64,000 nt of DNA from Pseudomonadota bacterium (GTDB lineage: Bacteria; Pseudomonadota; Gammaproteobacteria; Burkholderiales; JAJZQI01), in contig JAJZQI010000003.1 in the NCBI GenBank assembly GCA_021851875.1, positions 1 to 64,000 of the forward strand, read 5' to 3'. The translations under genes and the position numbers were made by a program. Positions 1 through 64,000 of this stretch are shown piece after piece. The notes under the pieces were generated by a model. The model saw nothing but the letters and a program-made list of their open reading frames with translations, was not told where the DNA came from and ran no database searches. The number at the start of each line of letters is the position of its first letter. The first letter of the stretch is position 1.

Positions 1-51
1 GCGCGAGGCTGTTTGCTGGTTGTGTAGGTTTCTCCTCCGGAACGTGAGCCA

Positions 52-67
52 TGTAACGTTCCTTACA
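52..67. promoter_or_regulatory. NifA upstream activator site for nifB
   Basis: The sequence is TGT-N10-ACA (TGTAACGTTCCTTACA) with 5-bp inverted arms TGTAA/TTACA, an exact match to the NifA activator consensus. Its centre lies about 85 bp upstream of the -24 GG of the nifB promoter, the usual distance for NifA acting through a DNA loop. Confidence 0.8.
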
Positions 68-110
68 AAAGCGACAACAATTTTCATTCTTTTGTTGTCG
101 CTTTTTTCTT
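67..110 (+). terminator. Rho-independent terminator of the gene left of the window
   Basis: A 14-bp perfect inverted repeat (AAAAGCGACAACAA at 67-80, TTGTTGTCGCTTTT at 92-105) has an 11-nt loop and runs into a T-rich tract. It should end transcription from the upstream gene outside the window. It lies between the NifA site and the nifB promoter, so it separates the nifB unit from read-through. Confidence 0.8.
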
Positions 111-142
111 TTAAATCCCTGTAAAAACAGTTAATTATCTTG

Positions 143-160
143 TTGGCACGGGGGTTGCTC
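143..160 (+). promoter_or_regulatory. Sigma-54 (-24/-12) promoter of the nifB operon
   Basis: TTGGCACGGGGGTTGCTC matches the sigma-54 consensus: GG at 145-146 and GC at 157-158 are separated by exactly 10 nt, with the TGGCAC and TTGC blocks intact. nifB starts about 50 bp downstream. Together with the upstream NifA site this indicates NifA-RpoN control of the operon under nitrogen-fixing conditions. Confidence 0.9.
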
Positions 161-210
161 TATACCTTGCATCGCCCCATCGCGGGCACCACGTCAAGGG
201 ACCTTCGGAA

Positions 211-1782
211 ATGGAACAGCAAATCAGCGCAGCTACGCAAGCATTGCAGTCAGGCAAGACAGCAGAAGAGATCATGCAGGAAGTCGCCGAACACAAAGGA
301 TGTGGTACCAGTGGCGGCAGCGGCAAGGCTAGCTGCGGCTCCAGCGCCGGCAGCGGCGATCTGGCACCGGAAATTTGGGAAAAGGTGAAGAACCATCCCT
401 GCTACAGCGAAGAAGCACACCATCACTATGCCCGCATGCACGTTGCCGTGGCGCCGGCTTGTAACATCCAGTGCAACTACTGCAACCGCAAATACGATTG
501 CGCCAATGAATCCCGTCCCGGTGTGGTGAGTGAAAAACTGACCCCGGAAGTGGCTGCCAAGAAAGTGCTGGCCGTGGCTTCCACCATCCCGCAAATGACC
601 GTTCTGGGGATTGCTGGTCCGGGCGATTCACTGGCCAACCCGGCCAAGACCTTCAAGACCTTCGAGCTGATTTCCCAGGTGGCACCGGACATCAAGCTGT
701 GCCTGTCCACCAACGGTCTGGCACTGCCGGATCACGTGCAGGAAATCAAGAAATACAACGTTGACCACGTGACCGTCACCATCAATATGGTTGACCCGGA
801 AGTGGGCGCCAAGATCTATCCGTGGATTTTCTGGAAGAACAAGCGTCTGACCGGTATCGAGGCTGCACGTATTCTGCATGAGCGCCAGATGCTCGGCCTG
901 GAAATGCTGACCGCCGAAGGCATCCTGGTGAAGGTGAATTCCGTCATGATCCCGGGCATCAACGACAAGCATCTGGTGGAAGTGAACAAGGCGGTGAAGA
1001 GCCGTGGTGCCTTCCTGCACAACATCATGCCGCTGATTTCCGCGCCTGAGCACGGCACCGTGTTCGGTCTGAACGGCCAGCGCGGCCCCACCGCGCAGGA
1101 ACTGAAAGCCCTGCAGGACGAGTGCGAAGGCGAAATGAACATGATGCGCCACTGCCGTCAGTGCCGTGCTGACGCCGTGGGTCTCTTGGGTGAAGACCGT
1201 TCTTCCGAATTTACCGTGGAAAAAATCATGGAAATGGAAGTCGAGTATGACCTGGAAGGCCGTCAGAAATACCAGGAAGCGGTGGAAGCCGAGCGTCAGA
1301 AAGAATCCGAAGCCAAGCACGCCGAACTGGCCGATCTGGACGACGAATTCGTCGACGTGAAGATGCTGGTTGCCATCGCCACCAAGGGCGGCGGTCGCAT
1401 CAACGAACACTTCGGTCACGCCAAAGAGTTCCAAATTTTCGAACTGTCTACCCAGTCCGCCAAGTTTGTCGGTCACCGCCGCGTCGATCTGTACTGCCAG
1501 GGTGGCTACGGCGATGAAGATTCACTGGAAACTGTGATTCGTGCCATCAACGACTGCCATGCCGTGTTCGTGGCCAAGATCGGCGGTTGCCCCAAGGCCG
1601 ACCTCAAGGCTGCCGGCATCGATGCAGTGGAAGACTACGCGCATGAGTTCATTGAACAGTCGGCGCTGCGTTACTTCAAGGATTACCTCGGCAAGATCAA
1701 GAGCGGTGAAATCGTCCACGTTGAGAAGGGCGACGCCACCATTCGCCAAGGTGCCTTTACGCAGGAATCGGCTGCAGCCTGA
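211..1782 (+). CDS. nifB: NifB, FeMo-cofactor biosynthesis radical SAM protein
   Basis: NifB makes NifB-co, the [8Fe-9S-C] precursor of nitrogenase cofactors, by SAM-dependent carbide insertion. The 523-residue product has the radical SAM motif CX3CX2C (C84, C88, C91, in NIQCNYC) and the later [11 protein letters not shown] block. A C-terminal NifX/NafY-like domain (from about residue 385, [11 protein letters not shown]) is the proteobacterial two-domain form. It is the first gene after the sigma-54 promoter and NifA site, and is followed by a dedicated ferredoxin. Start at 211 is the first in-frame ATG after the promoter and gives the usual family length. Confidence 0.97.
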
Positions 1783-1817
1783 TTTGTTAAATGTAGTAAC
1801 TGATAGGAGTCCAGAAA

Positions 1818-2039
1818 ATGGCTTACAAAATCGTCACCTCGCAATGTACCGCCTGCTCGGCTTGCGAACCGGAATGCCCGAACAACGCCATCCGTGAAAA
1901 GGACGGCACTTTCGTGATCATCGCCAGCAAATGCACCGAGTGCATCGGCTACTTCGATGACGCGCAGTGTGTAGCTGTGTGTCCGGTGGACGACACCTGC
2001 ATTATCGATACCAGCGTGCCGCGCTACGAGGCGGCGTAA
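1818..2039 (+). CDS. fdxN: FdxN-type 2[4Fe-4S] ferredoxin
   Basis: A 73-residue ferredoxin with two cluster motifs: C10-C13-C16-C20 (CX2CX2CX3C followed by P) and C39-C42-C51-C55 (CX2CX8CX3C). The 8-residue insertion in the second motif is typical of nif-linked bacterial ferredoxins. A GGAG-type ribosome site precedes the ATG. Directly downstream of nifB, its known family role is electron supply for NifB-co assembly; another cysteine at position 61 is probably not a ligand. Confidence 0.9.
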
Positions 2040-2052
2040 CAAGGGGCAAGTC

Positions 2053-2472
2053 ATGGAACTGGCAATTACACCTTCAGCGGCAAAATTTATTTCGCGGATG
2101 ATCCGCTTTAACGGCACCGGGCCGGAGTCCGGCTTCCGGCTGAGTGTTTCCCCCGGCGGCTGTTCCGGCTTGTCGTCCGAGTTCACGGTTGAAGCAGGGC
2201 CGCTGGATGGCGATGCACTGATTGTGGTGGATGGCGTCCGGCTGTTCCTGCCGGCGGAAAGCCGCATTCTGCTGCATGGCGCAACCATTGATTTTGCCGA
2301 CACGGCCATGAGTACCGGTCTGACGTTCAAGACGGCTACGCCGGGTTCCTGTGGTTGCAGCAGTTCCAGCAGCTCCAGTACTGAGTCCAGTGGCAGCTGC
2401 AGCAGCTCGGCGGGTAGCACGGCGCCGAGTGTTGCCAGCGTTGCCATCAGTTCGATCGGCCGCAAGGCCTGA
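2053..2472 (+). CDS. IscA/HesB-like Fe-S carrier with Ser/Cys-rich tail
   Basis: The first 100 residues are an A-type iron-sulfur carrier domain: C37 in GGCSGL and the C-terminal pair C100/C102 in SCGCS are the three expected ligands. Members beside nifB or nifS are called nif-IscA or HesB and are thought to deliver Fe-S clusters to nitrogenase components. After residue 102 there is an unusual tail of nearly pure serine with a further cysteine at 116 (SSSSSSSTESSGSCSSS), then a short Ala/Ser/Val end. The tail is not part of the usual IscA fold. The gene is 13 bp from fdxN and in the same transcription unit. Confidence 0.85.
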   Translation: MELAITPSAAKFISRMIRFNGTGPESGFRLSVSPGGCSGLSSEFTVEAGPLDGDALIVVDGVRLFLPAESRILLHGATIDFADTAMSTGLTFKTATPGSCGCSSSSSSSTESSGSCSSSAGSTAPSVASVAISSIGRKA

Positions 2473-2481
2473 GGGGGTGTC

Positions 2482-2997
2482 ATGCTGGGGATGGATCTCG
2501 CCGAAATGGAATCTGCCTGTCTGGGCGGAGGTTTGCCTCCGGCTGCAGAGGAGCAGATTCGCCTGGCTGGCAAGTTCTATCACCAGTATGACCTCGCCCA
2601 CGATTATCTGGCGCGGGCGCAGCAACTGGCGCCCGGTCATCTGGCGGTATTGATCGGTTTTTACCGCTTTTATTTCTACCAGAACCGCTTGTCCGAGGCG
2701 CGTGAAGTGGCGCAGCAATGCCTGCATCATGCCGCCAGAGCGCTGGGTCTGGCGACCGACTGGCGGGATATCCAGCCCGGGGATGCCGACTTCAGTCAGT
2801 GGGATTCGGTTTTGCCACGGTTTTACCTGTTCACCCTCAAGGGCTACGGCTATCTGAGCCTGCGTCTGGGTGACATGGAAACGGGTGAAAGCATCATCGC
2901 CAAACTGCGCGAACTCGATCCGCTTGATCGCTTGGGCGGTTCTACTCTGAGCAACGTGCTGGCAAGGATCGGCCATGACGACTATGCCGACGACTGA
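2482..2997 (+). CDS. TPR-like nif-cluster protein
   Basis: A soluble, helix-rich protein of 171 residues. Residues 30-75 (AGKFYHQYDLAHDYLARAQQ, then LAPGHLAVLIGFYRFYF) have the spacing of a tetratricopeptide repeat, and a second helical pair covers about 110-160. No catalytic motif is seen. It overlaps the next gene (LRV) by 23 bp, so translation is probably coupled. Position between the IscA-like and LRV genes suggests a scaffold role in Fe-S or nitrogenase maturation; this is inference from context. Confidence 0.7.
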   Translation: MLGMDLAEMESACLGGGLPPAAEEQIRLAGKFYHQYDLAHDYLARAQQLAPGHLAVLIGFYRFYFYQNRLSEAREVAQQCLHHAARALGLATDWRDIQPGDADFSQWDSVLPRFYLFTLKGYGYLSLRLGDMETGESIIAKLRELDPLDRLGGSTLSNVLARIGHDDYADD

Positions 2998-3796
2998 GGC
3001 GGGCGAAGAAAACATCGCCACCGTCGACTGGCTGGGCCAGCCGCTCGACTGCAGCCGCTGCAGCCATCAGGCGCTGCTGGCTGAAGGCAAATGCCGGCTG
3101 GGCCATGCCTGCGTGCAGGATCGCTACGCCAAGCGCATAGACCGGTTCTTTCACTGGAATCGGGATCTGGCCAATGCCTACCTGTCGCACCCTTACTTCG
3201 AGGTGCGCGCGGTGGGCGCCAAATACGCCAGTATTTTCCACTTGGGCAAGCTGGTGAAGGACCCGGATGAAACTGTTCGCATGAGCGTGGCCATGCGCCT
3301 GCCGGAGAAATACCTGTTGGGCATGCGCAATGATCCGCACCGCGAGGTGCGCATCCGCGTGGCATCGCGGTTGACTGGGGGAGAACTGGCCCCCATGCGG
3401 TTCGATGAGGATTACTACGTGCGCATGCTGGTGGCGCGTCGGTTGCCGCCGGACATGCTGATTCTCATGCTGGACGATCCCGAACCGTTGGTTCGGGTTG
3501 AGGTGGCCCGCCGCATTCCGCTGCAGCGCTTGGCGTCGCTGGCGGCCGATCCTGATGGGGCCGTGCGTCTGGCTGTGGCCGAGCGGTTGGAGCCGGAGCA
3601 ACTGGTGCCGTTGCTGCACGATGAAGACTGGCGCATCCGCTACCAGGCAGTCGAACGGGTCAGCGTGGTGCATTTGTGGCCCATTCAGAATGACAGCGAC
3701 CCTGAAGTGCGCCGGCTGATACGTGAACGGTTGGGCTTGATAGACGAACAGAAAGAAAGGCAGGCAGGCAATGGCAAAGATTTCGCGCGACAGTGA
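2975..3796 (+). CDS. LRV protein: leucine-rich repeat variant with [4Fe-4S] domain
   Basis: The N-terminal 50 residues carry C26, C29, C40 and C46 (CX2CX10CX5C), the cluster domain of the LRV protein known from the Azotobacter vinelandii nif region. The rest (about 65-265) is a run of roughly eight 24-residue repeats of the form DP(D/E)xxVRxxVAxRL, the alternating-helix LRV solenoid. The function in nitrogen fixation is not established; an Fe-S protein with a protein-binding solenoid fits a chaperone or sensing role. It overlaps both neighbours. Confidence 0.88.
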   Translation: MTTMPTTEAGEENIATVDWLGQPLDCSRCSHQALLAEGKCRLGHACVQDRYAKRIDRFFHWNRDLANAYLSHPYFEVRAVGAKYASIFHLGKLVKDPDETVRMSVAMRLPEKYLLGMRNDPHREVRIRVASRLTGGELAPMRFDEDYYVRMLVARRLPPDMLILMLDDPEPLVRVEVARRIPLQRLASLAADPDGAVRLAVAERLEPEQLVPLLHDEDWRIRYQAVERVSVVHLWPIQNDSDPEVRRLIRERLGLIDEQKERQAGNGKDFARQ

Positions 3797-4121
3797 TGTT
3801 GTCGAGCTGAACAGTCCGCCGATATTCAACTACGGCGACAAGGTGCGCTCACGCAAGACCATCCGCAACGACGGCACTTTCTCTGGCCGCGACATCGGCG
3901 AGGTGCTGGTGAAGAAGGGCGATTACGGCTACGTCACCAGTATCGGTTCGTTCCTGCAGCAGTTCTATATCTACGGTGTCGACTTCGTCGAATACGGTTA
4001 CAGCGTGGGTATGCGTGGCAAGGAACTGGAACCGTTCGACCCGCCGGCCGAGGTGGCGGCAGAAACTTCAACGGAAGCAGAAGGAGAGCAGCATGATCGA
4101 CCAGCGACTGCCCAAGTATGA
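3771..4121 (+). CDS. nifZ: NifZ, first copy
   Basis: A 116-residue NifZ-family protein. It has the family core FNYGDKVRSRKTIRNDGTF...GEVLVKKGDYGYV and the following YGVDFVEYGY. NifZ helps form the second P-cluster pair of the MoFe protein together with NifH. The acidic tail after residue 90 is variable. The start overlaps the LRV gene by 26 bp, and its own 3' end overlaps a second NifZ gene by 29 bp, so these are translationally linked. Confidence 0.9.
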   Translation: MAKISRDSDVVELNSPPIFNYGDKVRSRKTIRNDGTFSGRDIGEVLVKKGDYGYVTSIGSFLQQFYIYGVDFVEYGYSVGMRGKELEPFDPPAEVAAETSTEAEGEQHDRPATAQV

Positions 4122-4338
4122 TTGGGGCCTGAAAGTTAAAACCACCATCGACCTGTTCAACGACGGAAGCTACCCGGACCGTGAGCCGGAAGCGCTGCTG
4201 GCGGCAGAGGGGTCGGAAGGCGAAATCGTGCAAGTAGGCACGATCGAGGAACACAACGTGCCAATTTACCTGGTGGAATTTACCGACGGTGCAGTCGTCG
4301 GCTGTCTGGAAGAGGAAATCACGCCGGCCATGGCGTGA
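4093..4338 (+). CDS. nifZ: NifZ-like protein, second copy
   Basis: The 81-residue product from ATG 4093 (MIDQRLPKYDWGLKV) has a NifZ core: GLKVKTTIDLFNDGSYPD, then GEIVQVG and YLVEFTDGAVVGCLEEEI. A GGAGAGC ribosome site just upstream decides this start over the longer open frame from 3976. It is shorter and diverged from the copy before it. Tandem NifZ-like genes may have split roles; that is inference. Confidence 0.82.
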   Translation: MIDQRLPKYDWGLKVKTTIDLFNDGSYPDREPEALLAAEGSEGEIVQVGTIEEHNVPIYLVEFTDGAVVGCLEEEITPAMA

Positions 4339-4360
4339 GACAGTGCAAAGGATTCGTGTC

Positions 4361-4711
4361 ATGGCCCGCTTTCCCGCCCCCGTCGCTTTTGGCCGTCAGC
4401 CCAATGAGGTGGACAAGCGCCGCATCGAGAAGGCGCTGCAGGGCCGCAAGCGTTATCGCTATGTGACACCACAAGTGCAGTACGTTGACCGGGGGTATCG
4501 CATCGTCAGTCCCTGTTGCTCGCGCAACATCGATCCTGACGGCGGGATTGTCGATGTGGCACGCATCGAATATGTCGAAAGTACGCGTTACTGGTTTCTT
4601 TACCGCAAGAACCACGACGAAGGGCTGTGGATGCTGCATGGCGAGTTCACCACGCTGGATCGCCTGCTGGCCACATTGAATGAAGATCCATTGAGGGTAT
4701 TCTGGCAATGA
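4361..4711 (+). CDS. Conserved nif-cluster protein, possibly DUF3024-like
   Basis: From ATG 4361 the product has 116 residues. The body (RRIEKALQGRKRYRYVTPQV, then YRIVSPCCSRNIDPDGGIVD and a W/F-rich end with DPLRVFWQ) is reminiscent of DUF3024 proteins, but this is by eye only. A CC pair (SPCCSRN) could bind metal. The longer frame from 4289 would overlap nifZ and is less likely. Its stop overlaps the nifS-like start (ATGA), implying coupled translation and a nif function that is not known. Confidence 0.6.
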   Translation: MARFPAPVAFGRQPNEVDKRRIEKALQGRKRYRYVTPQVQYVDRGYRIVSPCCSRNIDPDGGIVDVARIEYVESTRYWFLYRKNHDEGLWMLHGEFTTLDRLLATLNEDPLRVFWQ

Positions 4712-5853
4712 ACCACTACATCTATCTGGATAACAACGCCACCAGTCGGCCGAGCGAAGAGTGCATCGAGGCCGTTTATGCCAGCATGCATGGTGGCTAC
4801 GGTAACCCTTCAAGCAAACACCTGTTTGGCGACAATGCGCGCCAGCTGGTCAACGATGCGCGCAAACAGGTCGCTGCCCTCATCAATGCCACCCCGGCTG
4901 AAATCGTCTTTACCTCCGGTGCCACCGAATCGAACTACATGGCCATTATGGCCGCACGGGAGCTGAATCCCGGCCGCGATCATGTCGTGTTAAGTGCCAT
5001 CGAGCACCCATCCGTGCTGGCGCTGGCCCGTACACTCGAACAGCAGGGCATGCGCGTCAGTCTTGCGCCGGTCGATGCGCACGGGCGTGTCGATCTGACT
5101 GCCTTGAGTGCTTTGTTGACCGAGGACACCGCTTTGCTCAGCCTGATGTGGGCCAACAATGAGACTGGCGTGTTGCAGCCGCTTGAGCAAGCACTCGGCA
5201 TGGCGCATGCGCGCGGCATTCTGGTACACAGCGATGCCGTACAGGCAGTCGGCAAAGTGTCAGTCGATATCACCGCTCTGCCGCTCGACTTGATGTCGTT
5301 CACCGCCCACAAGATGCACGGGCCGATGGGGGTGGGCGCACTGTTCGTACGTAAAGGCATCAAGCTGCCGGCGCTGTTCGATGGCCACCAGGAGCGGCGT
5401 CGTCGCGGCGGTACGGAAAACGTGCCAGGCATCGTGGGTTTCGGCGTGGCCTGCGAACTGGCGCGCGAACAACTGGCGGAGGAAGCCGTCACCATCGCAC
5501 GTCTGCGCGACCGCCTGGAGCAGGGCATTGTGCGCGACGTCCCCTTTGCCAGCATCAACGGCGCCAAGGCGCCACGCATTCCCAATACCACCAACGTTGC
5601 CTTCGGCACGCTGCCGGCGGAGGCACTGCTTGCCCGCATGGAAAAGGCCGGTATTTACGCTTCGCAGGGTGCCGCCTGCGCCGCCGGTCAGGTCGAACCG
5701 TCGCATGTGCTGCTGGCCATGGGTCTCAGTGAAGCAACGGCGTTAGCCACCATCCGTTTTTCCCTCAGTCATGAAACCACCGACGAAAAGATCGATCAGG
5801 TGTTGCGCATCCTGCCCGAGCTGATTGGTGCCATGGCGGGAATGGCGGCCTAA
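4708..5853 (+). CDS. nifS: NifS-like cysteine desulfurase
   Basis: A PLP enzyme of 381 residues that releases sulfur from cysteine for Fe-S assembly. The PLP lysine is K202 in SFTAHKMHGP, the aldimine histidine lies in SAIEHPSVL, and the persulfide cysteine is C324 in QGAACAAGQVEPSHVL. It belongs to the NifS/IscS class with the short active loop. It overlaps the previous gene by 4 bp. Because no nifU lies next to it, it may be the nif-specific copy paired with the IscA-like carrier, or a second paralogue beside a nifUS pair outside the window. Confidence 0.9.
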   Translation: MNHYIYLDNNATSRPSEECIEAVYASMHGGYGNPSSKHLFGDNARQLVNDARKQVAALINATPAEIVFTSGATESNYMAIMAARELNPGRDHVVLSAIEHPSVLALARTLEQQGMRVSLAPVDAHGRVDLTALSALLTEDTALLSLMWANNETGVLQPLEQALGMAHARGILVHSDAVQAVGKVSVDITALPLDLMSFTAHKMHGPMGVGALFVRKGIKLPALFDGHQERRRRGGTENVPGIVGFGVACELAREQLAEEAVTIARLRDRLEQGIVRDVPFASINGAKAPRIPNTTNVAFGTLPAEALLARMEKAGIYASQGAACAAGQVEPSHVLLAMGLSEATALATIRFSLSHETTDEKIDQVLRILPELIGAMAGMAA

Positions 5854-5884
5854 TTTTTGAATTAACCACGACACAGGAAACATC

Positions 5885-6094
5885 ATGAAGATCATGCTGC
5901 GCAAAACCACGGACGGACTGTCAGTTTACGTTCCGAAAAAAGATCTGGAGGAACCCGTCGTCAGCATGGACAAGGATTCCATGTGGGGCGGTGTGGTCAC
6001 TCTGGCCAATGGCTGGCGCCTGGAACTGCCGGATATGGCCGATGACACGCCACTGCCGATCACTGTTGATGCCAAGAAACTCGGGGAGGAATAA
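5885..6094 (+). CDS. nifT: NifT/FixU protein
   Basis: A 69-residue protein matching NifT/FixU: MKIMLRKTTDGLSVYVPKKD at the N-terminus, then MWGGVVTLANGWRLELP. This small beta-rich protein is found in most nif operons and its role is unresolved; mutants usually still fix nitrogen. It has a good ribosome site (ACAGGAAAC) and is 31 bp after nifS. Confidence 0.9.
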   Translation: MKIMLRKTTDGLSVYVPKKDLEEPVVSMDKDSMWGGVVTLANGWRLELPDMADDTPLPITVDAKKLGEE

Positions 6095-6097
6095 ACC

Positions 6098-6367
6098 ATG
6101 TTAGCCCAGGATGTACTGCAAGCCATTGCCACCGACTTGAACGGCAGCGCGTCCATCCGGGCGCAGCTGGCCGCCATGCGTACGCGCCACCCCGGAATCA
6201 CCTTCAGTTGCTGCGACGCGAGCGACATGTCAGGTGAAGAGCCTTATCTGAGTCACTCCGATTTCAATATCTATCTCATCAACAGCAATGGTCATTGCTG
6301 GCACATGACGGGTGATCCGGAAGAAGCCACCGGTGTGGTGATAGCTGAAAAGGCGGTGAAGAAATGA
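6098..6367 (+). CDS. Small nif-cluster protein (DUF6129-like)
   Basis: An 89-residue soluble protein with the recognisable run HPGITFSCCDASDMSGEEPY and a later INSNGHCWHMTGDPEEATGV. I associate this pattern with DUF6129, a family that occurs mostly in proteobacterial nif loci; no function is known. Cysteines (CC pair and GHCW) and histidines are potential metal ligands. It starts 3 bp after nifT and overlaps the next gene by 4 bp, so it is in the operon. Confidence 0.65.
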   Translation: MLAQDVLQAIATDLNGSASIRAQLAAMRTRHPGITFSCCDASDMSGEEPYLSHSDFNIYLINSNGHCWHMTGDPEEATGVVIAEKAVKK

Positions 6368-7518
6368 CACCCGATACCATTTTTCTCACCGATCCGGACA
6401 TATCGGCCAACGAACTGTCCACCCTGGAATCCGTACTGAAGACCCCGCGCCTGAGTATGGGGCCGGTGACCGAGCTGTTCGAAAACACCTTTGCCAGCTA
6501 CGTCGGCAGGAAATACGCTGTGGCCGTGTCCAGCGGCACCATCGGTATGTGGCTGGTCTTGCACGCCTACGGTATCGGGCCGGGGGACGAAGTGATCACC
6601 TCGCCGATGGCGTGGACACAAATTGCCCACGCCATCACGCTGTGCGGTGCCAAGCCCGTACTGGCGGATATCGACTATTGGACCGTCACACTCTCGCCGC
6701 TGAAAGTGGCGGAAAAAATCACCGCCAAAACCCGCGCCATCCTGGCAGGCAATACCAATGGCCACCCGGCCCATTGGGAAGGACTCACGGCGCTGGCAAA
6801 AGAACATAAATTGCTGTTGCTGGAAGATTCCAGCGAAGCCATCGGCTCGCGCTACGGCGGCAAAATGGTGGGTAATTTCGGCGATTGTGCCGTATTCGAT
6901 TTTTCCCAGCCCAGCGCGCTCACCTGTGGCGAAGGCGGCATGATCCTGACCGACGACATCGAGATCGCCCGCAAATTGCGCTATATGCGCAATCGCAAAC
7001 TGGAAGACCGTTTTTCTGCGCCAGTCACCGCTTTCCCGCCGCTCCAGGCAGGGATCAGCGAAGTCACCGCGGCACTGGGTTTTGCCCAACTCTCACGCAT
7101 TGAGCAGATTCTGGAAAACCGCAAGAAAGTCGAAGCGTTCTACCTGAATCATGTGCAAACCTTCGAGGGCATCAAGCCGCCTTATATCGCACCCGAAGTG
7201 GATGAAGTGCACTGGTTTCTTTACGTCGTGCACCTCGGCACACGCTTTTCCAAGAGCAGTCGCGACGCCATCCTCAGCGACCTCAAGCTGCATGAGGTGG
7301 AGGCGTATGCAATGTGCCAGCCCATGCACCTGCAGTACCACTATCAGCAGCAGTACGGCTATAAAAAGACCGATTTCAAGGTGGCCGAAAAAATTGCGGA
7401 CCGCGCCCTGGCGCTGCCGTTCCACGCACATCTCGAAGAAGATGAAGTGGGATTTGTCGTTGAAACTGCCAAGGACGCTTCAGTGAACGTCGGGGCAGGT
7501 GCAGCGATTTATCTGTAG
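6364..7518 (+). CDS. DegT/DnrJ/EryC1-fold protein lacking the PLP lysine
   Basis: The 384-residue product has the full DegT aminotransferase layout: the GGP-like start (SMGPVTELFENTFA), AVAVSSGTIGMWLVL, GDEVITSPMAWTQIA, KPVLADID, LLLLEDSSEA with D155 for the PLP ring nitrogen, and GEGGMILTD. At the position of the catalytic lysine (normally SxxxTKNxxTGEGG) the sequence reads DFSQPSALTCGEGG, so S184 replaces Lys. The usual Q of the DxxQA motif is also changed (DSSEA). It cannot act as a normal transaminase. It may bind PLP or a sugar without turnover, or catalyse another reaction. Translationally coupled to the preceding nif gene. No sugar-biosynthesis genes are nearby. Confidence 0.82.
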   Translation: MTPDTIFLTDPDISANELSTLESVLKTPRLSMGPVTELFENTFASYVGRKYAVAVSSGTIGMWLVLHAYGIGPGDEVITSPMAWTQIAHAITLCGAKPVLADIDYWTVTLSPLKVAEKITAKTRAILAGNTNGHPAHWEGLTALAKEHKLLLLEDSSEAIGSRYGGKMVGNFGDCAVFDFSQPSALTCGEGGMILTDDIEIARKLRYMRNRKLEDRFSAPVTAFPPLQAGISEVTAALGFAQLSRIEQILENRKKVEAFYLNHVQTFEGIKPPYIAPEVDEVHWFLYVVHLGTRFSKSSRDAILSDLKLHEVEAYAMCQPMHLQYHYQQQYGYKKTDFKVAEKIADRALALPFHAHLEEDEVGFVVETAKDASVNVGAGAAIYL

Positions 7519-7550
7519 TACCCCTAAATCAAACATAAGGAAGACGCACT

Positions 7551-7763
7551 ATGACAACCGACACAATGATTCATGTAGTTTTTGCCCCTGACGGAACTGT
7601 GGTCAACATCGCCCACACGCCCACCAACGTGGAGCCGCAAAAATGGTTCAATTTTCTGACACGCAATACGACCAACGCCTACGAGGCCCTGTCCGGCGGA
7701 CGCGGAGTCTTCCGCCTGCCCACCGACGATCTGGGTCGACTGCAAAGCGCCTACGCAGCGTAA
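7551..7763 (+). CDS. Small nif-cluster protein of unknown function
   Basis: A 70-residue protein with an ATAAGGAAG ribosome site. It has a beta-rich N-terminus (IHVVFAPDGTVVNIA), a central aromatic helix (PQKWFNFLTRNTTNAYEAL) and a final GGRGVFRLPTDDLGRL. No cysteine, signal peptide or membrane segment. I do not recognise a named family. It lies between the DegT-like gene and the [2Fe-2S] ferredoxin and is probably co-transcribed with the former; a strong hairpin follows it. Confidence 0.6.
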   Translation: MTTDTMIHVVFAPDGTVVNIAHTPTNVEPQKWFNFLTRNTTNAYEALSGGRGVFRLPTDDLGRLQSAYAA

Positions 7764-7793
7764 TGCAGCTTGTGGTCGTGTGGCTGATATGCC

Positions 7794-7820
7794 GCGTCCT
7801 GAGCCGTTTGCTCAGGACGC
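7794..7820. other. Perfect 11-bp hairpin in the intergenic space
   Basis: GCGTCCTGAGC and GCTCAGGACGC pair perfectly around the 5-nt loop CGTTT. No T-tract follows, so this is not a classical terminator. It lies in the 116-bp gap between the 70-residue gene and the ferredoxin. It could be an RNA processing or stability element setting different transcript levels for the two halves of the operon. Confidence 0.6.
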
Positions 7821-7879
7821 AGGCCAAGTTTCCCCGTTAACCAACCAACCACACTATCAACTTTAGAAGGATGAGTATC

Positions 7880-8185
7880 ATGCCTAACATCAATGTTAAA
7901 CCCAGTGGCAACGTTGTTGCAGCAGCCAACGGCAGCACCATTCTGGCAGCCCTGCTGGCCGCCGGCGAACCCATCGCGCACAAGTGCGACGGCAAGGCCG
8001 AGTGCGGTTCCTGCCATATCTTCCTGCTGGAAGGTCGTAAAGGTGTGTCCAAGATCACCCCCGCTGAAAACGCCAAACTCGACAGCATCGTCGGTGTCGG
8101 TTCCAAATCCCGTCTCGCCTGCCAGGTTACCCTGGGCGACGAAGATGTGACGGTGGAATTGCTCGGCTTTGCCTCGGGTTTCTAA
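7880..8185 (+). CDS. [2Fe-2S] ferredoxin, adrenodoxin/ISC-type cysteine spacing
   Basis: Start 7880 is chosen because AGAAGGA at 7865-7871 lies 8 nt upstream; ATG 7871 would overlap that site. The 101-residue product has C36, C42, C45 and C81 (CX5CX2CX35C), the spacing of ISC/adrenodoxin ferredoxins, in HKCDGKAECGSCHIF and SRLACQV. The closing DEDVTVELLG recalls the Shethna-type FeSII protein, which shields nitrogenase from oxygen, but it is shorter. Roles in electron transfer to nitrogenase or in protection are both possible. Probably fdxD-like. Confidence 0.85.
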   Translation: MPNINVKPSGNVVAAANGSTILAALLAAGEPIAHKCDGKAECGSCHIFLLEGRKGVSKITPAENAKLDSIVGVGSKSRLACQVTLGDEDVTVELLGFASGF

Positions 8186-8206
8186 ACTCTCAGACTGGAG
8201 ACGGCC

Positions 8207-9043
8207 ATGTCCGCCATCGAAACGATCATTAACGGCCTTGAACAGGGTCAAATCATTCCTTACCTCGGTTCCGCCGTACTTGAACTGGTCCCCGGTGGTA
8301 GTCCCGTGGCCGCCTCGCCCGAAGCACTGGTAGCAGAGCTGACAGCCAAGGTGTCCGTGCCCTTCAAGGTGCGTAAACAACTGACCGGCTCTGCCCAGTT
8401 CATTGAGAACTTCAAACACCGCAAGACCATTGTGAAACTGATGGACGAGTCGTTCGCTGCATCGGTTCCACCGACCGCCTTGCAAAGTTATCTTGCCACG
8501 CTTGGCTTGCCACTGATTGTCTCCACCTGGTATGACAACTCCATGGAAAATGCCATGCAGGGTCAAAGCAGCTGGGGTATCGCCCAGGGGCTGTCGCAGT
8601 CGGAACATTTTGGCGAATGGTACGGCTGGTATCACCCGGACGGCAGCCTGGCCAGCGCAGCGGATGCGGACAGCTGGAAAACCCTGCTGTACCATCCGAT
8701 CGGCTCGATCAGCCCGGCGCATAATTATCTGGTGTCCGATTCCGATTACGTTGAAGTGCTGACAGAAATCGATATCCAGACACCGATCCCGGAAAAGGTG
8801 AAAGCTATTCGCAGTGGACGTCATTTCCTCTTCCTCGGCTGCTCCTTCAAGAGCCAGCTGGAAAGAACCTTTGCTCGTCAGATCATGAAGCGCTCTTCTG
8901 ATAAACATTGGGCTGTCATCAGCGGCGAATTGAGTCGCAATGAGAAACGCTTCCTGGAAGAGCAGAACATTACGCCAATCGATATGAAACTGGCCGATTT
9001 TGCCGAGCTGTTGCTGCAAAAACAGCCAGCCGTGGCTGCCTGA
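8207..9043 (+). CDS. SIR2-like domain protein in the nif cluster
   Basis: A 278-residue protein with the layout of the SIR2_2 group: GQIIPYLGSAVLEL (normally a GAG loop) at 15-27, IVSTWYDNSMENAM at 104-117 (normally TTNYDxxxExA), LLYHPIGSIS at 161-169 with H163 kept, and GRHFLFLGCSFKSQLE at 204-219. The NAD-contacting Asn of the TNxD motif is replaced by W108 and the glycine loop is altered (GSA). Loss of NAD hydrolysis, or a changed ligand, is likely. SIR2_2 proteins are best known as NADases in phage defence; here the gene follows a nif ferredoxin by 21 bp and precedes a strong terminator. Its role in nitrogen fixation is unknown. Confidence 0.75.
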   Translation: MSAIETIINGLEQGQIIPYLGSAVLELVPGGSPVAASPEALVAELTAKVSVPFKVRKQLTGSAQFIENFKHRKTIVKLMDESFAASVPPTALQSYLATLGLPLIVSTWYDNSMENAMQGQSSWGIAQGLSQSEHFGEWYGWYHPDGSLASAADADSWKTLLYHPIGSISPAHNYLVSDSDYVEVLTEIDIQTPIPEKVKAIRSGRHFLFLGCSFKSQLERTFARQIMKRSSDKHWAVISGELSRNEKRFLEEQNITPIDMKLADFAELLLQKQPAVAA

Positions 9044-9071
9044 AACAGCCCGCAATACAAATCCCCTCTTG

Positions 9072-9107
9072 CGCCGTTCCCGCCTTTTGGGCGGGGCGGT
9101 TTTTTTG
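9072..9107 (+). terminator. Rho-independent terminator ending the nifB-side genes
   Basis: GC-rich inverted repeat (CCGTTCCCGCC ... GGCGGGGCGG, loop TTTTGG) followed by seven T. The T-tract is on the plus strand, so it ends transcription after the SIR2-like gene. The opposing FmdB operon has no T-tract here. Confidence 0.85.
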
Positions 9108-9151
9108 TTTTGGGAAACAGCAGTCGGTTTTCGAGGTGAAGCGGAAAAAGC

Positions 9152-9382
9152 TTAGAACTTCGGTTTTTCCGATTTGCTGAAATTGCTGAAATGGCCTTCC
9201 TTGTTGGCTTGGGCACGCGCTCGCTGGATGATTTGTTTGGTCTTGCCCTGAGGAGCGGTTAATGACACAAGTTTTTCCAGATCCTCGCTGCCACATTTGG
9301 GGCAGACCAGTCGCGTATCGCTGCGCACCAGCAGCTCAAACGTTTCATCGCAGGCTTTGCAGTGGTAGTCGTATAAGGGCAT
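9152..9382 (-). CDS. FmdB-family zinc ribbon protein
   Basis: A 76-residue protein starting MPLYDYHCKACDETFE and having two CXXC pairs (HCKAC and CPKCGSEDLEKL), the FmdB zinc ribbon. The tail is basic (KTKQIIQRARAQANKEG). FmdB proteins often accompany amidase or other enzyme genes and are presumed regulators or assembly factors. It is third in the leftward operon driven from 10.4 kb, 10 bp after the HepT-like gene, with AGGA upstream of its ATG. Confidence 0.85.
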   Translation of the reverse strand: MPLYDYHCKACDETFELLVRSDTRLVCPKCGSEDLEKLVSLTAPQGKTKQIIQRARAQANKEGHFSNFSKSEKPKF

Positions 9383-9392
9383 GGTCTAATTC

Positions 9393-9746
9393 CTACAAGG
9401 TCATTTCGAACAGTTTGGGCTGATTGTGGCGGTAAATCCTCAGCCAGGTTAACGTGGCCGGAATCAATGACCGCACCGCAAACCACAGTGCGTCGTCGCC
9501 GATCAGGCCACCCTTGGCAAGATTGCTGGCGCAGGCACGCCAGCCTTCCCAGTCAACTTCGGGCAAACTGGCTTTGCTTTCTGATGGCATATGCGCCACC
9601 GTGTCGCAAATGGTGTCCACCTTGCGGCGCACCTCCATACGTGTCAGACGGGACTTGAGGAATTCATCCACCTCAAGTCCCTCCGTCAACGTCAGGATAT
9701 CGACGCCGGCCTGTTCGATGATGGACAGCATGGCACCCAGTAGCAT
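9393..9746 (-). CDS. HepT/DUF86-like protein without the RNase motif
   Basis: The 117-residue sequence follows the DUF86/HepT pattern: MLSIIEQAGVDILTLTEGLE, VDEFLKSRLTRMEVRRKVDT, then LPEVDWEGWRACASNLAKGG and DALWFAVRSLIPATL. In HepT toxins the block after PEIxW is RNxLVHxY, giving the RX4-6H RNase motif. Here residues 71-81 have no histidine (ASNLAKGGL), so RNase activity is unlikely. The usual partner, a MNT nucleotidyltransferase, is absent. It starts 2 bp after the upstream gene. Family assignment is by eye; the fit is good along the whole length. Confidence 0.6.
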   Translation of the reverse strand: MLLGAMLSIIEQAGVDILTLTEGLEVDEFLKSRLTRMEVRRKVDTICDTVAHMPSESKASLPEVDWEGWRACASNLAKGGLIGDDALWFAVRSLIPATLTWLRIYRHNQPKLFEMTL

Positions 9747-9748
9747 GC

Positions 9749-10339
9749 TTACACCGGGCGGTTGGCGGCCAGATCGCGAATCGGGCCCATGATCTTCAGG
9801 CCTTCTTCGTAAGACAGCTGCGGAAAGTCGGCAGAGAAGGTGGCGGCGGTCTCGGCAATCTTGTCCAGTTTGCCGGCAGTGTCCAGCTTCTTCAGGTCGT
9901 TCTTTTCCAGGTACAACAATTCAAGCAGTTCGTTGTACACGGTGGACTCGAAAATCGGCAGTACATAGAACGTTGCACCACCGTAGGGCACCGTGTACTT
10001 GGTGGACATGTCGATGTTGTCGCAGAACAGGAAGTACTTGCCGTCCGGCAGCAATTCCTCCTGCAGCACTTCAACCAACGGCTTCAGATATTCGAAAGAC
10101 AACAGAAAGCAGGACAGAAATGGGATGCCTGGCTTGCCGGCATCGGCCACCATCATCACCTGGTCGGCACTGATTTCGGGTGGACGTGCTTCGTCGGCAC
10201 GCTGCTCGGCAAATTTGATGGCGATGTCGCCGCGAAAGCCGTATCGGCCGGCGACGTGGGTTTTGTCCTTGAATACCGGATTCAACAGACGCTTGGCAGC
10301 TTCCAGGGTTGCCAGACTCGATTCAGTAAAGGTGGCCAT
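9749..10339 (-). CDS. Unknown protein, first gene of a NifA-controlled operon
   Basis: A 196-residue soluble protein with an AGGA ribosome site. Features: an N-terminal helical part (SLATLEAAKRLLNPVF), GRYGFRGDIAIKF, a hydrophobic middle (GIPFLSCFLLSFEYLKPLVEV), KYFLFCDNIDMSTKYTVPYG, YVLPIFESTVYNELLELLYL and a helical C-terminus. No signal peptide, cofactor motif or family was recognised. It is preceded by a -24/-12 promoter at 10407-10422 and a NifA site, so expression during nitrogen fixation is expected. Confidence 0.7.
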   Translation of the reverse strand: MATFTESSLATLEAAKRLLNPVFKDKTHVAGRYGFRGDIAIKFAEQRADEARPPEISADQVMMVADAGKPGIPFLSCFLLSFEYLKPLVEVLQEELLPDGKYFLFCDNIDMSTKYTVPYGGATFYVLPIFESTVYNELLELLYLEKNDLKKLDTAGKLDKIAETAATFSADFPQLSYEEGLKIMGPIRDLAANRPV

Positions 10340-10406
10340 GATCTAGTTCCTGAGTAATGACGAAAATGTCGTAAAAGCGGATAGTTTTGTCCGCAAGAGG
10401 GGTGGT

Positions 10407-10422
10407 AGCAAAGACCAGGCCA
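10407..10422 (-). promoter_or_regulatory. Sigma-54 promoter of the leftward three-gene operon
   Basis: Read on the minus strand the sequence is TGGCCTGGTCTTTGCT: GG and GC are 10 nt apart, with TGGC and TTGC blocks kept. It is about 70 bp upstream of the start at 10339, and the NifA palindrome at 10501-10516 is some 85-95 bp further upstream, the classical spacing. An AT-rich stretch (10425-10480) between them, with a near match to an IHF site around 10452-10464, could provide the bend. Confidence 0.75.
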
Positions 10423-10500
10423 TCTGTATTAGTTATAAAATAGTCATTATTAAACAGTTGGTTGAGTTAAATTTTCGGCCGATTCAGAGGCTTGCTTTCT

Positions 10501-10516
10501 TGTCGCTTTTGCGACA
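10501..10516. promoter_or_regulatory. Perfect NifA palindrome between divergent operons
   Basis: TGTCGCTTTTGCGACA is TGT-N10-ACA. With flanking bases the inverted repeat is TTGTCGC-TTTT-GCGACAA (10500-10517), perfectly symmetric. It is the only such site in the 286-bp divergent region and has sigma-54 promoters on both sides, so one NifA dimer site may serve both operons. Confidence 0.8.
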
Positions 10517-10549
10517 ATCGGATGGCGTGGTGGGGTATTTCCGCACAGT

Positions 10550-10566
10550 TGGGCCTGATAATTGCT
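10550..10566 (+). promoter_or_regulatory. Sigma-54 promoter of clpP-clpX
   Basis: TGGGCCTGATAATTGCT has GG (10552-10553) and GC (10564-10565) 10 nt apart and an intact TTGCT -12 block; the -24 block is weaker (GGCC instead of GGCA). It lies about 60 bp before clpP. The NifA site is only about 45 bp upstream of the -24 element, closer than usual, so control could be weaker than on the other side. Confidence 0.65.
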
Positions 10567-10625
10567 TTACCTTGGTCAGATGGTTCGGTTTTCCTTAAAT
10601 TCACGACAAAAGAGGCATTGTTTGT

Positions 10626-11273
10626 ATGATTTCCTTCAAAGAATCCATGATGCCCGGTGCTTCAGCTTACGATGAGCCAGTCGGTCTGGGCCTTGTTCCG
10701 ATGGTGGTTGAGCAGAGCGGTCGGGGCGAACGTGCCTACGATATTTATTCGCGCCTGCTGCGCGAACGCGTCATCTTCCTCGTCGGGCCGGTAAACGATG
10801 CCGTCGCCAATCTGGTGGTCGCGCAATTGCTGTTTCTGGAGTCGGAAAACCCCGACAAGGACATCCATCTGTATATCAATTCTCCCGGCGGGTCGGTTAC
10901 AGCCGGCCTGTCGATCTACGACACCATGCAGTTCATCAAGCCCGACGTCAGCACCCTGTGCATCGGTCAGGCGGCCAGCATGGGGGCGTTCCTGCTTACC
11001 GCGGGAGCCAAGGGCAAGCGTTTTTGCCTGCCCAATTCGCGGGTCATGATTCACCAGCCGCTGGGCGGTTTCCAGGGGCAGGCTTCCGACATTGCCATTC
11101 ACGCCAAGGAAATATTGGCGCTCAAATCCCGTCTTAATGAAATGCTGGCCATTCATACCGGCCAGTCCATCGAGACCATCGAGCGCGATACCGACCGCGA
11201 CAATTTCCTCAGTGCTGAGGCGGCGGTGGGCTACGGCCTGGTCGATCAATTGCTGATTAAACGTGAAGTGTAG
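10626..11273 (+). CDS. clpP: ClpP serine protease, nif-linked copy
   Basis: A 215-residue ClpP with the complete catalytic triad: S118 (GQAASMGAF), H143 (VMIHQPLGG) and D192 (TDRDNF), at the spacing of E. coli ClpP. The oxyanion loop SPGGSV is intact. The N-terminus (to about residue 30) is longer than usual and may contain a propeptide. There is no tig gene before it and no lon after it, unlike the housekeeping clpP-clpX locus, and a sigma-54 promoter with NifA site precedes it. It is therefore probably a second, nitrogen-fixation-specific protease. Confidence 0.93.
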
Positions 11274-11282
11274 GGGGTTATC

Positions 11283-12548
11283 ATGTCCGACAGAGAATAT
11301 CGCGAACCGCAAGACAAACAACTGCACTGCACTTTCTGCGGCAAGAGCCAGCACGAGGTGCGCAAGCTCATCGCCGGCCCGTCCGTCTTCATCTGCGACG
11401 AATGCATCTCCCTGTGCAACGACATCCTGCAGGAAGAGGTGCAGAGCAATGCCGCCGATGGGGACGACAGTCTGCCGGTGCCGCGCGAAATTTGCGCCAC
11501 GCTGGACCAGTACGTCATCGGCCAGTCGCCGGCGAAAAAAGCCCTGGCCGTGGCCGTTTACAACCACTACAAGCGCATCCGCTGCAATGCCAAGGCGGAA
11601 GAGGGCGGGGTTGAGCTGTCCAAGTCCAACATCCTGCTGATCGGACCCACCGGTTCCGGCAAGACTTTGCTGGCGCAGACGCTGGCCCGCCTGCTGAACG
11701 TGCCGTTTGTGATCGCCGACGCCACCACGTTGACCGAAGCCGGCTACGTCGGCGAGGATGTGGAAAACATCGTCCACAAACTGCTGCTGGCCTGTGATTA
11801 CGATGTGGAAAAGGCCCGTCATGGCATCATCTACATCGATGAAATCGATAAGATCGCCCGCAAATCAGACAGTGCCTCCGTCACCCGCGACGTGTCGGGC
11901 GAGGGCGTGCAGCAGGCGCTGCTCAAGCTCATCGAAGGCACCGTCGCTTCCGTGCCGCCGCAAGGCGGGCGCAAGCATCCGAATCAGGACTTCGTGCAAA
12001 TCGACACCAGCGAAATCCTCTTCATCTGCGGTGGCGCCTTTTCCGGGCTGGAAAAAGTCATTCGCAACCGCACGGAAAAGAGCGGCATCGGTTTCGGTGC
12101 CAAGGTCAAATCGGTGGACGACAAGGTGCGCGATTTCAGCCGCCTGAAAACCGCCGAGCCGGAAGACCTCATGCGCTTCGGTCTGATTCCCGAATTCGTG
12201 GGTCGTCTGCCGGTACTGGCCGTGCTGGAAGAACTGGACGAAGCAGCCCTTATCCAGATTCTCACCGAGCCGAAAAACGCGCTGACACGCCAGTTTGCCC
12301 GTCTGTTCGAAATGGATAACGTGGAACTGGAATTCCGCGAAGGCGCGCTCAAGGCCATCGCCCAGAAAGCCCTGGCGCGCCGTACCGGCGCCCGCGGCCT
12401 GCGGTCGATTGTCGAGCACGCGCTGCTCGACACCATGTTCGACCTGCCGTCCATGACGGACGTCAGCAAGGTGGTGGTGGACGAAAACACCATCCGCAAC
12501 AATGCTGCCCCACGGCTGGTTTACAAGGAGCAGTTGAAGGCGGGTTGA
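11283..12548 (+). CDS. clpX: ClpX unfoldase, nif-linked copy
   Basis: A 421-residue ClpX: N-terminal zinc-binding C4 domain (C16, C19, C38, C41), Walker A GPTGSGKT, pore loop GYVG, Walker [14 protein letters not shown] loop (GGRKHPNQD) and the ClpP-docking loop IGFGA. All motifs for an active ClpXP are present. It follows clpP by 9 bp. In Azotobacter vinelandii a nif-cluster ClpX paralogue (ClpX2) lowers NifB and NifEN levels; the same role is likely here, with the difference that this copy has its own adjacent clpP. Confidence 0.94.
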
Positions 12549-12575
12549 TCGGCCTGAAGAGTATGCAGTAGGCTG

Positions 12576-12606
12576 TTGACCGGGAAAGCTTGGGCTACCC
12601 GGTCAA
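12576..12606. terminator. Hairpin between convergent clpX and GGDEF-EAL genes
   Basis: TTGACCGGG and CCCGGTCAA form a 9-bp perfect stem with a 13-nt loop, overlapping the last codons of the minus-strand gene. No T-tract follows on either strand, so termination would be weak or Rho-assisted. Confidence 0.5.
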
Positions 12607-14645
12607 TTGCCCAACCAGTCTGTTAATGGTTTGGGTTTGCCAAGATGGTAACCCTGGCCGAAATGAACGCCCAGCGTGACAAGTTTATCCACGATTTCGG
12701 CGTTTTCGACAAACTCGGCGACTGTGTGCTGGCCTTTGAGGTTGGCGGCTCGAATGATGAATTCCACTACAGCTTCGTCCATCGGGTCGGTATTGATCGA
12801 CTTGATGAACGCGCCATCGATTTTGATGGTGTCAAAGGGCAGGCGTTTCAGGTAGTCGAATGAGGCCATGCCCGTGCCAAAGTCATCCAGGGCAAAGCGG
12901 ATACCGTGCTGTTTACAGAAATCGATCAGGTTGCGCGCCTGTTCGAAATTGCGCACGGCGGATGTTTCAGTGATTTCCAGAATCAGTTTGTGCCAGGGAA
13001 AGTCGAATTTGCCAATGGCACGTTCCAGCGTTGCGCGAAAGTCCGGGTGAATCAATGTCGCGCCGGTAACGTTAACATCGACGAAGGCGAGTTGCTTCAG
13101 GTGAGCGGGGGCAGCACAGACCTGTTCGAGATAGTTCCAAAGCACCCAGCAATCAAGCCGAACAATTTCGTTGTGTCGTTCGGCGACAGGGAGAAAGGCG
13201 CCGGGTGGAACCAGTTTTCCGTTTTCCTCGCTAAGACGCAGCAGTATCTCGTAGCGCAAACGGCCATCCTTCTGCTCTTTTAGCAGCGGTTCGATGGTTT
13301 GCGCCCATAATTGGAAGCGTGCTGAGCCATGATTCAAGGCGCTTCTTATCAGGCGGAGTGCGACAAGGTCATGCTGTTGCTCGAGCATTGACGCATCGCC
13401 CGGTTCGTACCAGATATAGCGGTCACGGCCCAGCGCCTTGGCGGCATAACAGGCCGAGTCGGCGGATTGATACAGTGACGCAAGATGGATGCTGTTTGAA
13501 GTGAAGGTGGCCAGACCTATGCTTGCACCCACTTCGAAGGGTTGCTTTTCCCAGACAAAACGGGCTTCCCGGATTGCATCGAGGAGCTGCTGAGCCAGTT
13601 CTTCCGCTGAGTTTCTGGCCGTGTTGGGCAGAAGAAAGCCGAATTCGTCTCCGCCAAGGCGCGCAACTGTCGCAAAGTCGGGTTTCCAGTTCGTTAGCAG
13701 GCTGGCGAACTGTTGCAGGTAGACATCACCCGCCGGATGTCCAACGGTATCGTTGATGAGTTTGAACTGGTCGAGGTCGAGGTAGCCGAACACATGCTGC
13801 TGCGCTGAGTTATCCGACAGCAGACGCTCGGCTTCCTCTTCAAAGCCTGGGCGATTGAGTAATCCGGTGAGTTTGTCGTGGTTTGCCTGGAATGCTTTGT
13901 CGGCAATTTCCTGTTGCAAGGCGGACTGAGCGCTACGGATGCGTTCCTCCAGACGGTTGTAGCCGAGGAAAAGGCGTTGGGTTTCCTCATTCTCTCCTGT
14001 GGCATCAAGGGTGACGTGTCCGTGCCCGGATTCGGAGGATGGCTTGTTCATGGCTTCCAGCAGCGTCTGGAAAGGGCGGACGAAGTGGCTGGACAAACGA
14101 TTCGCTATCCACCAGGCCAGCGCCAGGATCAGTGGGAGCAGCCAGCTGTCGGTCAGCAGGTTTTGACCCAGCCGTTCCGGGATGGTGGTGTATCGGGTCT
14201 GGTAGACGGCAAATCCCACTTGTTCTCCGTCTACGCTCAAGGGGAGACGGTGCCAGTATGTCCCGTTCCAGGGGGAGTTCGCTGGCAAATGATCTGGCGT
14301 CGGGTTGACAGAGTGATCCCGGTCGCTGTATTGAAACAGGGCGTTCCCCTTGGTGTCATATGCCCACAGGCCAAGCAAGCGGGGGAAACGATGCAGCTTG
14401 ATGACGAATTCGGCCGCCTGGTCAGGGTTGCCCGTGAGGGTGAGGGTAATCAGGTCGTTTTGCAGGAAATTATGGAAATTGTTCACATCGGCATTGATTT
14501 CCGTTTGCTGATGTTTGGTTTCCAACAGGTCCAGCGCAAGGGTGGTTATAAGCACGACCCCGGTGCACAGCAGCGATATGAAAAACGTTAACCTCGTACG
14601 CAAAGGAAGGCGTCGGAGTTTTGTTCTTATCTGAAAACGGGTCAT
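12603..14645 (-). CDS. Membrane GGDEF-EAL protein (c-di-GMP turnover)
   Basis: The 680-residue protein has a membrane segment at about 18-41, a periplasmic domain (42-165), a second segment (168-185), a linker coiled coil (220-255), GGDEF (255-410) and EAL (430-680). The cyclase motif is intact (GGDEF at 331-335) and LDLDQFK is kept. The RxxD inhibitory site is absent (WKPD in its place). In the EAL domain the signature is EIL (466-468), with the metal-binding EITETS, DDFGTG and KIDGAF present, so phosphodiesterase activity is plausible. Layout resembles the LapD/MoxY-type sensor family. It is convergent with clpX. Confidence 0.88.
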   Translation of the reverse strand: MTRFQIRTKLRRLPLRTRLTFFISLLCTGVVLITTLALDLLETKHQQTEINADVNNFHNFLQNDLITLTLTGNPDQAAEFVIKLHRFPRLLGLWAYDTKGNALFQYSDRDHSVNPTPDHLPANSPWNGTYWHRLPLSVDGEQVGFAVYQTRYTTIPERLGQNLLTDSWLLPLILALAWWIANRLSSHFVRPFQTLLEAMNKPSSESGHGHVTLDATGENEETQRLFLGYNRLEERIRSAQSALQQEIADKAFQANHDKLTGLLNRPGFEEEAERLLSDNSAQQHVFGYLDLDQFKLINDTVGHPAGDVYLQQFASLLTNWKPDFATVARLGGDEFGFLLPNTARNSAEELAQQLLDAIREARFVWEKQPFEVGASIGLATFTSNSIHLASLYQSADSACYAAKALGRDRYIWYEPGDASMLEQQHDLVALRLIRSALNHGSARFQLWAQTIEPLLKEQKDGRLRYEILLRLSEENGKLVPPGAFLPVAERHNEIVRLDCWVLWNYLEQVCAAPAHLKQLAFVDVNVTGATLIHPDFRATLERAIGKFDFPWHKLILEITETSAVRNFEQARNLIDFCKQHGIRFALDDFGTGMASFDYLKRLPFDTIKIDGAFIKSINTDPMDEAVVEFIIRAANLKGQHTVAEFVENAEIVDKLVTLGVHFGQGYHLGKPKPLTDWLGN

Positions 14646-14669
14646 GATAAGCGGGCTGGGATTAGGATT

Positions 14670-15563
14670 CTAGCGGCTGCCGGTACCTTGCGTGGCCGGG
14701 TTTATCACCGGCAGCGCCGGATCATTGCCCCACTCTTTCCAGGATGCGTCATAGTTGGCGACGTTGTATCCGAGTTCCCGCAAGACCATGTATTCGAGCG
14801 AAGAAGCAAGACCTATGCTGCAATAGGTGATGATTTTTTTCGATTTGGGCACATCCTGATAGATTTTCGCTAAATCCTGAATCGGTTTCAGGCGGCTTCC
14901 ATCGGCTGACAAATTTTGTGTAACGGCGATATTCCGGGCCTCGGGTATGTGACCAAAGCGGCTGGCCTCCGATTGCAGTCCTTCGTAGTGTGGCTCGGTA
15001 CGGGCATCCAGAATGACAAACGAGTCCGGTTTGCGTGAGGCAACCAGGGTTGTCAGTCGAGTCGCCAGCCGGGCCGGGTTGATGCTCGGCACATAGTGGG
15101 TGGGTGAAAACCCCGCCGGGGTATCTGTCATGGGGTAGCCGGCCTGTTTCCATGCGTTAATGCCGCCATCCAGAATGCGTACATTTGCGTGCCCATACAC
15201 TTCCAGTGTCCAGAAGACTCTTGCGGCATGCAGCAACAATCCCGAATCGTAGATGACAACCATATCGTCCGGTTTGAGCCCGGCGCTGCTGAAGAGGACC
15301 TGGGCTTTCTGAAGGGGTAGAACACGCCCGGTTTGGCTCAGATTTTCAAAGGTGCGGCCAAATGGCAGCGAACGTGCACCGGGAATATGGTCATCTTCGT
15401 AATCGCTTACCGGTCTGGCGTCCAATATCACCACCTTGTTCTGCGGCATCAGGTTGAACAGTTCGTTGACTTCAATGCGCAAGGTGCCTGCGGCAAATGA
15501 AGGCTGGGCAAAAAAGGCCCCTGTCCAGACGAAAATAATGCCGAGTATGTGACTGTTTTTCAT
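14670..15563 (-). CDS. Periplasmic two-domain rhodanese (sulfurtransferase)
   Basis: A 297-residue protein with a signal peptide (hydrophobic 7-20, cleavage near SFAAG). Two rhodanese domains follow: the first (30-140) has DARPVSDYEDDHIPGA but no active cysteine (VIYDSG), the second (160-285) has DARTEPHYEG, GHIPEARNI and the active loop ITYCSIGLAS. This is the thiosulfate/mercaptopyruvate sulfurtransferase layout exported to the periplasm. Neighbours give no pathway; it is 24 bp upstream of the GGDEF-EAL gene and may share a transcript. Confidence 0.85.
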   Translation of the reverse strand: MKNSHILGIIFVWTGAFFAQPSFAAGTLRIEVNELFNLMPQNKVVILDARPVSDYEDDHIPGARSLPFGRTFENLSQTGRVLPLQKAQVLFSSAGLKPDDMVVIYDSGLLLHAARVFWTLEVYGHANVRILDGGINAWKQAGYPMTDTPAGFSPTHYVPSINPARLATRLTTLVASRKPDSFVILDARTEPHYEGLQSEASRFGHIPEARNIAVTQNLSADGSRLKPIQDLAKIYQDVPKSKKIITYCSIGLASSLEYMVLRELGYNVANYDASWKEWGNDPALPVINPATQGTGSR

Positions 15564-16219
15564 GCCATTCTTCCGAATTTTGGTGTTCGGTTTATGTGTT
15601 GTTCCAGAGATTGCCGCAACGAGTCGAAGCGATTTCGTTTTAGCCGTCTTGTTCAGGACTTCACTGGTTCATGCTAGCAGTTTTTCCTTCACGTGGGCAG
15701 CATAATCATTGACATATCAATGATTGATTAATCAATTAATGCGCCCCTCATTTCCTGTCGGCCGGCGTCATAAATTGTTCGCTTGCTCGGCCAGTATTTT
15801 GTGCTTGCCATGGCGGTGTAGGATCAAACAGTCATTGGCATGGTGCTGCCCGTTTTGTATACGACTGCAGTCTTGTCGATGGTGGGGAAGTCCAAGTCGG
15901 CGTGCGGGGGTGTCGGCCATATTGTCGCCGATCATTTCATGCATTGCCGGATCAACATAGTCCTCCGCTATATGATGTGTGAAGGCAGAGTTATGAGGCG
16001 AGCAGGAAAGCCGAGCGGCGACTTGCAGTACTTTTTCATGATTCCTTGCCTGTAACGTTGTACAAGGTATCAGACGGCCTGGCGTCGCGTGTTGACTGAC
16101 TGCTACAACCGCCTATGAAGGAATCTTTACAGACAAAGGTGTTTAGAGCCTATAGCCATAACGCAGCAGACAGTTACCCGTCGTTACGAAATCAGTAAGA
16201 CATTGCATAGTAATGGGTT
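15564..16219. other. About 650 bp without a recognisable gene
   Basis: Short open frames here (15724-15960, 15840-16055) show no ribosome site, no codon bias and no known family. One perfect 14-bp AT-rich palindrome (ATTGATTAATCAAT) lies at 15723-15736. Base composition is more AT-rich than the surroundings. The stretch ends at the 3' end of tRNA-Leu, so it could be a remnant of an integrated element, but no integrase or repeat of the tRNA end was found. Confidence 0.6.
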
Positions 16220-16306
16220 TGGTGCCGGGAGCCGGAATCGAACCGGCACGGTATCGCTACCGCGGGATTTTGAGTCCCGTGCGTCTACCAGTTCCGCCAT
16301 CCCGGC
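16220..16306 (-). tRNA. tRNA-Leu (anticodon CAA)
   Basis: On the minus strand the 87-nt gene begins GCCGGGATGGCGGAACTGGT and ends TCCCGGCACCA with CCA encoded. The acceptor stem GCCGGGA/TCCCGGC, the GGTTCGAATCC T-arm, a long variable arm (GGTAGCGATACC) and the anticodon loop CTCAAAA (anticodon CAA) identify a class II leucine tRNA. Confidence 0.97.
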
Positions 16307-16413
16307 ATGAGATGTTGTGGCTGTCCGGTTGCAAGGCGTACCTGACAGGGCATCTGGCAAGGGTTCGGATTATCCCTTAAATCCGGGTGTGGCACAAGAA
16401 GATGTAATTTGTG

Positions 16414-16449
16414 TTGCACTTGTTTTGATATTTCGATAATATTCGAATC
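16414..16449 (+). promoter_or_regulatory. ars promoter/operator, probably leaderless
   Basis: TTGCAC (16414-16419) and TAATAT (16437-16442) are a 17-bp-spaced sigma-70 promoter. The predicted start lies at about 16449-16450, the A of the arsR ATG, and no ribosome site precedes that ATG. The AT-rich repeats ATTTCGATAATATTCGAAT cover the -10 and are a likely ArsR operator. Confidence 0.65.
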
Positions 16450-16809
16450 ATGGAAATGAAAGCGGCTGTCACATCTTTGTCTGCTCTGGCGCACGAATCG
16501 CGTCTGACGGTGTTCCGCGCCCTGGTGCAGGCGGGTCCGGCCGGTCTGACGGCCGGCAAGTTGGCCGAATTGCTGCGGCTGGCGCCGTCGTCGTTGTCCT
16601 TTCATTTGAAAGAGCTGAGCCATGCCGGATTGGTAAGCGGCCGCCAGGCGGGGCGGTTTGTGATTTATGCCGCTGAATTCGACGCCATGAACGGCTTGTT
16701 GGCGTTCCTGACGGAAAACTGCTGCGGCGGCAATCCGTGCACGCCGGTCGGCGCGGTGACGTGCAGCTCGAGTTGTGACGAGGCGGGTTGTAACGGGGTA
16801 AAGGACTGA
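16450..16809 (+). CDS. arsR: ArsR-family arsenic repressor
   Basis: A 119-residue winged-helix ArsR/SmtB repressor; the recognition helix region is APSSLSFHLKELSHAGLV. The C-terminal C91, C92 and C97 (ENCCGGNPC) match the arsenite site of the Acidithiobacillus-type ArsR, which uses a CC pair plus a third cysteine. More cysteines follow (105, 109, 114). First gene of arsR-arsI-arsC-acr3, located beside tRNA-Leu. Confidence 0.93.
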   Translation: MEMKAAVTSLSALAHESRLTVFRALVQAGPAGLTAGKLAELLRLAPSSLSFHLKELSHAGLVSGRQAGRFVIYAAEFDAMNGLLAFLTENCCGGNPCTPVGAVTCSSSCDEAGCNGVKD

Positions 16810-16811
16810 AA

Positions 16812-17291
16812 ATGAAACGCTTGCATGTACACATTGCGGTCGATGATCTGGCGAAGAACATCGAGTTTTACTCAACCCTGTTCGGCAGCGAGCCAACCGT
16901 GCAGAAAGCGGATTACGCCAAGTGGATGCTGGAAGATCCGCGCGTGAATTTCGCCATTTCCAGCCGCGGCGCCAAACCCGGTTTGAATCATCTGGGTATT
17001 CAGGTGGAGTCGGACGAAGAGCTGGCGGGGTTGCATGGTCAGCTGGAGCAATTGCAGGCGGATGTGGTGGAGGAAATGGGCACGGCCTGCTGTTATGCGA
17101 AATCGGACAAATACTGGGTGAATGATCCGCAAGGCATTGCCTGGGAAAGCTACCACACCCTGGACAGCGTGCCGATGTTTGCCGGCGAGACCGACAAAAT
17201 GGCCAGCGATTGCTGCGTGCCGCAAGCGATTCAGCCGGTAACGTTGGGCATGCCCAAGGCGGCGCCGAAAAAAACCGGCTGCTGCGGTTAA
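16812..17291 (+). CDS. arsI: ArsI/CadI-family dioxygenase (C-As lyase type)
   Basis: A 159-residue vicinal-oxygen-chelate protein: HVHIAVDDL (H5 region), GLNHLGIQV and WESYH supply the metal ligands, and the GTACCYAKSDKYW block has the cysteine pair of ArsI lyases, which demethylate trivalent organoarsenicals. The tail is cysteine-bearing (SDCCVPQ, KKTGCCG). It could equally be annotated CadI. It sits between arsR and arsC, 2 bp after arsR. Confidence 0.88.
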   Translation: MKRLHVHIAVDDLAKNIEFYSTLFGSEPTVQKADYAKWMLEDPRVNFAISSRGAKPGLNHLGIQVESDEELAGLHGQLEQLQADVVEEMGTACCYAKSDKYWVNDPQGIAWESYHTLDSVPMFAGETDKMASDCCVPQAIQPVTLGMPKAAPKKTGCCG

Positions 17292-17326
17292 GCGAAAGTA
17301 ATCAGTCAACAGAAACGAGCAAAATA

Positions 17327-17731
17327 ATGAAAAACGTATTGGTGTTGTGTACCGGTAACTCCTGCCGTTCGCAGATGGCGGAGGTGTTGTTGAATGCCGA
17401 TCTGGCCGGGCAGGTGCGGGCCAGGTCGGCCGGTACCCGTCCGCAGCCGAAGGTGGCCGACGGCGCGATCGAAGCGCTCAAGCGCGCCGGTCTGCCGACC
17501 GAGGGTTTGTACCCCAAGGATGTGGATGCGGTGATCAATGAGCCGTTCGATCTGGTGGTGACGGTGTGCGACAACGCCAAGGAGGCGTGCCCGGTGTTCC
17601 CCCGCCCGGTGAAGGCCATCCATTTGCCGTTTCATGACCCGCACGGCGAACCGCTGGAAAGCTTCGAGCGCGTGCGGGATGACATTCGCGCCCGCCTGAT
17701 CGCCGCCGTACGCAGCGAATTGGGGTTGTGA
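17327..17731 (+). CDS. arsC: Arsenate reductase, low-MW phosphatase type
   Basis: The 134-residue product from ATG 17327 has the P-loop LCTGNSCRSQMAE (C8, C13) and the redox pair C81/C88 in VTVCDNAKEACPVF, as in thioredoxin-coupled ArsC. A longer frame from 17210 would overlap arsI and is rejected. It reduces arsenate to arsenite for export by the next gene, whose ATG overlaps the stop (TGATG). Confidence 0.93.
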   Translation: MKNVLVLCTGNSCRSQMAEVLLNADLAGQVRARSAGTRPQPKVADGAIEALKRAGLPTEGLYPKDVDAVINEPFDLVVTVCDNAKEACPVFPRPVKAIHLPFHDPHGEPLESFERVRDDIRARLIAAVRSELGL

Positions 17732-18795
17732 TGTCGGCCCAGTGCGAGGTGGCGGTGAAACAGGCGGTCGGTGCGCCGATGTCGGTATTCGAGCGCTATC
17801 TGTCGCTCTGGGTGTTTCTGTGCATTGTGGCCGGCATTGTCCTGGGCCAATGGCAGCCTGCGCTGTTCCATGCCGTGGGCAACATGCAGCTGGCGCAGGT
17901 GAATATCCCCGTGGGGCTGCTGATCTGGATCATGATCATCCCCATGCTGGTAAAGATCGATTTTGCCGCCCTGCATCAGATCAAGTCGCACTGGCGCGGC
18001 ATTGCCGTGACGCTGTTCGTCAACTGGGCGGTCAAGCCGTTTTCCATGGCTTTGCTCGCCTGGCTGTTTATCCGCCATGTATTCGCCGGGCAATTGCCGG
18101 CCGCGCAACTGGACAGTTACGTCGCCGGCCTGATTCTGCTGGCGGCGGCGCCGTGTACGGCCATGGTGTTCGTCTGGAGCCGTCTGTCGAACGGCGACCC
18201 CTATTTCACCCTGTCGCAGGTGGCGCTCAACGATATCATCATGATTTTTGCCTTTGCGCCGCTGGTCGGCTTGCTGCTGGGGCTGTCCGCCATCACCGTG
18301 CCGTGGGACACGCTGTTCGTTTCGGTGGTGCTGTACATCGTCATTCCGGTGCTGTTGGCGCAACTGTGGCGCAAAAAACTGCTGCAAGGCGGGCAGGAGG
18401 CATTCGCTGCCGCCATGCAGCGTATCGGTCCGTGGTCGATTGTGGCGCTGTTGCTGACCTTGGTGCTGCTGTTCGCCTTCCAGGGGCAATCCATTCTGCA
18501 GCAACCGCTGGTCATCGCCATGCTGGCGGTGCCGATTCTGATCCAGGTATTCTTCAATTCGGCGCTGGCCTACTGGCTGAATAGAACGGTCGGCGAAAAA
18601 CACAATATCGCCTGTCCGTCTGCGCTGATCGGCGCCTCCAACTTCTTCGAGCTGGCGGTAGCGGCGGCCATTGCGCTGTTCGGCTTTGAGTCGGGAGCGG
18701 CGCTGGCTACCGTGGTGGGCGTGCTGATCGAGGTGCCGGTCATGCTGCTGGTGGTGCGAGTGGTCAACGCGACACGCGGGTGGTATGAGGCATGA
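17731..18795 (+). CDS. acr3: ACR3-family arsenite efflux permease
   Basis: A membrane protein of 354 residues with about ten transmembrane segments. The fourth segment region has the essential cysteine motif AAAPCTAMVFVW, and NDIIMIFAFAPLV and a conserved ending (ANFFELAVAAAIALFG type) are ACR3 hallmarks. It exports arsenite with the proton gradient. ATG 17731 overlaps the arsC stop; GTG 17728 is an alternative. No terminator was seen after it. Confidence 0.93.
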   Translation: MSAQCEVAVKQAVGAPMSVFERYLSLWVFLCIVAGIVLGQWQPALFHAVGNMQLAQVNIPVGLLIWIMIIPMLVKIDFAALHQIKSHWRGIAVTLFVNWAVKPFSMALLAWLFIRHVFAGQLPAAQLDSYVAGLILLAAAPCTAMVFVWSRLSNGDPYFTLSQVALNDIIMIFAFAPLVGLLLGLSAITVPWDTLFVSVVLYIVIPVLLAQLWRKKLLQGGQEAFAAAMQRIGPWSIVALLLTLVLLFAFQGQSILQQPLVIAMLAVPILIQVFFNSALAYWLNRTVGEKHNIACPSALIGASNFFELAVAAAIALFGFESGAALATVVGVLIEVPVMLLVVRVVNATRGWYEA

Positions 18796-18849
18796 TGAGG
18801 CTGATTTGAAACGCTGGCATGCTTTGTGCCATTGTTGGTGCATGTTACC

Positions 18850-18869
18850 GAGATAAGTATTATTATCTC
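18850..18869. other. Short AT-rich palindrome upstream of fliW
   Basis: GAGATAA-GTATTA-TTATCTC is a 7-bp inverted repeat about 45 bp before fliW. No T-run follows. It may be an operator or a weak end for the ars transcript; nothing decides between them. Confidence 0.35.
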
Positions 18870-18910
18870 CCTCTAAGTGGTTTTAAAAGCCTAACAATTA
18901 AGGGGGAGCC

Positions 18911-19366
18911 ATGAAAATCAAGCTGCGTTTCTCGCCGGAAGAGATCGAAATCGACCCGGATTCGGTCCTGACGTTTCCCAATGGGCTCCTTGGGCTGGAG
19001 TCTTGCAAACACTTCAAGCTGTTCCACGAAGAAAATAAACCGACTATTTTCTGGATGCAGTCGCTGGAAGAACCAGCGGTGATTTTCTCGGTGGCCGATC
19101 CCGCGCTCTTTGAACACGAGTACGAGATTCAGCTGAGCGAAGCCGAGACGGCGCTTCTGCAGGTGGCCGATCCGGCAGCCTTGTCCGTGCTGGTGCTGCT
19201 GTACCGCACGGGGGGCGACAGTGCCGCGCTGCTGAGCAAAGCGCCATCCCCGGCGGGCATCGAAATCAACTGGCGCGCGCCGGTGATCATCAACCTGCAA
19301 AAGCGCCTGGGGATGCAGAAATTGCTCAAGCAACCGCGTTACGCGGTGCGCGTTTACGGGGAATAA
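18911..19366 (+). CDS. fliW: FliW flagellin assembly factor
   Basis: A 151-residue FliW: IEIDPDSVLTFPNGLLGLE near the start, then FWMQSLEEPAVIFSVADP, and APVIINLQKRLGMQ at the end. FliW binds flagellin and, in other bacteria, antagonises CsrA. A strong ribosome site (AAGGGGGAG) precedes the ATG. csrA and flagellin genes are not adjacent; the downstream genes are unrelated by sequence. Confidence 0.9.
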   Translation: MKIKLRFSPEEIEIDPDSVLTFPNGLLGLESCKHFKLFHEENKPTIFWMQSLEEPAVIFSVADPALFEHEYEIQLSEAETALLQVADPAALSVLVLLYRTGGDSAALLSKAPSPAGIEINWRAPVIINLQKRLGMQKLLKQPRYAVRVYGE

Positions 19367-19369
19367 GCG

Positions 19370-20098
19370 ATGGAATTGCAGCAAACCATGCAAAGCAGTG
19401 CCGGCGCCCTGTTCGACGGCTTCATGTTCATCCTGCTGGCCGTCATGCTGTTGGCCGGCGCGCTGGGTGGGCTGGCCAACTACTACCTGTCGGAGCGCTA
19501 TGCCCAGGGAGCGCGCGAAATCGGCAAATATGTCGTGCTGGGGGTGGTTGCATCGCTGATCGTGCCCTTGTTGCTGAACATGCTGTCGAGCAACCTGATT
19601 GCCCAGGCACGGGTGAATCCGGTTGATCTGTATGTGCTTGGCGGGGTCTGCCTGATCTTTGTGGTCTTGACGCGCCGCTGGTTTGAAAATCTGTCACAGA
19701 AACTGCTGAATAAGGTGCAGGCGGTGGAAGAGGAAATCAGCCAGATCAAAACGCTCAAATCGCTGGCCGAGACGCCCACGCCTGCGCTCGAACACATGCC
19801 AACGCCCGAAGAGCCGATTCCGGCAAGCAATGAAGCCGATGCCGAACTGACCAAGCTCAGTTACAACGATGTTGAATTGATGCGAACCGTGGGCAACGGT
19901 CTGTATGCCTACGGCAATATTTCCGGTATCGCCGGTGACTCCGGCCTGTCGAAAGATTTCGTCAATGAACGCCTGGTCGTGCTCAAACAGGTGGGACTGC
20001 TGGAATTGAAGATCAACGAGAAAAACGTCCTGCACTGGTTTCTCTCGCCCAAGGGCAAGCAGTTCCTGGGTGAGGTGATGGCGGAAAAAGAGGACTGA
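19370..20098 (+). CDS. Membrane protein with YEATS-associated-helix region and winged helix
   Basis: The 242-residue protein has three membrane segments (about 15-38, 57-78, 88-104; the block YVVLGVVASLIVPLLLNMLS resembles proteins named YEATS-associated helix-containing). A coiled linker and an acidic proline-rich stretch (135-165) lead to a cytoplasmic winged-helix-like C-terminus (GISGIAGDSGLSKDFVNERL). A membrane-anchored DNA- or protein-binding switch is a reasonable guess. It begins 3 bp after fliW. Confidence 0.65.
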   Translation: MELQQTMQSSAGALFDGFMFILLAVMLLAGALGGLANYYLSERYAQGAREIGKYVVLGVVASLIVPLLLNMLSSNLIAQARVNPVDLYVLGGVCLIFVVLTRRWFENLSQKLLNKVQAVEEEISQIKTLKSLAETPTPALEHMPTPEEPIPASNEADAELTKLSYNDVELMRTVGNGLYAYGNISGIAGDSGLSKDFVNERLVVLKQVGLLELKINEKNVLHWFLSPKGKQFLGEVMAEKED

Positions 20099-20102
20099 GC
20101 GC

Positions 20103-20738
20103 GTGTCGTGGGGCGGGCGATGGCTGCTTGTCGGTATCGCCTTCCTGCTGTTTCTGGCGGGCTGCAGTCGTCAGCCCCCTTTGCCGCATCTGGCGCCGGA
20201 TGCGGTGATCCTGGCGTTTGGCGACAGTCTGACATACGGCACCGGGGCCGGCGTGGGAGAAAGCTATCCCGTCAGGCTGGAGCAGTTGCTGCACCGGCCT
20301 GTGGTGAATTCGGGCGTGCCGGGTGAGACGACCGCCGAGGGCTTGCAGCGCTTGCCGCGGGTGCTGGATGAAGTGCGCCCGCAATTGCTGGTATTGTGTC
20401 TGGGTGGCAACGATTTTCTGCGCCATCTGGATGCCGCCGAGACGCAGGGTAATCTGCGCCGGATGATCCTGTTGGCTCGGCGGCACGATGTGCCCGTGGT
20501 GCTGATCGGTGTGCCGCGGCTGGGCCTGCTGCTTAAAACGGCGCCGATGTATTCCGCGCTGGCCAAGGAAATGAACATTCCGCTGGTGGATGACGTGCTG
20601 GAAGAGGTGCTGTCCGACCCCGGCAGCAAATCGGACTACATTCATCCCAATGCCAAGGGGTATGACGTACTGGCGCAAGCCATCGCCCAGGTATTGTATG
20701 ATGCCGGGGCGGTGCGCAAGGCGCAGGGAAATAAGTAA
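20103..20738 (+). CDS. Lipoprotein SGNH esterase (TesA/arylesterase type)
   Basis: A GTG start at 20103 gives a 211-residue protein with a lipoprotein signal (LLFLAGC lipobox). The SGNH blocks are present: FGDSLTYGTG (Ser), the GVPGETT glycine block, LGGNDFL (Asn), and DYIHPNAKGY (Asp/His). It should be a lipid-anchored periplasmic esterase or thioesterase. It follows the preceding gene by 4 bp. Confidence 0.88.
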   Translation: MSWGGRWLLVGIAFLLFLAGCSRQPPLPHLAPDAVILAFGDSLTYGTGAGVGESYPVRLEQLLHRPVVNSGVPGETTAEGLQRLPRVLDEVRPQLLVLCLGGNDFLRHLDAAETQGNLRRMILLARRHDVPVVLIGVPRLGLLLKTAPMYSALAKEMNIPLVDDVLEEVLSDPGSKSDYIHPNAKGYDVLAQAIAQVLYDAGAVRKAQGNK

Positions 20739-20754
20739 CTAAAAGGACAAAAAA

Positions 20755-21009
20755 ATGATGACACACGCTCTCAAGGACGAAGAAATTGCCATGTTGCGCT
20801 CGGAAATCGAGATGATGATGCGGGAGCGTCAGGTATTGCTGCGCATTGCCGGTCTGGCCGCCGGTTTTGTGGCCGAATTGGACAGTAAGACTTTGCCGGC
20901 GGAAACTTACGACGCTGCGGAATTGTTGGCGCAAACCATCAACTCGCTGCCGGAGGAAACCTTGCGCGACGCGCTGGAAAGCGTGGAAGCGGTGATTGTG
21001 GGCGAATAA
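20755..21009 (+). CDS. Small acidic helical protein, unknown
   Basis: An 84-residue protein (ATG 20755 or 20758, with AAAAGGAC upstream). The N-terminus is a helix (LKDEEIAMLRSEIEMMMRER) followed by a short hydrophobic helix and an acidic C-terminus. No family recognised. Co-directional with the esterase, 16 bp apart. Confidence 0.65.
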   Translation: MMTHALKDEEIAMLRSEIEMMMRERQVLLRIAGLAAGFVAELDSKTLPAETYDAAELLAQTINSLPEETLRDALESVEAVIVGE

Positions 21010-21052
21010 GCGCCGTTAGGATTTTAACTGCCCGGCCCGGTAGTGAGGGTCA

Positions 21053-21820
21053 TCAGCGACTCAGCGCATTCTGCTCCCGCTGCAGGTGCACCAGATAGCG
21101 CTGAATGATGTTCTGGTAGGCCGGTTTCAGATTGACGAACTGGCAGCCCAGGTAAGTCTGCACTACGCCGTTCTTCTGCATTGTCGGTGCCACCCGGCGA
21201 ATTTCCAGTGCTACCTGGAACTGGCCGTATTCGCCCAGATTCAGCGTGCAGTCGTCCAGTTTTTCCCCCAGCTTGATGCCGGTCAAGGGGCCATCGGCGA
21301 TAATCGAGATCCCGCCCAGGCTGATATCCTGCAATTTCAACGTGTGATTGCCGTATCTGCTGCTGCGTATGTCGCACGAGGTGTTGGCGCTGAACGGGAT
21401 GCCGACACGGAAATACTCGCGCCGCTGCAGCCGCAGCAGGTCGTTGGGCAGGGCGGCAATAAAGGTGTCGCGCTCGCGGTAACGCACCATTTTCGCCCGG
21501 CCGGTGACGAACTGCACTTTCACGCCATTCACGCTGGCGACAAACATCAGCCGCTCGCTGGCGGCAAGACGTTCGTTGCTGTGCGCTTCGCCGCCCACGT
21601 CAAACAGTAAATAGTTTTTCTCCGGATTGATGTCGATCAGCGTGCTCAGAATAAATTCGCGGTTGTGCTGAAAATACACGGTCACCAGCGCACCTTTGTC
21701 GATCAGCTCGCGGATGACAAAATTGATTTCCCCCTTGCTATGCAGGAGAAAACGGCTGCTGTCGTCAGCCGATTCAATCGGTTGCGGTTGTGGCACGCTG
21801 CTGTTTTCGGAAAAGTCCAT
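21053..21820 (-). CDS. ycgR: YcgR-type flagellar brake, c-di-GMP-binding PilZ protein
   Basis: A 255-residue protein with an N-terminal YcgR domain (15-120) and a PilZ domain. The c-di-GMP site is intact: RREYFR (RxxxR) near residue 135 and DISLGG (D/NxSxxG) about 30 residues later. It links c-di-GMP to motor speed. It stands alone; two c-di-GMP enzymes are encoded elsewhere in the window. Confidence 0.92.
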   Translation of the reverse strand: MDFSENSSVPQPQPIESADDSSRFLLHSKGEINFVIRELIDKGALVTVYFQHNREFILSTLIDINPEKNYLLFDVGGEAHSNERLAASERLMFVASVNGVKVQFVTGRAKMVRYRERDTFIAALPNDLLRLQRREYFRVGIPFSANTSCDIRSSRYGNHTLKLQDISLGGISIIADGPLTGIKLGEKLDDCTLNLGEYGQFQVALEIRRVAPTMQKNGVVQTYLGCQFVNLKPAYQNIIQRYLVHLQREQNALSR

Positions 21821-21913
21821 TTCAATCCAGTGGTTTTATTGTGTTCCTGCCAATTAACATTATATATCGGCAAATCGCGGCGTGGCTGAAGATTAACCCT
21901 ATTGTCAGAATAG

Positions 21914-22054
21914 TTGAATGTTTTAGTCGGGATTGTTATTCTTGGCCTGCAACCGGACAAATGTTTGTCATCCTCCTAATGCCACGTTTGTCCGGCTGTT
22001 TTTCTCCTCTATCCTGCTTTGAGGCGGGGGGCTTCAGGAGCCCCCCCTTTTTTT
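21914..22054 (+). ncRNA. Candidate small RNA or leader ending in a strong terminator
   Basis: A possible weak sigma-70 promoter (TTGAAT 21914, TTATTC 21936) is followed by an inverted repeat CCGGACAAA/TTTGTCCGG (21953-21961, 21987-21995) and a perfect intrinsic terminator GGGGGGC-TTCAGGA-GCCCCCC with seven T (22026-22054). No plus-strand gene ends here, as the upstream gene is on the minus strand. The transcript would be about 100 nt. It could be an sRNA or an attenuating leader of the FIST gene starting at 22082. Confidence 0.5.
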
Positions 22055-22081
22055 GCCGGTCTTTGTGCCATAATGCAAAGC

Positions 22082-23203
22082 ATGGATGCCACTGTAACCA
22101 CCTATTCGCTCGCTTGTTCCACTGCGGCCCAATGGTCGGAAGCCTTGCAGGATTGCCTGCGTCAGCTGGGCGATGGCGTGGATGAAGCAAAGGTGGGTTT
22201 CATCTACGCCACGGATTATTTTGCCAATCGCATGAGCGATATTGTGCACATGCTGCGGGAAGAAAGCGGGCTGGACGCTTGGGTCGGCACTGTGGGCTAC
22301 ACGGTATGGGCCGGCCGGCGTGTTTTCCAGGATGAACCGGCGCTGGTGCTGATGTGCGCCAACTGGCCCAGCCACTCTTTCGAACTGCTGCCAGCGGTTC
22401 GCGTGCCCGATGCCGAACAGCTGCGCCGTTTGCTGCATGGCGACGGGCGTTCTGCCCACCGTCTGGCATTGCTGCATGCGGATCCGCGTAATTTGTTCAT
22501 TCCCGAAATGCTGCAGCTGCTGGCTGAACAGCTGCCCGCGATGGAGCAGGCGGGCGGCATCACCAGCTCGCGCTACCACAGTGTTCAGGTGGCCGGCCCG
22601 GCATGGAACGGCGGCCTGTCCGGCCTGCTCATCAACAGCCCGCAGCCGATGTCCGTCGGTGTGGCCCAAGGCGCAAGAGAGTTTGGCGATGCGCATGAAA
22701 TCACGGCTTGCGAGGGCAACGTGATTCTGACGCTGGATGGCGAGCCCGCCCTGGATGTGTTTCAGCACGAGGTCGGCGATCTGCTGCTGCGCGATCCGTC
22801 CCGCATCCCCGGTTTTATTTTCGCTGGCCTGGATTTGCCCAATGGCGATTACCTGGTGCGCGACATTCTCGGTTTGGACATGCAGCAGGGTGTGCTGGCC
22901 GTGGGCGAATATGTCGAAGCGGGCACGCGCATTCATTTTTGTCGGCGCGACGGTCGGGCGGCCTGGGACGATCTGGAAAACATGGTGCGCAGCGCCCGCA
23001 GGAACCTGTCCGTGCAGCCCCGCGGCGGTATCTATATCGCTTGTGTCGGCCGGGGGGAGCATGTATTCGGTTCCCGCACCGCCGAACTGGACGTGCTGCA
23101 CGACGAGCTGGGCGACATTCCCATCATCGGCTTTGCCGCGGCCGGAGAGATTGCCCACGGCAGGCTGTACGGCTATACCGGCGTGTTAATACTGTTTGGT
23201 TAG
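22082..23203 (+). CDS. FIST-domain signalling protein
   Basis: A stand-alone FIST protein of 373 residues: N-terminal FIST domain (about 20-200, with VGFIYATDYF, GTVGYTVWAG) and FIST_C (210-370, ending IIGFAAAGEIAHG and GVLILFG). FIST domains are proposed small-ligand sensors, often fused to output domains; here there is none. CATAAT at 22069-22074 is a possible -10, which would put transcription start at ATG 22082; ATG 22073 is the alternative. A second FIST protein lies at 58.5-59.6 kb. Confidence 0.85.
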   Translation: MDATVTTYSLACSTAAQWSEALQDCLRQLGDGVDEAKVGFIYATDYFANRMSDIVHMLREESGLDAWVGTVGYTVWAGRRVFQDEPALVLMCANWPSHSFELLPAVRVPDAEQLRRLLHGDGRSAHRLALLHADPRNLFIPEMLQLLAEQLPAMEQAGGITSSRYHSVQVAGPAWNGGLSGLLINSPQPMSVGVAQGAREFGDAHEITACEGNVILTLDGEPALDVFQHEVGDLLLRDPSRIPGFIFAGLDLPNGDYLVRDILGLDMQQGVLAVGEYVEAGTRIHFCRRDGRAAWDDLENMVRSARRNLSVQPRGGIYIACVGRGEHVFGSRTAELDVLHDELGDIPIIGFAAAGEIAHGRLYGYTGVLILFG

Positions 23204-23824
23204 CGTGAGGGTGGTGCCTTCGCGTTCCATGCGCAGCCGCCGCAGGAAGCTCATGCCCAGCAAGGTCACGCCGAGTCCCTGCCCCTCGACGACCAGGCCG
23301 TCTACCTGATGCAAGGTGATGTCGCCGACTGTGACAGTATCCAGCAATACTTTGTAGGCAGGCACGCTGCCGTTGGCCGTGTTGCTGCTGCCGCGACTGC
23401 CCTTGAGATAATCGATGCCCAGCCGGCGCGCTTCATCGGCGCTGATTGAGACCATGGTGGCGCCGGTGTCGACCACCATTTGGGTCCAGGCTCCGTTGAT
23501 CTGGCCGGTGGTGAAGAAATGACCCTGGCCGTTGGCGGTGAGGACCAGTTTGCTGTTGCCGCTCGCGCCATTGCTGGAAAACCCCTGCCCCATGCTGAGA
23601 ATGCGTTTGCTGCCGTTGTCGTCGAACACCGCATTCTGGCTGTCGGCCTTGAGCAGCTTGACGCCGCCGGGCAAGGTCTGGCCGACGGCGATTGTGCGCA
23701 CAGGGCCGCCGTCCAGCGATACAATCACCTTGCCGTTCATGAGCCCGGCAACGCTGATTGATGTGGCGTGTGCCAGCGGGCTGAGCAATAGGCTCGAAAG
23801 AACAAGCAATTGACTGATTCGCAT
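23186..23824 (-). CDS. Retropepsin-like periplasmic aspartic protease
   Basis: A 212-residue protein with a signal peptide (LLVLSSLLLSPLAHA). The C-terminal half is a single-domain clan AA protease: VVDTGATMVSIS holds the catalytic Asp, and GVTLLGMSFLRRL is the conserved closing block (TIGR02281 type). Start 23824 has AGGAATCTCC upstream, better than 23848. It overlaps the end of the FIST gene on the opposite strand by 18 bp. Confidence 0.85.
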   Translation of the reverse strand: MRISQLLVLSSLLLSPLAHATSISVAGLMNGKVIVSLDGGPVRTIAVGQTLPGGVKLLKADSQNAVFDDNGSKRILSMGQGFSSNGASGNSKLVLTANGQGHFFTTGQINGAWTQMVVDTGATMVSISADEARRLGIDYLKGSRGSSNTANGSVPAYKVLLDTVTVGDITLHQVDGLVVEGQGLGVTLLGMSFLRRLRMEREGTTLTLTKQY

Positions 23825-23835
23825 GGAGATTCCTG

Positions 23836-24555
23836 ATGAGTTCCGCAATGAAGTCCGTGGCCGTGATGCGCCATGTTGAATCCGAAGGTCCGGGTTATTT
23901 TGCCACGTTTCTCGCCCGGCATGAAATTCCCTGGCGGTTGATCGCCCTCGACCGGGGGAATGCGTTGCCGGTTTCCGCCAACGATCATTCGGGCTTGGTG
24001 TTCATGGGCGGGCCGATGAGCGTGAACGACGATTTGCCCTGGATTCGCCATGCGCTGCACCTGATCCGGCAGGCGGTGGTAGAGGGGGTGCCGGTGTTGG
24101 GTCATTGTCTTGGCGGTCAATTGATGGCCAAGGCGCTGGGCGCGGAAATCACCCGCAATGCCGTTGCTGAACTGGGCTGGGGCCGCGTGACGCTGGCGCA
24201 GGGCGCTGTGGCGCGCGAATGGTTCGGCGACTTGGCGGCCTTCGATGCCTTTCACTGGCACGGTGAAACGTTTGCCATCCCGGGCGCGGCGAATCTCATC
24301 CTGTCCAGCCCGCATTGCGTCAACCAGGCGTTCGCCATGGGGCCGCATCTGGCGTTGCAGTGCCACATCGAGATGACGGAAGACATGGTGCGCGACTGGG
24401 CGACGACAAACGCGGACGAGGTGGCCGCTGCATCCGCCAGTCCGGCCGTGCTGTCGGCGGAGCAGATGTGTATGCGCTTGCCTGAGCGGCTCGCCGCCTT
24501 GCAAAAGGTGGCCGACTCTGTTTACGGCAAATGGATCGGCCAACTGAAAAAATAA
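23836..24555 (+). CDS. Class I glutamine amidotransferase, GuaA-like
   Basis: A 239-residue stand-alone GATase domain: nucleophile in VLGHCLGGQL, and HWHGETF and QCHIEM near the third catalytic region. The early FMGGPMSVNDD is typical of the GMP-synthase-like amidotransferases of unknown acceptor. Divergent from the protease gene, with 11 bp between starts. Substrate cannot be told from sequence. Confidence 0.87.
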   Translation: MSSAMKSVAVMRHVESEGPGYFATFLARHEIPWRLIALDRGNALPVSANDHSGLVFMGGPMSVNDDLPWIRHALHLIRQAVVEGVPVLGHCLGGQLMAKALGAEITRNAVAELGWGRVTLAQGAVAREWFGDLAAFDAFHWHGETFAIPGAANLILSSPHCVNQAFAMGPHLALQCHIEMTEDMVRDWATTNADEVAAASASPAVLSAEQMCMRLPERLAALQKVADSVYGKWIGQLKK

Positions 24556-24568
24556 GCGTTGCGCCTGT

Positions 24569-25753
24569 TCAATGCGCGTACATGTATTCGCGCGTTAACG
24601 GCATGGCGCCGGTGCCGCCTTTGACCGCCAGTATCTGGTGCAAGGCCATCCAGTTGCTGGCGAACCCGTGTGCGCAGCCAGCCAGATAGATACGCCAGAT
24701 GCGCCAGCGTTTCTCGCCGGCCAGCAGTTTGAGCTGATCGCCGGCCGCCTCGAACCGCTCGGCCCAGTGCTGCAGCGTCATGGCGTAATGGCGTCGCAGA
24801 TTTTCCACGTCAACCGCTTCCAGTCCGGCCGCGCTCATTTCCTGCAGCGCCAGGCCGATATGCGGCAACTCGCCGTGCGGGAAGACATACCGTTCGATGA
24901 AATCGCCGCCGCCGTAAGGCGATTCGGCCGAGTTGGGGTCGCTTGAGGTGATGCCGTGGTTGAGCACGGCGCCGTTGTCTTCCAGCAGATCGTTCAGCTT
25001 GGCAAAATAGCCGCGCAGGTTTTGCAGGCCGACGTGCTCGAACATGCCGACGCTGGTGATCCGGTCGAATTTTCCATGCATGTCGCGGTAATCGATCAGA
25101 TGCACTTCGCAGCGGCCGGTCAGGCCGGCGGCGGCGATCCGTTCCGTCGCCAGTTCATACTGGTTTTGCGACAACGTGATGCCGGTGGCTTGGGCGCCGA
25201 ATTTTTCCGCCGCCCGCAGGATCAGTGCGCCCCAGCCGCAGCCGATGTCGAGCAGGCGGTCGCCGGGCTGAACGCGCAACTTGGTGAGGATATGGTCGAT
25301 TTTCTGCAACTGGGCCTGTTCCAGCGAGTCTTCTGGCGTGCGGAAATAGCCGCAGGAGTAGACCATGTTTTCATCCAGCCAGAGCGAGTAGAAGTCGTTT
25401 GATACGTCGTAGTGATAGGCGATGGCCTCCGCATCCATGCGGCGGGTGTGGCGGGCCTTGCGCGGGCTGCGGCGCATGCGCGTCGAGGCGTGTGACGCAA
25501 GTTGCGTGGCCACGTCGATGATGTGGGTCAAATGACCTTCAACGTCGATTTTCCCCTCCACATAAGCCTGCCCCAGCCGGTCCAGCGTGGGCGTCAGCAC
25601 GTGCCTCAGGGCTCCCATGCTGGAAACGCCGATGACCACCGCCGGCATGCTGCCAAGATCGGCTTCGGTGCCGTTCCACAGGCGGATGCGCAAGGGCAGG
25701 TCATGGTCGCGCATGCGGCCGACGAATTTGTCGAAATGCTTTTCCCAGAACAT
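24569..25753 (-). CDS. cfa: Cyclopropane-fatty-acyl-phospholipid synthase
   Basis: From ATG 25753, chosen because GGAGGA lies just upstream, the product has 394 residues. The N-terminal lipid-binding part is followed by the SAM motif LDIGCGWGALIL, then GITLSQNQYELA and YRDMHGKFDRITSVGMFEHV. It methylenates unsaturated phospholipids in the inner membrane. Convergent with the amidotransferase gene. The longer frame to 25861 lacks a ribosome site. Confidence 0.95.
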   Translation of the reverse strand: MFWEKHFDKFVGRMRDHDLPLRIRLWNGTEADLGSMPAVVIGVSSMGALRHVLTPTLDRLGQAYVEGKIDVEGHLTHIIDVATQLASHASTRMRRSPRKARHTRRMDAEAIAYHYDVSNDFYSLWLDENMVYSCGYFRTPEDSLEQAQLQKIDHILTKLRVQPGDRLLDIGCGWGALILRAAEKFGAQATGITLSQNQYELATERIAAAGLTGRCEVHLIDYRDMHGKFDRITSVGMFEHVGLQNLRGYFAKLNDLLEDNGAVLNHGITSSDPNSAESPYGGGDFIERYVFPHGELPHIGLALQEMSAAGLEAVDVENLRRHYAMTLQHWAERFEAAGDQLKLLAGEKRWRIWRIYLAGCAHGFASNWMALHQILAVKGGTGAMPLTREYMYAH

Positions 25754-26101
25754 ATCTGATCCTCCGTGATGAGGCTGTATAGGTAAAGGCAAAACGAAGG
25801 CCGCCAAGCGGCGCTCCATTGTTTGCCGGGGCTCCGTCCGGGCGGTCAGGCTATATGGCACGATGCCCCGGGCACCGATTTTTTAATTGTAGAAATTATT
25901 TCTGAATTTGCCAGTGGGGAAACCGGAGTGATGGCAGGGTATTCCGACCTGGGGAGACCAGGGTTGACCTTGGCGCATTTGGCGGCGCCGCCTTGCGTTT
26001 TGATTGGGTGCAGGGAGAAAATCGTGGCGGTGTGCGGGCCACGGGCCGGCCCCGGTGGTTCAGGGCCGTGCGCCGGCGGAACCGGCGCATCAGGGCGGGT
26101 G
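25754..26101. other. 350-bp spacer, cfa promoter side
   Basis: No gene was found. The part nearest cfa holds an AT-rich stretch (25880-25910) suited to a promoter. A GC hairpin (GCGCCGG/CCGGCGC, 26070-26088) lies just after the yajQ stop but has no T-run. Confidence 0.5.
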
Positions 26102-26596
26102 TCAGTCGCGGAAGTTGTTGTACTGCAGGGGGAAATCGGTGATTTTCTGCCGCAGCAGGGCAATGACTTCCTGCAGGATGTCGCGTTTGGCTCCGGTGAC
26201 GCGCACGGTGTCACCCTGGATGGCCGCCTGGGCTTTCAGTTTGCTGTCCTTGATCAGGCGTACGATGTCCTTGGCGCGATCCTGGTCGATGCCGAGCTTG
26301 AGGCCGAGCACCTGTTTCACCTTGTTGCCGGAGATTTTCTGCACTTCCTTGGCATCCAGACGCTTGGTGCTGTCCTTTTCCTTCTTTTCCATTTCCGGGA
26401 AAAGAATGGCCTTGATCTGGTCGAGCTGGAAGTCGGAGTCGCCGTGCAGCGTGATGAGCTTGTCCTTTTCGTTGAACTCGACCGCGGCGCTGGTGCCCTT
26501 GAAATCGTAGCGGTTGCCGATCTGGCGGCCCGCTACGTCAATGGCGTTTTTCAGCGCCACCATATCGGCTTCCGAGACGACGTCAAAAGAGGGCAT
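26102..26596 (-). CDS. yajQ: YajQ-family nucleotide-binding protein
   Basis: A 164-residue YajQ: MPSFDVVSEADMVALKNAID, NRYDFKG, and the closing KDFPLQ-type block (here ITDFPLQYNNFRD). Xanthomonas and Pseudomonas homologues bind c-di-GMP. No operon partner is evident; ppnP is 14 bp upstream on the same strand. Confidence 0.95.
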   Translation of the reverse strand: MPSFDVVSEADMVALKNAIDVAGRQIGNRYDFKGTSAAVEFNEKDKLITLHGDSDFQLDQIKAILFPEMEKKEKDSTKRLDAKEVQKISGNKVKQVLGLKLGIDQDRAKDIVRLIKDSKLKAQAAIQGDTVRVTGAKRDILQEVIALLRQKITDFPLQYNNFRD

Positions 26597-26610
26597 CGTG
26601 ACGGTCCTTA

Positions 26611-26922
26611 TTACTCAAAGTGGCAAACGTAGTCCAGCGTTTCGACGGTCTCGATGTCGAAGCTGGAGTTGCCCGGCACGGTGAACTTTTCGCCGCCCTT
26701 GTAGGTTTTCCACTCGGTTTCGCCCTTCAGGCGCACCTTGCAGACACCTTCGTTGATTTCCATCAGTTCCGGCGAGCCGGTATTGAAGGTCAGCGTGCTG
26801 GGGAAAATGACGCCCACGGTCACGCGGGTGCCGTTGGGGAACATGACGGTGTGGCTGACGCACTTGCCGTCGAAATAGACGTTGGCTTTTTTCTTGACGC
26901 TTACATTATCGAATTGTGCCAT
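26611..26922 (-). CDS. ppnP: Pyrimidine/purine nucleoside phosphorylase
   Basis: A 103-residue cupin-fold protein of the PpnP (YaiE) family: [20 protein letters not shown], then [12 protein letters not shown] and a final [17 protein letters not shown]. It phosphorolyses several nucleosides. Length is standard. Confidence 0.93.
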
Positions 26923-26935
26923 TTGGGCGTATTCC

Positions 26936-28153
26936 TTATCGGTTGTTCAGTTTGGCGGCAATGCGCATGCGCAGTGCATTGAGTTTGATGAAGCCGCCGG
27001 CGTCGGCCTGGTTGTAGGCGCCCGCATCGTCTTCAAAGGTGGCGATGGTCGGGTCGAACAGCGAATCGCTCTTGGAGTCGCGGCCAACTACGATGACGTT
27101 GCCCTTGTACAGTTTCAGCCGGACGGTGCCGTTCACGTGGGTCTGGGTATGGTCGATCAGCACCTGCAGGGCACGGCGTTCCGGCGCCCACCAGTAGCCG
27201 TTGTAGATCATACTGGCGTAGCGCGGCATCAGGTCGTCTTTCAGATGCGCCACTTCGCGGTCCAGCGTGATGGATTCGATGGCGCGGTGCGCGCGCAGCA
27301 TGATAGTGCCGCCCGGGGTTTCATAGCAGCCGCGCGATTTCATGCCGACAAAACGGTTTTCCACCAGATCCAGGCGGCCGATACCGTGCTTGCCGCCCAG
27401 TTTGTTCAGCGTTGCCAGCATGTTGGCGGGCGACAGGCGCTCGCCGTTCAGTGCTACCGGGTCGCCGCCCAGGTATTCCAGTTCGATGTATTCGGCTTCG
27501 TCCGGTGCTTTTTCCGGCGACACGGTCCAGCGCCACATGTCTTCTTCCGCCTCGGCCGCCGGGTTTTCCAGATGGCGGCCCTCATAGCTGATGTGCAGCA
27601 GGTTGGCGTCCATGGAGTAGGGACTGCCGCCCTGGCGGTGTTTCATTTCGATGGGAATACCGTGCTTCTCTGCGTAGTTCAGCAGTTTCTCGCGCGACAG
27701 CAGATCCCATTCGCGCCACGGGGCGATAATTTTGATGTCGGGTTTCAGCGCATAGGCGCCCAGTTCGAAACGCACCTGGTCGTTGCCTTTGCCGGTTGCG
27801 CCATGGGAAATGGTGTCCGCGCCTGTCATGTTGGCGATCTCGATCAGCCGTTTGGCGATCAGCGGCCGGGCGATGGAGGTACCCAGCAGGTATTCGCCTT
27901 CATAGACGGTGTTGGCGCGGAACATCGGGAAAACGAAGTCGCGTACGAATTCTTCCTTCAGGTCGTCGATGAAGATTTCCTTCACGCCGAATTTCTTGGC
28001 CTTTTCGCGCGCCGGTTCCAGTTCCTCGCCCTGACCCAGATCGGCGGTAAAGGTGACGATTTCACACTGATAGGTGTCTTGCAGCCACTTCAGGATAACG
28101 GATGTGTCCAGGCCGCCCGAGTAGGCGAGAACGACTTTATTTACAGAACTCAA
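26936..28153 (-). CDS. argG: Argininosuccinate synthase
   Basis: ArgG of 405 residues joining citrulline and aspartate with ATP. The ATP loop [13 protein letters not shown] and the [15 protein letters not shown] and YAEKHGIPI blocks are present. The likely start is TTG 28153: CTGGAG lies 6 nt upstream and this gives the usual [14 protein letters not shown] beginning; the ATG at 28210 would add 19 non-conserved residues. It follows argF by 64 bp. Confidence 0.95.
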
Positions 28154-28217
28154 TTTTTGCTCCAGTAGAGTAAAACGCCGGGGCGGAGCGGAACTCGACG
28201 CCGCCGGCACGACATTT

Positions 28218-29138
28218 TCAGGGGGTGATCTTGCCCAGCATCAGGTATTCCATCAGCGCTTTCTGGGTGTGCAGGCGGTTTTCCGCCTCATCCCATACCA
28301 CGCTGTGCGTGCCATCGATGACATCGGCGGAGACTTCCTCGCCGCGATGGGCGGGCAGGCAGTGCATGAACAGTGAATCGGGCTTGGCGATGCGCATCAT
28401 GTCGGCGTCAACCTGCCAGTCTTCAAAGGCTTTGCGGCGTTCTTCGTTTTCCGCTTCAAAGCCCATGCTGGTCCACACATCGGTGGTCACCAGGTCGGCG
28501 CCGCGGGCGGCTTCCATCGGGTCGGCAAATTCCTCGTAATGGTCGGTGCCGTACAGGCCGGCGCGCTCCGGTTCCACTTCATAACCGGGCGGGGTGGAGA
28601 CATGCACGTTGAAGTCGAAAATCTCCGCCGCCTGCAGCCAGGTATTGCACATATTGTTGGAATCGCCGATCCAGGCCACCGTTTTGCCTTTGATCGAGCC
28701 GCGCTGCTCGATATAAGTGAAGATGTCGGCCATGATCTGGCACGGATGGTATTCGTTGGTCAGACCGTTGATGACGGGCACGCGCGAATTGCCGGCGAAA
28801 CGCTCGATGATGTCCTGTTCAAAGGTGCGGATCATCACCACGTCGACCATGCGGGAAATGACCTGAGCCGCATCTTCCACCGGTTCGCCGCGGCCCAGCT
28901 GGGTGTCGCGGGTGTTGAGGTAGATGGCGGCGCCGCCCAGCTGATGCATGCCGGCCTCGAACGACAGACGGGTGCGGGTCGAGTTTTTCTCGAAGATCAT
29001 CGCCAGGGTGCGGTCGGCCAGCGGGTGATAGGGGACGTAGCGCTTGAAGCGGTCCTTGATCCAGCTGGTACGGGCGAATACGTATTCGTACTCTGCCAGT
29101 GTCAGGTCCTTGAATTGCAGATAATGTTTTACCGTCAT
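28218..29138 (-). CDS. argF: Ornithine carbamoyltransferase
   Basis: A 306-residue enzyme forming citrulline. The carbamoyl-phosphate loop [11 protein letters not shown], DHxQC-equivalent [11 protein letters not shown] and [10 protein letters not shown] are intact. It precedes argG on the same strand, so argF-argG probably form an operon, separated from argD by a terminator. Confidence 0.96.
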
Positions 29139-29189
29139 AGGGTATTCCGTCCTCCCCGCAGGGCGACGGCTCCTTCTTTAAGCTTACTG

Positions 29190-29216
29190 AAAAAGCCGGC
29201 TGGTCGGGCCAGCCGG
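29190..29216 (-). terminator. Rho-independent terminator of argD
   Basis: On the minus strand CCGGCTGG-CCCGA-CCAGCCGG is followed by CTTTTT. It lies about 90 bp past the argD stop and before argF, separating the two transcripts. Confidence 0.75.
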
Positions 29217-29302
29217 GTCGCCGGCACATGCTATGTTTGGCCGGCCTGCATTGACGCGTTCGATCAATGCCGCAGGGCAAGGCCCTGCAGGAGCGCGTTG
29301 CT

Positions 29303-30475
29303 TTATGCTCCCAGAAATTTGCGAATCTGCGCCGCCAGGATCTGCACCAGCAGCATGGCCTCGGTTTCATTCATGATCAGCGGCGGCAGCAGGCGCACGA
29401 CCGTGTCGGCGGTGACGTTGATCAGCAGGCCCGCAGCGCGGCAGGCAGCCACCAGATCGCCGCAGGGGCGATCGAGCTCGATGCCGATCAGCATGCCGCA
29501 GTTGCGCGTGGTGACCACGCCGGCAACACCTTGCAGGGCGCTGGCCATCTGGCTGCGGATCAGGTCGCCGATCTTGCTGGCGTTGCTGCACAGGCGCTCT
29601 TCCTCAATGGCGCTCAGGGTGGCCAGAGCAGCCGTACAGGCCAAGGGATTGCCGCCGAAGGTGGAGCCGTGGTTGCCGGGCTGGAATACATCGGCCGCCG
29701 CGCCGCGCGCCAGGCAGGCGCCCACCGGCACGCCGGAACCCAGGCCCTTGGCCAGCGTCATCACGTCGGGCATGATGCCGCTGTGCTGGAAGCCGAACCA
29801 CTTGCCGGTACGGCCGATGCCGGTCTGCACCTCGTCCAGCATCAGCAGCCAGCCGTTTTTGTCGCATTTTTCCCGCAGCTGTTGCAGGTAGCCGGCAGCG
29901 GGAATGTTGATGCCGCCTTCGCCCTGCACCGGCTCAACCAGAATGGCGACCACGCTGTCGTTGTGTTCGGCGATTTGGCGGATGGCTTCCATGTCGTTAT
30001 ACGGCACGCGGGCGAAGCCGCTGACCAGCGGTTCGAAGCCTGCCTGCACCTTGCGGTTGCCGGTCGCGGTCAGGGTCGCCATGGTGCGGCCGTGGAAGCT
30101 TTTTTCCGTGACGATGATGGTCGGGTTTTCGATGCCCTTCCTGTGGCCGTACAGACGAGCGAGCTTGATGGCGGCTTCGTTCGCCTCCGCGCCGGAGTTG
30201 CAGAAAAACATCTTGTCCATGCCGGACAGGGCAGCCAGTTTGTCGGCCAGTTCTTCCTGTCGCAGTACGTTGTACAGATTGGAGGTGTGGATGACCTGTT
30301 TGGCCTGCTCGCAGATGGCCTGGGTCAGTTTCGGGTGGGCGTGGCCCAGCCCGTTGACGGCCACGCCGGCCACGCCGTCGAGGTATTTCTTGCCTTCAGT
30401 GTCCCACAGCCAGACACCTTCGCCACGCGTGAAAGCGATCGGCTGCCGGGGATACGTATTCATCAGATGCGTCAT
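29303..30475 (-). CDS. argD: Acetylornithine aminotransferase
   Basis: From ATG 30475 the product has 390 residues (ATG 30463 is an alternative). It is a class III PLP transaminase: NSGAEANEAAIKLAR, DEVQTGIGRTGKWFG and the PLP lysine in MTLAKGLGSG. It converts N-acetylglutamate semialdehyde to acetylornithine. A terminator-like hairpin lies between its possible promoter and the start. Confidence 0.95.
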   Translation of the reverse strand: MTHLMNTYPRQPIAFTRGEGVWLWDTEGKKYLDGVAGVAVNGLGHAHPKLTQAICEQAKQVIHTSNLYNVLRQEELADKLAALSGMDKMFFCNSGAEANEAAIKLARLYGHRKGIENPTIIVTEKSFHGRTMATLTATGNRKVQAGFEPLVSGFARVPYNDMEAIRQIAEHNDSVVAILVEPVQGEGGINIPAAGYLQQLREKCDKNGWLLMLDEVQTGIGRTGKWFGFQHSGIMPDVMTLAKGLGSGVPVGACLARGAAADVFQPGNHGSTFGGNPLACTAALATLSAIEEERLCSNASKIGDLIRSQMASALQGVAGVVTTRNCGMLIGIELDRPCGDLVAACRAAGLLINVTADTVVRLLPPLIMNETEAMLLVQILAAQIRKFLGA

Positions 30476-30485
30476 GGTGTATAAC

Positions 30486-30533
30486 CTAAAAAAACAAAAC
30501 ACACGGGCGAACCGTGTGCAAAAAAACACTATA
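30486..30533 (-). promoter_or_regulatory. Possible argD leader with terminator-like hairpin
   Basis: On the minus strand a possible -10 (TATAGT, 30528-30533) is followed by CACACGG-TTCGC-CCGTGTG (30500-30518) and a T-rich tract (TTTTGTTTTTTT), then the argD ribosome site. The hairpin has the shape of an intrinsic terminator but no minus-strand gene lies upstream, so it may attenuate argD. The -35 match is poor. Confidence 0.4.
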
Positions 30534-30583
30534 CCGCAAAGTCGGCATTTGGGGTAGGGTGGGACCGGCGTGAAGGAGGGGGT

Positions 30584-31264
30584 ATGCGGGAAGACGGGAG
30601 CGCGCGACGCAACTATCTGAAAACATTGCTGCTGACGGCCGGCGGCATGGGGCTGATGGGGGCGATGCGGCAATTGCTGGCGGCGGGCGAAAGTCCGGTG
30701 CTGCCGGGGGTGGCGCGGCTGGAGGGTGTTTTGCGCGTAAACGGCAAGTCCTTGCGGCCAGGGGATGCCGTCAGCCTGCCCGCTACGCTTGAAAGCGGCG
30801 CCGATAGCCGGGCGGTGTTCGTCGTTGGCAGGAGTGCTTTTCTGGTGCGCGACAACGTGCGGGTGGAACTGTCCGGCGAGGGGGATGTCGTGCGCTCAAT
30901 GCGCGTGCTGACCGGCCGGATTCTTTCCGTATTCGAGCATGGAGCCCGCGAGGTGCGGACGCCGGCTGCGGTGATCGGCATACGCGGCACGGGCATGTAC
31001 CTGGATGTGATGCCGGAACAGACCTACTTCTGCCTGTGTTACGGCGAAGCCGACTTGATGGCGGTGGATTACCCCGTTTGGCATGAACACCTGCAAACGC
31101 ATCACCATGATTCTCCGCGCATGATTTATGCCAGCGGCGAGCAAATGATCGTGAGGGAGAGAGTGAAGGGGCACGACGATGACGAACTGATCATGCTGGA
31201 AGCGCTGGTCGGCCGGGTGCCGCCGTTCCATTCTGCCTGGGGCGGTGGGCCGTCGGCTTATTGA
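30584..31264 (+). CDS. FecR-domain protein with Tat signal
   Basis: A 226-residue protein starting with a Tat-like signal (SARRNYLK followed by LLLTAGGMGLMGAM). The body is a FecR fold: ARLEGVLRVNGKSLRPGDAV, SRAVFVVGRSAFLVRDNVRV and VRTPAAVIGIRGTGMYLDV. No FecI sigma factor or TonB receptor is nearby, so it is probably a stand-alone periplasmic FecR-like protein rather than an anti-sigma factor. Divergent from argD. Confidence 0.8.
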   Translation: MREDGSARRNYLKTLLLTAGGMGLMGAMRQLLAAGESPVLPGVARLEGVLRVNGKSLRPGDAVSLPATLESGADSRAVFVVGRSAFLVRDNVRVELSGEGDVVRSMRVLTGRILSVFEHGAREVRTPAAVIGIRGTGMYLDVMPEQTYFCLCYGEADLMAVDYPVWHEHLQTHHHDSPRMIYASGEQMIVRERVKGHDDDELIMLEALVGRVPPFHSAWGGGPSAY

Positions 31265-31339
31265 TGACGCCAAGTGGGGCACCACATCGCCGCCAGACTC
31301 TGCTAGAATACAGGCAGTGCAACTCACAAGAATAATGCC

Positions 31340-31633
31340 ATGTCTGCTATCACCACAGATGATGTCGTAATCAAGGGCGTTACGTCGGCTGGCCGTACCT
31401 TTCGGCCGAGTGACTGGGCTGAGCGTCTGTCAGGCGTGCTGTCGACCTACGGCGACGATCACCGCATGAGTTATTCTCCCTATGTGCGGCCGCGCACGCT
31501 GGACGGGGTGAAATGCGTCATTGTCAACAAGCGGTTGCAGGAAGCCGATCCCCGGGCCTACGACTTTGTCATGAAGTTCGCCCAGAGCAATGATTTGCAG
31601 GTGGTGGACGGCGGCGAGTTTGGCGCGCGTTGA
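31340..31633 (+). CDS. DUF3579 protein
   Basis: A 97-residue protein matching DUF3579, a family largely confined to Betaproteobacteria: VIKGVTSAGRTFRPSDWAER, then YSPYVRPRTLDGVKCVIV and LQEADPRAYDFVMKFA. Function unknown. Confidence 0.85.
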   Translation: MSAITTDDVVIKGVTSAGRTFRPSDWAERLSGVLSTYGDDHRMSYSPYVRPRTLDGVKCVIVNKRLQEADPRAYDFVMKFAQSNDLQVVDGGEFGAR

Positions 31634-31654
31634 GCCGGTTATCCCGCATACAAT

Positions 31655-31684
31655 AAAAAAGCCCACGTAACTGTGGGCTTTTTT
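31655..31684. terminator. Bidirectional terminator
   Basis: AAAAAAGCCCAC-GTAACT-GTGGGCTTTTTT forms a perfect 12-bp stem with T-runs on both strands. It ends the DUF3579 gene and the opposing mer genes. Confidence 0.92.
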
Positions 31685-31697
31685 ATTTGGGGCTTTT

Positions 31698-31925
31698 TTA
31701 TGTGCCGCTGCAGCAGCCGCTTTTGCCGTTTTGCTGGATCGGCGGGCATGGTACGGTGCCGTAGGAGCAGTATACGCAGCAGTCGCCCGCCAGGGGGCGC
31801 AGCAGCGTATGGCAGGCTTCGCACTCATAAAACCACTGACAGGCGTCGGTCGGCATTTGCTCGGTCTTGCTGTGTCCGCAATGCGGACAGGTGAGCGTCG
31901 AATGCGTGATGATTTCACTTTGCAT
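31698..31925 (-). CDS. GDCCVxC-domain mer-associated protein
   Basis: A 75-residue cysteine-rich protein: CPHCGHSK, YECEACHTLLRP, then GDCCVYCSYGTVPCPPIQ. The GDCCVxC family contains selenoproteins in some bacteria; here all positions are Cys codons (TGC). It is last in the merT-merP unit, overlapping merP by 11 bp, and probably handles Hg or another thiophilic metal. Confidence 0.85.
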   Translation of the reverse strand: MQSEIITHSTLTCPHCGHSKTEQMPTDACQWFYECEACHTLLRPLAGDCCVYCSYGTVPCPPIQQNGKSGCCSGT

Positions 31926-32208
31926 GGCTTTTCCCTATGACCCGCGAGGGATACCCGGCCTCGAAGGTGGCGTCGGTAATGATTTTCTCGTTGGTCCTGC
32001 GGTCGTCGTAGTGCACCACGGCCTGGTGGGTTTCAAGCTGAACCTTGGCGTTTGTCACGCCGTCGACCTGCTCCAGCGCTTTCTTGACGGTAATCGGGCA
32101 GGCGGGGCAGGTCATGCCGGATACGTCGAGCGTTATGGTGCGCGGGCCGGCCAGGGCGGCGGGGGAAACGGCAAATAGGGCGGTTAACAATACATAAACA
32201 AGTTTCAT
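31915..32208 (-). CDS. merP: MerP periplasmic mercury-binding protein
   Basis: A 97-residue protein with a signal peptide (LLTALFAVSPAALA) and a heavy-metal-associated domain with GMTCPACPITVKKAL, exactly the MerP site. It hands Hg(II) to MerT. 10 bp after merT. Confidence 0.95.
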   Translation of the reverse strand: MKLVYVLLTALFAVSPAALAGPRTITLDVSGMTCPACPITVKKALEQVDGVTNAKVQLETHQAVVHYDDRRTNEKIITDATFEAGYPSRVIGKSHAK

Positions 32209-32218
32209 GACGGCTCCA

Positions 32219-32557
32219 TTAGTAAAAGAGAGGGGCGTACCAGGGGAATGTCAGGATGGCCAGCAGGGGGAGGATGGCCAGCCAGAACACCCACTTCTGC
32301 CAGCGGGCATGCGATCCGCTTGAACAGGGGCGGCCGCTGGCGCAGGTGACGGCGGGGCGGTAAATGCTGCGCCAGGCGCGGTAGATAAAATAAAGCGACA
32401 GGGCGAGGAACACCGGGCGGATCGTTTCCAGGCGGGTCATATTGGCAATCCAGCTGCCGCTGATGCCCAGCATGACGAGAACGAGCGGTCCGACGCAACA
32501 GAGTGAGGCGCCGAGCGTGGCGATGCCTCCGGCTAGCAGGTTGTATCTGAAACGCAT
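32219..32557 (-). CDS. merT: MerT mercury transporter
   Basis: A 112-residue inner-membrane protein with three membrane segments. The first has the CC pair (LGASLCCVGPLVL), and a second cysteine pair (TCASGRPC) lies in the loop, as in MerT. It imports Hg(II) for reduction by MerA, but merA is not in this locus. Confidence 0.93.
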   Translation of the reverse strand: MRFRYNLLAGGIATLGASLCCVGPLVLVMLGISGSWIANMTRLETIRPVFLALSLYFIYRAWRSIYRPAVTCASGRPCSSGSHARWQKWVFWLAILPLLAILTFPWYAPLFY

Positions 32558-32589
32558 GGCTGTCCTTTCTTGCTGATGAGGTATGCGGT

Positions 32590-32621
32590 AGGATAGATTC
32601 CGTACCTAAGTACGGAGTCAA
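32590..32621 (-). promoter_or_regulatory. mer promoter and MerR operator
   Basis: On the minus strand TTGACT, a 19-bp spacer and CTATCC (TATCCT with 20 bp) form the overlong MerR-type promoter. The spacer contains the dyad CCGTAC-TTAG-GTACGG (32600-32615), the classical MerR binding site, between merR and merT. Confidence 0.93.
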
Positions 32622-32625
32622 GTGC

Positions 32626-33027
32626 ATGAGCGAAATGACGATTGCAGGTTTGGCCGAGGCTGCCGGAGTCAATGTGGAGACCGTCAGGTTCTACCAGCGC
32701 CGCGGTCTTCTGGCAGAGCCGCCCAAGCCGTTAAACGGAGTCAGGCGGTATGGGGTCGATGCGGTGGCCCGTATCCGGTTCGTGAAGTCGGCCCAGCGCC
32801 TGGGGTTCAGGCTGGAAGAAGTGGCCGGTTTGCTGCAGTTGCAGGACGGCCTGCATTGTGCGGAGGCGCGTATTCTGGCGGAAGAGAAGCTGGCCGAGAT
32901 CAGGCGTCGACTCGCCGACCTGCGTGCGATGGAAGAGATGCTGGCCCAGCTGGTCGAGCAATGTCAGGTCGGTGCAGGGCAGGTGGCGTGTCCGCTTATC
33001 GCGGCGCTGGATGGCGCGGGCGGGTAA
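32626..33027 (+). CDS. merR: MerR mercury-responsive regulator
   Basis: A 133-residue MerR with the helix-turn-helix MTIAGLAEAAGVNVETVRFY and the three Hg(II) ligands C78, C113 and C122 (LHCAEAR, EQCQVG, ACPLI). It represses and activates the divergent merT-merP promoter. It reads out into a strong terminator shared with rpsT. Confidence 0.95.
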   Translation: MSEMTIAGLAEAAGVNVETVRFYQRRGLLAEPPKPLNGVRRYGVDAVARIRFVKSAQRLGFRLEEVAGLLQLQDGLHCAEARILAEEKLAEIRRRLADLRAMEEMLAQLVEQCQVGAGQVACPLIAALDGAGG

Positions 33028-33039
33028 TGGCGGGAGAAA

Positions 33040-33072
33040 GCAAAAAAGCCACGCAGTGCGTGGCTTTTTTGC
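33040..33072. terminator. Bidirectional terminator of merR and rpsT
   Basis: GCAAAAAAGCCACGC and GCGTGGCTTTTTTGC pair perfectly over 15 bp with a 3-nt loop and T-runs on both strands. Confidence 0.95.
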
Positions 33073-33093
33073 TTGGAGCGATCACTCGCTGTA

Positions 33094-33357
33094 TCAGGCC
33101 ATGGCCTTGATGGCAGCAGACAGGCGGCTCTTGTGACGGGCTGCCTTGTTCTTGTGAATGATTTTCTTGTCTGCAATGCTGTCGATGGTGCTCATCGAAG
33201 TAGAGAAGACTGCCTGAGCCGCGCCCTTGTCGCCCGCCAGAATAGCTTTGCTAACTTTCTTGATAGCGGTGCGCAGTTCGGAGCGCAAGCTGGCGTTGTG
33301 AGCGCGCTGGTTGTCGTTTTGACGAGCGCGCTTGCGTGCTTGAGCGGTATTGGCCAT
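33094..33357 (-). CDS. rpsT: 30S ribosomal protein S20
   Basis: The 87-residue basic protein [20 protein letters not shown] is bacterial S20, of normal length. It binds 16S rRNA early in assembly. Start at 33357; the frame extends upstream without a conserved sequence. Confidence 0.98.
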
Positions 33358-33480
33358 GAAAACTCCTGCTGTTCGGGTATTTCGTAAAACGCGCAATTAT
33401 ACGGATGGAAGATGGACTGTGCAAGCAGTTATTTGATCCGTCCTGGCGAAATGCGGCGAAAATACGCTCCGCGGTGTTCG

Positions 33481-34218
33481 TCAGGCCGGGTTCAGCAAGC
33501 CAAGCACGCTCAGAATGACCAGCCCGCCGCCGATCCAGCGTTTGAACGCCACGTCGTTGCGGGTGATTTTATGGTGCGCTTTGAGTCCGGCGAAATGGCC
33601 GATGGCCGCGACCGGCAGCAGGCTGAGTGCAAGCGGCAGGTGCAGGTTGACTGACAGGGCGATGTACGTGGCCATTTTGATGCTGACCAGCACGAACCAG
33701 AGCACGAACAGGGTGTCGCGCAGCTGTTCGGCTTTGACGTTGCGCATATAGACGGCGACCATCAGCGGTGCGCCGGTCAGCGAGGTGCCGGCAATGTAGC
33801 CGCCGACCATCAGCAGGATTTTGTCGACCCAGTTGTGCTGGCTGGTGATGGCGCGGTTGAGCAGCCAGATAACGCCGTAGAACAGCGTGACGGCGTAGAT
33901 GAACAGATTCAGCCACCAGGTCGGCAGGTTGACCAGGCCGAATACGCCGACGATGGCGGTGGGGACAATATATAAGGCAGAGCGGCCCAGATAAGTCCAG
34001 TCGACATTGTTGAGGCGGGTGCGCAGCGTCAGGCCGGAAAAGAACAGCAGGTGCGCGCCGATGACCGGCAGCCACAGCAGCGGCTGGTCATTGACGAACA
34101 GCAGCAGCGGCAGGCCGAGCGCCGCGCCGCCGAAGCCGAGGCCGGTGCGGACGAAGCCGGTCCAGACGAACAGCAGGGCAGTAGCAAGGTATTGGGTGGC
34201 AGTGAAATCGATGGGCAT
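33481..34218 (-). CDS. TauE/SafE-family permease
   Basis: A 245-residue membrane protein with about eight segments. The internal repeat pattern (GLGFGGAALGLPLLLFV and GGYIAGTSLTGAPLMVAVY) is that of TauE/SafE (DUF81) anion exporters, often for sulfite or organosulfonates. Substrate unknown. Divergent from murJ. Confidence 0.87.
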   Translation of the reverse strand: MPIDFTATQYLATALLFVWTGFVRTGLGFGGAALGLPLLLFVNDQPLLWLPVIGAHLLFFSGLTLRTRLNNVDWTYLGRSALYIVPTAIVGVFGLVNLPTWWLNLFIYAVTLFYGVIWLLNRAITSQHNWVDKILLMVGGYIAGTSLTGAPLMVAVYMRNVKAEQLRDTLFVLWFVLVSIKMATYIALSVNLHLPLALSLLPVAAIGHFAGLKAHHKITRNDVAFKRWIGGGLVILSVLGLLNPA

Positions 34219-34323
34219 GAGCAGGTCCGAGAGCGGATGTGAGCGAGCTAATGTATTTAATTTTGCCGTCGGCGGGCCGGAAACAGGTAAGATTATGCCA
34301 TTCCTGATTCAGTTTCGCCTTCC

Positions 34324-35859
34324 ATGAATTTGCTCAAAGCGCTGGCCACCGTCAGCAGTATGACCCTTTTGTCCCGCATGATGGGATTTGTGCGCGACAC
34401 GATCGTCGCGCGCGCCTTCGGTGCAGGGGCCTTCACCGACGCCTTTTTTGTCGCTTTCAAGATTCCCAATCTGTTGCGGCGCATGTTCGCCGAGGGGGCG
34501 TTTTCCCAGGCGTTTGTGCCGGTGCTGGGCGAGGTCAAGGAGCGGCGCGGCGAAGAGGCCACCCATGTGCTGGTCAACCATGTGGCAACGCTGCTGGGTC
34601 TGGTGCTGGTGGGGGTCACGGCCCTGGGCATGCTGGCGGCGCCCTTTGTCGTATATATCTCGGCGCCGGGTTTTCATACTTCGCCGGATAAGTTTGAGCT
34701 GACCGTTAAGCTGCTGCGCATCATTTTCCCTTATATCTTCTTTATTTCGCTGGTGGCGTTGGCGGCCGGGGTGCTCAATACCTTCCGCAGGTTTTCCGTA
34801 CCGGCTTTTACGCCGGTGCTGCTCAATCTGTCGATGATCGCCAGCGCTTTGTGGCTGGCGCCGCATTTTGATCCGCCCGTGCTGGCGCTGGCCTGGGGGG
34901 TGCTGATTGGCGGGGCCTTGCAGCTGGCTTTTCAATTGCCGTTCCTGCGCCAGGTCGGCTGTCTGCCCAAATTTGATTTGAAATGGCATGATCCGGACGT
35001 GCAGCGCATTTTCAAGCTGATGCTGCCGGCCTTGTTCGGCGTTTCCATCGGGCAAATCAGTCTGTTGATCAACACCATTTTTGCCTCCTTTCTGCAGACG
35101 GGCAGCGTTTCCTGGCTGTATTACGCCGACCGGTTGATGGAATTCCCGTCCGGCCTGCTCGGCGTGGCGCTGGGCACCATTTTGCTGCCCAGCCTGTCGA
35201 AGCATTACGCGGACAAGTCCACCGTTGAATATTCCCGCTTGCTCGACTGGGGTTTGCGCATGACGCTTGTGCTGGCCCTGCCGTCGGCGGTGGCGCTGGC
35301 GGTGCTGGCGGTGCCGCTGTTGTCGACGCTGTTTCAGTATGGTCAATTTACCGTGACCGACGTGCTGATGTCGCGCGATGCGCTGGTGGCATACAGCGTC
35401 GGCTTGCTGGGATTGATCATGGTCAAGGTGCTGGCGCCCGGCTTTTATGCGCGGCAGAACATCAAGACGCCGGTGAAGATTGCGCTGATTACCCTGGCGG
35501 CGACCCAGCTGATGAACCTGGCGTTCATCGGGCCGTACCAGCATGCCGGCCTGGCCCTGGCGATCGGTCTGGGCGCCTGTGTCAATGCCGGCTTGCTGTT
35601 TTACAAGTTGCGCCGTCATGCGATTTACCAGCCGCAGCCGGGCTGGCTGGGTTTCATGCTTAAGGTGGTGCTGGCGGTGAGTGTGATGGGCGGGGTGCTG
35701 TGGTTCGGCGCCGGCCATGAGGCCGACTGGCTGCACAGCGGCTTCCGTGCCCGTTTGCTGCATTTGCTGTGGCTCATCCCGGCGGGCGCCGGGGCGTACT
35801 TCGCCACCCTGTTCGTGCTGGGTTTCCGGCCGGCGCATTTTGCCCGGCGCGAAGCCTAG
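34324..35859 (+). CDS. murJ: Lipid II flippase MurJ
   Basis: A 511-residue MOP-superfamily protein with about 14 membrane segments. MurJ hallmarks: [36 protein letters not shown] and the conserved arginines of the central cavity. It flips lipid II across the inner membrane. Its location near rpsT and ribF is the common betaproteobacterial order. Confidence 0.96.
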
Positions 35860-35920
35860 AATAGGCTCTTGATGCAGTTCTGGTAGACTACTGTTTTTTT
35901 GCATTTTTCGGTTGGGCGGC

Positions 35921-36847
35921 ATGCGTATCACGCACGGTATGCCCCGGGCGGATGGCCCGACGGCACTGACAATTGGCAATTTCGACGGTGTCCATTTGGG
36001 GCACCAGGCCATGTTGCGCCAGCTGGTCGATGCCGCAGCCGCGCGAAATTTAACGCCGGCGGTGGTGACCTTTGAGCCGCATCCGCGCGAGTTTTTTGCG
36101 CCGGACAAGGCGCCGACCCGGCTGACCAGCCTGCGGGAAAAACTCGACCTGCTGCGGGCCCAGGGCGTGCAGCACGTGCACGTGTGCGCGTTTAACCACA
36201 ATTTTGCCGGCGTGTCGGCGGAGGCGTTCGTCGAACGCTATTTGTGGCAAGGCATGCAAACACGCTGGTTGCTGGTGGGCGACGATTTCCGCTTTGGCGC
36301 CCGGCGCGCGGGCGATTTTGCGTTGTTGCAGCGGCTGGCCGAAGCCGCGCAGGTGGACGTGGTGAATCTGCCCAGCATCTGCGTCGGCGAAGTGCGCGTT
36401 TCCAGCACGGCTGTGCGCGAGGCGCTGGCGGCGGGCGATATGCGCCAGGCGGCCGCCCTGCTGGGGCAGCCCTACAGCATCAGCGGGCGGGTGATGCACG
36501 GCGACAAGATCGGCCGGCAGATCGGTTTTCCAACCGCCAATGTGCAGATGAAGCACAACCGCCCGCCGGTGGCCGGCATCTTTGCGGTAAAATTACACGG
36601 GCTGGCAGAGGGGCCCTTGCCCGGCGCGGCCAGCGTGGGCACGCGGCCGACGGTGGATAATCGCGGCAAGGCGGTGCTTGAAGTCTATCTTCTCGACTTC
36701 AAGCGCGAGATATACGGCGAGCATGTGCGGGTAGAGTTTCTGCACAAGATGCGCGATGAAGCAAAATTCCCGGACCTGGCGACGCTTACAGCGCAGATCG
36801 CCCTGGATGTGGAAAATATTGGACAGTGGTTTAAAGATAATGCCTGA
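35921..36847 (+). CDS. ribF: Bifunctional riboflavin kinase/FAD synthetase
   Basis: A 308-residue RibF from ATG 35921. The nucleotidyltransferase part has [14 protein letters not shown] and [12 protein letters not shown]; the kinase part has [11 protein letters not shown]. It makes FMN and FAD. Overlaps ileS by 8 bp. TTG 35912 is a less likely start. Confidence 0.95.
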
Positions 36848-39665
36848 TTACAAAACAACGTTGAATCTTCTTGAGACGCCATTCCCCATGCGCGGGGATC
36901 TGGCCAAGCGCGAACCCGGCATGCTGCAACGCTGGCAGGATCAGCAGCGCTACCAGAAAATTCGCGAGAAGAGCGCCGGTCGTCCGAAATTCATCTTGCA
37001 CGACGGCCCGCCCTATGCCAACGGTGACATCCACATCGGCCATGCGGTGAACAAGATTCTCAAGGACATCATCGTCAAGGCGAAAACACTCTCCGGCTTC
37101 GACGCGCCCTATGTGCCGGGCTGGGATTGCCACGGCCTGCCGATCGAGCTGCAGGTGGAAAAGATGTTGGCAGGCACTTCGACATCAGTCGAAGGCTCGC
37201 AAAAGCAGCACGGCAAGAACATTCCGGCCGCCAAGTTCCGCGAGCTGTGCCGCGAATACGCGCAGAGCCAGATCGACCGGCAAAAAGCCGACTTTATCCG
37301 CCTGGGCGTGCTGGGCGACTGGGACCATCCCTACAAGACCATGGATTTCGCCTTCGAGGCGAACATCATGCGCGAGCTGGGCGCCATTCTCGCCAACGGC
37401 TACCTGTATCAGGGGCAGAAACCGGTGCACTGGTGCGTGGACTGCGGTTCCGCCCTGGCCGAGGCCGAGGTGGAGTACGAAGACAAAACCTCGCCCGCCA
37501 TCGACGTGGCGTTCCAGGTGGTCGATCAGGCCGACCTGGCCCGCCGTATCGGTCTGCCGCACCTGGTCGAGCCGACTTTTGCCGTGATCTGGACCACCAC
37601 CCCCTGGACCCTGCCCGCCAACCAGGCGGTCAGCGTGCATCCGGATTTCGTCTACCATTTCGTGCAGACGCCGAAGGGTATCCTGATTCTGGCGCGCGAA
37701 CTGGCCGAGTCCGCCATCCGGCGTTACGGTTTCGAGACGGTGGAAGTGGTGGCCGAGTGCAGCGGCAAGCAGCTTGAACATCTCATGCTGCAGCATCCTT
37801 TCCTCGACCGCCAGGTGCCGATCATCTGCGGCGATCACGTCACCGCCGATGCCGGTGTCGGTCTGGTGCATACCGCCCCCGCACACGGTCTGGAAGACTA
37901 TGTGGTGGGCCAGCGCTACCACCTGCCGATCGACAATCCGGTGGACGCCGAAGGCAAATTCTTCGCCAGCACGCCATTGGTAGGCGGCCAGTCGATCTGG
38001 CAGGGCAACAAGACGGTGATCACGGCACTGGAAGAGAGTGGGCACTTGCTGGCCAACAAACCCTTGCTGCACAGCTACCCGCATTGCTGGCGCCACAAGA
38101 CGCCGATCATTTTCCGCGCCACGCATCAGTGGTTCATCGGCATGGACAAGGCCGGCAAGGACGGCGTGACGCTGCGCGACAATGCCATGCAGGCCGTCGA
38201 TGCCACCCAGTTCTTCCCGCACTGGGGCCGCGCCCGTCTGGAGGCGATGATCAAAAATCGCCCCGACTGGTGCGTGTCGCGCCAGCGTAACTGGGGCGTG
38301 CCGATGCCGTTGTTTGTGCACAAGGAAAGCGGCGAATTGCATCCGCGCACGGCTGAACTGCTGGAGCAGGTGGCCCAGCGCGTCGAACGGCAGGGCATCG
38401 AAGCCTGGTTCAGCCTGGATGCGGCGGAATTGATCGGCGCCGACGCCAGCGTATACAGCAAGGTGATGGATACGCTGGACGTGTGGTTCGACTCCGGCGC
38501 CACTCACGCCTGCGTGCTGAAGCAGCGCCCGGAGCTGCGTCATCCGGCGGATCTGTATCTGGAAGGCTCCGATCAGCATCGCGGCTGGTTCCAGTCTTCC
38601 TTGATGACCGGTTGCGCCACCGACGGCCGCGCGCCCTATGGCGCTTTGCTGACCCACGGCTTCGTGGTGGACGGCAAGGGTCACAAGATGAGCAAGTCCA
38701 AGGGCAATGTCATCGCGCCGCAAAAGGTGATGGACAGCATGGGCGCCGATATCCTGCGCCTGTGGGTCGCCACCACCGACTATTCCGGCGAGTTGACCAT
38801 TTCCGACGAGATTCTCAAGCGCGTGGTGGAGGCTTATCGCCGTATCCGCAACACCTTGCGCTTCCTGTTGTCCAATCTGGTGGACTTTGACCCGGCCAAG
38901 CACAGCCTGCCGGTGGAACAGTGGGTGGAGCTGGACCGCTATGCGCTGGCGCTGGCGGAGAAATTCCAGACCGAGCAGATCCTGCCGGCGTATGACAGCT
39001 ATGAATTCCATCGCGTCGCCCAGGGCCTGCAGCATTTCTGCTCGGAAGATCTGGGGGCATTTTGTCTGGATATTCTGAAGGATCGCCTCTACACCATGCA
39101 TGCCGAATCGGCCGGCCGCCGCTCGGCGCAGAACGCGCTCTATCATATCGTGCAGGCCATGACCCGCTGGATGGCGCCGGTGCTGTCCTTTACCGCGGAA
39201 GAGGTGTGGGAAGTGCTGCAGGGCAAGGACGACGACAGCGTGTTCTACCATGTGTGGCATGCTTTCCCGCAGCAGGATGGCGCCGAGCTGTTTGCCCGCT
39301 GGGAGGCGATCCGTTCCCTGCGCGGCCGCATTACCAAGGAAATCGAGGCGGTGCGTGTGGATGGCAAGATCGGCTCCTCGCTGGCGGCGGAATTGCAGCT
39401 CTCCATTAGCGAAGCGAGCGGTTACTCCGCTTTGGCGGGGCTGGGAGAGGAGCTGCGTTTCGTTTTTCTGGTGTCGGCCGTGACCCTGGCGCGGGCGAAT
39501 TCCGCGGCGGAAGAACGTATCGTGGTGACGCCGAGCACAGCACAGAAGTGCGAGCGCTGCTGGCAGTACCGCGCCGATGTCGGCAGCCATGCCGAGCATC
39601 CGGCGCTGTGCGGACGCTGCTGCAGCAATCTGACGGCGCCCGGGGAAGCGCGTCGCCATGCGTAA
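36840..39665 (+). CDS. ileS: Isoleucyl-tRNA synthetase
   Basis: A 941-residue class I synthetase: HIGH motif in [20 protein letters not shown] in [10 protein letters not shown], the editing domain in the middle, and a C-terminal zinc site ([19 protein letters not shown]). ATG 36840 overlaps ribF and fits the family start ([20 protein letters not shown]). Confidence 0.98.
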
Positions 39666-40122
39666 TACCCTGCGCTGGCTGGCGGTGGCGGCGCTGGTGC
39701 TGGCGCTCGACCAGTGGACCAAGCAGCGGGTGACGGAACATTTCGCCACTGGCGAGGTGTTGCCGCTGACCTCATTCTTTAATCTGACGCTGCGCTACAA
39801 CCCGGGCGCCGCATTCAGTTTTCTCAGTGATGCGGGCGGCTGGCAGCGCTGGTTCTTTACCGGCATAGCAGCCGCCGTCTCGGGCTGGGTATTGTGGAGT
39901 CTGCCTAAGGCGCGCGGTTTGTATGCGCTCACTTTGAGTCTGATCATGGGCGGCGCCATCGGCAACGTGGTCGACCGTTTGCAGTATGGCCATGTCATCG
40001 ATTTTCTTGATTTTTATGTCGGCAACTGGCATTGGCCGGCCTTCAACGTGGCCGACTCGGCCATCACCGTGGGCGTGATTCTGCTTGTTTTGGATGGCCT
40101 CAGGAAAAAACCGCATGAATGA
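39658..40122 (+). CDS. lspA: Signal peptidase II
   Basis: A 154-residue membrane aspartyl protease with four segments. The catalytic Asp residues lie in GNVVDRL and FNVADSAI. It cleaves prolipoproteins. Overlaps ileS by 8 bp and fkpB by 8 bp. Confidence 0.97.
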
Positions 40123-40579
40123 TGATGTGAACGAAGAAACAGTACAGCTGGTCACGCCGTTCGACGAAGTGACCGTTCACTATAGTCTGAAATCGGCGGA
40201 TGGCGAAGTACTGGAGTCCACCGTGGGCGAAGAGCCGGTGACTTTTGAGATCGGTAAAGGATTTTGGCCGCAAACGTTGGAAAACACCCTGTGCGAGCTG
40301 GAAGTAGGCCGGCAATATGTATTTGTGCTGGATGCGGAAAATGCCTTCGGCGAGCCCGATCCGACTCTCGTGCAGGAGGTGCCCCGCGCCAGCTTCACCG
40401 ACATGGAGCCGCAGGTGGGCAGTCTGATCGAGTTCACCGATGAAGAAGGGCACGCCTTGCCGGGATGGATCAAGGCGGTGGATGCCGAGACGGTGATAGT
40501 CGATTTTAACCACCCGCTGAGCGGTTGCCCGGTGGTGTTTGAAGTAAAAGTGCTGGCAGCCCGTCTGGCGCCGGACTGA
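40115..40579 (+). CDS. fkpB: FKBP-type peptidyl-prolyl isomerase (SlpA type)
   Basis: From ATG 40115 the product has 154 residues: an FKBP domain with the IF insert ([46 protein letters not shown]). Its place between lspA and ispH is conserved. A cytoplasmic chaperone or isomerase. Confidence 0.94.
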
Positions 40580-40595
40580 TTGGAGAGATTTTCTA

Positions 40596-41531
40596 ATGAG
40601 CATGCAGATTACCCTGGCCAACCCGCGCGGCTTCTGTGCCGGTGTCGATCGCGCCATCGCTATTGTGGAGCGTGCCCTGCAACTGTACGGCGCGCCGATT
40701 TATGTGCGGCACGAAGTGGTGCACAACAAGTTCGTGGTGGACGATCTGCGCAAGAAGGGCGCAGTGTTCGTGGAGCATCTTGATGAAGTGCCGACCGGCA
40801 ACACGGTTATTTTCAGCGCCCATGGTGTGTCGCAGGCGGTGCGCAAGGAAGCGGAAGCGCGCGGTCTTAAAGTGTTCGACGCCACCTGTCCGCTGGTGAC
40901 CAAGGTGCACATTGAAGTGTCGCGCATGCGCCAGCAGGGCAAGGAAATCATCATGATCGGCCACAAGGGGCACCCCGAAGTCGAGGGCACCATGGGGCAG
41001 ACCGAAGGCGGCATGTATCTGGTGGAGTCACCGGAAGATGTGGCGGCGCTGCAGGTGGCTGATCCGGACAACCTGGCATTTGTGACCCAGACCACGCTGT
41101 CAGTGGATGACGCTTCACGCATCATCGATGCCCTGCGGGCCCGCTTCCCCACGATTATCGGTCCCAGGAAGGATGACATCTGCTATGCCACACAGAACCG
41201 TCAGGATGCCGTCAAAGCCTTGGCAAAACAGTGTGATGCGGTGATTGTGGTGGGCTCGCCCAACAGTTCCAATTCCAATCGCCTGCGCGAAGTGGCCGAG
41301 TTGTCCGGCGCACGCGCCTACATGGTCGACAATGCCGCCGAGCTGGAGCCGGAGTGGGTGGCCGGTGCGGCCAGGGTGGGCGTAACTGCCGGCGCTTCCG
41401 CGCCCGAAGTGCTGGTGCAGGAGGTCGTGGTCAAGCTGCATGAACTGGGTGCCGGCGAAGTGGCTCAGTTGGAGGGGGTCGCCGAGGCGGTGACATTCCC
41501 CCTGCCAAAAGAACTAGTCCAGGCTGGTTGA
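40596..41531 (+). CDS. ispH: 4-hydroxy-3-methylbut-2-enyl diphosphate reductase
   Basis: A 311-residue IspH, last step of the MEP isoprenoid pathway. The cluster cysteines are in [24 protein letters not shown] and the [11 protein letters not shown] block. HGVSQAV and [10 protein letters not shown] bind substrate. It closes the ribF-ispH operon. Confidence 0.97.
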
Positions 41532-41624
41532 TTTCTTTCTTTCATAATTCTGTCACAAACGCTAAAGTGACATGGGTTCCTGCCGATACTGAGCGAATGG
41601 CCGTTCGATTCTGGAGTGATGGAT

Positions 41625-42179
41625 ATGAGCAAGGCGTTCGTGAAGGAAGACGCGGCTGAAGACGAAGAGTTCCTCAGTCCGTCGCTCGCCATTCCCGCCG
41701 GTGCCAAAAACTACATCACGCCGGCGGGATACAATCGAATAAAAACAGAGTTGCTGCACTTGCTGGACGTGGAACGGCCGGAAGTGACACGCACCGTTGC
41801 CTGGGCAGCCAGCAATGGCGACCGTTCGGAAAACGCCGACTACATCTACGGCAAAAAAAGACTGCGGGAAATTGACCGGCGCATCCGTTTTCTGACCAAA
41901 CGGCTTGATCTGGCCGAAGTCGTCGACAATGCCGGGCGTGACACCGATCAGGTTTTTTTCGGCGCCGAGCTGACCGTGCTGGACCAGCATGGCAACGAAG
42001 ACACGGTAACAATTGTCGGTATCGACGAGGTCGACCCGACACGCAAGCGCATCAGCTGGATATCCCCGCTGGCAAGAGCCTTGCTGAAACAAAAATTAGG
42101 GGACGAGGTGCGCGTCATGACGCCTGGCGGCTTGCGCGTGCTGGAAATTATCGATTTGCATTATCCGCAAATTGACTAA
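41625..42179 (+). CDS. greB: Transcription elongation factor GreB
   Basis: A 184-residue Gre factor. The coiled-coil tip has NGDRSENADYIYGKKRLREI with the acidic pair, and the FKBP-like C-terminal domain follows. KKRLREIDRRIRFL favours GreB over GreA. Start at 41625 has GGAG upstream; ATG 41619 and GTG 41616 are alternatives. Confidence 0.93.
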   Translation: MSKAFVKEDAAEDEEFLSPSLAIPAGAKNYITPAGYNRIKTELLHLLDVERPEVTRTVAWAASNGDRSENADYIYGKKRLREIDRRIRFLTKRLDLAEVVDNAGRDTDQVFFGAELTVLDQHGNEDTVTIVGIDEVDPTRKRISWISPLARALLKQKLGDEVRVMTPGGLRVLEIIDLHYPQID

Positions 42180-42246
42180 AATCAAAGCAGACAAGATTAA
42201 ATAGAAATAAGCCCACGGGCGAGCACATAATAATGAGGGACACACC

Positions 42247-43866
42247 ATGTTCAAATCCATATCCAGCATCCGCACCAAGCTGCTGATCGCGACCAGCATC
42301 GCCAGTTTTCTGGTGGCCATCGCCATGATCATTGCCTTGAACGGCATTTATCGCAATATCAAGATGTTCGATGATTTCATTAATATCGACCAGGGTGAGC
42401 TGGTTGCGCTGAACTCCTTGTATGCGCAGGCGTTGCAAGGGGGGCAGGCCATCCGGAATATCGTTGTCGATCCGGGCAATCAAAAGGCTTATGACAACCT
42501 GGAGTCGTCTACCAAACAGTTTCACGAGGCATTGGGCACGGCCAAGAAACTGGCCGTCGATCCCGCCGAAAGACAGATGCTGAGTGAAGTGGAAGACAAG
42601 TGGGGCAAGGTTGAGGCAAGCCGCGAGAAAGTGAAAGGGCTGGCCGCGTCTGATCCGGCCGCCGCCATCGCCGTGTTGCGGGACGAGGAAACTCCTGCCT
42701 GGCGTACCGTGCGGGAAGATTTGCAACATCTGCTCAAATTCCATTCGCAGGCCGTGCAGCAAACCAAGATCAGCATGAATGACAACTCCATGAAAACGCT
42801 GATCACCTCGGCCGTCATTGGCGGCATTGCCGTGCTGTTCGGCATGATCGTGGTATTGGCGGTGGTTGAAGCGGTGAAGCGCTCACTGGACCGCCTGGCC
42901 GCCTCCATGGCGGATATGGCGAGCGGACAGGGAGATCTGACTCAGCGCATGCCGGTTGAAGGCAAGGATGAGATTGCCCGTACGGCCATGGCTTTCAACC
43001 AGTTCGTCGACAACATGCGCGACATGGTCAAGGCCGTGTGCGACAACGCCCGCGAACTCAATGGCGCAGCCGAATCGCTGGCCAGCAACGCCTCTGCCGT
43101 GTCGGTCGCGTCGCACGAGCAGAACGAGGCGGCTTCCGCCACCGCGGCAGCGGTTGAAGAGGTGACCGTGGCGATTGCTTCGGTGGCCGACTCCGCGCAT
43201 GAGGTCAAGGAGATTTCCGAGCAGAGCCTGCAGAACAGCCAGCACGGCAACGAGAAGGTGTCCGAGCTGTTCGGCGAAATTACCCGGGTGGAATCGTCGG
43301 TACAGGAAATTGCCGAGTCGGTGAATGCCTTCATGACCAGCACGCATACCATTACCGATATGACCAAACAGGTGAAGGAGATTGCCGATCAGACCAATCT
43401 GCTGGCGCTCAATGCAGCCATTGAGGCGGCACGGGCCGGTGAGCAGGGGCGCGGTTTTGCGGTGGTGGCGGATGAAGTGCGCAAGCTGGCGGAGAAGTCG
43501 GCCCAGTCGGCCAGCGAGATCGACGCGGTGACGCAGAAACTCAGTCAGCAATCCGAAAACGTGTCTAGCGCCATTCAGAGCGGTTTGAGTTCGCTCGAGC
43601 GCAGCCAGAACGCGATTGAGGACGTGGTCAATGTCCTGGCCGAGTCGAACCAGTCCGTTTCGCGGGCCAGCTCGGGCGTCAGCGGCATTACGGAAAGCGT
43701 GCAGGAGCAGAAAGTGGCTACGACCGACATCGCCCGCAATATCGAGCGCATCGCCGAAATGGCCGAGCGCAACGCCGAGGCGATTTTTTCCACGACGAAG
43801 CTGGCCGAATTGCTGCGCTCGCAGGCACGTGAGCTGCAGGGCATCATGGGGCGCTTCAGAACCTGA
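42247..43866 (+). CDS. Methyl-accepting chemotaxis protein (4HB type)
   Basis: A 539-residue receptor: first membrane segment 10-32, four-helix-bundle ligand domain, second segment about 180-205, HAMP, and a signalling domain with the hairpin core [20 protein letters not shown] and [20 protein letters not shown]. Ligand unknown. Monocistronic, ending in a strong terminator. Confidence 0.95.
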
Positions 43867-43881
43867 TGTGTCGCAGATGTC

Positions 43882-43908
43882 AAAAAAGGGGCCTGTGGCC
43901 CCTTTTTT
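43882..43908. terminator. Terminator after the chemoreceptor
   Basis: AAAAAAGGGGCC-TGT-GGCCCCTTTTTT: a 12-bp perfect stem with T-runs on both strands, serving the receptor gene and the opposing DUF2288 gene. Confidence 0.93.
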
Positions 43909-43925
43909 GTTTGTCCGGTGCGGGA

Positions 43926-44234
43926 TCAGTGCGGCTTGCCGCGCTCCTGCACCAGCACCCAGGGGGCAACCACCACCGCCCACAGTTCGGGGTTGCGCTT
44001 GGCCCAATCGGCAGCTACCGCATCGTCCAGTTTGCCAACCTGGCCAGCCTGCATCCATTGATTCACCGAACTTTTGTCGTCCTCGGAAAACGTCAGGGCG
44101 ACTTCAACCAGATCCAGTTGCGGAGCGACATGAATGACAATGCCGCGGGCGAAAAACAGCGCCAGATCGCCCCAGGACAGTTGCGCCGTTTCACCGTTGA
44201 TCTTGGCGCGCGCGATTTCACGTGTTGCTTCCAT
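43926..44234 (-). CDS. DUF2288 protein
   Basis: A 102-residue protein of the DUF2288 type: ARAKINGETAQLSWGDLALF, VALTFSEDD and PELWAVVVAPWVLVQE. Function unknown. Its start overlaps the stop of the gene before it. Confidence 0.8.
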   Translation of the reverse strand: MEATREIARAKINGETAQLSWGDLALFFARGIVIHVAPQLDLVEVALTFSEDDKSSVNQWMQAGQVGKLDDAVAADWAKRNPELWAVVVAPWVLVQERGKPH

Positions 44235-44548
44235 CAGGCACGTCCCACATTGCTGTCGTGCACGCTGTGGTAGTAATCGCTTTCCTCGGCAAATTCGCGT
44301 ATTTCCTTCAACAGTTCGCGCATGCGCTGCTCGGCGGTGGATACCTCGCCGCAGGATTCGCAGTACGGGTCGCCGCAGGGCTGACGTGAATACAGCCAGA
44401 ACTGGACGGCGCCGGCCAGAATGCCGGAGGCGACATCCCAGGGGTCGGCGTCGTGATGCTCTTCCATAATCCGGTTGCCCAGTTCAACAACGGCGGTCGC
44501 CGCCTGATCAAACAGGGCATCATCGGCTTCGTCACCAGTGTGCATCAT
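44234..44548 (-). CDS. Unknown acidic protein with a cysteine cluster
   Basis: A 104-residue acidic protein, mostly helical. PWDVASGILAGAVQFWLYS is followed by CGDPYCESCGEVSTAEQRM, three cysteines that could bind metal. No family recognised. Probably co-transcribed with DUF2288. Confidence 0.7.
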   Translation of the reverse strand: MMHTGDEADDALFDQAATAVVELGNRIMEEHHDADPWDVASGILAGAVQFWLYSRQPCGDPYCESCGEVSTAEQRMRELLKEIREFAEESDYYHSVHDSNVGRA

Positions 44549-44690
44549 GTCGCTACTCGCAGGGCAAGAAAATAATCGGTCATTTTACTCTACCCGGGGG
44601 GAATGCCCAAATTGGGCACGGCCGCAGGCGAGGAAACGCAAACTAGCGAATATACGGTAATCAGGGCACACACAATGGAAGCGAATTGGC

Positions 44691-44702
44691 TATAATTCAG
44701 TC
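44691..44702 (+). promoter_or_regulatory. -10 element placing the nadK start at its ATG
   Basis: A perfect TATAAT (44691-44696) ends 6 nt before ATG 44703, so the mRNA should begin at or near the A of the start codon. No Shine-Dalgarno sequence precedes the ATG. The -35 region is poor. Confidence 0.55.
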
Positions 44703-45575
44703 ATGTCCGCCCAATTCCAGACCGTTGCCCTGATCGGCCGCTACAACACACCGGAAATCGCAGAACCGGTGTTGCAACTGGCTTCCTATCTCGATGAGCA
44801 GGGCTATAAGATCGTCATTCCGGTGCAGACGGGCGAGCGTATCGGCAATCCTCCCTATTCCATGGCCACTTTGCATGAAATCGGCGAAATGGCCGATGTC
44901 GCCGTCGTGCTCGGGGGCGATGGCACGCTGCTGAACGTGGCGCGCGCCATGATCAATTTCAGCGTGCCGCTGATCGGCGTCAATCAGGGCCGGCTGGGTT
45001 TCCTGACCGACGTCTCGCGCGACAATATGCTGGAAACCATCAGCCGCATGCTGGCCGGCGAGTATATCGAGGAAGACCGGATTCTGCTGCACACCGAAGT
45101 GTACGGCAATCACGAGAAGCTGTTCGAATCCTGCGCCTTTAACGACGTGGTCATCAGCAAAGGCAGTACCGGGCGGATTATCGAAATCGAAACCTTTATC
45201 GACGGCGAGTTCGTCAACAGTCAGCGCTCCGACGGCCTGGTGGTGGCGACGCCAACCGGTTCGACCGCCTATGCCTTATCCGCCGGCGGTCCCATTCTGC
45301 ATCCGACGCTTGAGGCGATTGCGCTGGTGCCGATTTGCCCGCACACGCTCGGAGCGCGTCCCATCGCCGTGAACAGCCATTCAAAAGTGGAAATCCGCGT
45401 GGTGCGGGCGGACGATTGCCAGGTTCATTTTGACGGGCAGCGGCGCTTCGACCTCAACATGGACGACACGGTGGTCATCGAGCGGGCGAAGCATCCGATT
45501 CGCCTGCTGCACCCGCACAATTACAGCTATTACGATATGCTGCGACAGAAACTGCACTGGGGCGAGAAACTCTGA
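44703..45575 (+). CDS. nadK: NAD kinase
   Basis: A 290-residue kinase: VVLGGDGTLLNVAR (GGDG), FNDVVISKGSTGRIIEIE (NDxxI) and VATPTGSTAYALSAGGPI. It makes NADP. The stop codon overlaps recN (TGATG). The start is well supported by similarity but may be used on a leaderless transcript. Confidence 0.97.
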   Translation: MSAQFQTVALIGRYNTPEIAEPVLQLASYLDEQGYKIVIPVQTGERIGNPPYSMATLHEIGEMADVAVVLGGDGTLLNVARAMINFSVPLIGVNQGRLGFLTDVSRDNMLETISRMLAGEYIEEDRILLHTEVYGNHEKLFESCAFNDVVISKGSTGRIIEIETFIDGEFVNSQRSDGLVVATPTGSTAYALSAGGPILHPTLEAIALVPICPHTLGARPIAVNSHSKVEIRVVRADDCQVHFDGQRRFDLNMDDTVVIERAKHPIRLLHPHNYSYYDMLRQKLHWGEKL

Positions 45576-47230
45576 TGCTGCTCTCCCTGACCGTGCGCGA
45601 TTTCGTCATTGTAGACCGGGTGGAACTCGAACTGTCGCCGGGATTTACCGTGCTGACGGGCGAAACGGGGGCCGGCAAATCCATCCTGATGGACGCTCTG
45701 GCCCTTGTGTTGGGCGATCGTGCCGATGCCGGCGTCGTCAGGGCGGGGCGCGAGCGGGCCGAGATCAGCGCCGAATTCGCGCTGGACGACATGCCCGAAT
45801 TGCAGGCCTGGCTGGCGGAGCAGGAGCTGGCGGACGAGCCGGGCATTTGCCTGTTCCGCCGCGTGATTGACGCGGGCGGACGCTCGCGCGCCTTCATCAA
45901 CGGCCGGGCGGCCACCTTGCAGCAACTGCGCGAGGCTGGCGAGCAACTGGTCGATATCCATGGCCAGCATGCCCACCAACTGCTGTTGAAGGCAGACGCC
46001 CAGCGGGACGTGCTGGACGGTTTTGCCAACGTGCAGGCATTGCGCCGGGACGTCGCGGCAACCTGGCGCGAGTGGCAGCAGCTGAAACGCCAGCGGGAAA
46101 ACTGGGAGGCTGACAGCGCCCGTTTCGAGGAGGAGCGCGAGCGGCTCGAGTGGCAATGCCGTGAACTGAGCGCGCTGCAGCTCACGCCGGAAAATTGGCT
46201 GGAACTGCAGGCGGAACACAGCCGGCTGGCGCATGCCGCCAGTCTGCTGGAAGGCGCGCAGTATGCCCAAACCGTGCTGGAAGACGGCGATGCTGCCTGT
46301 CTGCCGCAACTGGGCGGCGTAAGCAGCCGGTTGAGCCGGCTCGCCGATATTGATGCGCAGCTGGGCGAGGCGTTGCAGCTGATCGAATCGGCCGAGATTC
46401 AACTGCGCGAGGCGGGCCACGCCCTGCGTCACTACGCCCAGCGGCTGGAACTGGACCCGGCCGCACTGGCTGAGCTGGAATCGCGCATGCAGGCCGTGCA
46501 TGATGCGGCGCGCAAATACCGCACCACCCCGGAGGAGTTGCCGGTCTTGCTGCTGCAGGCGCAGTCCCGGCTGGACGAGCTGGGGCAAGTGGCTGATGCC
46601 GCCAGTCTGCGTGCCGCCGAACAGACTGCGCGCGAGTGCTACCTGAAACAGGCCGGTGAATTGAGCACGCTGCGCGGACGGGCGGCACACGATCTGGCCG
46701 CCAAGGTGACCGAGGGCATGCAGCAGCTGGCGCTGGCCGGCGGCCGGCTGGAAATCGCGCTGCTGCCGATCGAGGGCAACGCTGCCGGACTGGAACAGGT
46801 GGAATTCCGTGTCGCCTCGCATGCCGGCATGGCAGCCAAGTCATTGGCAAAAGTTGCCTCCGGCGGCGAGCTGTCGCGCATCAGTCTGGCCATTGAAGTG
46901 GTGACCAGCCATGTGAAAAGCGTGCCGACGCTGGTGTTCGACGAAGTCGACGTGGGCATCGGCGGGGGCGTGGCCGAGGTGGTCGGCAAGCTGCTGCGCA
47001 GCCTGGGGCAGGAGCGCCAGGTGTTGTGCATCACCCATTTGCCGCAGGTGGCCGCATGCGGCAACCGGCATTTTTGCATCAGCAAACACAGCACGGCCGA
47101 GGGGGTGTTCAGCCACATCACCCCGTTGCAGGAAAGCGAACGTACCGATGAAATCGCCCGCATGCTGGGCGGCATGGAAATAACGGACATGACGCGGCGG
47201 CACGCGCAGGAAATGCTGCAACGGGCCTGA
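45575..47230 (+). CDS. recN: DNA repair protein RecN
   Basis: A 551-residue SMC-like ATPase: Walker A GETGAGKSILMDAL, a long coiled coil (about 160-370), the ABC signature KVASGGELSRISLAIE and Walker B VPTLVFDEVDVGIGG. It acts in double-strand-break repair. nadK-recN is a common pairing. Confidence 0.97.
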   Translation: MLLSLTVRDFVIVDRVELELSPGFTVLTGETGAGKSILMDALALVLGDRADAGVVRAGRERAEISAEFALDDMPELQAWLAEQELADEPGICLFRRVIDAGGRSRAFINGRAATLQQLREAGEQLVDIHGQHAHQLLLKADAQRDVLDGFANVQALRRDVAATWREWQQLKRQRENWEADSARFEEERERLEWQCRELSALQLTPENWLELQAEHSRLAHAASLLEGAQYAQTVLEDGDAACLPQLGGVSSRLSRLADIDAQLGEALQLIESAEIQLREAGHALRHYAQRLELDPAALAELESRMQAVHDAARKYRTTPEELPVLLLQAQSRLDELGQVADAASLRAAEQTARECYLKQAGELSTLRGRAAHDLAAKVTEGMQQLALAGGRLEIALLPIEGNAAGLEQVEFRVASHAGMAAKSLAKVASGGELSRISLAIEVVTSHVKSVPTLVFDEVDVGIGGGVAEVVGKLLRSLGQERQVLCITHLPQVAACGNRHFCISKHSTAEGVFSHITPLQESERTDEIARMLGGMEITDMTRRHAQEMLQRA

Positions 47231-47275
47231 GCATCACATCCGCAAAGCCGTGCGCTGCGGAGACGGAGGGGCAGG

Positions 47276-50086
47276 ATGGATAGGGGTTTGCCGGAGCAGC
47301 CGATCAGCCGCGAAGTACTGCTGGAAAAGTACGCCAAGGGCGACGAAGCCAGCATCGCCGACGTGCAGCAGCGGGTCGCCCGTGCGCTGGCAGCGGCGGA
47401 AGCCGAACCGCAGCAAACGCACTGGCAGGCGCGCTTTCTCTGGGCGCAGCAGGCCGGCTTCATCCCCGCCGGCCGCATCAATTCGGCTGCCGGCGTCGAT
47501 TTCAAAGCCACACTCATCAATTGTTTCGTCCAGCCGGTCGGCGACTCCATTACCGATATGGAGGACGGCCGTCCCGGCATCTACACCGCCCTGGCCGAAG
47601 CGGCCGAAACCATGCGCCGAGGCGGCGGGGTCGGCTACGACTTCTCCGCTATCCGCCCGGTCGGAGCCTGGGTGGAAGGCACCCGCTCGCGTGCCAGCGG
47701 GCCGGTATCCTACATGCGGGTGTTCGACCGCTCGTGCGAAACGGTCGAATCGGCCGGCGCCCGGCGCGGGGCGCAAATGGGCGTGCTGCGCTGCGACCAT
47801 CCGGACATCGAACTGTTCGTGCACGCCAAGGATAAGGGCGATCTGAGCAATTTCAACCTGTCCGTGGGCGTGACCGATGCCTTCATGCGGGCGGTGGAAG
47901 CCGATGAGGAGTTCGACCTGGTGCACACTGCGCCGCCCGCACCCGAACTCAAGGCAAGCGGCGCATTCAGGCGCGACGACGGTCTATGGGTCTATCACCG
48001 CATGCGGGCGCGCGACCTGTGGCACGACATCATGCAGTCGACCTACGACCATGCCGAGCCCGGCATCCTGTTTCTCGACCGCATCAACGCCGACAACAAT
48101 CTCGCCTATTGCGAAACGATCAGCGCCACCAATCCCTGCGCGGAGGAGCCGTTGCCGCCCTACGGCTGCTGCTGCCTCGGCTCGCTCGACCTGACCCGCT
48201 TTGTCCGCCAGCCTTTTACCTCCGCCGCGCAGTTCGATTTTGCCGCCTTTAGCGAGCTGATCGGCGTGGCGGTACGGATGCTCGACAACGCGCTGGACGT
48301 GACCAGTTGGCCGCTGCGTCAGCAGCAGCAGGAAGCCCGCCACAAGCGCCGTATCGGGCTGGGTTATCTGGGGCTGGGCGACATGCTGGTGATGCTGAAC
48401 CTGCGCTACGACAGTGAAGCGGCCCGCCGCACGGCCGCAGAGGTGAGCCGCGCCCTGCGCGACGAGGCGTATCGCGCCTCGGTCGGCCTGGCGCAGGAGA
48501 AGGGCGCTTTTCCGCTGTTCCGCGCCGCCGCCTATCTGCAGGCCCCTGCATTTGCCAGCCGCCTGCCGGACGATGTGCAGCAGGCGATACGCCGGCACGG
48601 CATACGCAATTCCCATCTGACCGCCATCGCGCCCACCGGCACCATCAGCCTGGCCTTCGCCGACAATGCCTCGAACGGCATCGAACCGCCATTCGCCTGG
48701 TCGTACACGCGCAAAAAACGCATGGCGGACGGCAGCCGGCGTGACTACACAGTGGAGGATCACGCCCTGCGCCTGTTTGTGCAGCAGGGCGGCGATCCGG
48801 CCAGCTTGCCGCCGGCCTTCGTGACGGCGCTGGAAATGACGGCTGACGCGCATATGCAGATGGTGGCCGCGGTGGCGCCCTATATCGACTCGAGCATTTC
48901 CAAGACAGTCAATGTGCCGGCCGATTATCCGTACGATGATTTTCGCGGACTTTACCGCGCGGCCTGGCATGCCGGGCTGAAAGGCCTGACCACCTACCGC
49001 CCCAATGCCGTGTTGGGCGCGGTGCTGTCGGTGCCCGAGTCGGCGGAAGCGGCCGGCGGTCAGCCGCAGCAGGCGTTACCGCCCGCGCTGGCAAGCTTGA
49101 AATGGCCGAGCCGGCCCGACACGCCGGCCGGCAACATGGCCTGGAGCTATGTGGTTGAATTGCCGCAACGCGGTGAGGCATTCGGCGTTTTCGTGGGCGA
49201 GCAGGACGAGCCGGATGGACGAGGGCGGCGCGGCCCGGTGCCGTTTGAAGTATGGGTCAGCGGCAACGAACAGCCGCGCGGCCTCGGCGCCATCGCCAAA
49301 ACCCTGTCGATGGACATGCGTTGCGCCGACCGCGCCTGGTTGCGGCTGAAACTCGATACATTGACGGAATGCGGCGAGGAGCACGGCTTTGAAACCCCGT
49401 TTCCGCCCGCGGGCGAACGGCAATGGCATTGCGGCGTGGTGTCCTGTTTCGCCCGGCTGGTGCGCTATCGCTGCGACAGGCTGGGGCTGTTCGACGCGAT
49501 TGAAGGCTGGCCCACTCCCATGCTGGATGCCCTGCTGTTTCGCGAGCGGATCATGCCGCCGGCCGACACGGCGTTGAATTGGACGGTCGACGTGTACAAT
49601 GCCGCGACGGGCGACCGTTTCATGCTGGGCGTGCAGGAACTGCAGCAAGCCGACGGTCAGCGCCGGCCGTATTCCCTCCGGCTGTCGGGCGAATATCCGC
49701 ATGTGCTGGACGGGCTGGCGCGTTTGCTCAGTCTGGATATGCAGATTGTCGACGTGAACTGGATCGGCCTCAAGCTGCGCAAGCTGCTCAACTTCGGCGA
49801 GCCGAACGGCAGCTTCTGGGCGCCGGTGCCCGGGCAGCACAAACAGAGCCACTACCCCAGTACAGTCGCGTATATTGCCGCTCTTTTGCTGTACCGCTAT
49901 CAGCAGCTGGAATGGCTGCGCGCAGACGGTCAGGCGGTACGGTCGACGGGTTTGCTGGCCGTGCCGCAGTTGCAGCACGCGCCGGCGGAAGGCCGGCTGT
50001 GTCCGGAGTGCGGCTTTCCAGCATTGATTCGCAAGGACGGTTGCGATTATTGCAAACAGTGCGGATATGTCGGCAGTTGCGGTTAA
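47276..50086 (+). CDS. nrdJ: Adenosylcobalamin-dependent (class II) ribonucleotide reductase
   Basis: A 936-residue reductase. It has [21 protein letters not shown], the active block [20 protein letters not shown] (catalytic C and E), [12 protein letters not shown] and [22 protein letters not shown]-terminal zinc ribbon ([29 protein letters not shown]) supplies the reducing cysteines. It works in air or without oxygen but needs B12. It starts 45 bp after recN. Confidence 0.94.
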
Positions 50087-50223
50087 AATTGCTTTGCACG
50101 TGATTACTTAAAACAATAACGCTTGTGTGGTCTTGGCATTTATTGCAGACTTCGCATATAACATTCTGTAAAGAAAATAATTAAATCTGGCTGGAGGAGG
50201 TTCCCCGGCAGGCGGGGAAGGTC

Positions 50224-53200
50224 ATGCTGAAGCGAAAAATTGCCCAGATCATGAGCCGCGACATCTTGCAGGTGTCGCCTGAGCAAACGCTGCGCAATGC
50301 AGCCGAAATCATGCGTGCACACAGTGTCAGTTCCTTGCTGGTGACGCGCGATGGCAAGCCGGTTGGGGTATTTACCGAGCAGGAGCTGCTGACGGCGATT
50401 GAACGCAATCTGGCCAGTGATCAGACGGTCGGGTTCCTCATGCGGCCGGGCATTCCGGTCGCCAGCGAAAACAGCGACTGCCGCGCTGCATTCCACCGGC
50501 TGCTTAGCGGCGGGGGCCGGCATCTGCTGGTGGTCAATGCCGCCAATGAACCGGTTGGAATTGTTTCGGAAACGGATTTCCGTCATCAGGTCGGGCTGGA
50601 AGACTTTCTGCGTTTGCGCGATGTGGCCGGCGCCATGAACCGCAATCCGCTGGTGCTGCCGGCCGCTGCCACCGTGGCGGAAGCGGCCGGCATGATGCAA
50701 AAGAAACGTGCCGGATGCGTGCTGGTCGGGGAGAAGGACACGCCGGACGGCATCGTCAGTGAGCGGGACATGGTGCAGCTGTTCTGCGACGGCAAAGGCG
50801 CGAGTGCGCTGGGCGCCGTCATGCACAGCCCGCTGATCGGCATTCCGGCCGATGCCACTTTGCAGGATGCCGCCCGGTTGATGAATGAACAGAATATTCG
50901 TCGCCTGGTCGTGCTGGACGACGACAACCGCCTGCTCGGCGTGCTGCATGAGCATGACATCGTTAAGCATATCGACAGCGATTACGTCGAGCTGCTGCAG
51001 AGCATTCTGCAGGAACAGAACGTCCGGCTGCAGGATCTCGCGCATGCACGCGAATTTCTCCGTCTCAAACAGATCATCGGCAAGACGGAAGGTCAGTTTC
51101 GCGCCCTGATAGACTACTTGCCGCACAAGATGTTCATCAAGGATACCGAGCTCAACTACCTGGCCTGCAACGAATCCTACGCCAGGGATTTGCAGCGGAT
51201 TCCGGAGCAGGTGGTGGGGCATTCCGATTTCGATTTTTTTCCCGCCGAGTTGGCTCGGCGCTATCGTGATGACGACGTGCGCGTGCTGCGTGAGGAGTTG
51301 TCCCTGTCCATCGAAGAGCCGTATTTGCATGACGGCCAGCAATCCTGGATCCATACGCGGAAAATGCCCTGGTACGACCCGGAAGGGAAAATTGCCGGGG
51401 TGGTGGGGGTTTTCGAGGATATCACCGAGTTCAAGCGGCTCAACGCAGCGCTTGAGCGCAAGTCGGCCATGTATGCCGTGCTCAGCAAGACCAATTCCGC
51501 CATTGTGCATGCCACCGACCGGCAGAGCTTGTTTGACACCATCTGCCGGGTGGCACTTGAAATCGGCGGCTTTCGCCTTGTCTGGATCGGCATGGAAACG
51601 GCGGATCAATCGGTCATGCCGGTGGCGGTAGAGGGCGAGGCAAGCGATTACATCCGCGCCGTCAGGATTTCCACCCGCCCTGACGAGGCGATCGGGCAAG
51701 GGCCGACGGGTACGTCCATTCGGGAAAACCGGCCGATCGCCGTGCAGAATTTTGCCGCAACGCCTGCGACGGCGCCCTGGCACGCGGCGGCGCAACAATT
51801 CCGTCTGGGCGGCAGCATGTCCTTGCCGCTCGTCGGTGGTCAGTTCCGTGGAGCTTTGATGGTCTACGCGGCCGAAACGGATTTCTTCGATGCCGATGTG
51901 CAGGCGCTGCTGCTGGAGATGGCCAGCGACGTATCATTTGCCCTGCAGCAGTTCCACGAGGCGGAGGAGAAGCAAAAGCGTGAAGCGCAAATGCGTTTGC
52001 TCAGCTGCGTGTTTGAAGGCAGTGCCGAAGGCATGATGATCACCGATGCGCAGAACCGCATCGTCATGGTGAACCCCGCCTTCACTGAAATAACCGGCTA
52101 CAGCCCGGCCGAGGTGACTGGACATGTGCCAAGCATGCTGCATTCGGACAAGCATGACGATGACTTCTACCGCGAGATGTGGACTTCGCTCGAGCGCGCC
52201 GATTCCTGGCAGGGGGAAGTGTGGAATCGGCGCAAGGACGGCAACCTGTTCGTCGAGTGGCTGACGATCAGCACCTTGCGCGATAAAGACGGCAATATCG
52301 TCAATTACCTGGCCATTTTCAGCAATCTGGCCAACAAAAATGCGGCTGAAGAACTGAATCGTCTGAAGCAATTCGACCCGCTGACCGGTTTGCCCAATCA
52401 ACTGCTGCTGGAGGATCGCGTCAAGGAGGCGATACGCCGGGCCAGCGATAATCAGGAGCATGTCGCCCTGTTGTTCGCCAACCTGGACAATTTTCATACC
52501 GTCAACGAGCTGCTCGGTCACGAGGCCGGCGATAGGGTGCTGTGCGCGGTCGCGCAGCGATTCGGCCAGGTGATTGATGGACATGGTACGGTGTCGCGCC
52601 TGTCGGGCGATACTTTTGTCATGGCCTTGCCGGCTTTGCAGTCGGTCAACGAGGTTGAGCCGTTTGCGGTTGCCTTGCTGGATTCCATGCAACAGCCATT
52701 TCTGGTGGCGGGCGAGACCGCGCACTTGTCGGCCCGGATCGGCATCGCCGTTTATCCGGAAGATGCGCATGATTTCAGCAGTCTGATGCAGCGCGCGGAT
52801 GCGGCCTTGCTGGATGCGAAAATTGACGGGCGCAATACCTACCGCTTCTTCGACAAGGCGATGAATGATTATGCCAAGCATCTGTTCACCGTCACCAATC
52901 AGTTGCGCACCGCCTTGGATCAGCAGCATTTTGTGCTGTACTATCAGCCGCAGATTTGTCTGCAAACCTGGCAAATCATCGGTTTCGAGGCGCTGATCCG
53001 CATACAGCATCCGCACCATGGACTGCTGCAGCCTGCCGGCTTTATTCCCGTGGCGGAAGAAACCGGTCTCATTATCCCGATTGGCGAGTGGGTGCTGGAG
53101 GAGGCTTGCCGCCAGATGAAACAGTGGGTGGACGAGTTGGGCCTTAAGGATATGGTGATGGCTGTCAATCTTTCCTCCCGCCAGATCGCCCATGCGGGGC

Positions 53201-53664
53201 TGCTGGAGGCGGTCGACCGTGCCTTGGCGAAATCCGGACTGGCGCCGCAGCTGCTGGAACTGGAACTGACTGAGTCGGCGTTGATGCAGTCGGTTGACGC
53301 CGCTTTGCGGCTGATGCAGGACTTGCGCGGCCGGGGTATCCAATTGGCGATCGACGACTTCGGCACCGGTTATTCCAGTCTGAGCTATCTGAAGCAGTTT
53401 CCGGTCAAGAAGCTCAAGATCGACCAGTCGTTTGTGCGCACCATGCTGCAGAACAAGGGCGATGCCTCGATTGTGAAGGCCATTGTCGCGATGGCTCAAA
53501 GCCTGAATCTCCGGACCATTGCGGAAGGCGTCGAAACCGAGGAGGGGGCGGCGTTCCTGCGCGTGATCGGTTGCGATGAAATGCAGGGCTACTTCTTCAG
53601 CCGTCCGCTGCCGGCCGGGCAGATCAAAGAAGTGCTCAGCGCGCAGGCGGGCGAGCGCTCTTGA
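50224..53664 (+). CDS. Multi-sensor protein: CBS pairs, PAS, GAF, PAS, degenerate GGDEF, EAL
   Basis: A soluble 1146-residue protein: four CBS motifs (about 5-250), PAS (285-405), GAF (415-575), PAS with PAC (590-705), GGDEF (715-880), EAL (900-1140). The GGDEF motif is SGDTF (794-798) and the metal loop is NLDNF in place of DxD, so no cyclase activity is expected. EAL is intact (FEALIRI, LELTESAL, DDFGTG, KIDQSF), so it should degrade c-di-GMP. CBS domains suggest control by adenine nucleotides or SAM. Confidence 0.92.
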   Translation: MLKRKIAQIMSRDILQVSPEQTLRNAAEIMRAHSVSSLLVTRDGKPVGVFTEQELLTAIERNLASDQTVGFLMRPGIPVASENSDCRAAFHRLLSGGGRHLLVVNAANEPVGIVSETDFRHQVGLEDFLRLRDVAGAMNRNPLVLPAAATVAEAAGMMQKKRAGCVLVGEKDTPDGIVSERDMVQLFCDGKGASALGAVMHSPLIGIPADATLQDAARLMNEQNIRRLVVLDDDNRLLGVLHEHDIVKHIDSDYVELLQSILQEQNVRLQDLAHAREFLRLKQIIGKTEGQFRALIDYLPHKMFIKDTELNYLACNESYARDLQRIPEQVVGHSDFDFFPAELARRYRDDDVRVLREELSLSIEEPYLHDGQQSWIHTRKMPWYDPEGKIAGVVGVFEDITEFKRLNAALERKSAMYAVLSKTNSAIVHATDRQSLFDTICRVALEIGGFRLVWIGMETADQSVMPVAVEGEASDYIRAVRISTRPDEAIGQGPTGTSIRENRPIAVQNFAATPATAPWHAAAQQFRLGGSMSLPLVGGQFRGALMVYAAETDFFDADVQALLLEMASDVSFALQQFHEAEEKQKREAQMRLLSCVFEGSAEGMMITDAQNRIVMVNPAFTEITGYSPAEVTGHVPSMLHSDKHDDDFYREMWTSLERADSWQGEVWNRRKDGNLFVEWLTISTLRDKDGNIVNYLAIFSNLANKNAAEELNRLKQFDPLTGLPNQLLLEDRVKEAIRRASDNQEHVALLFANLDNFHTVNELLGHEAGDRVLCAVAQRFGQVIDGHGTVSRLSGDTFVMALPALQSVNEVEPFAVALLDSMQQPFLVAGETAHLSARIGIAVYPEDAHDFSSLMQRADAALLDAKIDGRNTYRFFDKAMNDYAKHLFTVTNQLRTALDQQHFVLYYQPQICLQTWQIIGFEALIRIQHPHHGLLQPAGFIPVAEETGLIIPIGEWVLEEACRQMKQWVDELGLKDMVMAVNLSSRQIAHAGLLEAVDRALAKSGLAPQLLELELTESALMQSVDAALRLMQDLRGRGIQLAIDDFGTGYSSLSYLKQFPVKKLKIDQSFVRTMLQNKGDASIVKAIVAMAQSLNLRTIAEGVETEEGAAFLRVIGCDEMQGYFFSRPLPAGQIKEVLSAQAGERS

Positions 53665-53686
53665 GTCGTGCCCCGGTGTCGCCCGC

Positions 53687-55300
53687 TTAAACCTTGAAAT
53701 GACTGACCAGTTGCTGCAGCTGTCCGGCCAGGGTGTGCGTCTCCTTGATGTCCTGCACGGTCGTGTCGAGCAGCTGCTCGTTTTGCTGCGCCATTTCGGC
53801 AATGCGATCCATGCCGGCGGAAATGGATTGTATGGAATCGCTTTGCCGGGTGGTTTCTTCGTCGATGGACTGAATCTGCTGCAGCATGGCCTCGACCTGG
53901 CGGTTGATTTCCTGCAGCGCGGCAGAGGCCTGTTGCGCCAGCTCCACATTGGCGAGCACTTCCTCGTTGCCCTTCTGCATTGATGCGACAGCCGAACCGG
54001 TGTCGTGCTGGATGGCGCCGATAATGTCGGCGATTTCGCCCGTGGCGTGGGTGGTTCGTTCAGCCAGTTTGCGCACCTCATCCGCCACAACGGCAAAGCC
54101 GCGTCCCTGCTCCCCGGCACGGGCTGCCTCGATGGCCGCATTGAGCGCAAGCAAGTTGGTTTGATCGGCAATTTCCTTGATGACGCTGATGATGGCGCCG
54201 ATTTCATCCGAGCGCGCGTTGAGCGACACAACCAGGCCGGATGCTTCCTGCATGGTCGAGACGGTATGCTCAATGCCGGCGACGGTTTGGCGCACGACTT
54301 CCTGGCCGCCCTGTGCGGCGGTGCGAACGCGAGCGGCGGTGTTGACGGCCAGTTCGGCGTTCGCTGCGATTTCCGCCGCCGACTGCCGCACGCTGCCCAG
54401 CGCCTGGGTGGCCTCGATCACCTCGCCGGTCTGGTTGCGCGAACTGGCGACAACTTGCCCGGCAGTGGTCGAAGTCAGTTGGGCGGTTTGCGTGACCGTG
54501 TCGGATGTTTTGCGCACCTCATCTATGACCGTGGCCAGGCTGCCGGTGACCTGGGCAAAGATGCGGGTCATCGAGCCCAGTTCGTCGGCTGAGTGCAGCG
54601 GCTCCACATTGCTGAGATCGCCTTGTTTCAGGCGGGCCGCGGTCTGTTCCAGCGTGCGCACGCCGGTCTGGATGGAGCGGGCGATCAGCGCCCCGGTTAC
54701 CAGGGTGATCACGGTCGCAACGGCGACGAGCAGCCCGGCGGCAATAAGGGTGAGGCGGCTGGCCTTTTGCATGGCTGTGTAATCCCGCTCGGCCTCGTCG
54801 TTCTGGAATTTGACCAGCTGGTCGAGGTAGACCGTCGACTGGTTGAAGCGCGGCATGAGGGTGCTTGTTTGCAGTGCGGAGGCTCCTTTCAGGTCATCCG
54901 TTTCGAGCAGGCTCAGCATGGGCACAACCCCCTGATTGCCGTAGGCCATGCGAGCCGACTGGTAGTCGTCGAACAACTTCTTTTCCGCTTTGTTCATCGG
55001 CCGTTTGGCAAATCGGCCGATGGCGGCGCTGGCCTGAAACATATAGCCGCGTACCCTGTCGATGTGCGGCAGACGGTCAAACGGGTCTGCCACGGTTTGG
55101 GCGATTTGCAGTTCGACCTGCTGGCTAAGCTGGGCCTGGCGGATGGCGGACAATTCGCCGATGGCTGTCAGCCGTTGCTGGTACAGGCTGTTGACTGATT
55201 TGTCGGCCGTTTTGAGCGACCACACGGATAAGCCGCCGATGGCCAGCAAAAAACCGGATGCAACGGCGATGAGCAAATAGAGACGCCCGCGAATATTCAT
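53687..55300 (-). CDS. Methyl-accepting chemotaxis protein
   Basis: A 537-residue receptor from ATG 55300 (AGGAG upstream). Membrane segments at about 8-28 and 185-210, a four-helix ligand domain between, HAMP, then the core [20 protein letters not shown] and [20 protein letters not shown]. No C-terminal receptor tail for methyltransferase docking is evident. Convergent with the EAL gene. Confidence 0.94.
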
Positions 55301-55462
55301 TGTCTGTTCTCCTCCCCAGCGTTCATGGCGCTGTCTTATTGGCTTGTTGTTTGTATTGGCGTTTTGGGATTGTAAAACTAATGTAACGAGGCCGCGCCGG
55401 ATTGGCAAGTATTAGCAGAATTCGCTAATGGAGTTGACGGCGGGGATGCAGCGGAGGGGGAG

Positions 55463-55489
55463 CGGCCAGGATGCGGATCGTCCTGGCCG
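55463..55489. other. Hairpin after sulP
   Basis: CGGCCAGGA and TCCTGGCCG form a 9-bp perfect stem (loop 9 nt) about 15 bp past the sulP stop. No T-run; perhaps a Rho-assisted end or stability element. Confidence 0.45.
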
Positions 55490-55502
55490 GATTGAGATAC
55501 GG

Positions 55503-57293
55503 TCAGCGGGGGGAGCCGTCCGGCAGCTTGGCCTGGCATTCGTTGAACAGGCGGACCTTGCACTGACGGCAGGTTTCATTGTCCAGTTGGCTGTAGATGG
55601 CCGGAAACGCCTCGCCCTTGTGGCGGAAGATGTTGGATGGGGTGATGCGGTGCATGAATTCGCCCTTGCTCAACAGCTCTGTGACAGCGCTCTTGAGACC
55701 GGTAAAGTACAGCGCGCCGCCGATTTTCTTGCGGCGTTCGGCTTCCTGCGCCAGCATGTCGGCGCCCGAGGCGTCAACAAAGTTCATGCCGCGGGACAGC
55801 AGCAGAACGCGTTTCTGCGTCGGGTTCTGCTCGTCCACGTCGCTGAGGGTTTTTTGCACGTGTTCAACCGCGCCGAAGAAGATGGAGCCGTTGATGCGCA
55901 GCACCTTGAGCTGCGGGCACTCCTTGCCGGCGTCGGTCGTTTCCACGAATTTGCGCTTGCTGTCGCCGGCGTCAGGGATCACCGCGTGGATGGCCGGGCG
56001 CGAAGTGCGATAGAGGTAGAACACAAGGGAAAGGATGATGCCGAGGAAAATGCCCTTTTCCAGGTCGAGCAGGGTGCCGAGCAGGGTGACCCACAACACG
56101 ACGGCTTCCTGTTTGCTGATCTTGGGCATCTCCATGATGTGATGCGTGTCGATCAGACCCCAGGCAACCAGGAACAGCACGCCGGCCATGGCGGCGGTCG
56201 GCAGGTAGGCGGCCAGCGGTGCCACGAGCAGCAGAATGATCAGCAGGAAGAACGCGGCAAACACGGCAGCCAGCGGGGTGCGGGCGCCGGACGCATAATT
56301 GACGCCGCTGCGGTTGAACGAACCGCTGGAGGCGTAGCTGGAGAAGAAGCTGCCCACCAGATTGGACAAACCCTGACCGATGAATTCCTGGTTGCCGTCG
56401 ATACGCTGTTGCGATTTGCCGGCAATGGCGCGGGAAATCGAAACGGCTTCGGTCAGCGCCAGCATGGTGACGATCAGAGAGCTGAAGAATACGGTCTTTA
56501 GCGTTCCCATGGAGAAGTCCGGGTGCGACAGCGGGGGAATGCTGGCGGGCAGGGCGCCTACCGTCTTGATATGGGTTTGTTCGAAGCCGTACAGGTTGTT
56601 CAATACAAACGCCACTACGCTGCCGACCAGCAGGGCCACGATCATGTAGGGCAGTTTGGGCGCAATACGGCGCGACAGGATGCCGGTCGCCAAAGTGATG
56701 GCGGCAACGCCGGTGACGTAGGGATTGATTTTGTCGGCCTGCTCAAACAGCTGGTACAGCACTTCATAAAACTCGGCGCCGCGCGGAATGCTGATGCCGA
56801 AGAAGTTCTTGATCTGGCTGGAGGCAATGAGGATGGCCGCGCCGGCGGTAAAGCCGATCACCACCGTATGGGAGATGAAATTCACCAGCGTACCCATTCT
56901 GGCCAGCCCGAGAATCAGCTGGAACAAGCCGGTCAGGAAGGTGAGGGTCAGCACCATGCCGATGAATTCCGGCGAGCCGGGGTCGGCGTATGGACTGATG
57001 GAGGCGAAAACGGCGATGGAAATGGCGGTGGTCGGGCCGGAAACAAGATGCCAGCTGGAACCGAACAAGCCGGCAATGATGGCGGGCATCATTGCGGCAT
57101 ACAGGCCGTACTCGGGCGGCATGCCGGCAATGGTGGCAAACGCCACGCCCTGCGGCAGCACGATCAACGCGCCGGTCAGGCCGGCAATGCCATCGTCCTT
57201 GAGCGACTTGCGGTTGACCATGGGCCACCAGCGCAGGAATGGCAGAAATTTATAAAGCCAGAGTGGGCAGTTCTGTAGCGTCGAACGGGACAT
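55503..57293 (-). CDS. SulP-family anion transporter with STAS domain
   Basis: A 596-residue protein from ATG 57293. Ten or more membrane segments carry the SulP signature (GALIVLPQGVAFATIAGMPP, GLYAAMMPAI), followed by a STAS domain (LKVLRINGSIFFGAVEHVQK, FVDASGADML). The last 60 residues have an unusual CRQC pair (NETCRQCKVRLFNECQ). Substrate could be sulfate, bicarbonate or another anion. A MarR regulator gene is upstream on the same strand. Confidence 0.92.
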   Translation of the reverse strand: MSRSTLQNCPLWLYKFLPFLRWWPMVNRKSLKDDGIAGLTGALIVLPQGVAFATIAGMPPEYGLYAAMMPAIIAGLFGSSWHLVSGPTTAISIAVFASISPYADPGSPEFIGMVLTLTFLTGLFQLILGLARMGTLVNFISHTVVIGFTAGAAILIASSQIKNFFGISIPRGAEFYEVLYQLFEQADKINPYVTGVAAITLATGILSRRIAPKLPYMIVALLVGSVVAFVLNNLYGFEQTHIKTVGALPASIPPLSHPDFSMGTLKTVFFSSLIVTMLALTEAVSISRAIAGKSQQRIDGNQEFIGQGLSNLVGSFFSSYASSGSFNRSGVNYASGARTPLAAVFAAFFLLIILLLVAPLAAYLPTAAMAGVLFLVAWGLIDTHHIMEMPKISKQEAVVLWVTLLGTLLDLEKGIFLGIILSLVFYLYRTSRPAIHAVIPDAGDSKRKFVETTDAGKECPQLKVLRINGSIFFGAVEHVQKTLSDVDEQNPTQKRVLLLSRGMNFVDASGADMLAQEAERRKKIGGALYFTGLKSAVTELLSKGEFMHRITPSNIFRHKGEAFPAIYSQLDNETCRQCKVRLFNECQAKLPDGSPR

Positions 57294-57403
57294 GCAGAGG
57301 CTTCCTGTAGGGGAACAGTTAAAATCCGATAAGTATATCAATTTTCCCGGTACTTGTCCGGTCCGGTTTTTATTTTATAAAATAATCAGTATGTTGTGGT
57401 TTT

Positions 57404-57883
57404 TTAAAGTTCCGATAGCGGGTGTTCGGCTGTCGCGTCCGTGGGTTTGATGCCCATTTTATCCAGCACGCCCTGCAGATTGGCCTGCAACTGCAGCAGC
57501 ATTTCGTCCGGCAATTGTTCCAGCGCATACGGCAGCAGCCCGGTAAACGGCTTGGGAGCGCGCTGCAGCAAGGTTTTGCCGGAATCCGTGATGTACAGCT
57601 GGACAATGCGTTGGTCACGTTGACTGCGTACGCGTTGAATCAGGCCGGCCGTTTCCAGCTTATCAAGCAAGTTGCTGGCAGTGGAAGGCTTGATGGAGAT
57701 GTCGGCTGCCAGTTGCGAAACACGAATGCCGGGGGTCGCTTCCAGGACGGCCAGCACCCAGACCTGTGCTCCGCTGACCCCGCAGGCCTTCTCGATGGCA
57801 TGGAAATGACGCCGTACGTTGCCGAAAATGATGCGGAACTGTTTCAGGACATTGCGGGCGGATTCGTGAGTGTTTGAGTTCAT
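57404..57883 (-). CDS. MarR-family regulator
   Basis: A 159-residue regulator with a winged helix: PGIRVSQLAADISIKPSTAS, NLLDKLETAGLIQRVRSQRD and QRIVQLYITDSG. Located 110 bp upstream of the SulP gene on the same strand, it may control that transporter and itself through the palindrome at 57925-57937. Ligand unknown. Confidence 0.9.
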   Translation of the reverse strand: MNSNTHESARNVLKQFRIIFGNVRRHFHAIEKACGVSGAQVWVLAVLEATPGIRVSQLAADISIKPSTASNLLDKLETAGLIQRVRSQRDQRIVQLYITDSGKTLLQRAPKPFTGLLPYALEQLPDEMLLQLQANLQGVLDKMGIKPTDATAEHPLSEL

Positions 57884-57912
57884 GTAAATGGTTTTTGTGA
57901 AAAATTAATTTG

Positions 57913-58065
57913 TATAATATAATTTTGTTGCTAACAAAGCTTCCCTTTGTTTCCTTGCGCGTGTGCAGATCTTCACGGCCTGTCATGTTCGTTCATGAGT
58001 TGGCCTATCTGGTCTGGGACTGGGCAAGATACTCCTTCGCAGCCGGTTGCCAAACCGGCTTTTTT
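57913..58065 (+). ncRNA. Candidate small RNA opposite marR
   Basis: A perfect TATAAT (57913-57918) on the plus strand is followed after about 120 bp by an intrinsic terminator GCCGGTT-GCCA-AACCGGC plus six T (58042-58065). No plus-strand open frame or upstream plus-strand gene explains the terminator. A transcript of about 140 nt is predicted. The -35 is weak, and a possible MarR site lies just after the -10. Confidence 0.5.
57925..57937. promoter_or_regulatory. Possible MarR operator
   Basis: TTGTT-GCT-AACAA is a short perfect palindrome in the marR upstream region, beside AT-rich sequence suited to a promoter. Typical in size for MarR sites; assignment is by position. Confidence 0.45.
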
Positions 58066-58099
58066 CCTGGCGGCGCGTGACGAATTCGATTATCGCTTT

Positions 58100-58525
58100 C
58101 TAGCATTTGCGCTGTAAGCATGCCAGATATTCCTCTGTATCGGGCATGCGCTGAGCGCGCTGCGCCTGCCAAATGATTTCAGCCAAACACTCAATGGCTT
58201 CGTGTCGCGCCCGATGTTCATCCATCAGTCTGTCAGCCAGCTTCTGCACCACCTCGCGTATGCCCGGCGGCTGGTTCATGGCCAGCTGCTCCTCGAGGGC
58301 CAGGTGCAGCGACAGGTGCAGGAAGGGATTGCCTTCGCCCTGTTCGGGTGTCCAGTCGTGGTCGCGGTATTTGTCCGGGTGTTCCAGGATGGCATGGTAT
58401 TCCGGATGATGCTGGATGATTTCCAGCGCGGCGGCTTCAGCGCCTTCCAGCGGCTGTTGCCGGCGAAATTTATCCCACACGGCAAAGAAAAACTGGCGTA
58501 CCTCGTCGCGGCTCGGGTTAAACAC
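58100..58525 (-). CDS. DUF1841 protein
   Basis: A 141-residue protein of the DUF1841 type: MFNPSRDEVRQFFFAVWDKF, HPEYHAILEHPDKYRDHDW and GNPFLHLSLHLALEEQL. Function unknown; typical of Betaproteobacteria. Overlaps the FIST gene by 8 bp. Confidence 0.87.
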   Translation of the reverse strand: MFNPSRDEVRQFFFAVWDKFRRQQPLEGAEAAALEIIQHHPEYHAILEHPDKYRDHDWTPEQGEGNPFLHLSLHLALEEQLAMNQPPGIREVVQKLADRLMDEHRARHEAIECLAEIIWQAQRAQRMPDTEEYLACLQRKC

Positions 58526-59603
58526 GGCTAAAGGCTCCGACTACGGCGGCATACTGGAATAGCTGGCTTTTCCCTTCAAAAGGCGCGATTTCTCCGTTAC
58601 CGTAAAAACCAATGAGCGGGGTATCGGGAAAGTGGTCGCGCGTCAGTTCCCAATCGCGATCGACCCCGCCGTAAAAGTACGGGCCGCGGCCCATGCAGGG
58701 AAACAGCAGCAGAAATTCGGGCGCGGGCGTGCGCTGGCGCAGGCTGTCCAGCGTCACGCGCATGTTGCGTTCGGCGGCCAGGGGCTGGCGCATGGCCCAG
58801 AACATGTGGCTGCCGGGTTCCGGCGGCTGGGCGAGTGTGACGGACTGGTTGTGGGTATTGGTGGCGATGACCGGAATCAGCCGAAAACGTCCTTCGGCAA
58901 TCGCGCCCGGTACCGGGCCGACGATGACGCCGGCCATGATCAGGTGCAGCGGTATCCGGTCCGATTCGCGCGCATCAAGCGGCAGTTCGCGCGCCAGGGA
59001 GGTGAGCGCCGGGTGGTTGCCCAGCTGCTGCAGGTCGTAGCCTTCGCTGGCGATTACCGGCAGGGGGTTGCTGATGCTGCGAATACCCTGCGATACGCTG
59101 AAATGGCCGACGGTGCCGCCCAGCAGGGTTTCGCAGCGGCCGCTGACGGACGGTTTGGCGCCGCACCAGACGCGGAACGGGCCGCTGCCGGTGGCGTCGC
59201 CGGACACCGCGCCGATCCGCAGCCCCGGACTATCCAGCCAGCTGGTGTCGAGCGCGTGAGGGGCCGTCAGAGTCAGCAGCAAATCGTCTGCGGCCGGTGC
59301 CGGCGACGGCCGCAGAGCGATGCCGTCGTCGAATACCATGGCCGCCGCTGCTGGGCCGTCCAGCACCCAGTCCTCTTCGGTGAACAGCCCCATGGCCGTG
59401 CAGCCGATGATGCGCGTGCTGCCGGCGGCACGCGAGGCGGCCAGCAGAGCGGGCTGCGGGTCGCGGGCGAAATCGGCGGACAAAAACAGCAGGATGCCGC
59501 CGCTGCCGGCCTTGCCGGAGCGCTCAAGCGCTTGCAGCACGGCATCGCGAGCCAGTTCGGGTGAGGCCGTGTGGCCGCGAGCCAGGCCGGTCGCAACGCT
59601 CAT
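58518..59603 (-). CDS. FIST-domain protein, second copy
   Basis: A 361-residue FIST protein from ATG 59603, which overlaps the nth stop (ATGA). N-terminal FIST (GGILLFLSADFA, IIGCTAMGLFTEE) and FIST_C (FLLLFPCMGRGPYFYGG, PLIGFYGNGEIAP). No output domain. In an nth-FIST-DUF1841 operon. Not closely similar by eye to the copy at 22-23 kb. Confidence 0.87.
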   Translation of the reverse strand: MSVATGLARGHTASPELARDAVLQALERSGKAGSGGILLFLSADFARDPQPALLAASRAAGSTRIIGCTAMGLFTEEDWVLDGPAAAAMVFDDGIALRPSPAPAADDLLLTLTAPHALDTSWLDSPGLRIGAVSGDATGSGPFRVWCGAKPSVSGRCETLLGGTVGHFSVSQGIRSISNPLPVIASEGYDLQQLGNHPALTSLARELPLDARESDRIPLHLIMAGVIVGPVPGAIAEGRFRLIPVIATNTHNQSVTLAQPPEPGSHMFWAMRQPLAAERNMRVTLDSLRQRTPAPEFLLLFPCMGRGPYFYGGVDRDWELTRDHFPDTPLIGFYGNGEIAPFEGKSQLFQYAAVVGAFSRV

Positions 59604-60232
59604 GCAGTTTTTTCCTTGTAGCGGCACAGGTCGTAGACCACGCAGCTGGCGCAGGACGGCTTGCGCGCCTTGCAGACGTAACGGCCGTGCAGGATGAGCC
59701 AGTGATGGGCATCGTGCATGAATTCCTTGGGCACGCGCTTGAGCAAGGCCAGCTCGACTGCCAGTACATCTTTGCCGGGGGCCAGGCCGGTCCGGTTGGC
59801 AACGCGAAAAATGTGCGTGTCCACGGCGATGGTCGGCTGGCCGAAAGCGGTGTTGAGGATCACATTGGCTGTTTTGCGGCCCACGCCCGGCAGTTTTTCC
59901 AGTGCTGCACGGGTTTGCGGCACTTCGCCCTGATGCTCTTCGAGCAGGAGGCGGCAGGTCTGGATCAGGTGCTTGGCTTTGCTGCGAAACAGACCGATGG
60001 TCTTGATGTATTGGATCAGGCCTTCTTCCCCCAGCGCAAGAATGGCGGCCGGCGTGTTGGCGACAGGAAAGAGTTTGGCCGTGGCTTTGTTGACGCCTAC
60101 GTCGGTTGCCTGGGCGGAAAGCAGCACGGCGACCAGCAGTTCAAAGGGTGAGCTGTAATGCAGCTCGGTCGTCGGAGTGGGATTTTCGGCTTGCAGACGC
60201 TGGAAGAATGCGCGTCGCTGGGAAAGGTTCAT
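59600..60232 (-). CDS. nth: Endonuclease III
   Basis: A 210-residue DNA glycosylase/AP lyase. Helix-hairpin-helix with the catalytic Lys (LPGVGRKTANVIL), the Asp in AVDTHIFRV, and the [4Fe-4S] loop CX6CX2CX5C (VCKARKPSCASCVVYDLC). Removes oxidised pyrimidines. Confidence 0.97.
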   Translation of the reverse strand: MNLSQRRAFFQRLQAENPTPTTELHYSSPFELLVAVLLSAQATDVGVNKATAKLFPVANTPAAILALGEEGLIQYIKTIGLFRSKAKHLIQTCRLLLEEHQGEVPQTRAALEKLPGVGRKTANVILNTAFGQPTIAVDTHIFRVANRTGLAPGKDVLAVELALLKRVPKEFMHDAHHWLILHGRYVCKARKPSCASCVVYDLCRYKEKTA

Positions 60233-60249
60233 AAAGATGAAATCAGAAG

Positions 60250-60270
60250 GGGGCCGAGGCCCCCTTTTTC
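60250..60270 (+). terminator. GC hairpin with T-run
   Basis: GGGGGCC-GA-GGCCCCC followed by TTTTT on the plus strand, between nth and the gene at 60.3-60.7 kb, both on the minus strand. On the minus strand the T-run is weak. It probably helps end the 60.3-60.7 kb transcript. Confidence 0.55.
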
Positions 60271-60687
60271 TTACATGTGACGGAACCAGCCGGTTTCGCC
60301 AACTTTGGCGCGCGGCTTGCCGGCTGCTTCAGCAACCAGATGGTCCAGCATGTGGTGATGATCGTCTTCCAGCTTGTGCAGCTGGTCGTCGTTCAGTTTC
60401 GGCATGATGGTGCCGTCGATGAACTTGCCCAGATCGATCAGGGCGGTACACCATTGCTGGTCGTTCAGGTGGAAGCCGTGGTGAGCGTGGTGGCCGTACA
60501 TGTCGCCGGCAAACTCGATGCCCTTGGCGGCGGCCAGACCGGCATCGGCCATGACGAAAGACTTGGCCCAGTCAAACCACCATTTGTAGTACTTGGCCTG
60601 CAGTTCGGCATTCAGGCCATAGCGTTCGTAGAAAGCGAAAACACCTACGCGGTTGTTATTGCCGCTGAAGGGAAAATGCCCAGCCAT
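60271..60687 (-). CDS. His-rich protein of unknown function
   Basis: A 138-residue soluble protein from ATG 60687 (AAGGA upstream). It begins MAGHFPFSGNNNRVGVFAFY, then has YYKWWFDWAKSF, a histidine patch GHHAHHGFH, and an acidic helix LEDDHHHMLDHLV. The histidine and acidic patches suggest metal binding, perhaps di-iron, but no family is recognised. Between nth and rnf, transcribed toward nth. Confidence 0.65.
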   Translation of the reverse strand: MAGHFPFSGNNNRVGVFAFYERYGLNAELQAKYYKWWFDWAKSFVMADAGLAAAKGIEFAGDMYGHHAHHGFHLNDQQWCTALIDLGKFIDGTIMPKLNDDQLHKLEDDHHHMLDHLVAEAAGKPRAKVGETGWFRHM

Positions 60688-60757
60688 CGTCAACGTCCTT
60701 CTTAAGGGTTTGCAAAAACCCTCATTCTAAGAAAAATAAGGGAATATTGCCAGAGCC

Positions 60758-61441
60758 TTATGCACTTTCCTGCAACATGCTCGCCGGGGGCGCGGCTCGC
60801 GCGGCTTTGGCAGCACGTGCCTCAAGCCAGTTTTTGGCAGCAATGAGCAGCCCCAGGCCAATAAAGGCGCCGGGGGGCAGAATGGCCAGCAGGAAGCTGT
60901 AGCCGTCGGGCATGATATGGATCACCCAGGCTTTGGCATGCGGGCCGAACACCAGGTCGATGCCGGAAAACAGCGTGCCCTTGCCGAGCACTTCACGAAT
61001 CGCGCCCAGCACCACCAGCACGCCGGACAGACCCAGGCCCATCATGGCGCCGTCCAGCATGGAGGCAAGCACGGGGTTTTTCGCGGCGAACGCCTCCGTG
61101 CGGGCCAGCACGATGCAGTTGGTCACGATCAGCGGCACGAAAATGCCCAGCACCAGATACAGGTCGTGCACATAGGCATTCATGGCCAGCTGCACTATGG
61201 TGACCAGCACGGCGATGATGAGCACATAGACGGGAATGCGCACTTCGTAGGGGATGAGGTTGCGCAAGAGGGAAATGGCGCCGTTGGACAGGGCCATCAC
61301 CAGCGAGGTGGCCAGGCCCAGCCCGACGGCATTGACCACGTTGTTGCTGATGGCGAGCAGCGGGCACATGCCGAGCAGCTGGACCAGTGCGGAATTCTGC
61401 TTCCACAGGCCGTTAACGACGATATCGCGGTATTGTGACAT
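60758..61441 (-). CDS. rnfE: Rnf complex subunit E
   Basis: A 227-residue membrane protein with six segments: LWKQNSALVQLLGMCPLLAI, GLATSLVMALSN, and ASMLDGAMMGLGLSGVLVVL. It is part of the ion-translocating ferredoxin:NAD oxidoreductase. Overlaps rnfG by 1 bp. Confidence 0.95.
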   Translation of the reverse strand: MSQYRDIVVNGLWKQNSALVQLLGMCPLLAISNNVVNAVGLGLATSLVMALSNGAISLLRNLIPYEVRIPVYVLIIAVLVTIVQLAMNAYVHDLYLVLGIFVPLIVTNCIVLARTEAFAAKNPVLASMLDGAMMGLGLSGVLVVLGAIREVLGKGTLFSGIDLVFGPHAKAWVIHIMPDGYSFLLAILPPGAFIGLGLLIAAKNWLEARAAKAARAAPPASMLQESA

Positions 61442-62076
61442 CAGGCATGCCCTCCGTTTTGTGCCAGCAGTGCGGCCTTGTGCTGGCCGAAATATTGCAG
61501 GGTGAGTTTGACCGCCTTGACCACGGCGCGGGGTGAGATGGTGGCGCCGGCGTAATAGGCGAATACGCCGCCGTCCTTTTTCACCTTCCAGTTGTCCGGC
61601 GTGGGGTCGCTCAGGCTCTTGCCGTCAAACTGTTTGATCCAGTTGCTTTTGGCAAGTTCGATATAATCGCCCAGCCCCGGCGTTTCCTTGTCGTCGGTCA
61701 CGCGCACGCCGGCCAATGAGCCGTCGGCCATCACGCCGACCAGCAGGTAGATGTTGCCGCTGTAGCCGTCGGGGGCGATGCTTTCGAACACCACGCCGAC
61801 GGTTTTACCCCCTTTGCGCGCCTGATAGGCATTGCTGGGCGATTTGCTGCCGAGTGCGTCGGAGGGGGGCAGGGTAATGCGGGATTGCTGCAGGTCGTTG
61901 TCGAACGAGCCGGGCGGCAGCACTTCGGCAATCATGGCGTTGCGCGCCTTTTCTTCGGACGCGTTGATGATCGGGGCAGTCAATATTTGCGTGCCGGACA
62001 ACAGAAAGGCGCCCGCCACGGCAAAGGCCAGCAAGGCCAAAGTGGTGCGCAGGGCGATGCGGGCAACGGTTTGCAT
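61441..62076 (-). CDS. rnfG: Rnf complex subunit G
   Basis: A 211-residue subunit with one N-terminal membrane anchor (LALLAFAVAGAFLLSGT) and a periplasmic FMN domain. The covalent FMN site is the AGAT motif in YAGATISPRAVVKAVK. Overlaps rnfD and rnfE by 1 bp each. Confidence 0.95.
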   Translation of the reverse strand: MQTVARIALRTTLALLAFAVAGAFLLSGTQILTAPIINASEEKARNAMIAEVLPPGSFDNDLQQSRITLPPSDALGSKSPSNAYQARKGGKTVGVVFESIAPDGYSGNIYLLVGVMADGSLAGVRVTDDKETPGLGDYIELAKSNWIKQFDGKSLSDPTPDNWKVKKDGGVFAYYAGATISPRAVVKAVKLTLQYFGQHKAALLAQNGGHA

Positions 62077-63101
62077 CAGTCCGGGCTCCCTTTCTTATGG
62101 GCATTTTTATGGCCGAATACGGGCGGCTGGGTGTGGGCATCGATCAGCGGCACGCACAGGTTCAGCAGCAGGACGGCGAAGGCAACTCCATCGGGATAGC
62201 CGCCAAAGGTGCGGATGAAGAAGACCAGCAAGCCGATGCCGGCGCCGAAGATCAGTTTGCCGCGCGGGGTGGTGGCGCCGGTGACCGGGTCGGTGGCGAT
62301 AAAGAAGGCGCCCAGCATGGCTGCGCCGGTGAACAGGTGAAATACCGGCGAGACGTAGCGGTCGGCGTCAATCATCCAGAACAGGCCGCTGACGGCGAAC
62401 AGCGAACCGAGCATGGCGGCGGGGATATGCCAGGTGATGATGCGCTGCTGCCAGAGGAACAGGCCGCCGAACAGGTAACCCAGCGCGACCATTTCGCTGC
62501 CTTTGCCGCCCAGCAGGCCGAAAATGGGCTGTTTGACGATCTCGCCGAGGGTCAGGTCCAGTTTCAGCTGGGTCTTGGCGGTATCCAGCGGCGTGGCCAT
62601 GGTCAGCCCGTCAAGCGGCGGGCTGCTGCCGAAGATCAGGCGGAAGCTTTCGCCCAGGCCGGGTGCGGCATGCAAACTGTCCGGCGTCAGCCACTGGGTC
62701 ATGTAGGCGGGGAAGGAGATCAGCATGACGGCATAGCCGACCATGGCGGGGTTCAGCAGATTGTTGCCGATGCCGCCATACAGGTGTTTGGCCACCACGA
62801 TGGCAAACAGGCAGGCCACGACAGTCAGCCACCACGGGGCGGTGGCGGGCAGCGACAGGGCCAGCAGCCAGCCGGTCACCAGCGCGCTGCCGTCGGCCAG
62901 AAAGGGGAGTACCGGCTGCCGGCGCAATTTCAGCATGACAGCTTCTGCAGCCAGTACGGTCAGGCTGGCCAAGACGATTTGCACCACCACGGCCGGGCCG
63001 AAGTAATAGATATAGGCAAACAGGGCGGGCAGCAGCGCCAGCATGACCTTGAGCATGATGACGTTGACGCTGATGGTCTGGCGAAACAGGGGAAGCCGCA
63101 T
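62076..63101 (-). CDS. rnfD: Rnf complex subunit D
   Basis: A 341-residue membrane subunit with nine or so segments. The covalent FMN threonine lies in DPVTGATTPRGKLIFG; NLLNPAMVGYAVMLISFP is the family core. Two bases separate it from rnfC. Confidence 0.95.
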   Translation of the reverse strand: MRLPLFRQTISVNVIMLKVMLALLPALFAYIYYFGPAVVVQIVLASLTVLAAEAVMLKLRRQPVLPFLADGSALVTGWLLALSLPATAPWWLTVVACLFAIVVAKHLYGGIGNNLLNPAMVGYAVMLISFPAYMTQWLTPDSLHAAPGLGESFRLIFGSSPPLDGLTMATPLDTAKTQLKLDLTLGEIVKQPIFGLLGGKGSEMVALGYLFGGLFLWQQRIITWHIPAAMLGSLFAVSGLFWMIDADRYVSPVFHLFTGAAMLGAFFIATDPVTGATTPRGKLIFGAGIGLLVFFIRTFGGYPDGVAFAVLLLNLCVPLIDAHTQPPVFGHKNAHKKGSPD

Positions 63102-63103
63102 GT

Positions 63104-64000
63104 TCAGTTACCTGTCGAGTCGGGAGGCTGCTGCGCCATTTCGCGGATTTTGGCGCGGCGGGCCTCGATTTCGGCAATTTCCTGCTGCTTCTCGGGCGGC
63201 AGGTTATCGGTGTTTTGGGGTTGGACCTGGGCTTTTTTGGCCTTGGCGCGCTCCAGCGCGGCTTCAATGGCCGCTTTCTTGGCGGCTTTTTCCGCTTCCG
63301 CGTCGCTGCCGGTTTCAGCCGGGGCTTCGGCGGTTTTCGCGCCGGCGGCTTTTTGCGCCAGCCGTTCGGCCCGTTCCTGTTTTTCCCGCTCCAGACGGAA
63401 GGTGCGGAACTCGTGCCGGTTGCGGGCCGTGTCGGCAGCGGTTTTTTCCTGTTCGCGGGCCCAGATTTCGCTCTTGGCAAAGCGGTAGTAATCGACCAGC
63501 GGGATATGGCTGGGACAGACGTAATCGCAGCAGCCGCACTCGATGCAGTCGAAAATGCCATATTCCTGCGTTTTGCCGAAATTGCGCGATTTGGCATGCC
63601 AGTACAGCTCGAACGGCTGCAGCTCGGCCGGACAGGCTTGCGCGCAGCGGCCGCAGCGGATGCACGGCATGGCGGGCGGGGCCGACGGGAACAGCGCCTC
63701 GGAGGCTGCGATCACGCAGTTCATGGCCTTGGTGACGGGCAAGCCCGGCGAAGTCAGCGGGATGCCCATCATCGGCCCGCCCATGATATAGCGCGCGGTG
63801 TCGGCTTTGGCGCCGCCCGCGGCTGTGAGCAGATGCTCGACCGGCGTGCCGATGAGCGCTTCGTAGTTGCCGGGCCGTTCGACATTGCCGCTCACCGTGA
63901 CGATGCGTGACAGCATGGGCTCGCCCAGATGCACGGCGCGATGCAGGCTGTAGGCGGTGGCGACGTTGAAGACCTGCACGCCGATGTCGGTGGAGCGGCC
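63104..64000 (-). CDS. rnfC: Rnf complex subunit C, 5' end outside the window
   Basis: The last 298 residues of RnfC; the reading frame is open to the right edge. Two [4Fe-4S] motifs are seen: CIRCGRCAQACP and CIECGCCDYVCP. GNVERPGNYE and GGPMMGIPL belong to the flavin/NADH part. The C-terminus is a long Ala/Lys/Glu helix (EAEKAAKKAAIEAALERAKA), as in gammaproteobacterial and betaproteobacterial RnfC. rnfA and rnfB should follow further right. Confidence 0.95.
   Translation of the reverse strand, partial: GRSTDIGVQVFNVATAYSLHRAVHLGEPMLSRIVTVSGNVERPGNYEALIGTPVEHLLTAAGGAKADTARYIMGGPMMGIPLTSPGLPVTKAMNCVIAASEALFPSAPPAMPCIRCGRCAQACPAELQPFELYWHAKSRNFGKTQEYGIFDCIECGCCDYVCPSHIPLVDYYRFAKSEIWAREQEKTAADTARNRHEFRTFRLEREKQERAERLAQKAAGAKTAEAPAETGSDAEAEKAAKKAAIEAALERAKAKKAQVQPQNTDNLPPEKQQEIAEIEARRAKIREMAQQPPDSTGN

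Follow-up and report, generated by a model that had tools for sequence, protein, structure and literature searches.

Gene Content of the Locus

The window, i.e., the whole stretch of DNA that was analysed (64,000 nucleotides), contains a 286-bp intergenic region located between p196 (gene position 9749-10339, minus strand) and clpP (starting at 10626, plus strand). The leftward operon consists of p196, which is its first gene and encodes a nif-cluster protein, p117 (9393-9746, minus strand), which encodes a small nif-cluster protein with a HepT-like match below the cut-off, and a gene for an FmdB-like putative zinc-ribbon protein of 76 aa (9152-9382, minus strand), a family name given from the sequence. 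An operon of three genes had been recognised here in the first-pass annotation and described as unknown. The number of genes agrees, and the description can be sharpened: p196, p117 and the FmdB-like gene recur in betaproteobacterial nif clusters. Relatives of p196 sit in many such clusters, often beside SIR2-like, ferredoxin, p117-like and FmdB-like genes. A SIR2-like domain protein is also encoded within the nif cluster of the window (8207-9043), where it adjoins a 2Fe-2S ferredoxin, and this pair recurs in other betaproteobacterial nif clusters.

A search of Pfam and NCBIfam gave no match for the p196 protein, and its comparison across 41 sequences revealed 51 invariant columns. The AlphaFold model built with these 41 sequences had a pLDDT of 88.4 and a pTM of 0.86. 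Foldseek found no match to this model at E <= 0.001 and a second look gave no Z above 3.4, while sequence and fold searches of the PDB returned nothing convincing. Judging by the predicted structure, a new fold is neither indicated nor excluded.

On the opposite side of the intergenic region, clpP (10626-11273, plus strand) and clpX (11283-12548, plus strand) are both intact and are separated by 9 bp. Both are second copies: the housekeeping tig-clpP-clpX-lon cluster is a separate locus on contig C38, and the clpX of the window is 73% identical to the copy found there. ClpP and ClpX had full-length domain and family matches, and the zinc finger, Walker A motif and IGF loop of ClpX and the Ser-His-Asp residues of ClpP were read in the translations. 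Intact genes with these motifs are consistent with a functional ClpXP.

The assembly comprises 52 contigs, and a second nifB-to-p196 block was found on contig C18, with 89.5% nucleotide identity over 10.4 kb (window 3-10346; L138:6291-16648). This block stops at the contig end, 7 bp short of the p196 start codon on its upstream side, and is uninformative on the upstream region of the second p196 copy; the last 102 bases are identical to those of the window. The C18 block could stem from a sister strain that was binned together with this genome or reflect a true duplication. On C18, nifB is closely preceded by the end of a nifA-like gene. In the window, the nifB promoter (52-159, plus strand; TGTAACGTTCCTTACA, TGGCACGGGGGTTGCT) served for comparison. 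A terminator-like hairpin (68-110; AAAAGCGACAACAA ... TTTTGTTGTCGCTTTTTT) lies between its NifA site and the promoter and is present in the C18 copy too.

Putative NifA Site in the Intergenic Region

The intergenic region houses the palindrome TGTCGCTTTTGCGACA (10501-10516, no strand assigned), predicted to be a NifA upstream activator site. The first-pass annotation had described it as a perfect TGT-N10-ACA palindrome, which holds for the extended form as well: the palindrome reads TGTCGC-N4-GCGACA, and its perfect arms reach 7 bp (TTGTCGC-TTTT-GCGACAA, 10500-10517). The plain TGT-N10-ACA motif occurs at chance level across the window (10 found versus 9.65 expected), whereas the form with 6-bp arms is present in two copies in the 2.68-Mb genome versus 0.16 expected under uniform base composition. 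A chance origin of the palindrome is thus ruled out for the extended form and not for the plain one. The half-site TGTCG is common to this palindrome and the nifV promoter of the same genome. The other genomic TGTCGC-N4-GCGACA copy (L176:1501-1516; G000:C13:46795-46810) is located within about 75 bp upstream of a Rieske-like gene of 113 aa, and the only sigma-54-like element near it is poorly placed, with a 15-bp gap.

A degenerate NifA-like site of doubtful function (TGTCGTAAAAGCGGAT, 10367-10382, plus strand) differs from the palindrome at four positions and lacks the ACA half. The spacer between the NifA site and the leftward promoter (10423-10500, no strand assigned) is 78 bp long, has an AT content of 68% and contains IHF-like sequences that deviate at one position; the spacer on the right is 34 bp long with 44% AT. 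No intrinsic terminator was found in the region.

Leftward Promoter

A sigma-54 -24/-12 element (TGGCCTGGTCTTTGCT) was found on the minus strand at 10407-10422, with a correct GG-N10-GC arrangement and two mismatches to the consensus TGGCACNNNNNTTGCW; its profile score was attained at 9 of 127,970 positions. The predicted start lies near 10396, giving a leader of about 57 nt and placing the NifA site near -112. The spacing between the NifA site and the -24 element, 88 bp centre to centre, falls inside the 70-177 bp range of the comparison promoters.

A genome-wide search for TGG-N8-TTGC with TGT-N10-ACA 60-90 bp upstream gave nine matches, six of them ahead of nif genes (nifH, nifV, iscS, nifB on two contigs, and p196), and the reversed-pattern control gave 0 matches. 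A comparison of p196 relatives was consistent with this. The upstream sequence was long enough in 93 relatives, and in 30 of these a sigma-54 element was preceded by a NifA site at a distance of 20-200 bp, versus 4.3% of random stretches drawn from these loci; these are related genomes and hence not independent trials. In many of the remaining relatives, transcription may come from a gene further upstream; at L041, for instance, p196 follows closely on the end of a TPR gene. The minus-strand promoter proposed in the first-pass annotation is therefore well founded in its match to the consensus, in its conservation before p196 relatives and in the nif-enriched pattern.

Candidate Rightward Promoter

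The candidate sigma-54 -24/-12 element for clpP-clpX (GGGCCTGATAATTGCT, 10551-10566, plus strand) also has a correct GG-N10-GC arrangement and carries three mismatches to the consensus. The plus-strand element reported earlier is thus present, in a weaker form than the leftward one: with GG and GC fixed, 5-7% of such stretches contain by chance an element with at most three mismatches, and about 5% reach its profile score once the closest training sequence is omitted. The predicted start, near 10577, would leave a leader of about 49 nt and put the centre of the NifA site near -68.

The likeness of this element to other promoters speaks in its favour. It is identical to the leftward element at 12 of 15 positions, a match equalled by one other 15-mer only among the 127,972 in the window. 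In addition, it matches 14 of 15 positions of the promoter of a p196 relative (28% identical) in genome G240 (locus L016), with P of about 1e-4 by a uniform-base estimate allowing for 30 promoters, and the left and right elements are the only ones in the window that match the G240 promoter at 13 or more positions.

The distance between the NifA-site centre and the GG centre is 44 bp, which is below that of every comparison promoter (70-177 bp). The spacing was 84-177 bp (median 102) in 28 pairs from p196 relatives and 70-152 bp at the other nif promoters of the genome, including 86 bp at nifB; the right element is about four helical turns closer to its NifA site than that of nifB. That the rightward promoter is unusually near the site, as had been remarked before, is evident from these values.

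A search of the region for a sigma-70 or sigma-32 promoter for clpP revealed nothing above shuffled sequences. Since clpPX heads its own divergent unit, it needs a promoter in this region. The same clpP-p196 arrangement was not found in other genomes among the 67 loci compared, and a direct footprint of the right promoter is accordingly missing. On balance, the rightward promoter is likely to be real.

Second ClpX Copies and Their Ancestry

Phylogenetic analysis revealed that the nif-linked ClpX of the window joins the housekeeping ClpX of G565 and of family f225 (100/98), i.e., of another betaproteobacterial lineage, and not the housekeeping copy of its own genome. A second tree gave the same grouping at 92/99 with the bootstrap unsettled, and the placement, on a long branch, is not beyond doubt. 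Of the two p196 relatives that are closest, one (78%) is also from G565, in keeping with a common origin but no proof of it. No ClpX closer than the housekeeping copies was found among the relatives, in the family (one other genome) or in 399 genomes of the order.

A survey of 369 genomes across the class, in which ClpX was counted at E <= 1e-100, found at least two ClpX in 14 genomes besides this one, and in 10 of these 14 the second ClpX adjoins nifV, nifS, nifN or nifZ-like genes. Genes similar to p196 co-occur with a second ClpX beyond expectation (5 of 14 genomes versus 5 of 354; Fisher P 8e-6), in a test of non-independent genomes with categories picked after the data had been seen. The nif-adjoining second copies of gammaproteobacteria form their own clade (100/100, long branch), 51-55% identical to the window ClpX. 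Unlike these copies, the window ClpX is placed among housekeeping sequences, in a tree whose bootstrap is not fully settled, and comes as a complete clpP-clpX pair.

G136, from the same class and another order, likewise has a complete clpPX adjoining nif genes (nifHDK-nifEN-nifX, iscS). Its nif-linked ClpX, unlike that of the window, groups with its own housekeeping copy, which indicates a separate recruitment. The 900 bp upstream of its nif-linked clpP contained no NifA site and one sigma-54 element with three mismatches, 881 bp upstream. G136 also has a third ClpX (L231; G136:C1:3348553-3349788), which belongs to the gammaproteobacterial nif-linked clade and has no nif gene within about 10 kb. 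Taken together, the trees suggest at least three origins of nif-linked ClpX in the sample, two of them as a clpPX pair.

Discussion

There are precedents both for nif control of Clp and for divergent nif promoters. The reported gene order in A. vinelandii is nifWZM-clpX2, and ClpX2 of this organism is described as regulating NifB/NifEN levels (Martinez-Noel 2011, cited in PMC3916325 and elsewhere). Like the window ClpX, it is a second ClpX tied to nitrogen fixation, as are the gammaproteobacterial nif-linked copies, whose clade was equated with ClpX2 by gene neighbourhood, A. vinelandii ClpX2 being absent from the tree. On this basis, the clpPX of the window appears to have been recruited independently of the known nitrogen-fixation ClpX2. 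In Azoarcus sp. BH72, clpX-clpP (azo2070-azo2071) is reported to be up-regulated in nitrogen fixation and controlled by NifA (PMC3916325). This is what it has in common with the proposal made here; the status of a second, nif-linked copy and the shared divergent control region were read for the clpPX of the window. Divergent nif promoters, in front of different genes, are known for nifF/nifLA of Klebsiella pneumoniae, where, to judge by the title, activator binding sites were studied (Minchin 1988, cited in PMC8381380).

The sites, their spacing, the conservation of the leftward promoter, and the second-copy status and ancestry of clpX could be read from the sequence with the qualifications given above. 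The first-pass annotation had placed both operons in the nif regulon. Sequence and comparative evidence strongly supports this for the leftward operon (30 of 93 relatives, six nif promoters) and makes it probable for clpPX (matches of 12/15 and 14/15). The 286-bp region would therefore probably be a bidirectional NifA/sigma-54 control region. Since a NifA site is palindromic and its activator reaches the promoter by looping, such a site can act in both orientations. Once bound to the one palindrome at 10501-10516, NifA could contact sigma-54 polymerase to its left and right; p196-p117-fmdB, starting at about 10396 on the left, and clpP-clpX, starting at about 10577 on the right, would then be transcribed during nitrogen fixation. 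The outcome would be a ClpXP made only during nitrogen fixation, with a probable role in trimming nitrogenase assembly proteins or controlling their quality, as Azotobacter ClpX2 is reported to have for NifB/NifEN. The first-pass annotation had raised a different response of the two sides because of their spacing; the spacing does differ, and an unequal strength of the two sides is plausible.

The weakness of the right element and its closeness to the NifA site also suit another arrangement, in which the leftward promoter alone is real and uses the NifA site for p196-p117-fmdB, and clpPX has some other type of promoter, weak or off consensus. It would accord with the fact that Clp genes are often driven by stress or sigma-70 promoters. 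Nevertheless, no sigma-70 or sigma-32 match exceeded shuffles in the region, and the right element resembles both the left one and the promoter of the G240 p196 relative, which makes this explanation rather unlikely. Considerably less probable is that both sigma-54 promoters are real and clpPX depends mainly on another enhancer-binding protein, or on NifA at a second weak site such as 10367-10382. That site lies 178 bp from the right element, to which the main site is very close, but it is the degenerate one without the ACA half, whereas the main palindrome is perfect. Finally, the palindrome could bind a different regulator, with the two sigma-54-like elements present by chance; the sole other palindrome with 6-bp arms does precede a Rieske-like gene with no well-placed sigma-54 element. 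Against the genome-wide enrichment of the site and promoter pattern at nif genes and its conservation before p196 relatives, this explanation is very improbable.

If the bidirectional NifA/sigma-54 reading is correct, it may tentatively be proposed that complete ClpXP machines came under nitrogen-fixation control repeatedly and independently of ClpX2, with the window copy acquired from a different betaproteobacterial lineage, perhaps along with the nif cluster, and that a bidirectional NifA enhancer with unequal arms (88 and 44 bp) gives the two operons different strengths or thresholds. The components are familiar, and the protease appears to have been recruited independently of ClpX2. The uneven spacing offers a natural test of the minimum distance between a NifA site and a sigma-54 promoter. 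If the proposal holds, p196 would be a widespread gene of the nif regulon with no function assigned, and regulated proteolysis would be a recurrent part of nitrogenase biogenesis, beyond an Azotobacter quirk.
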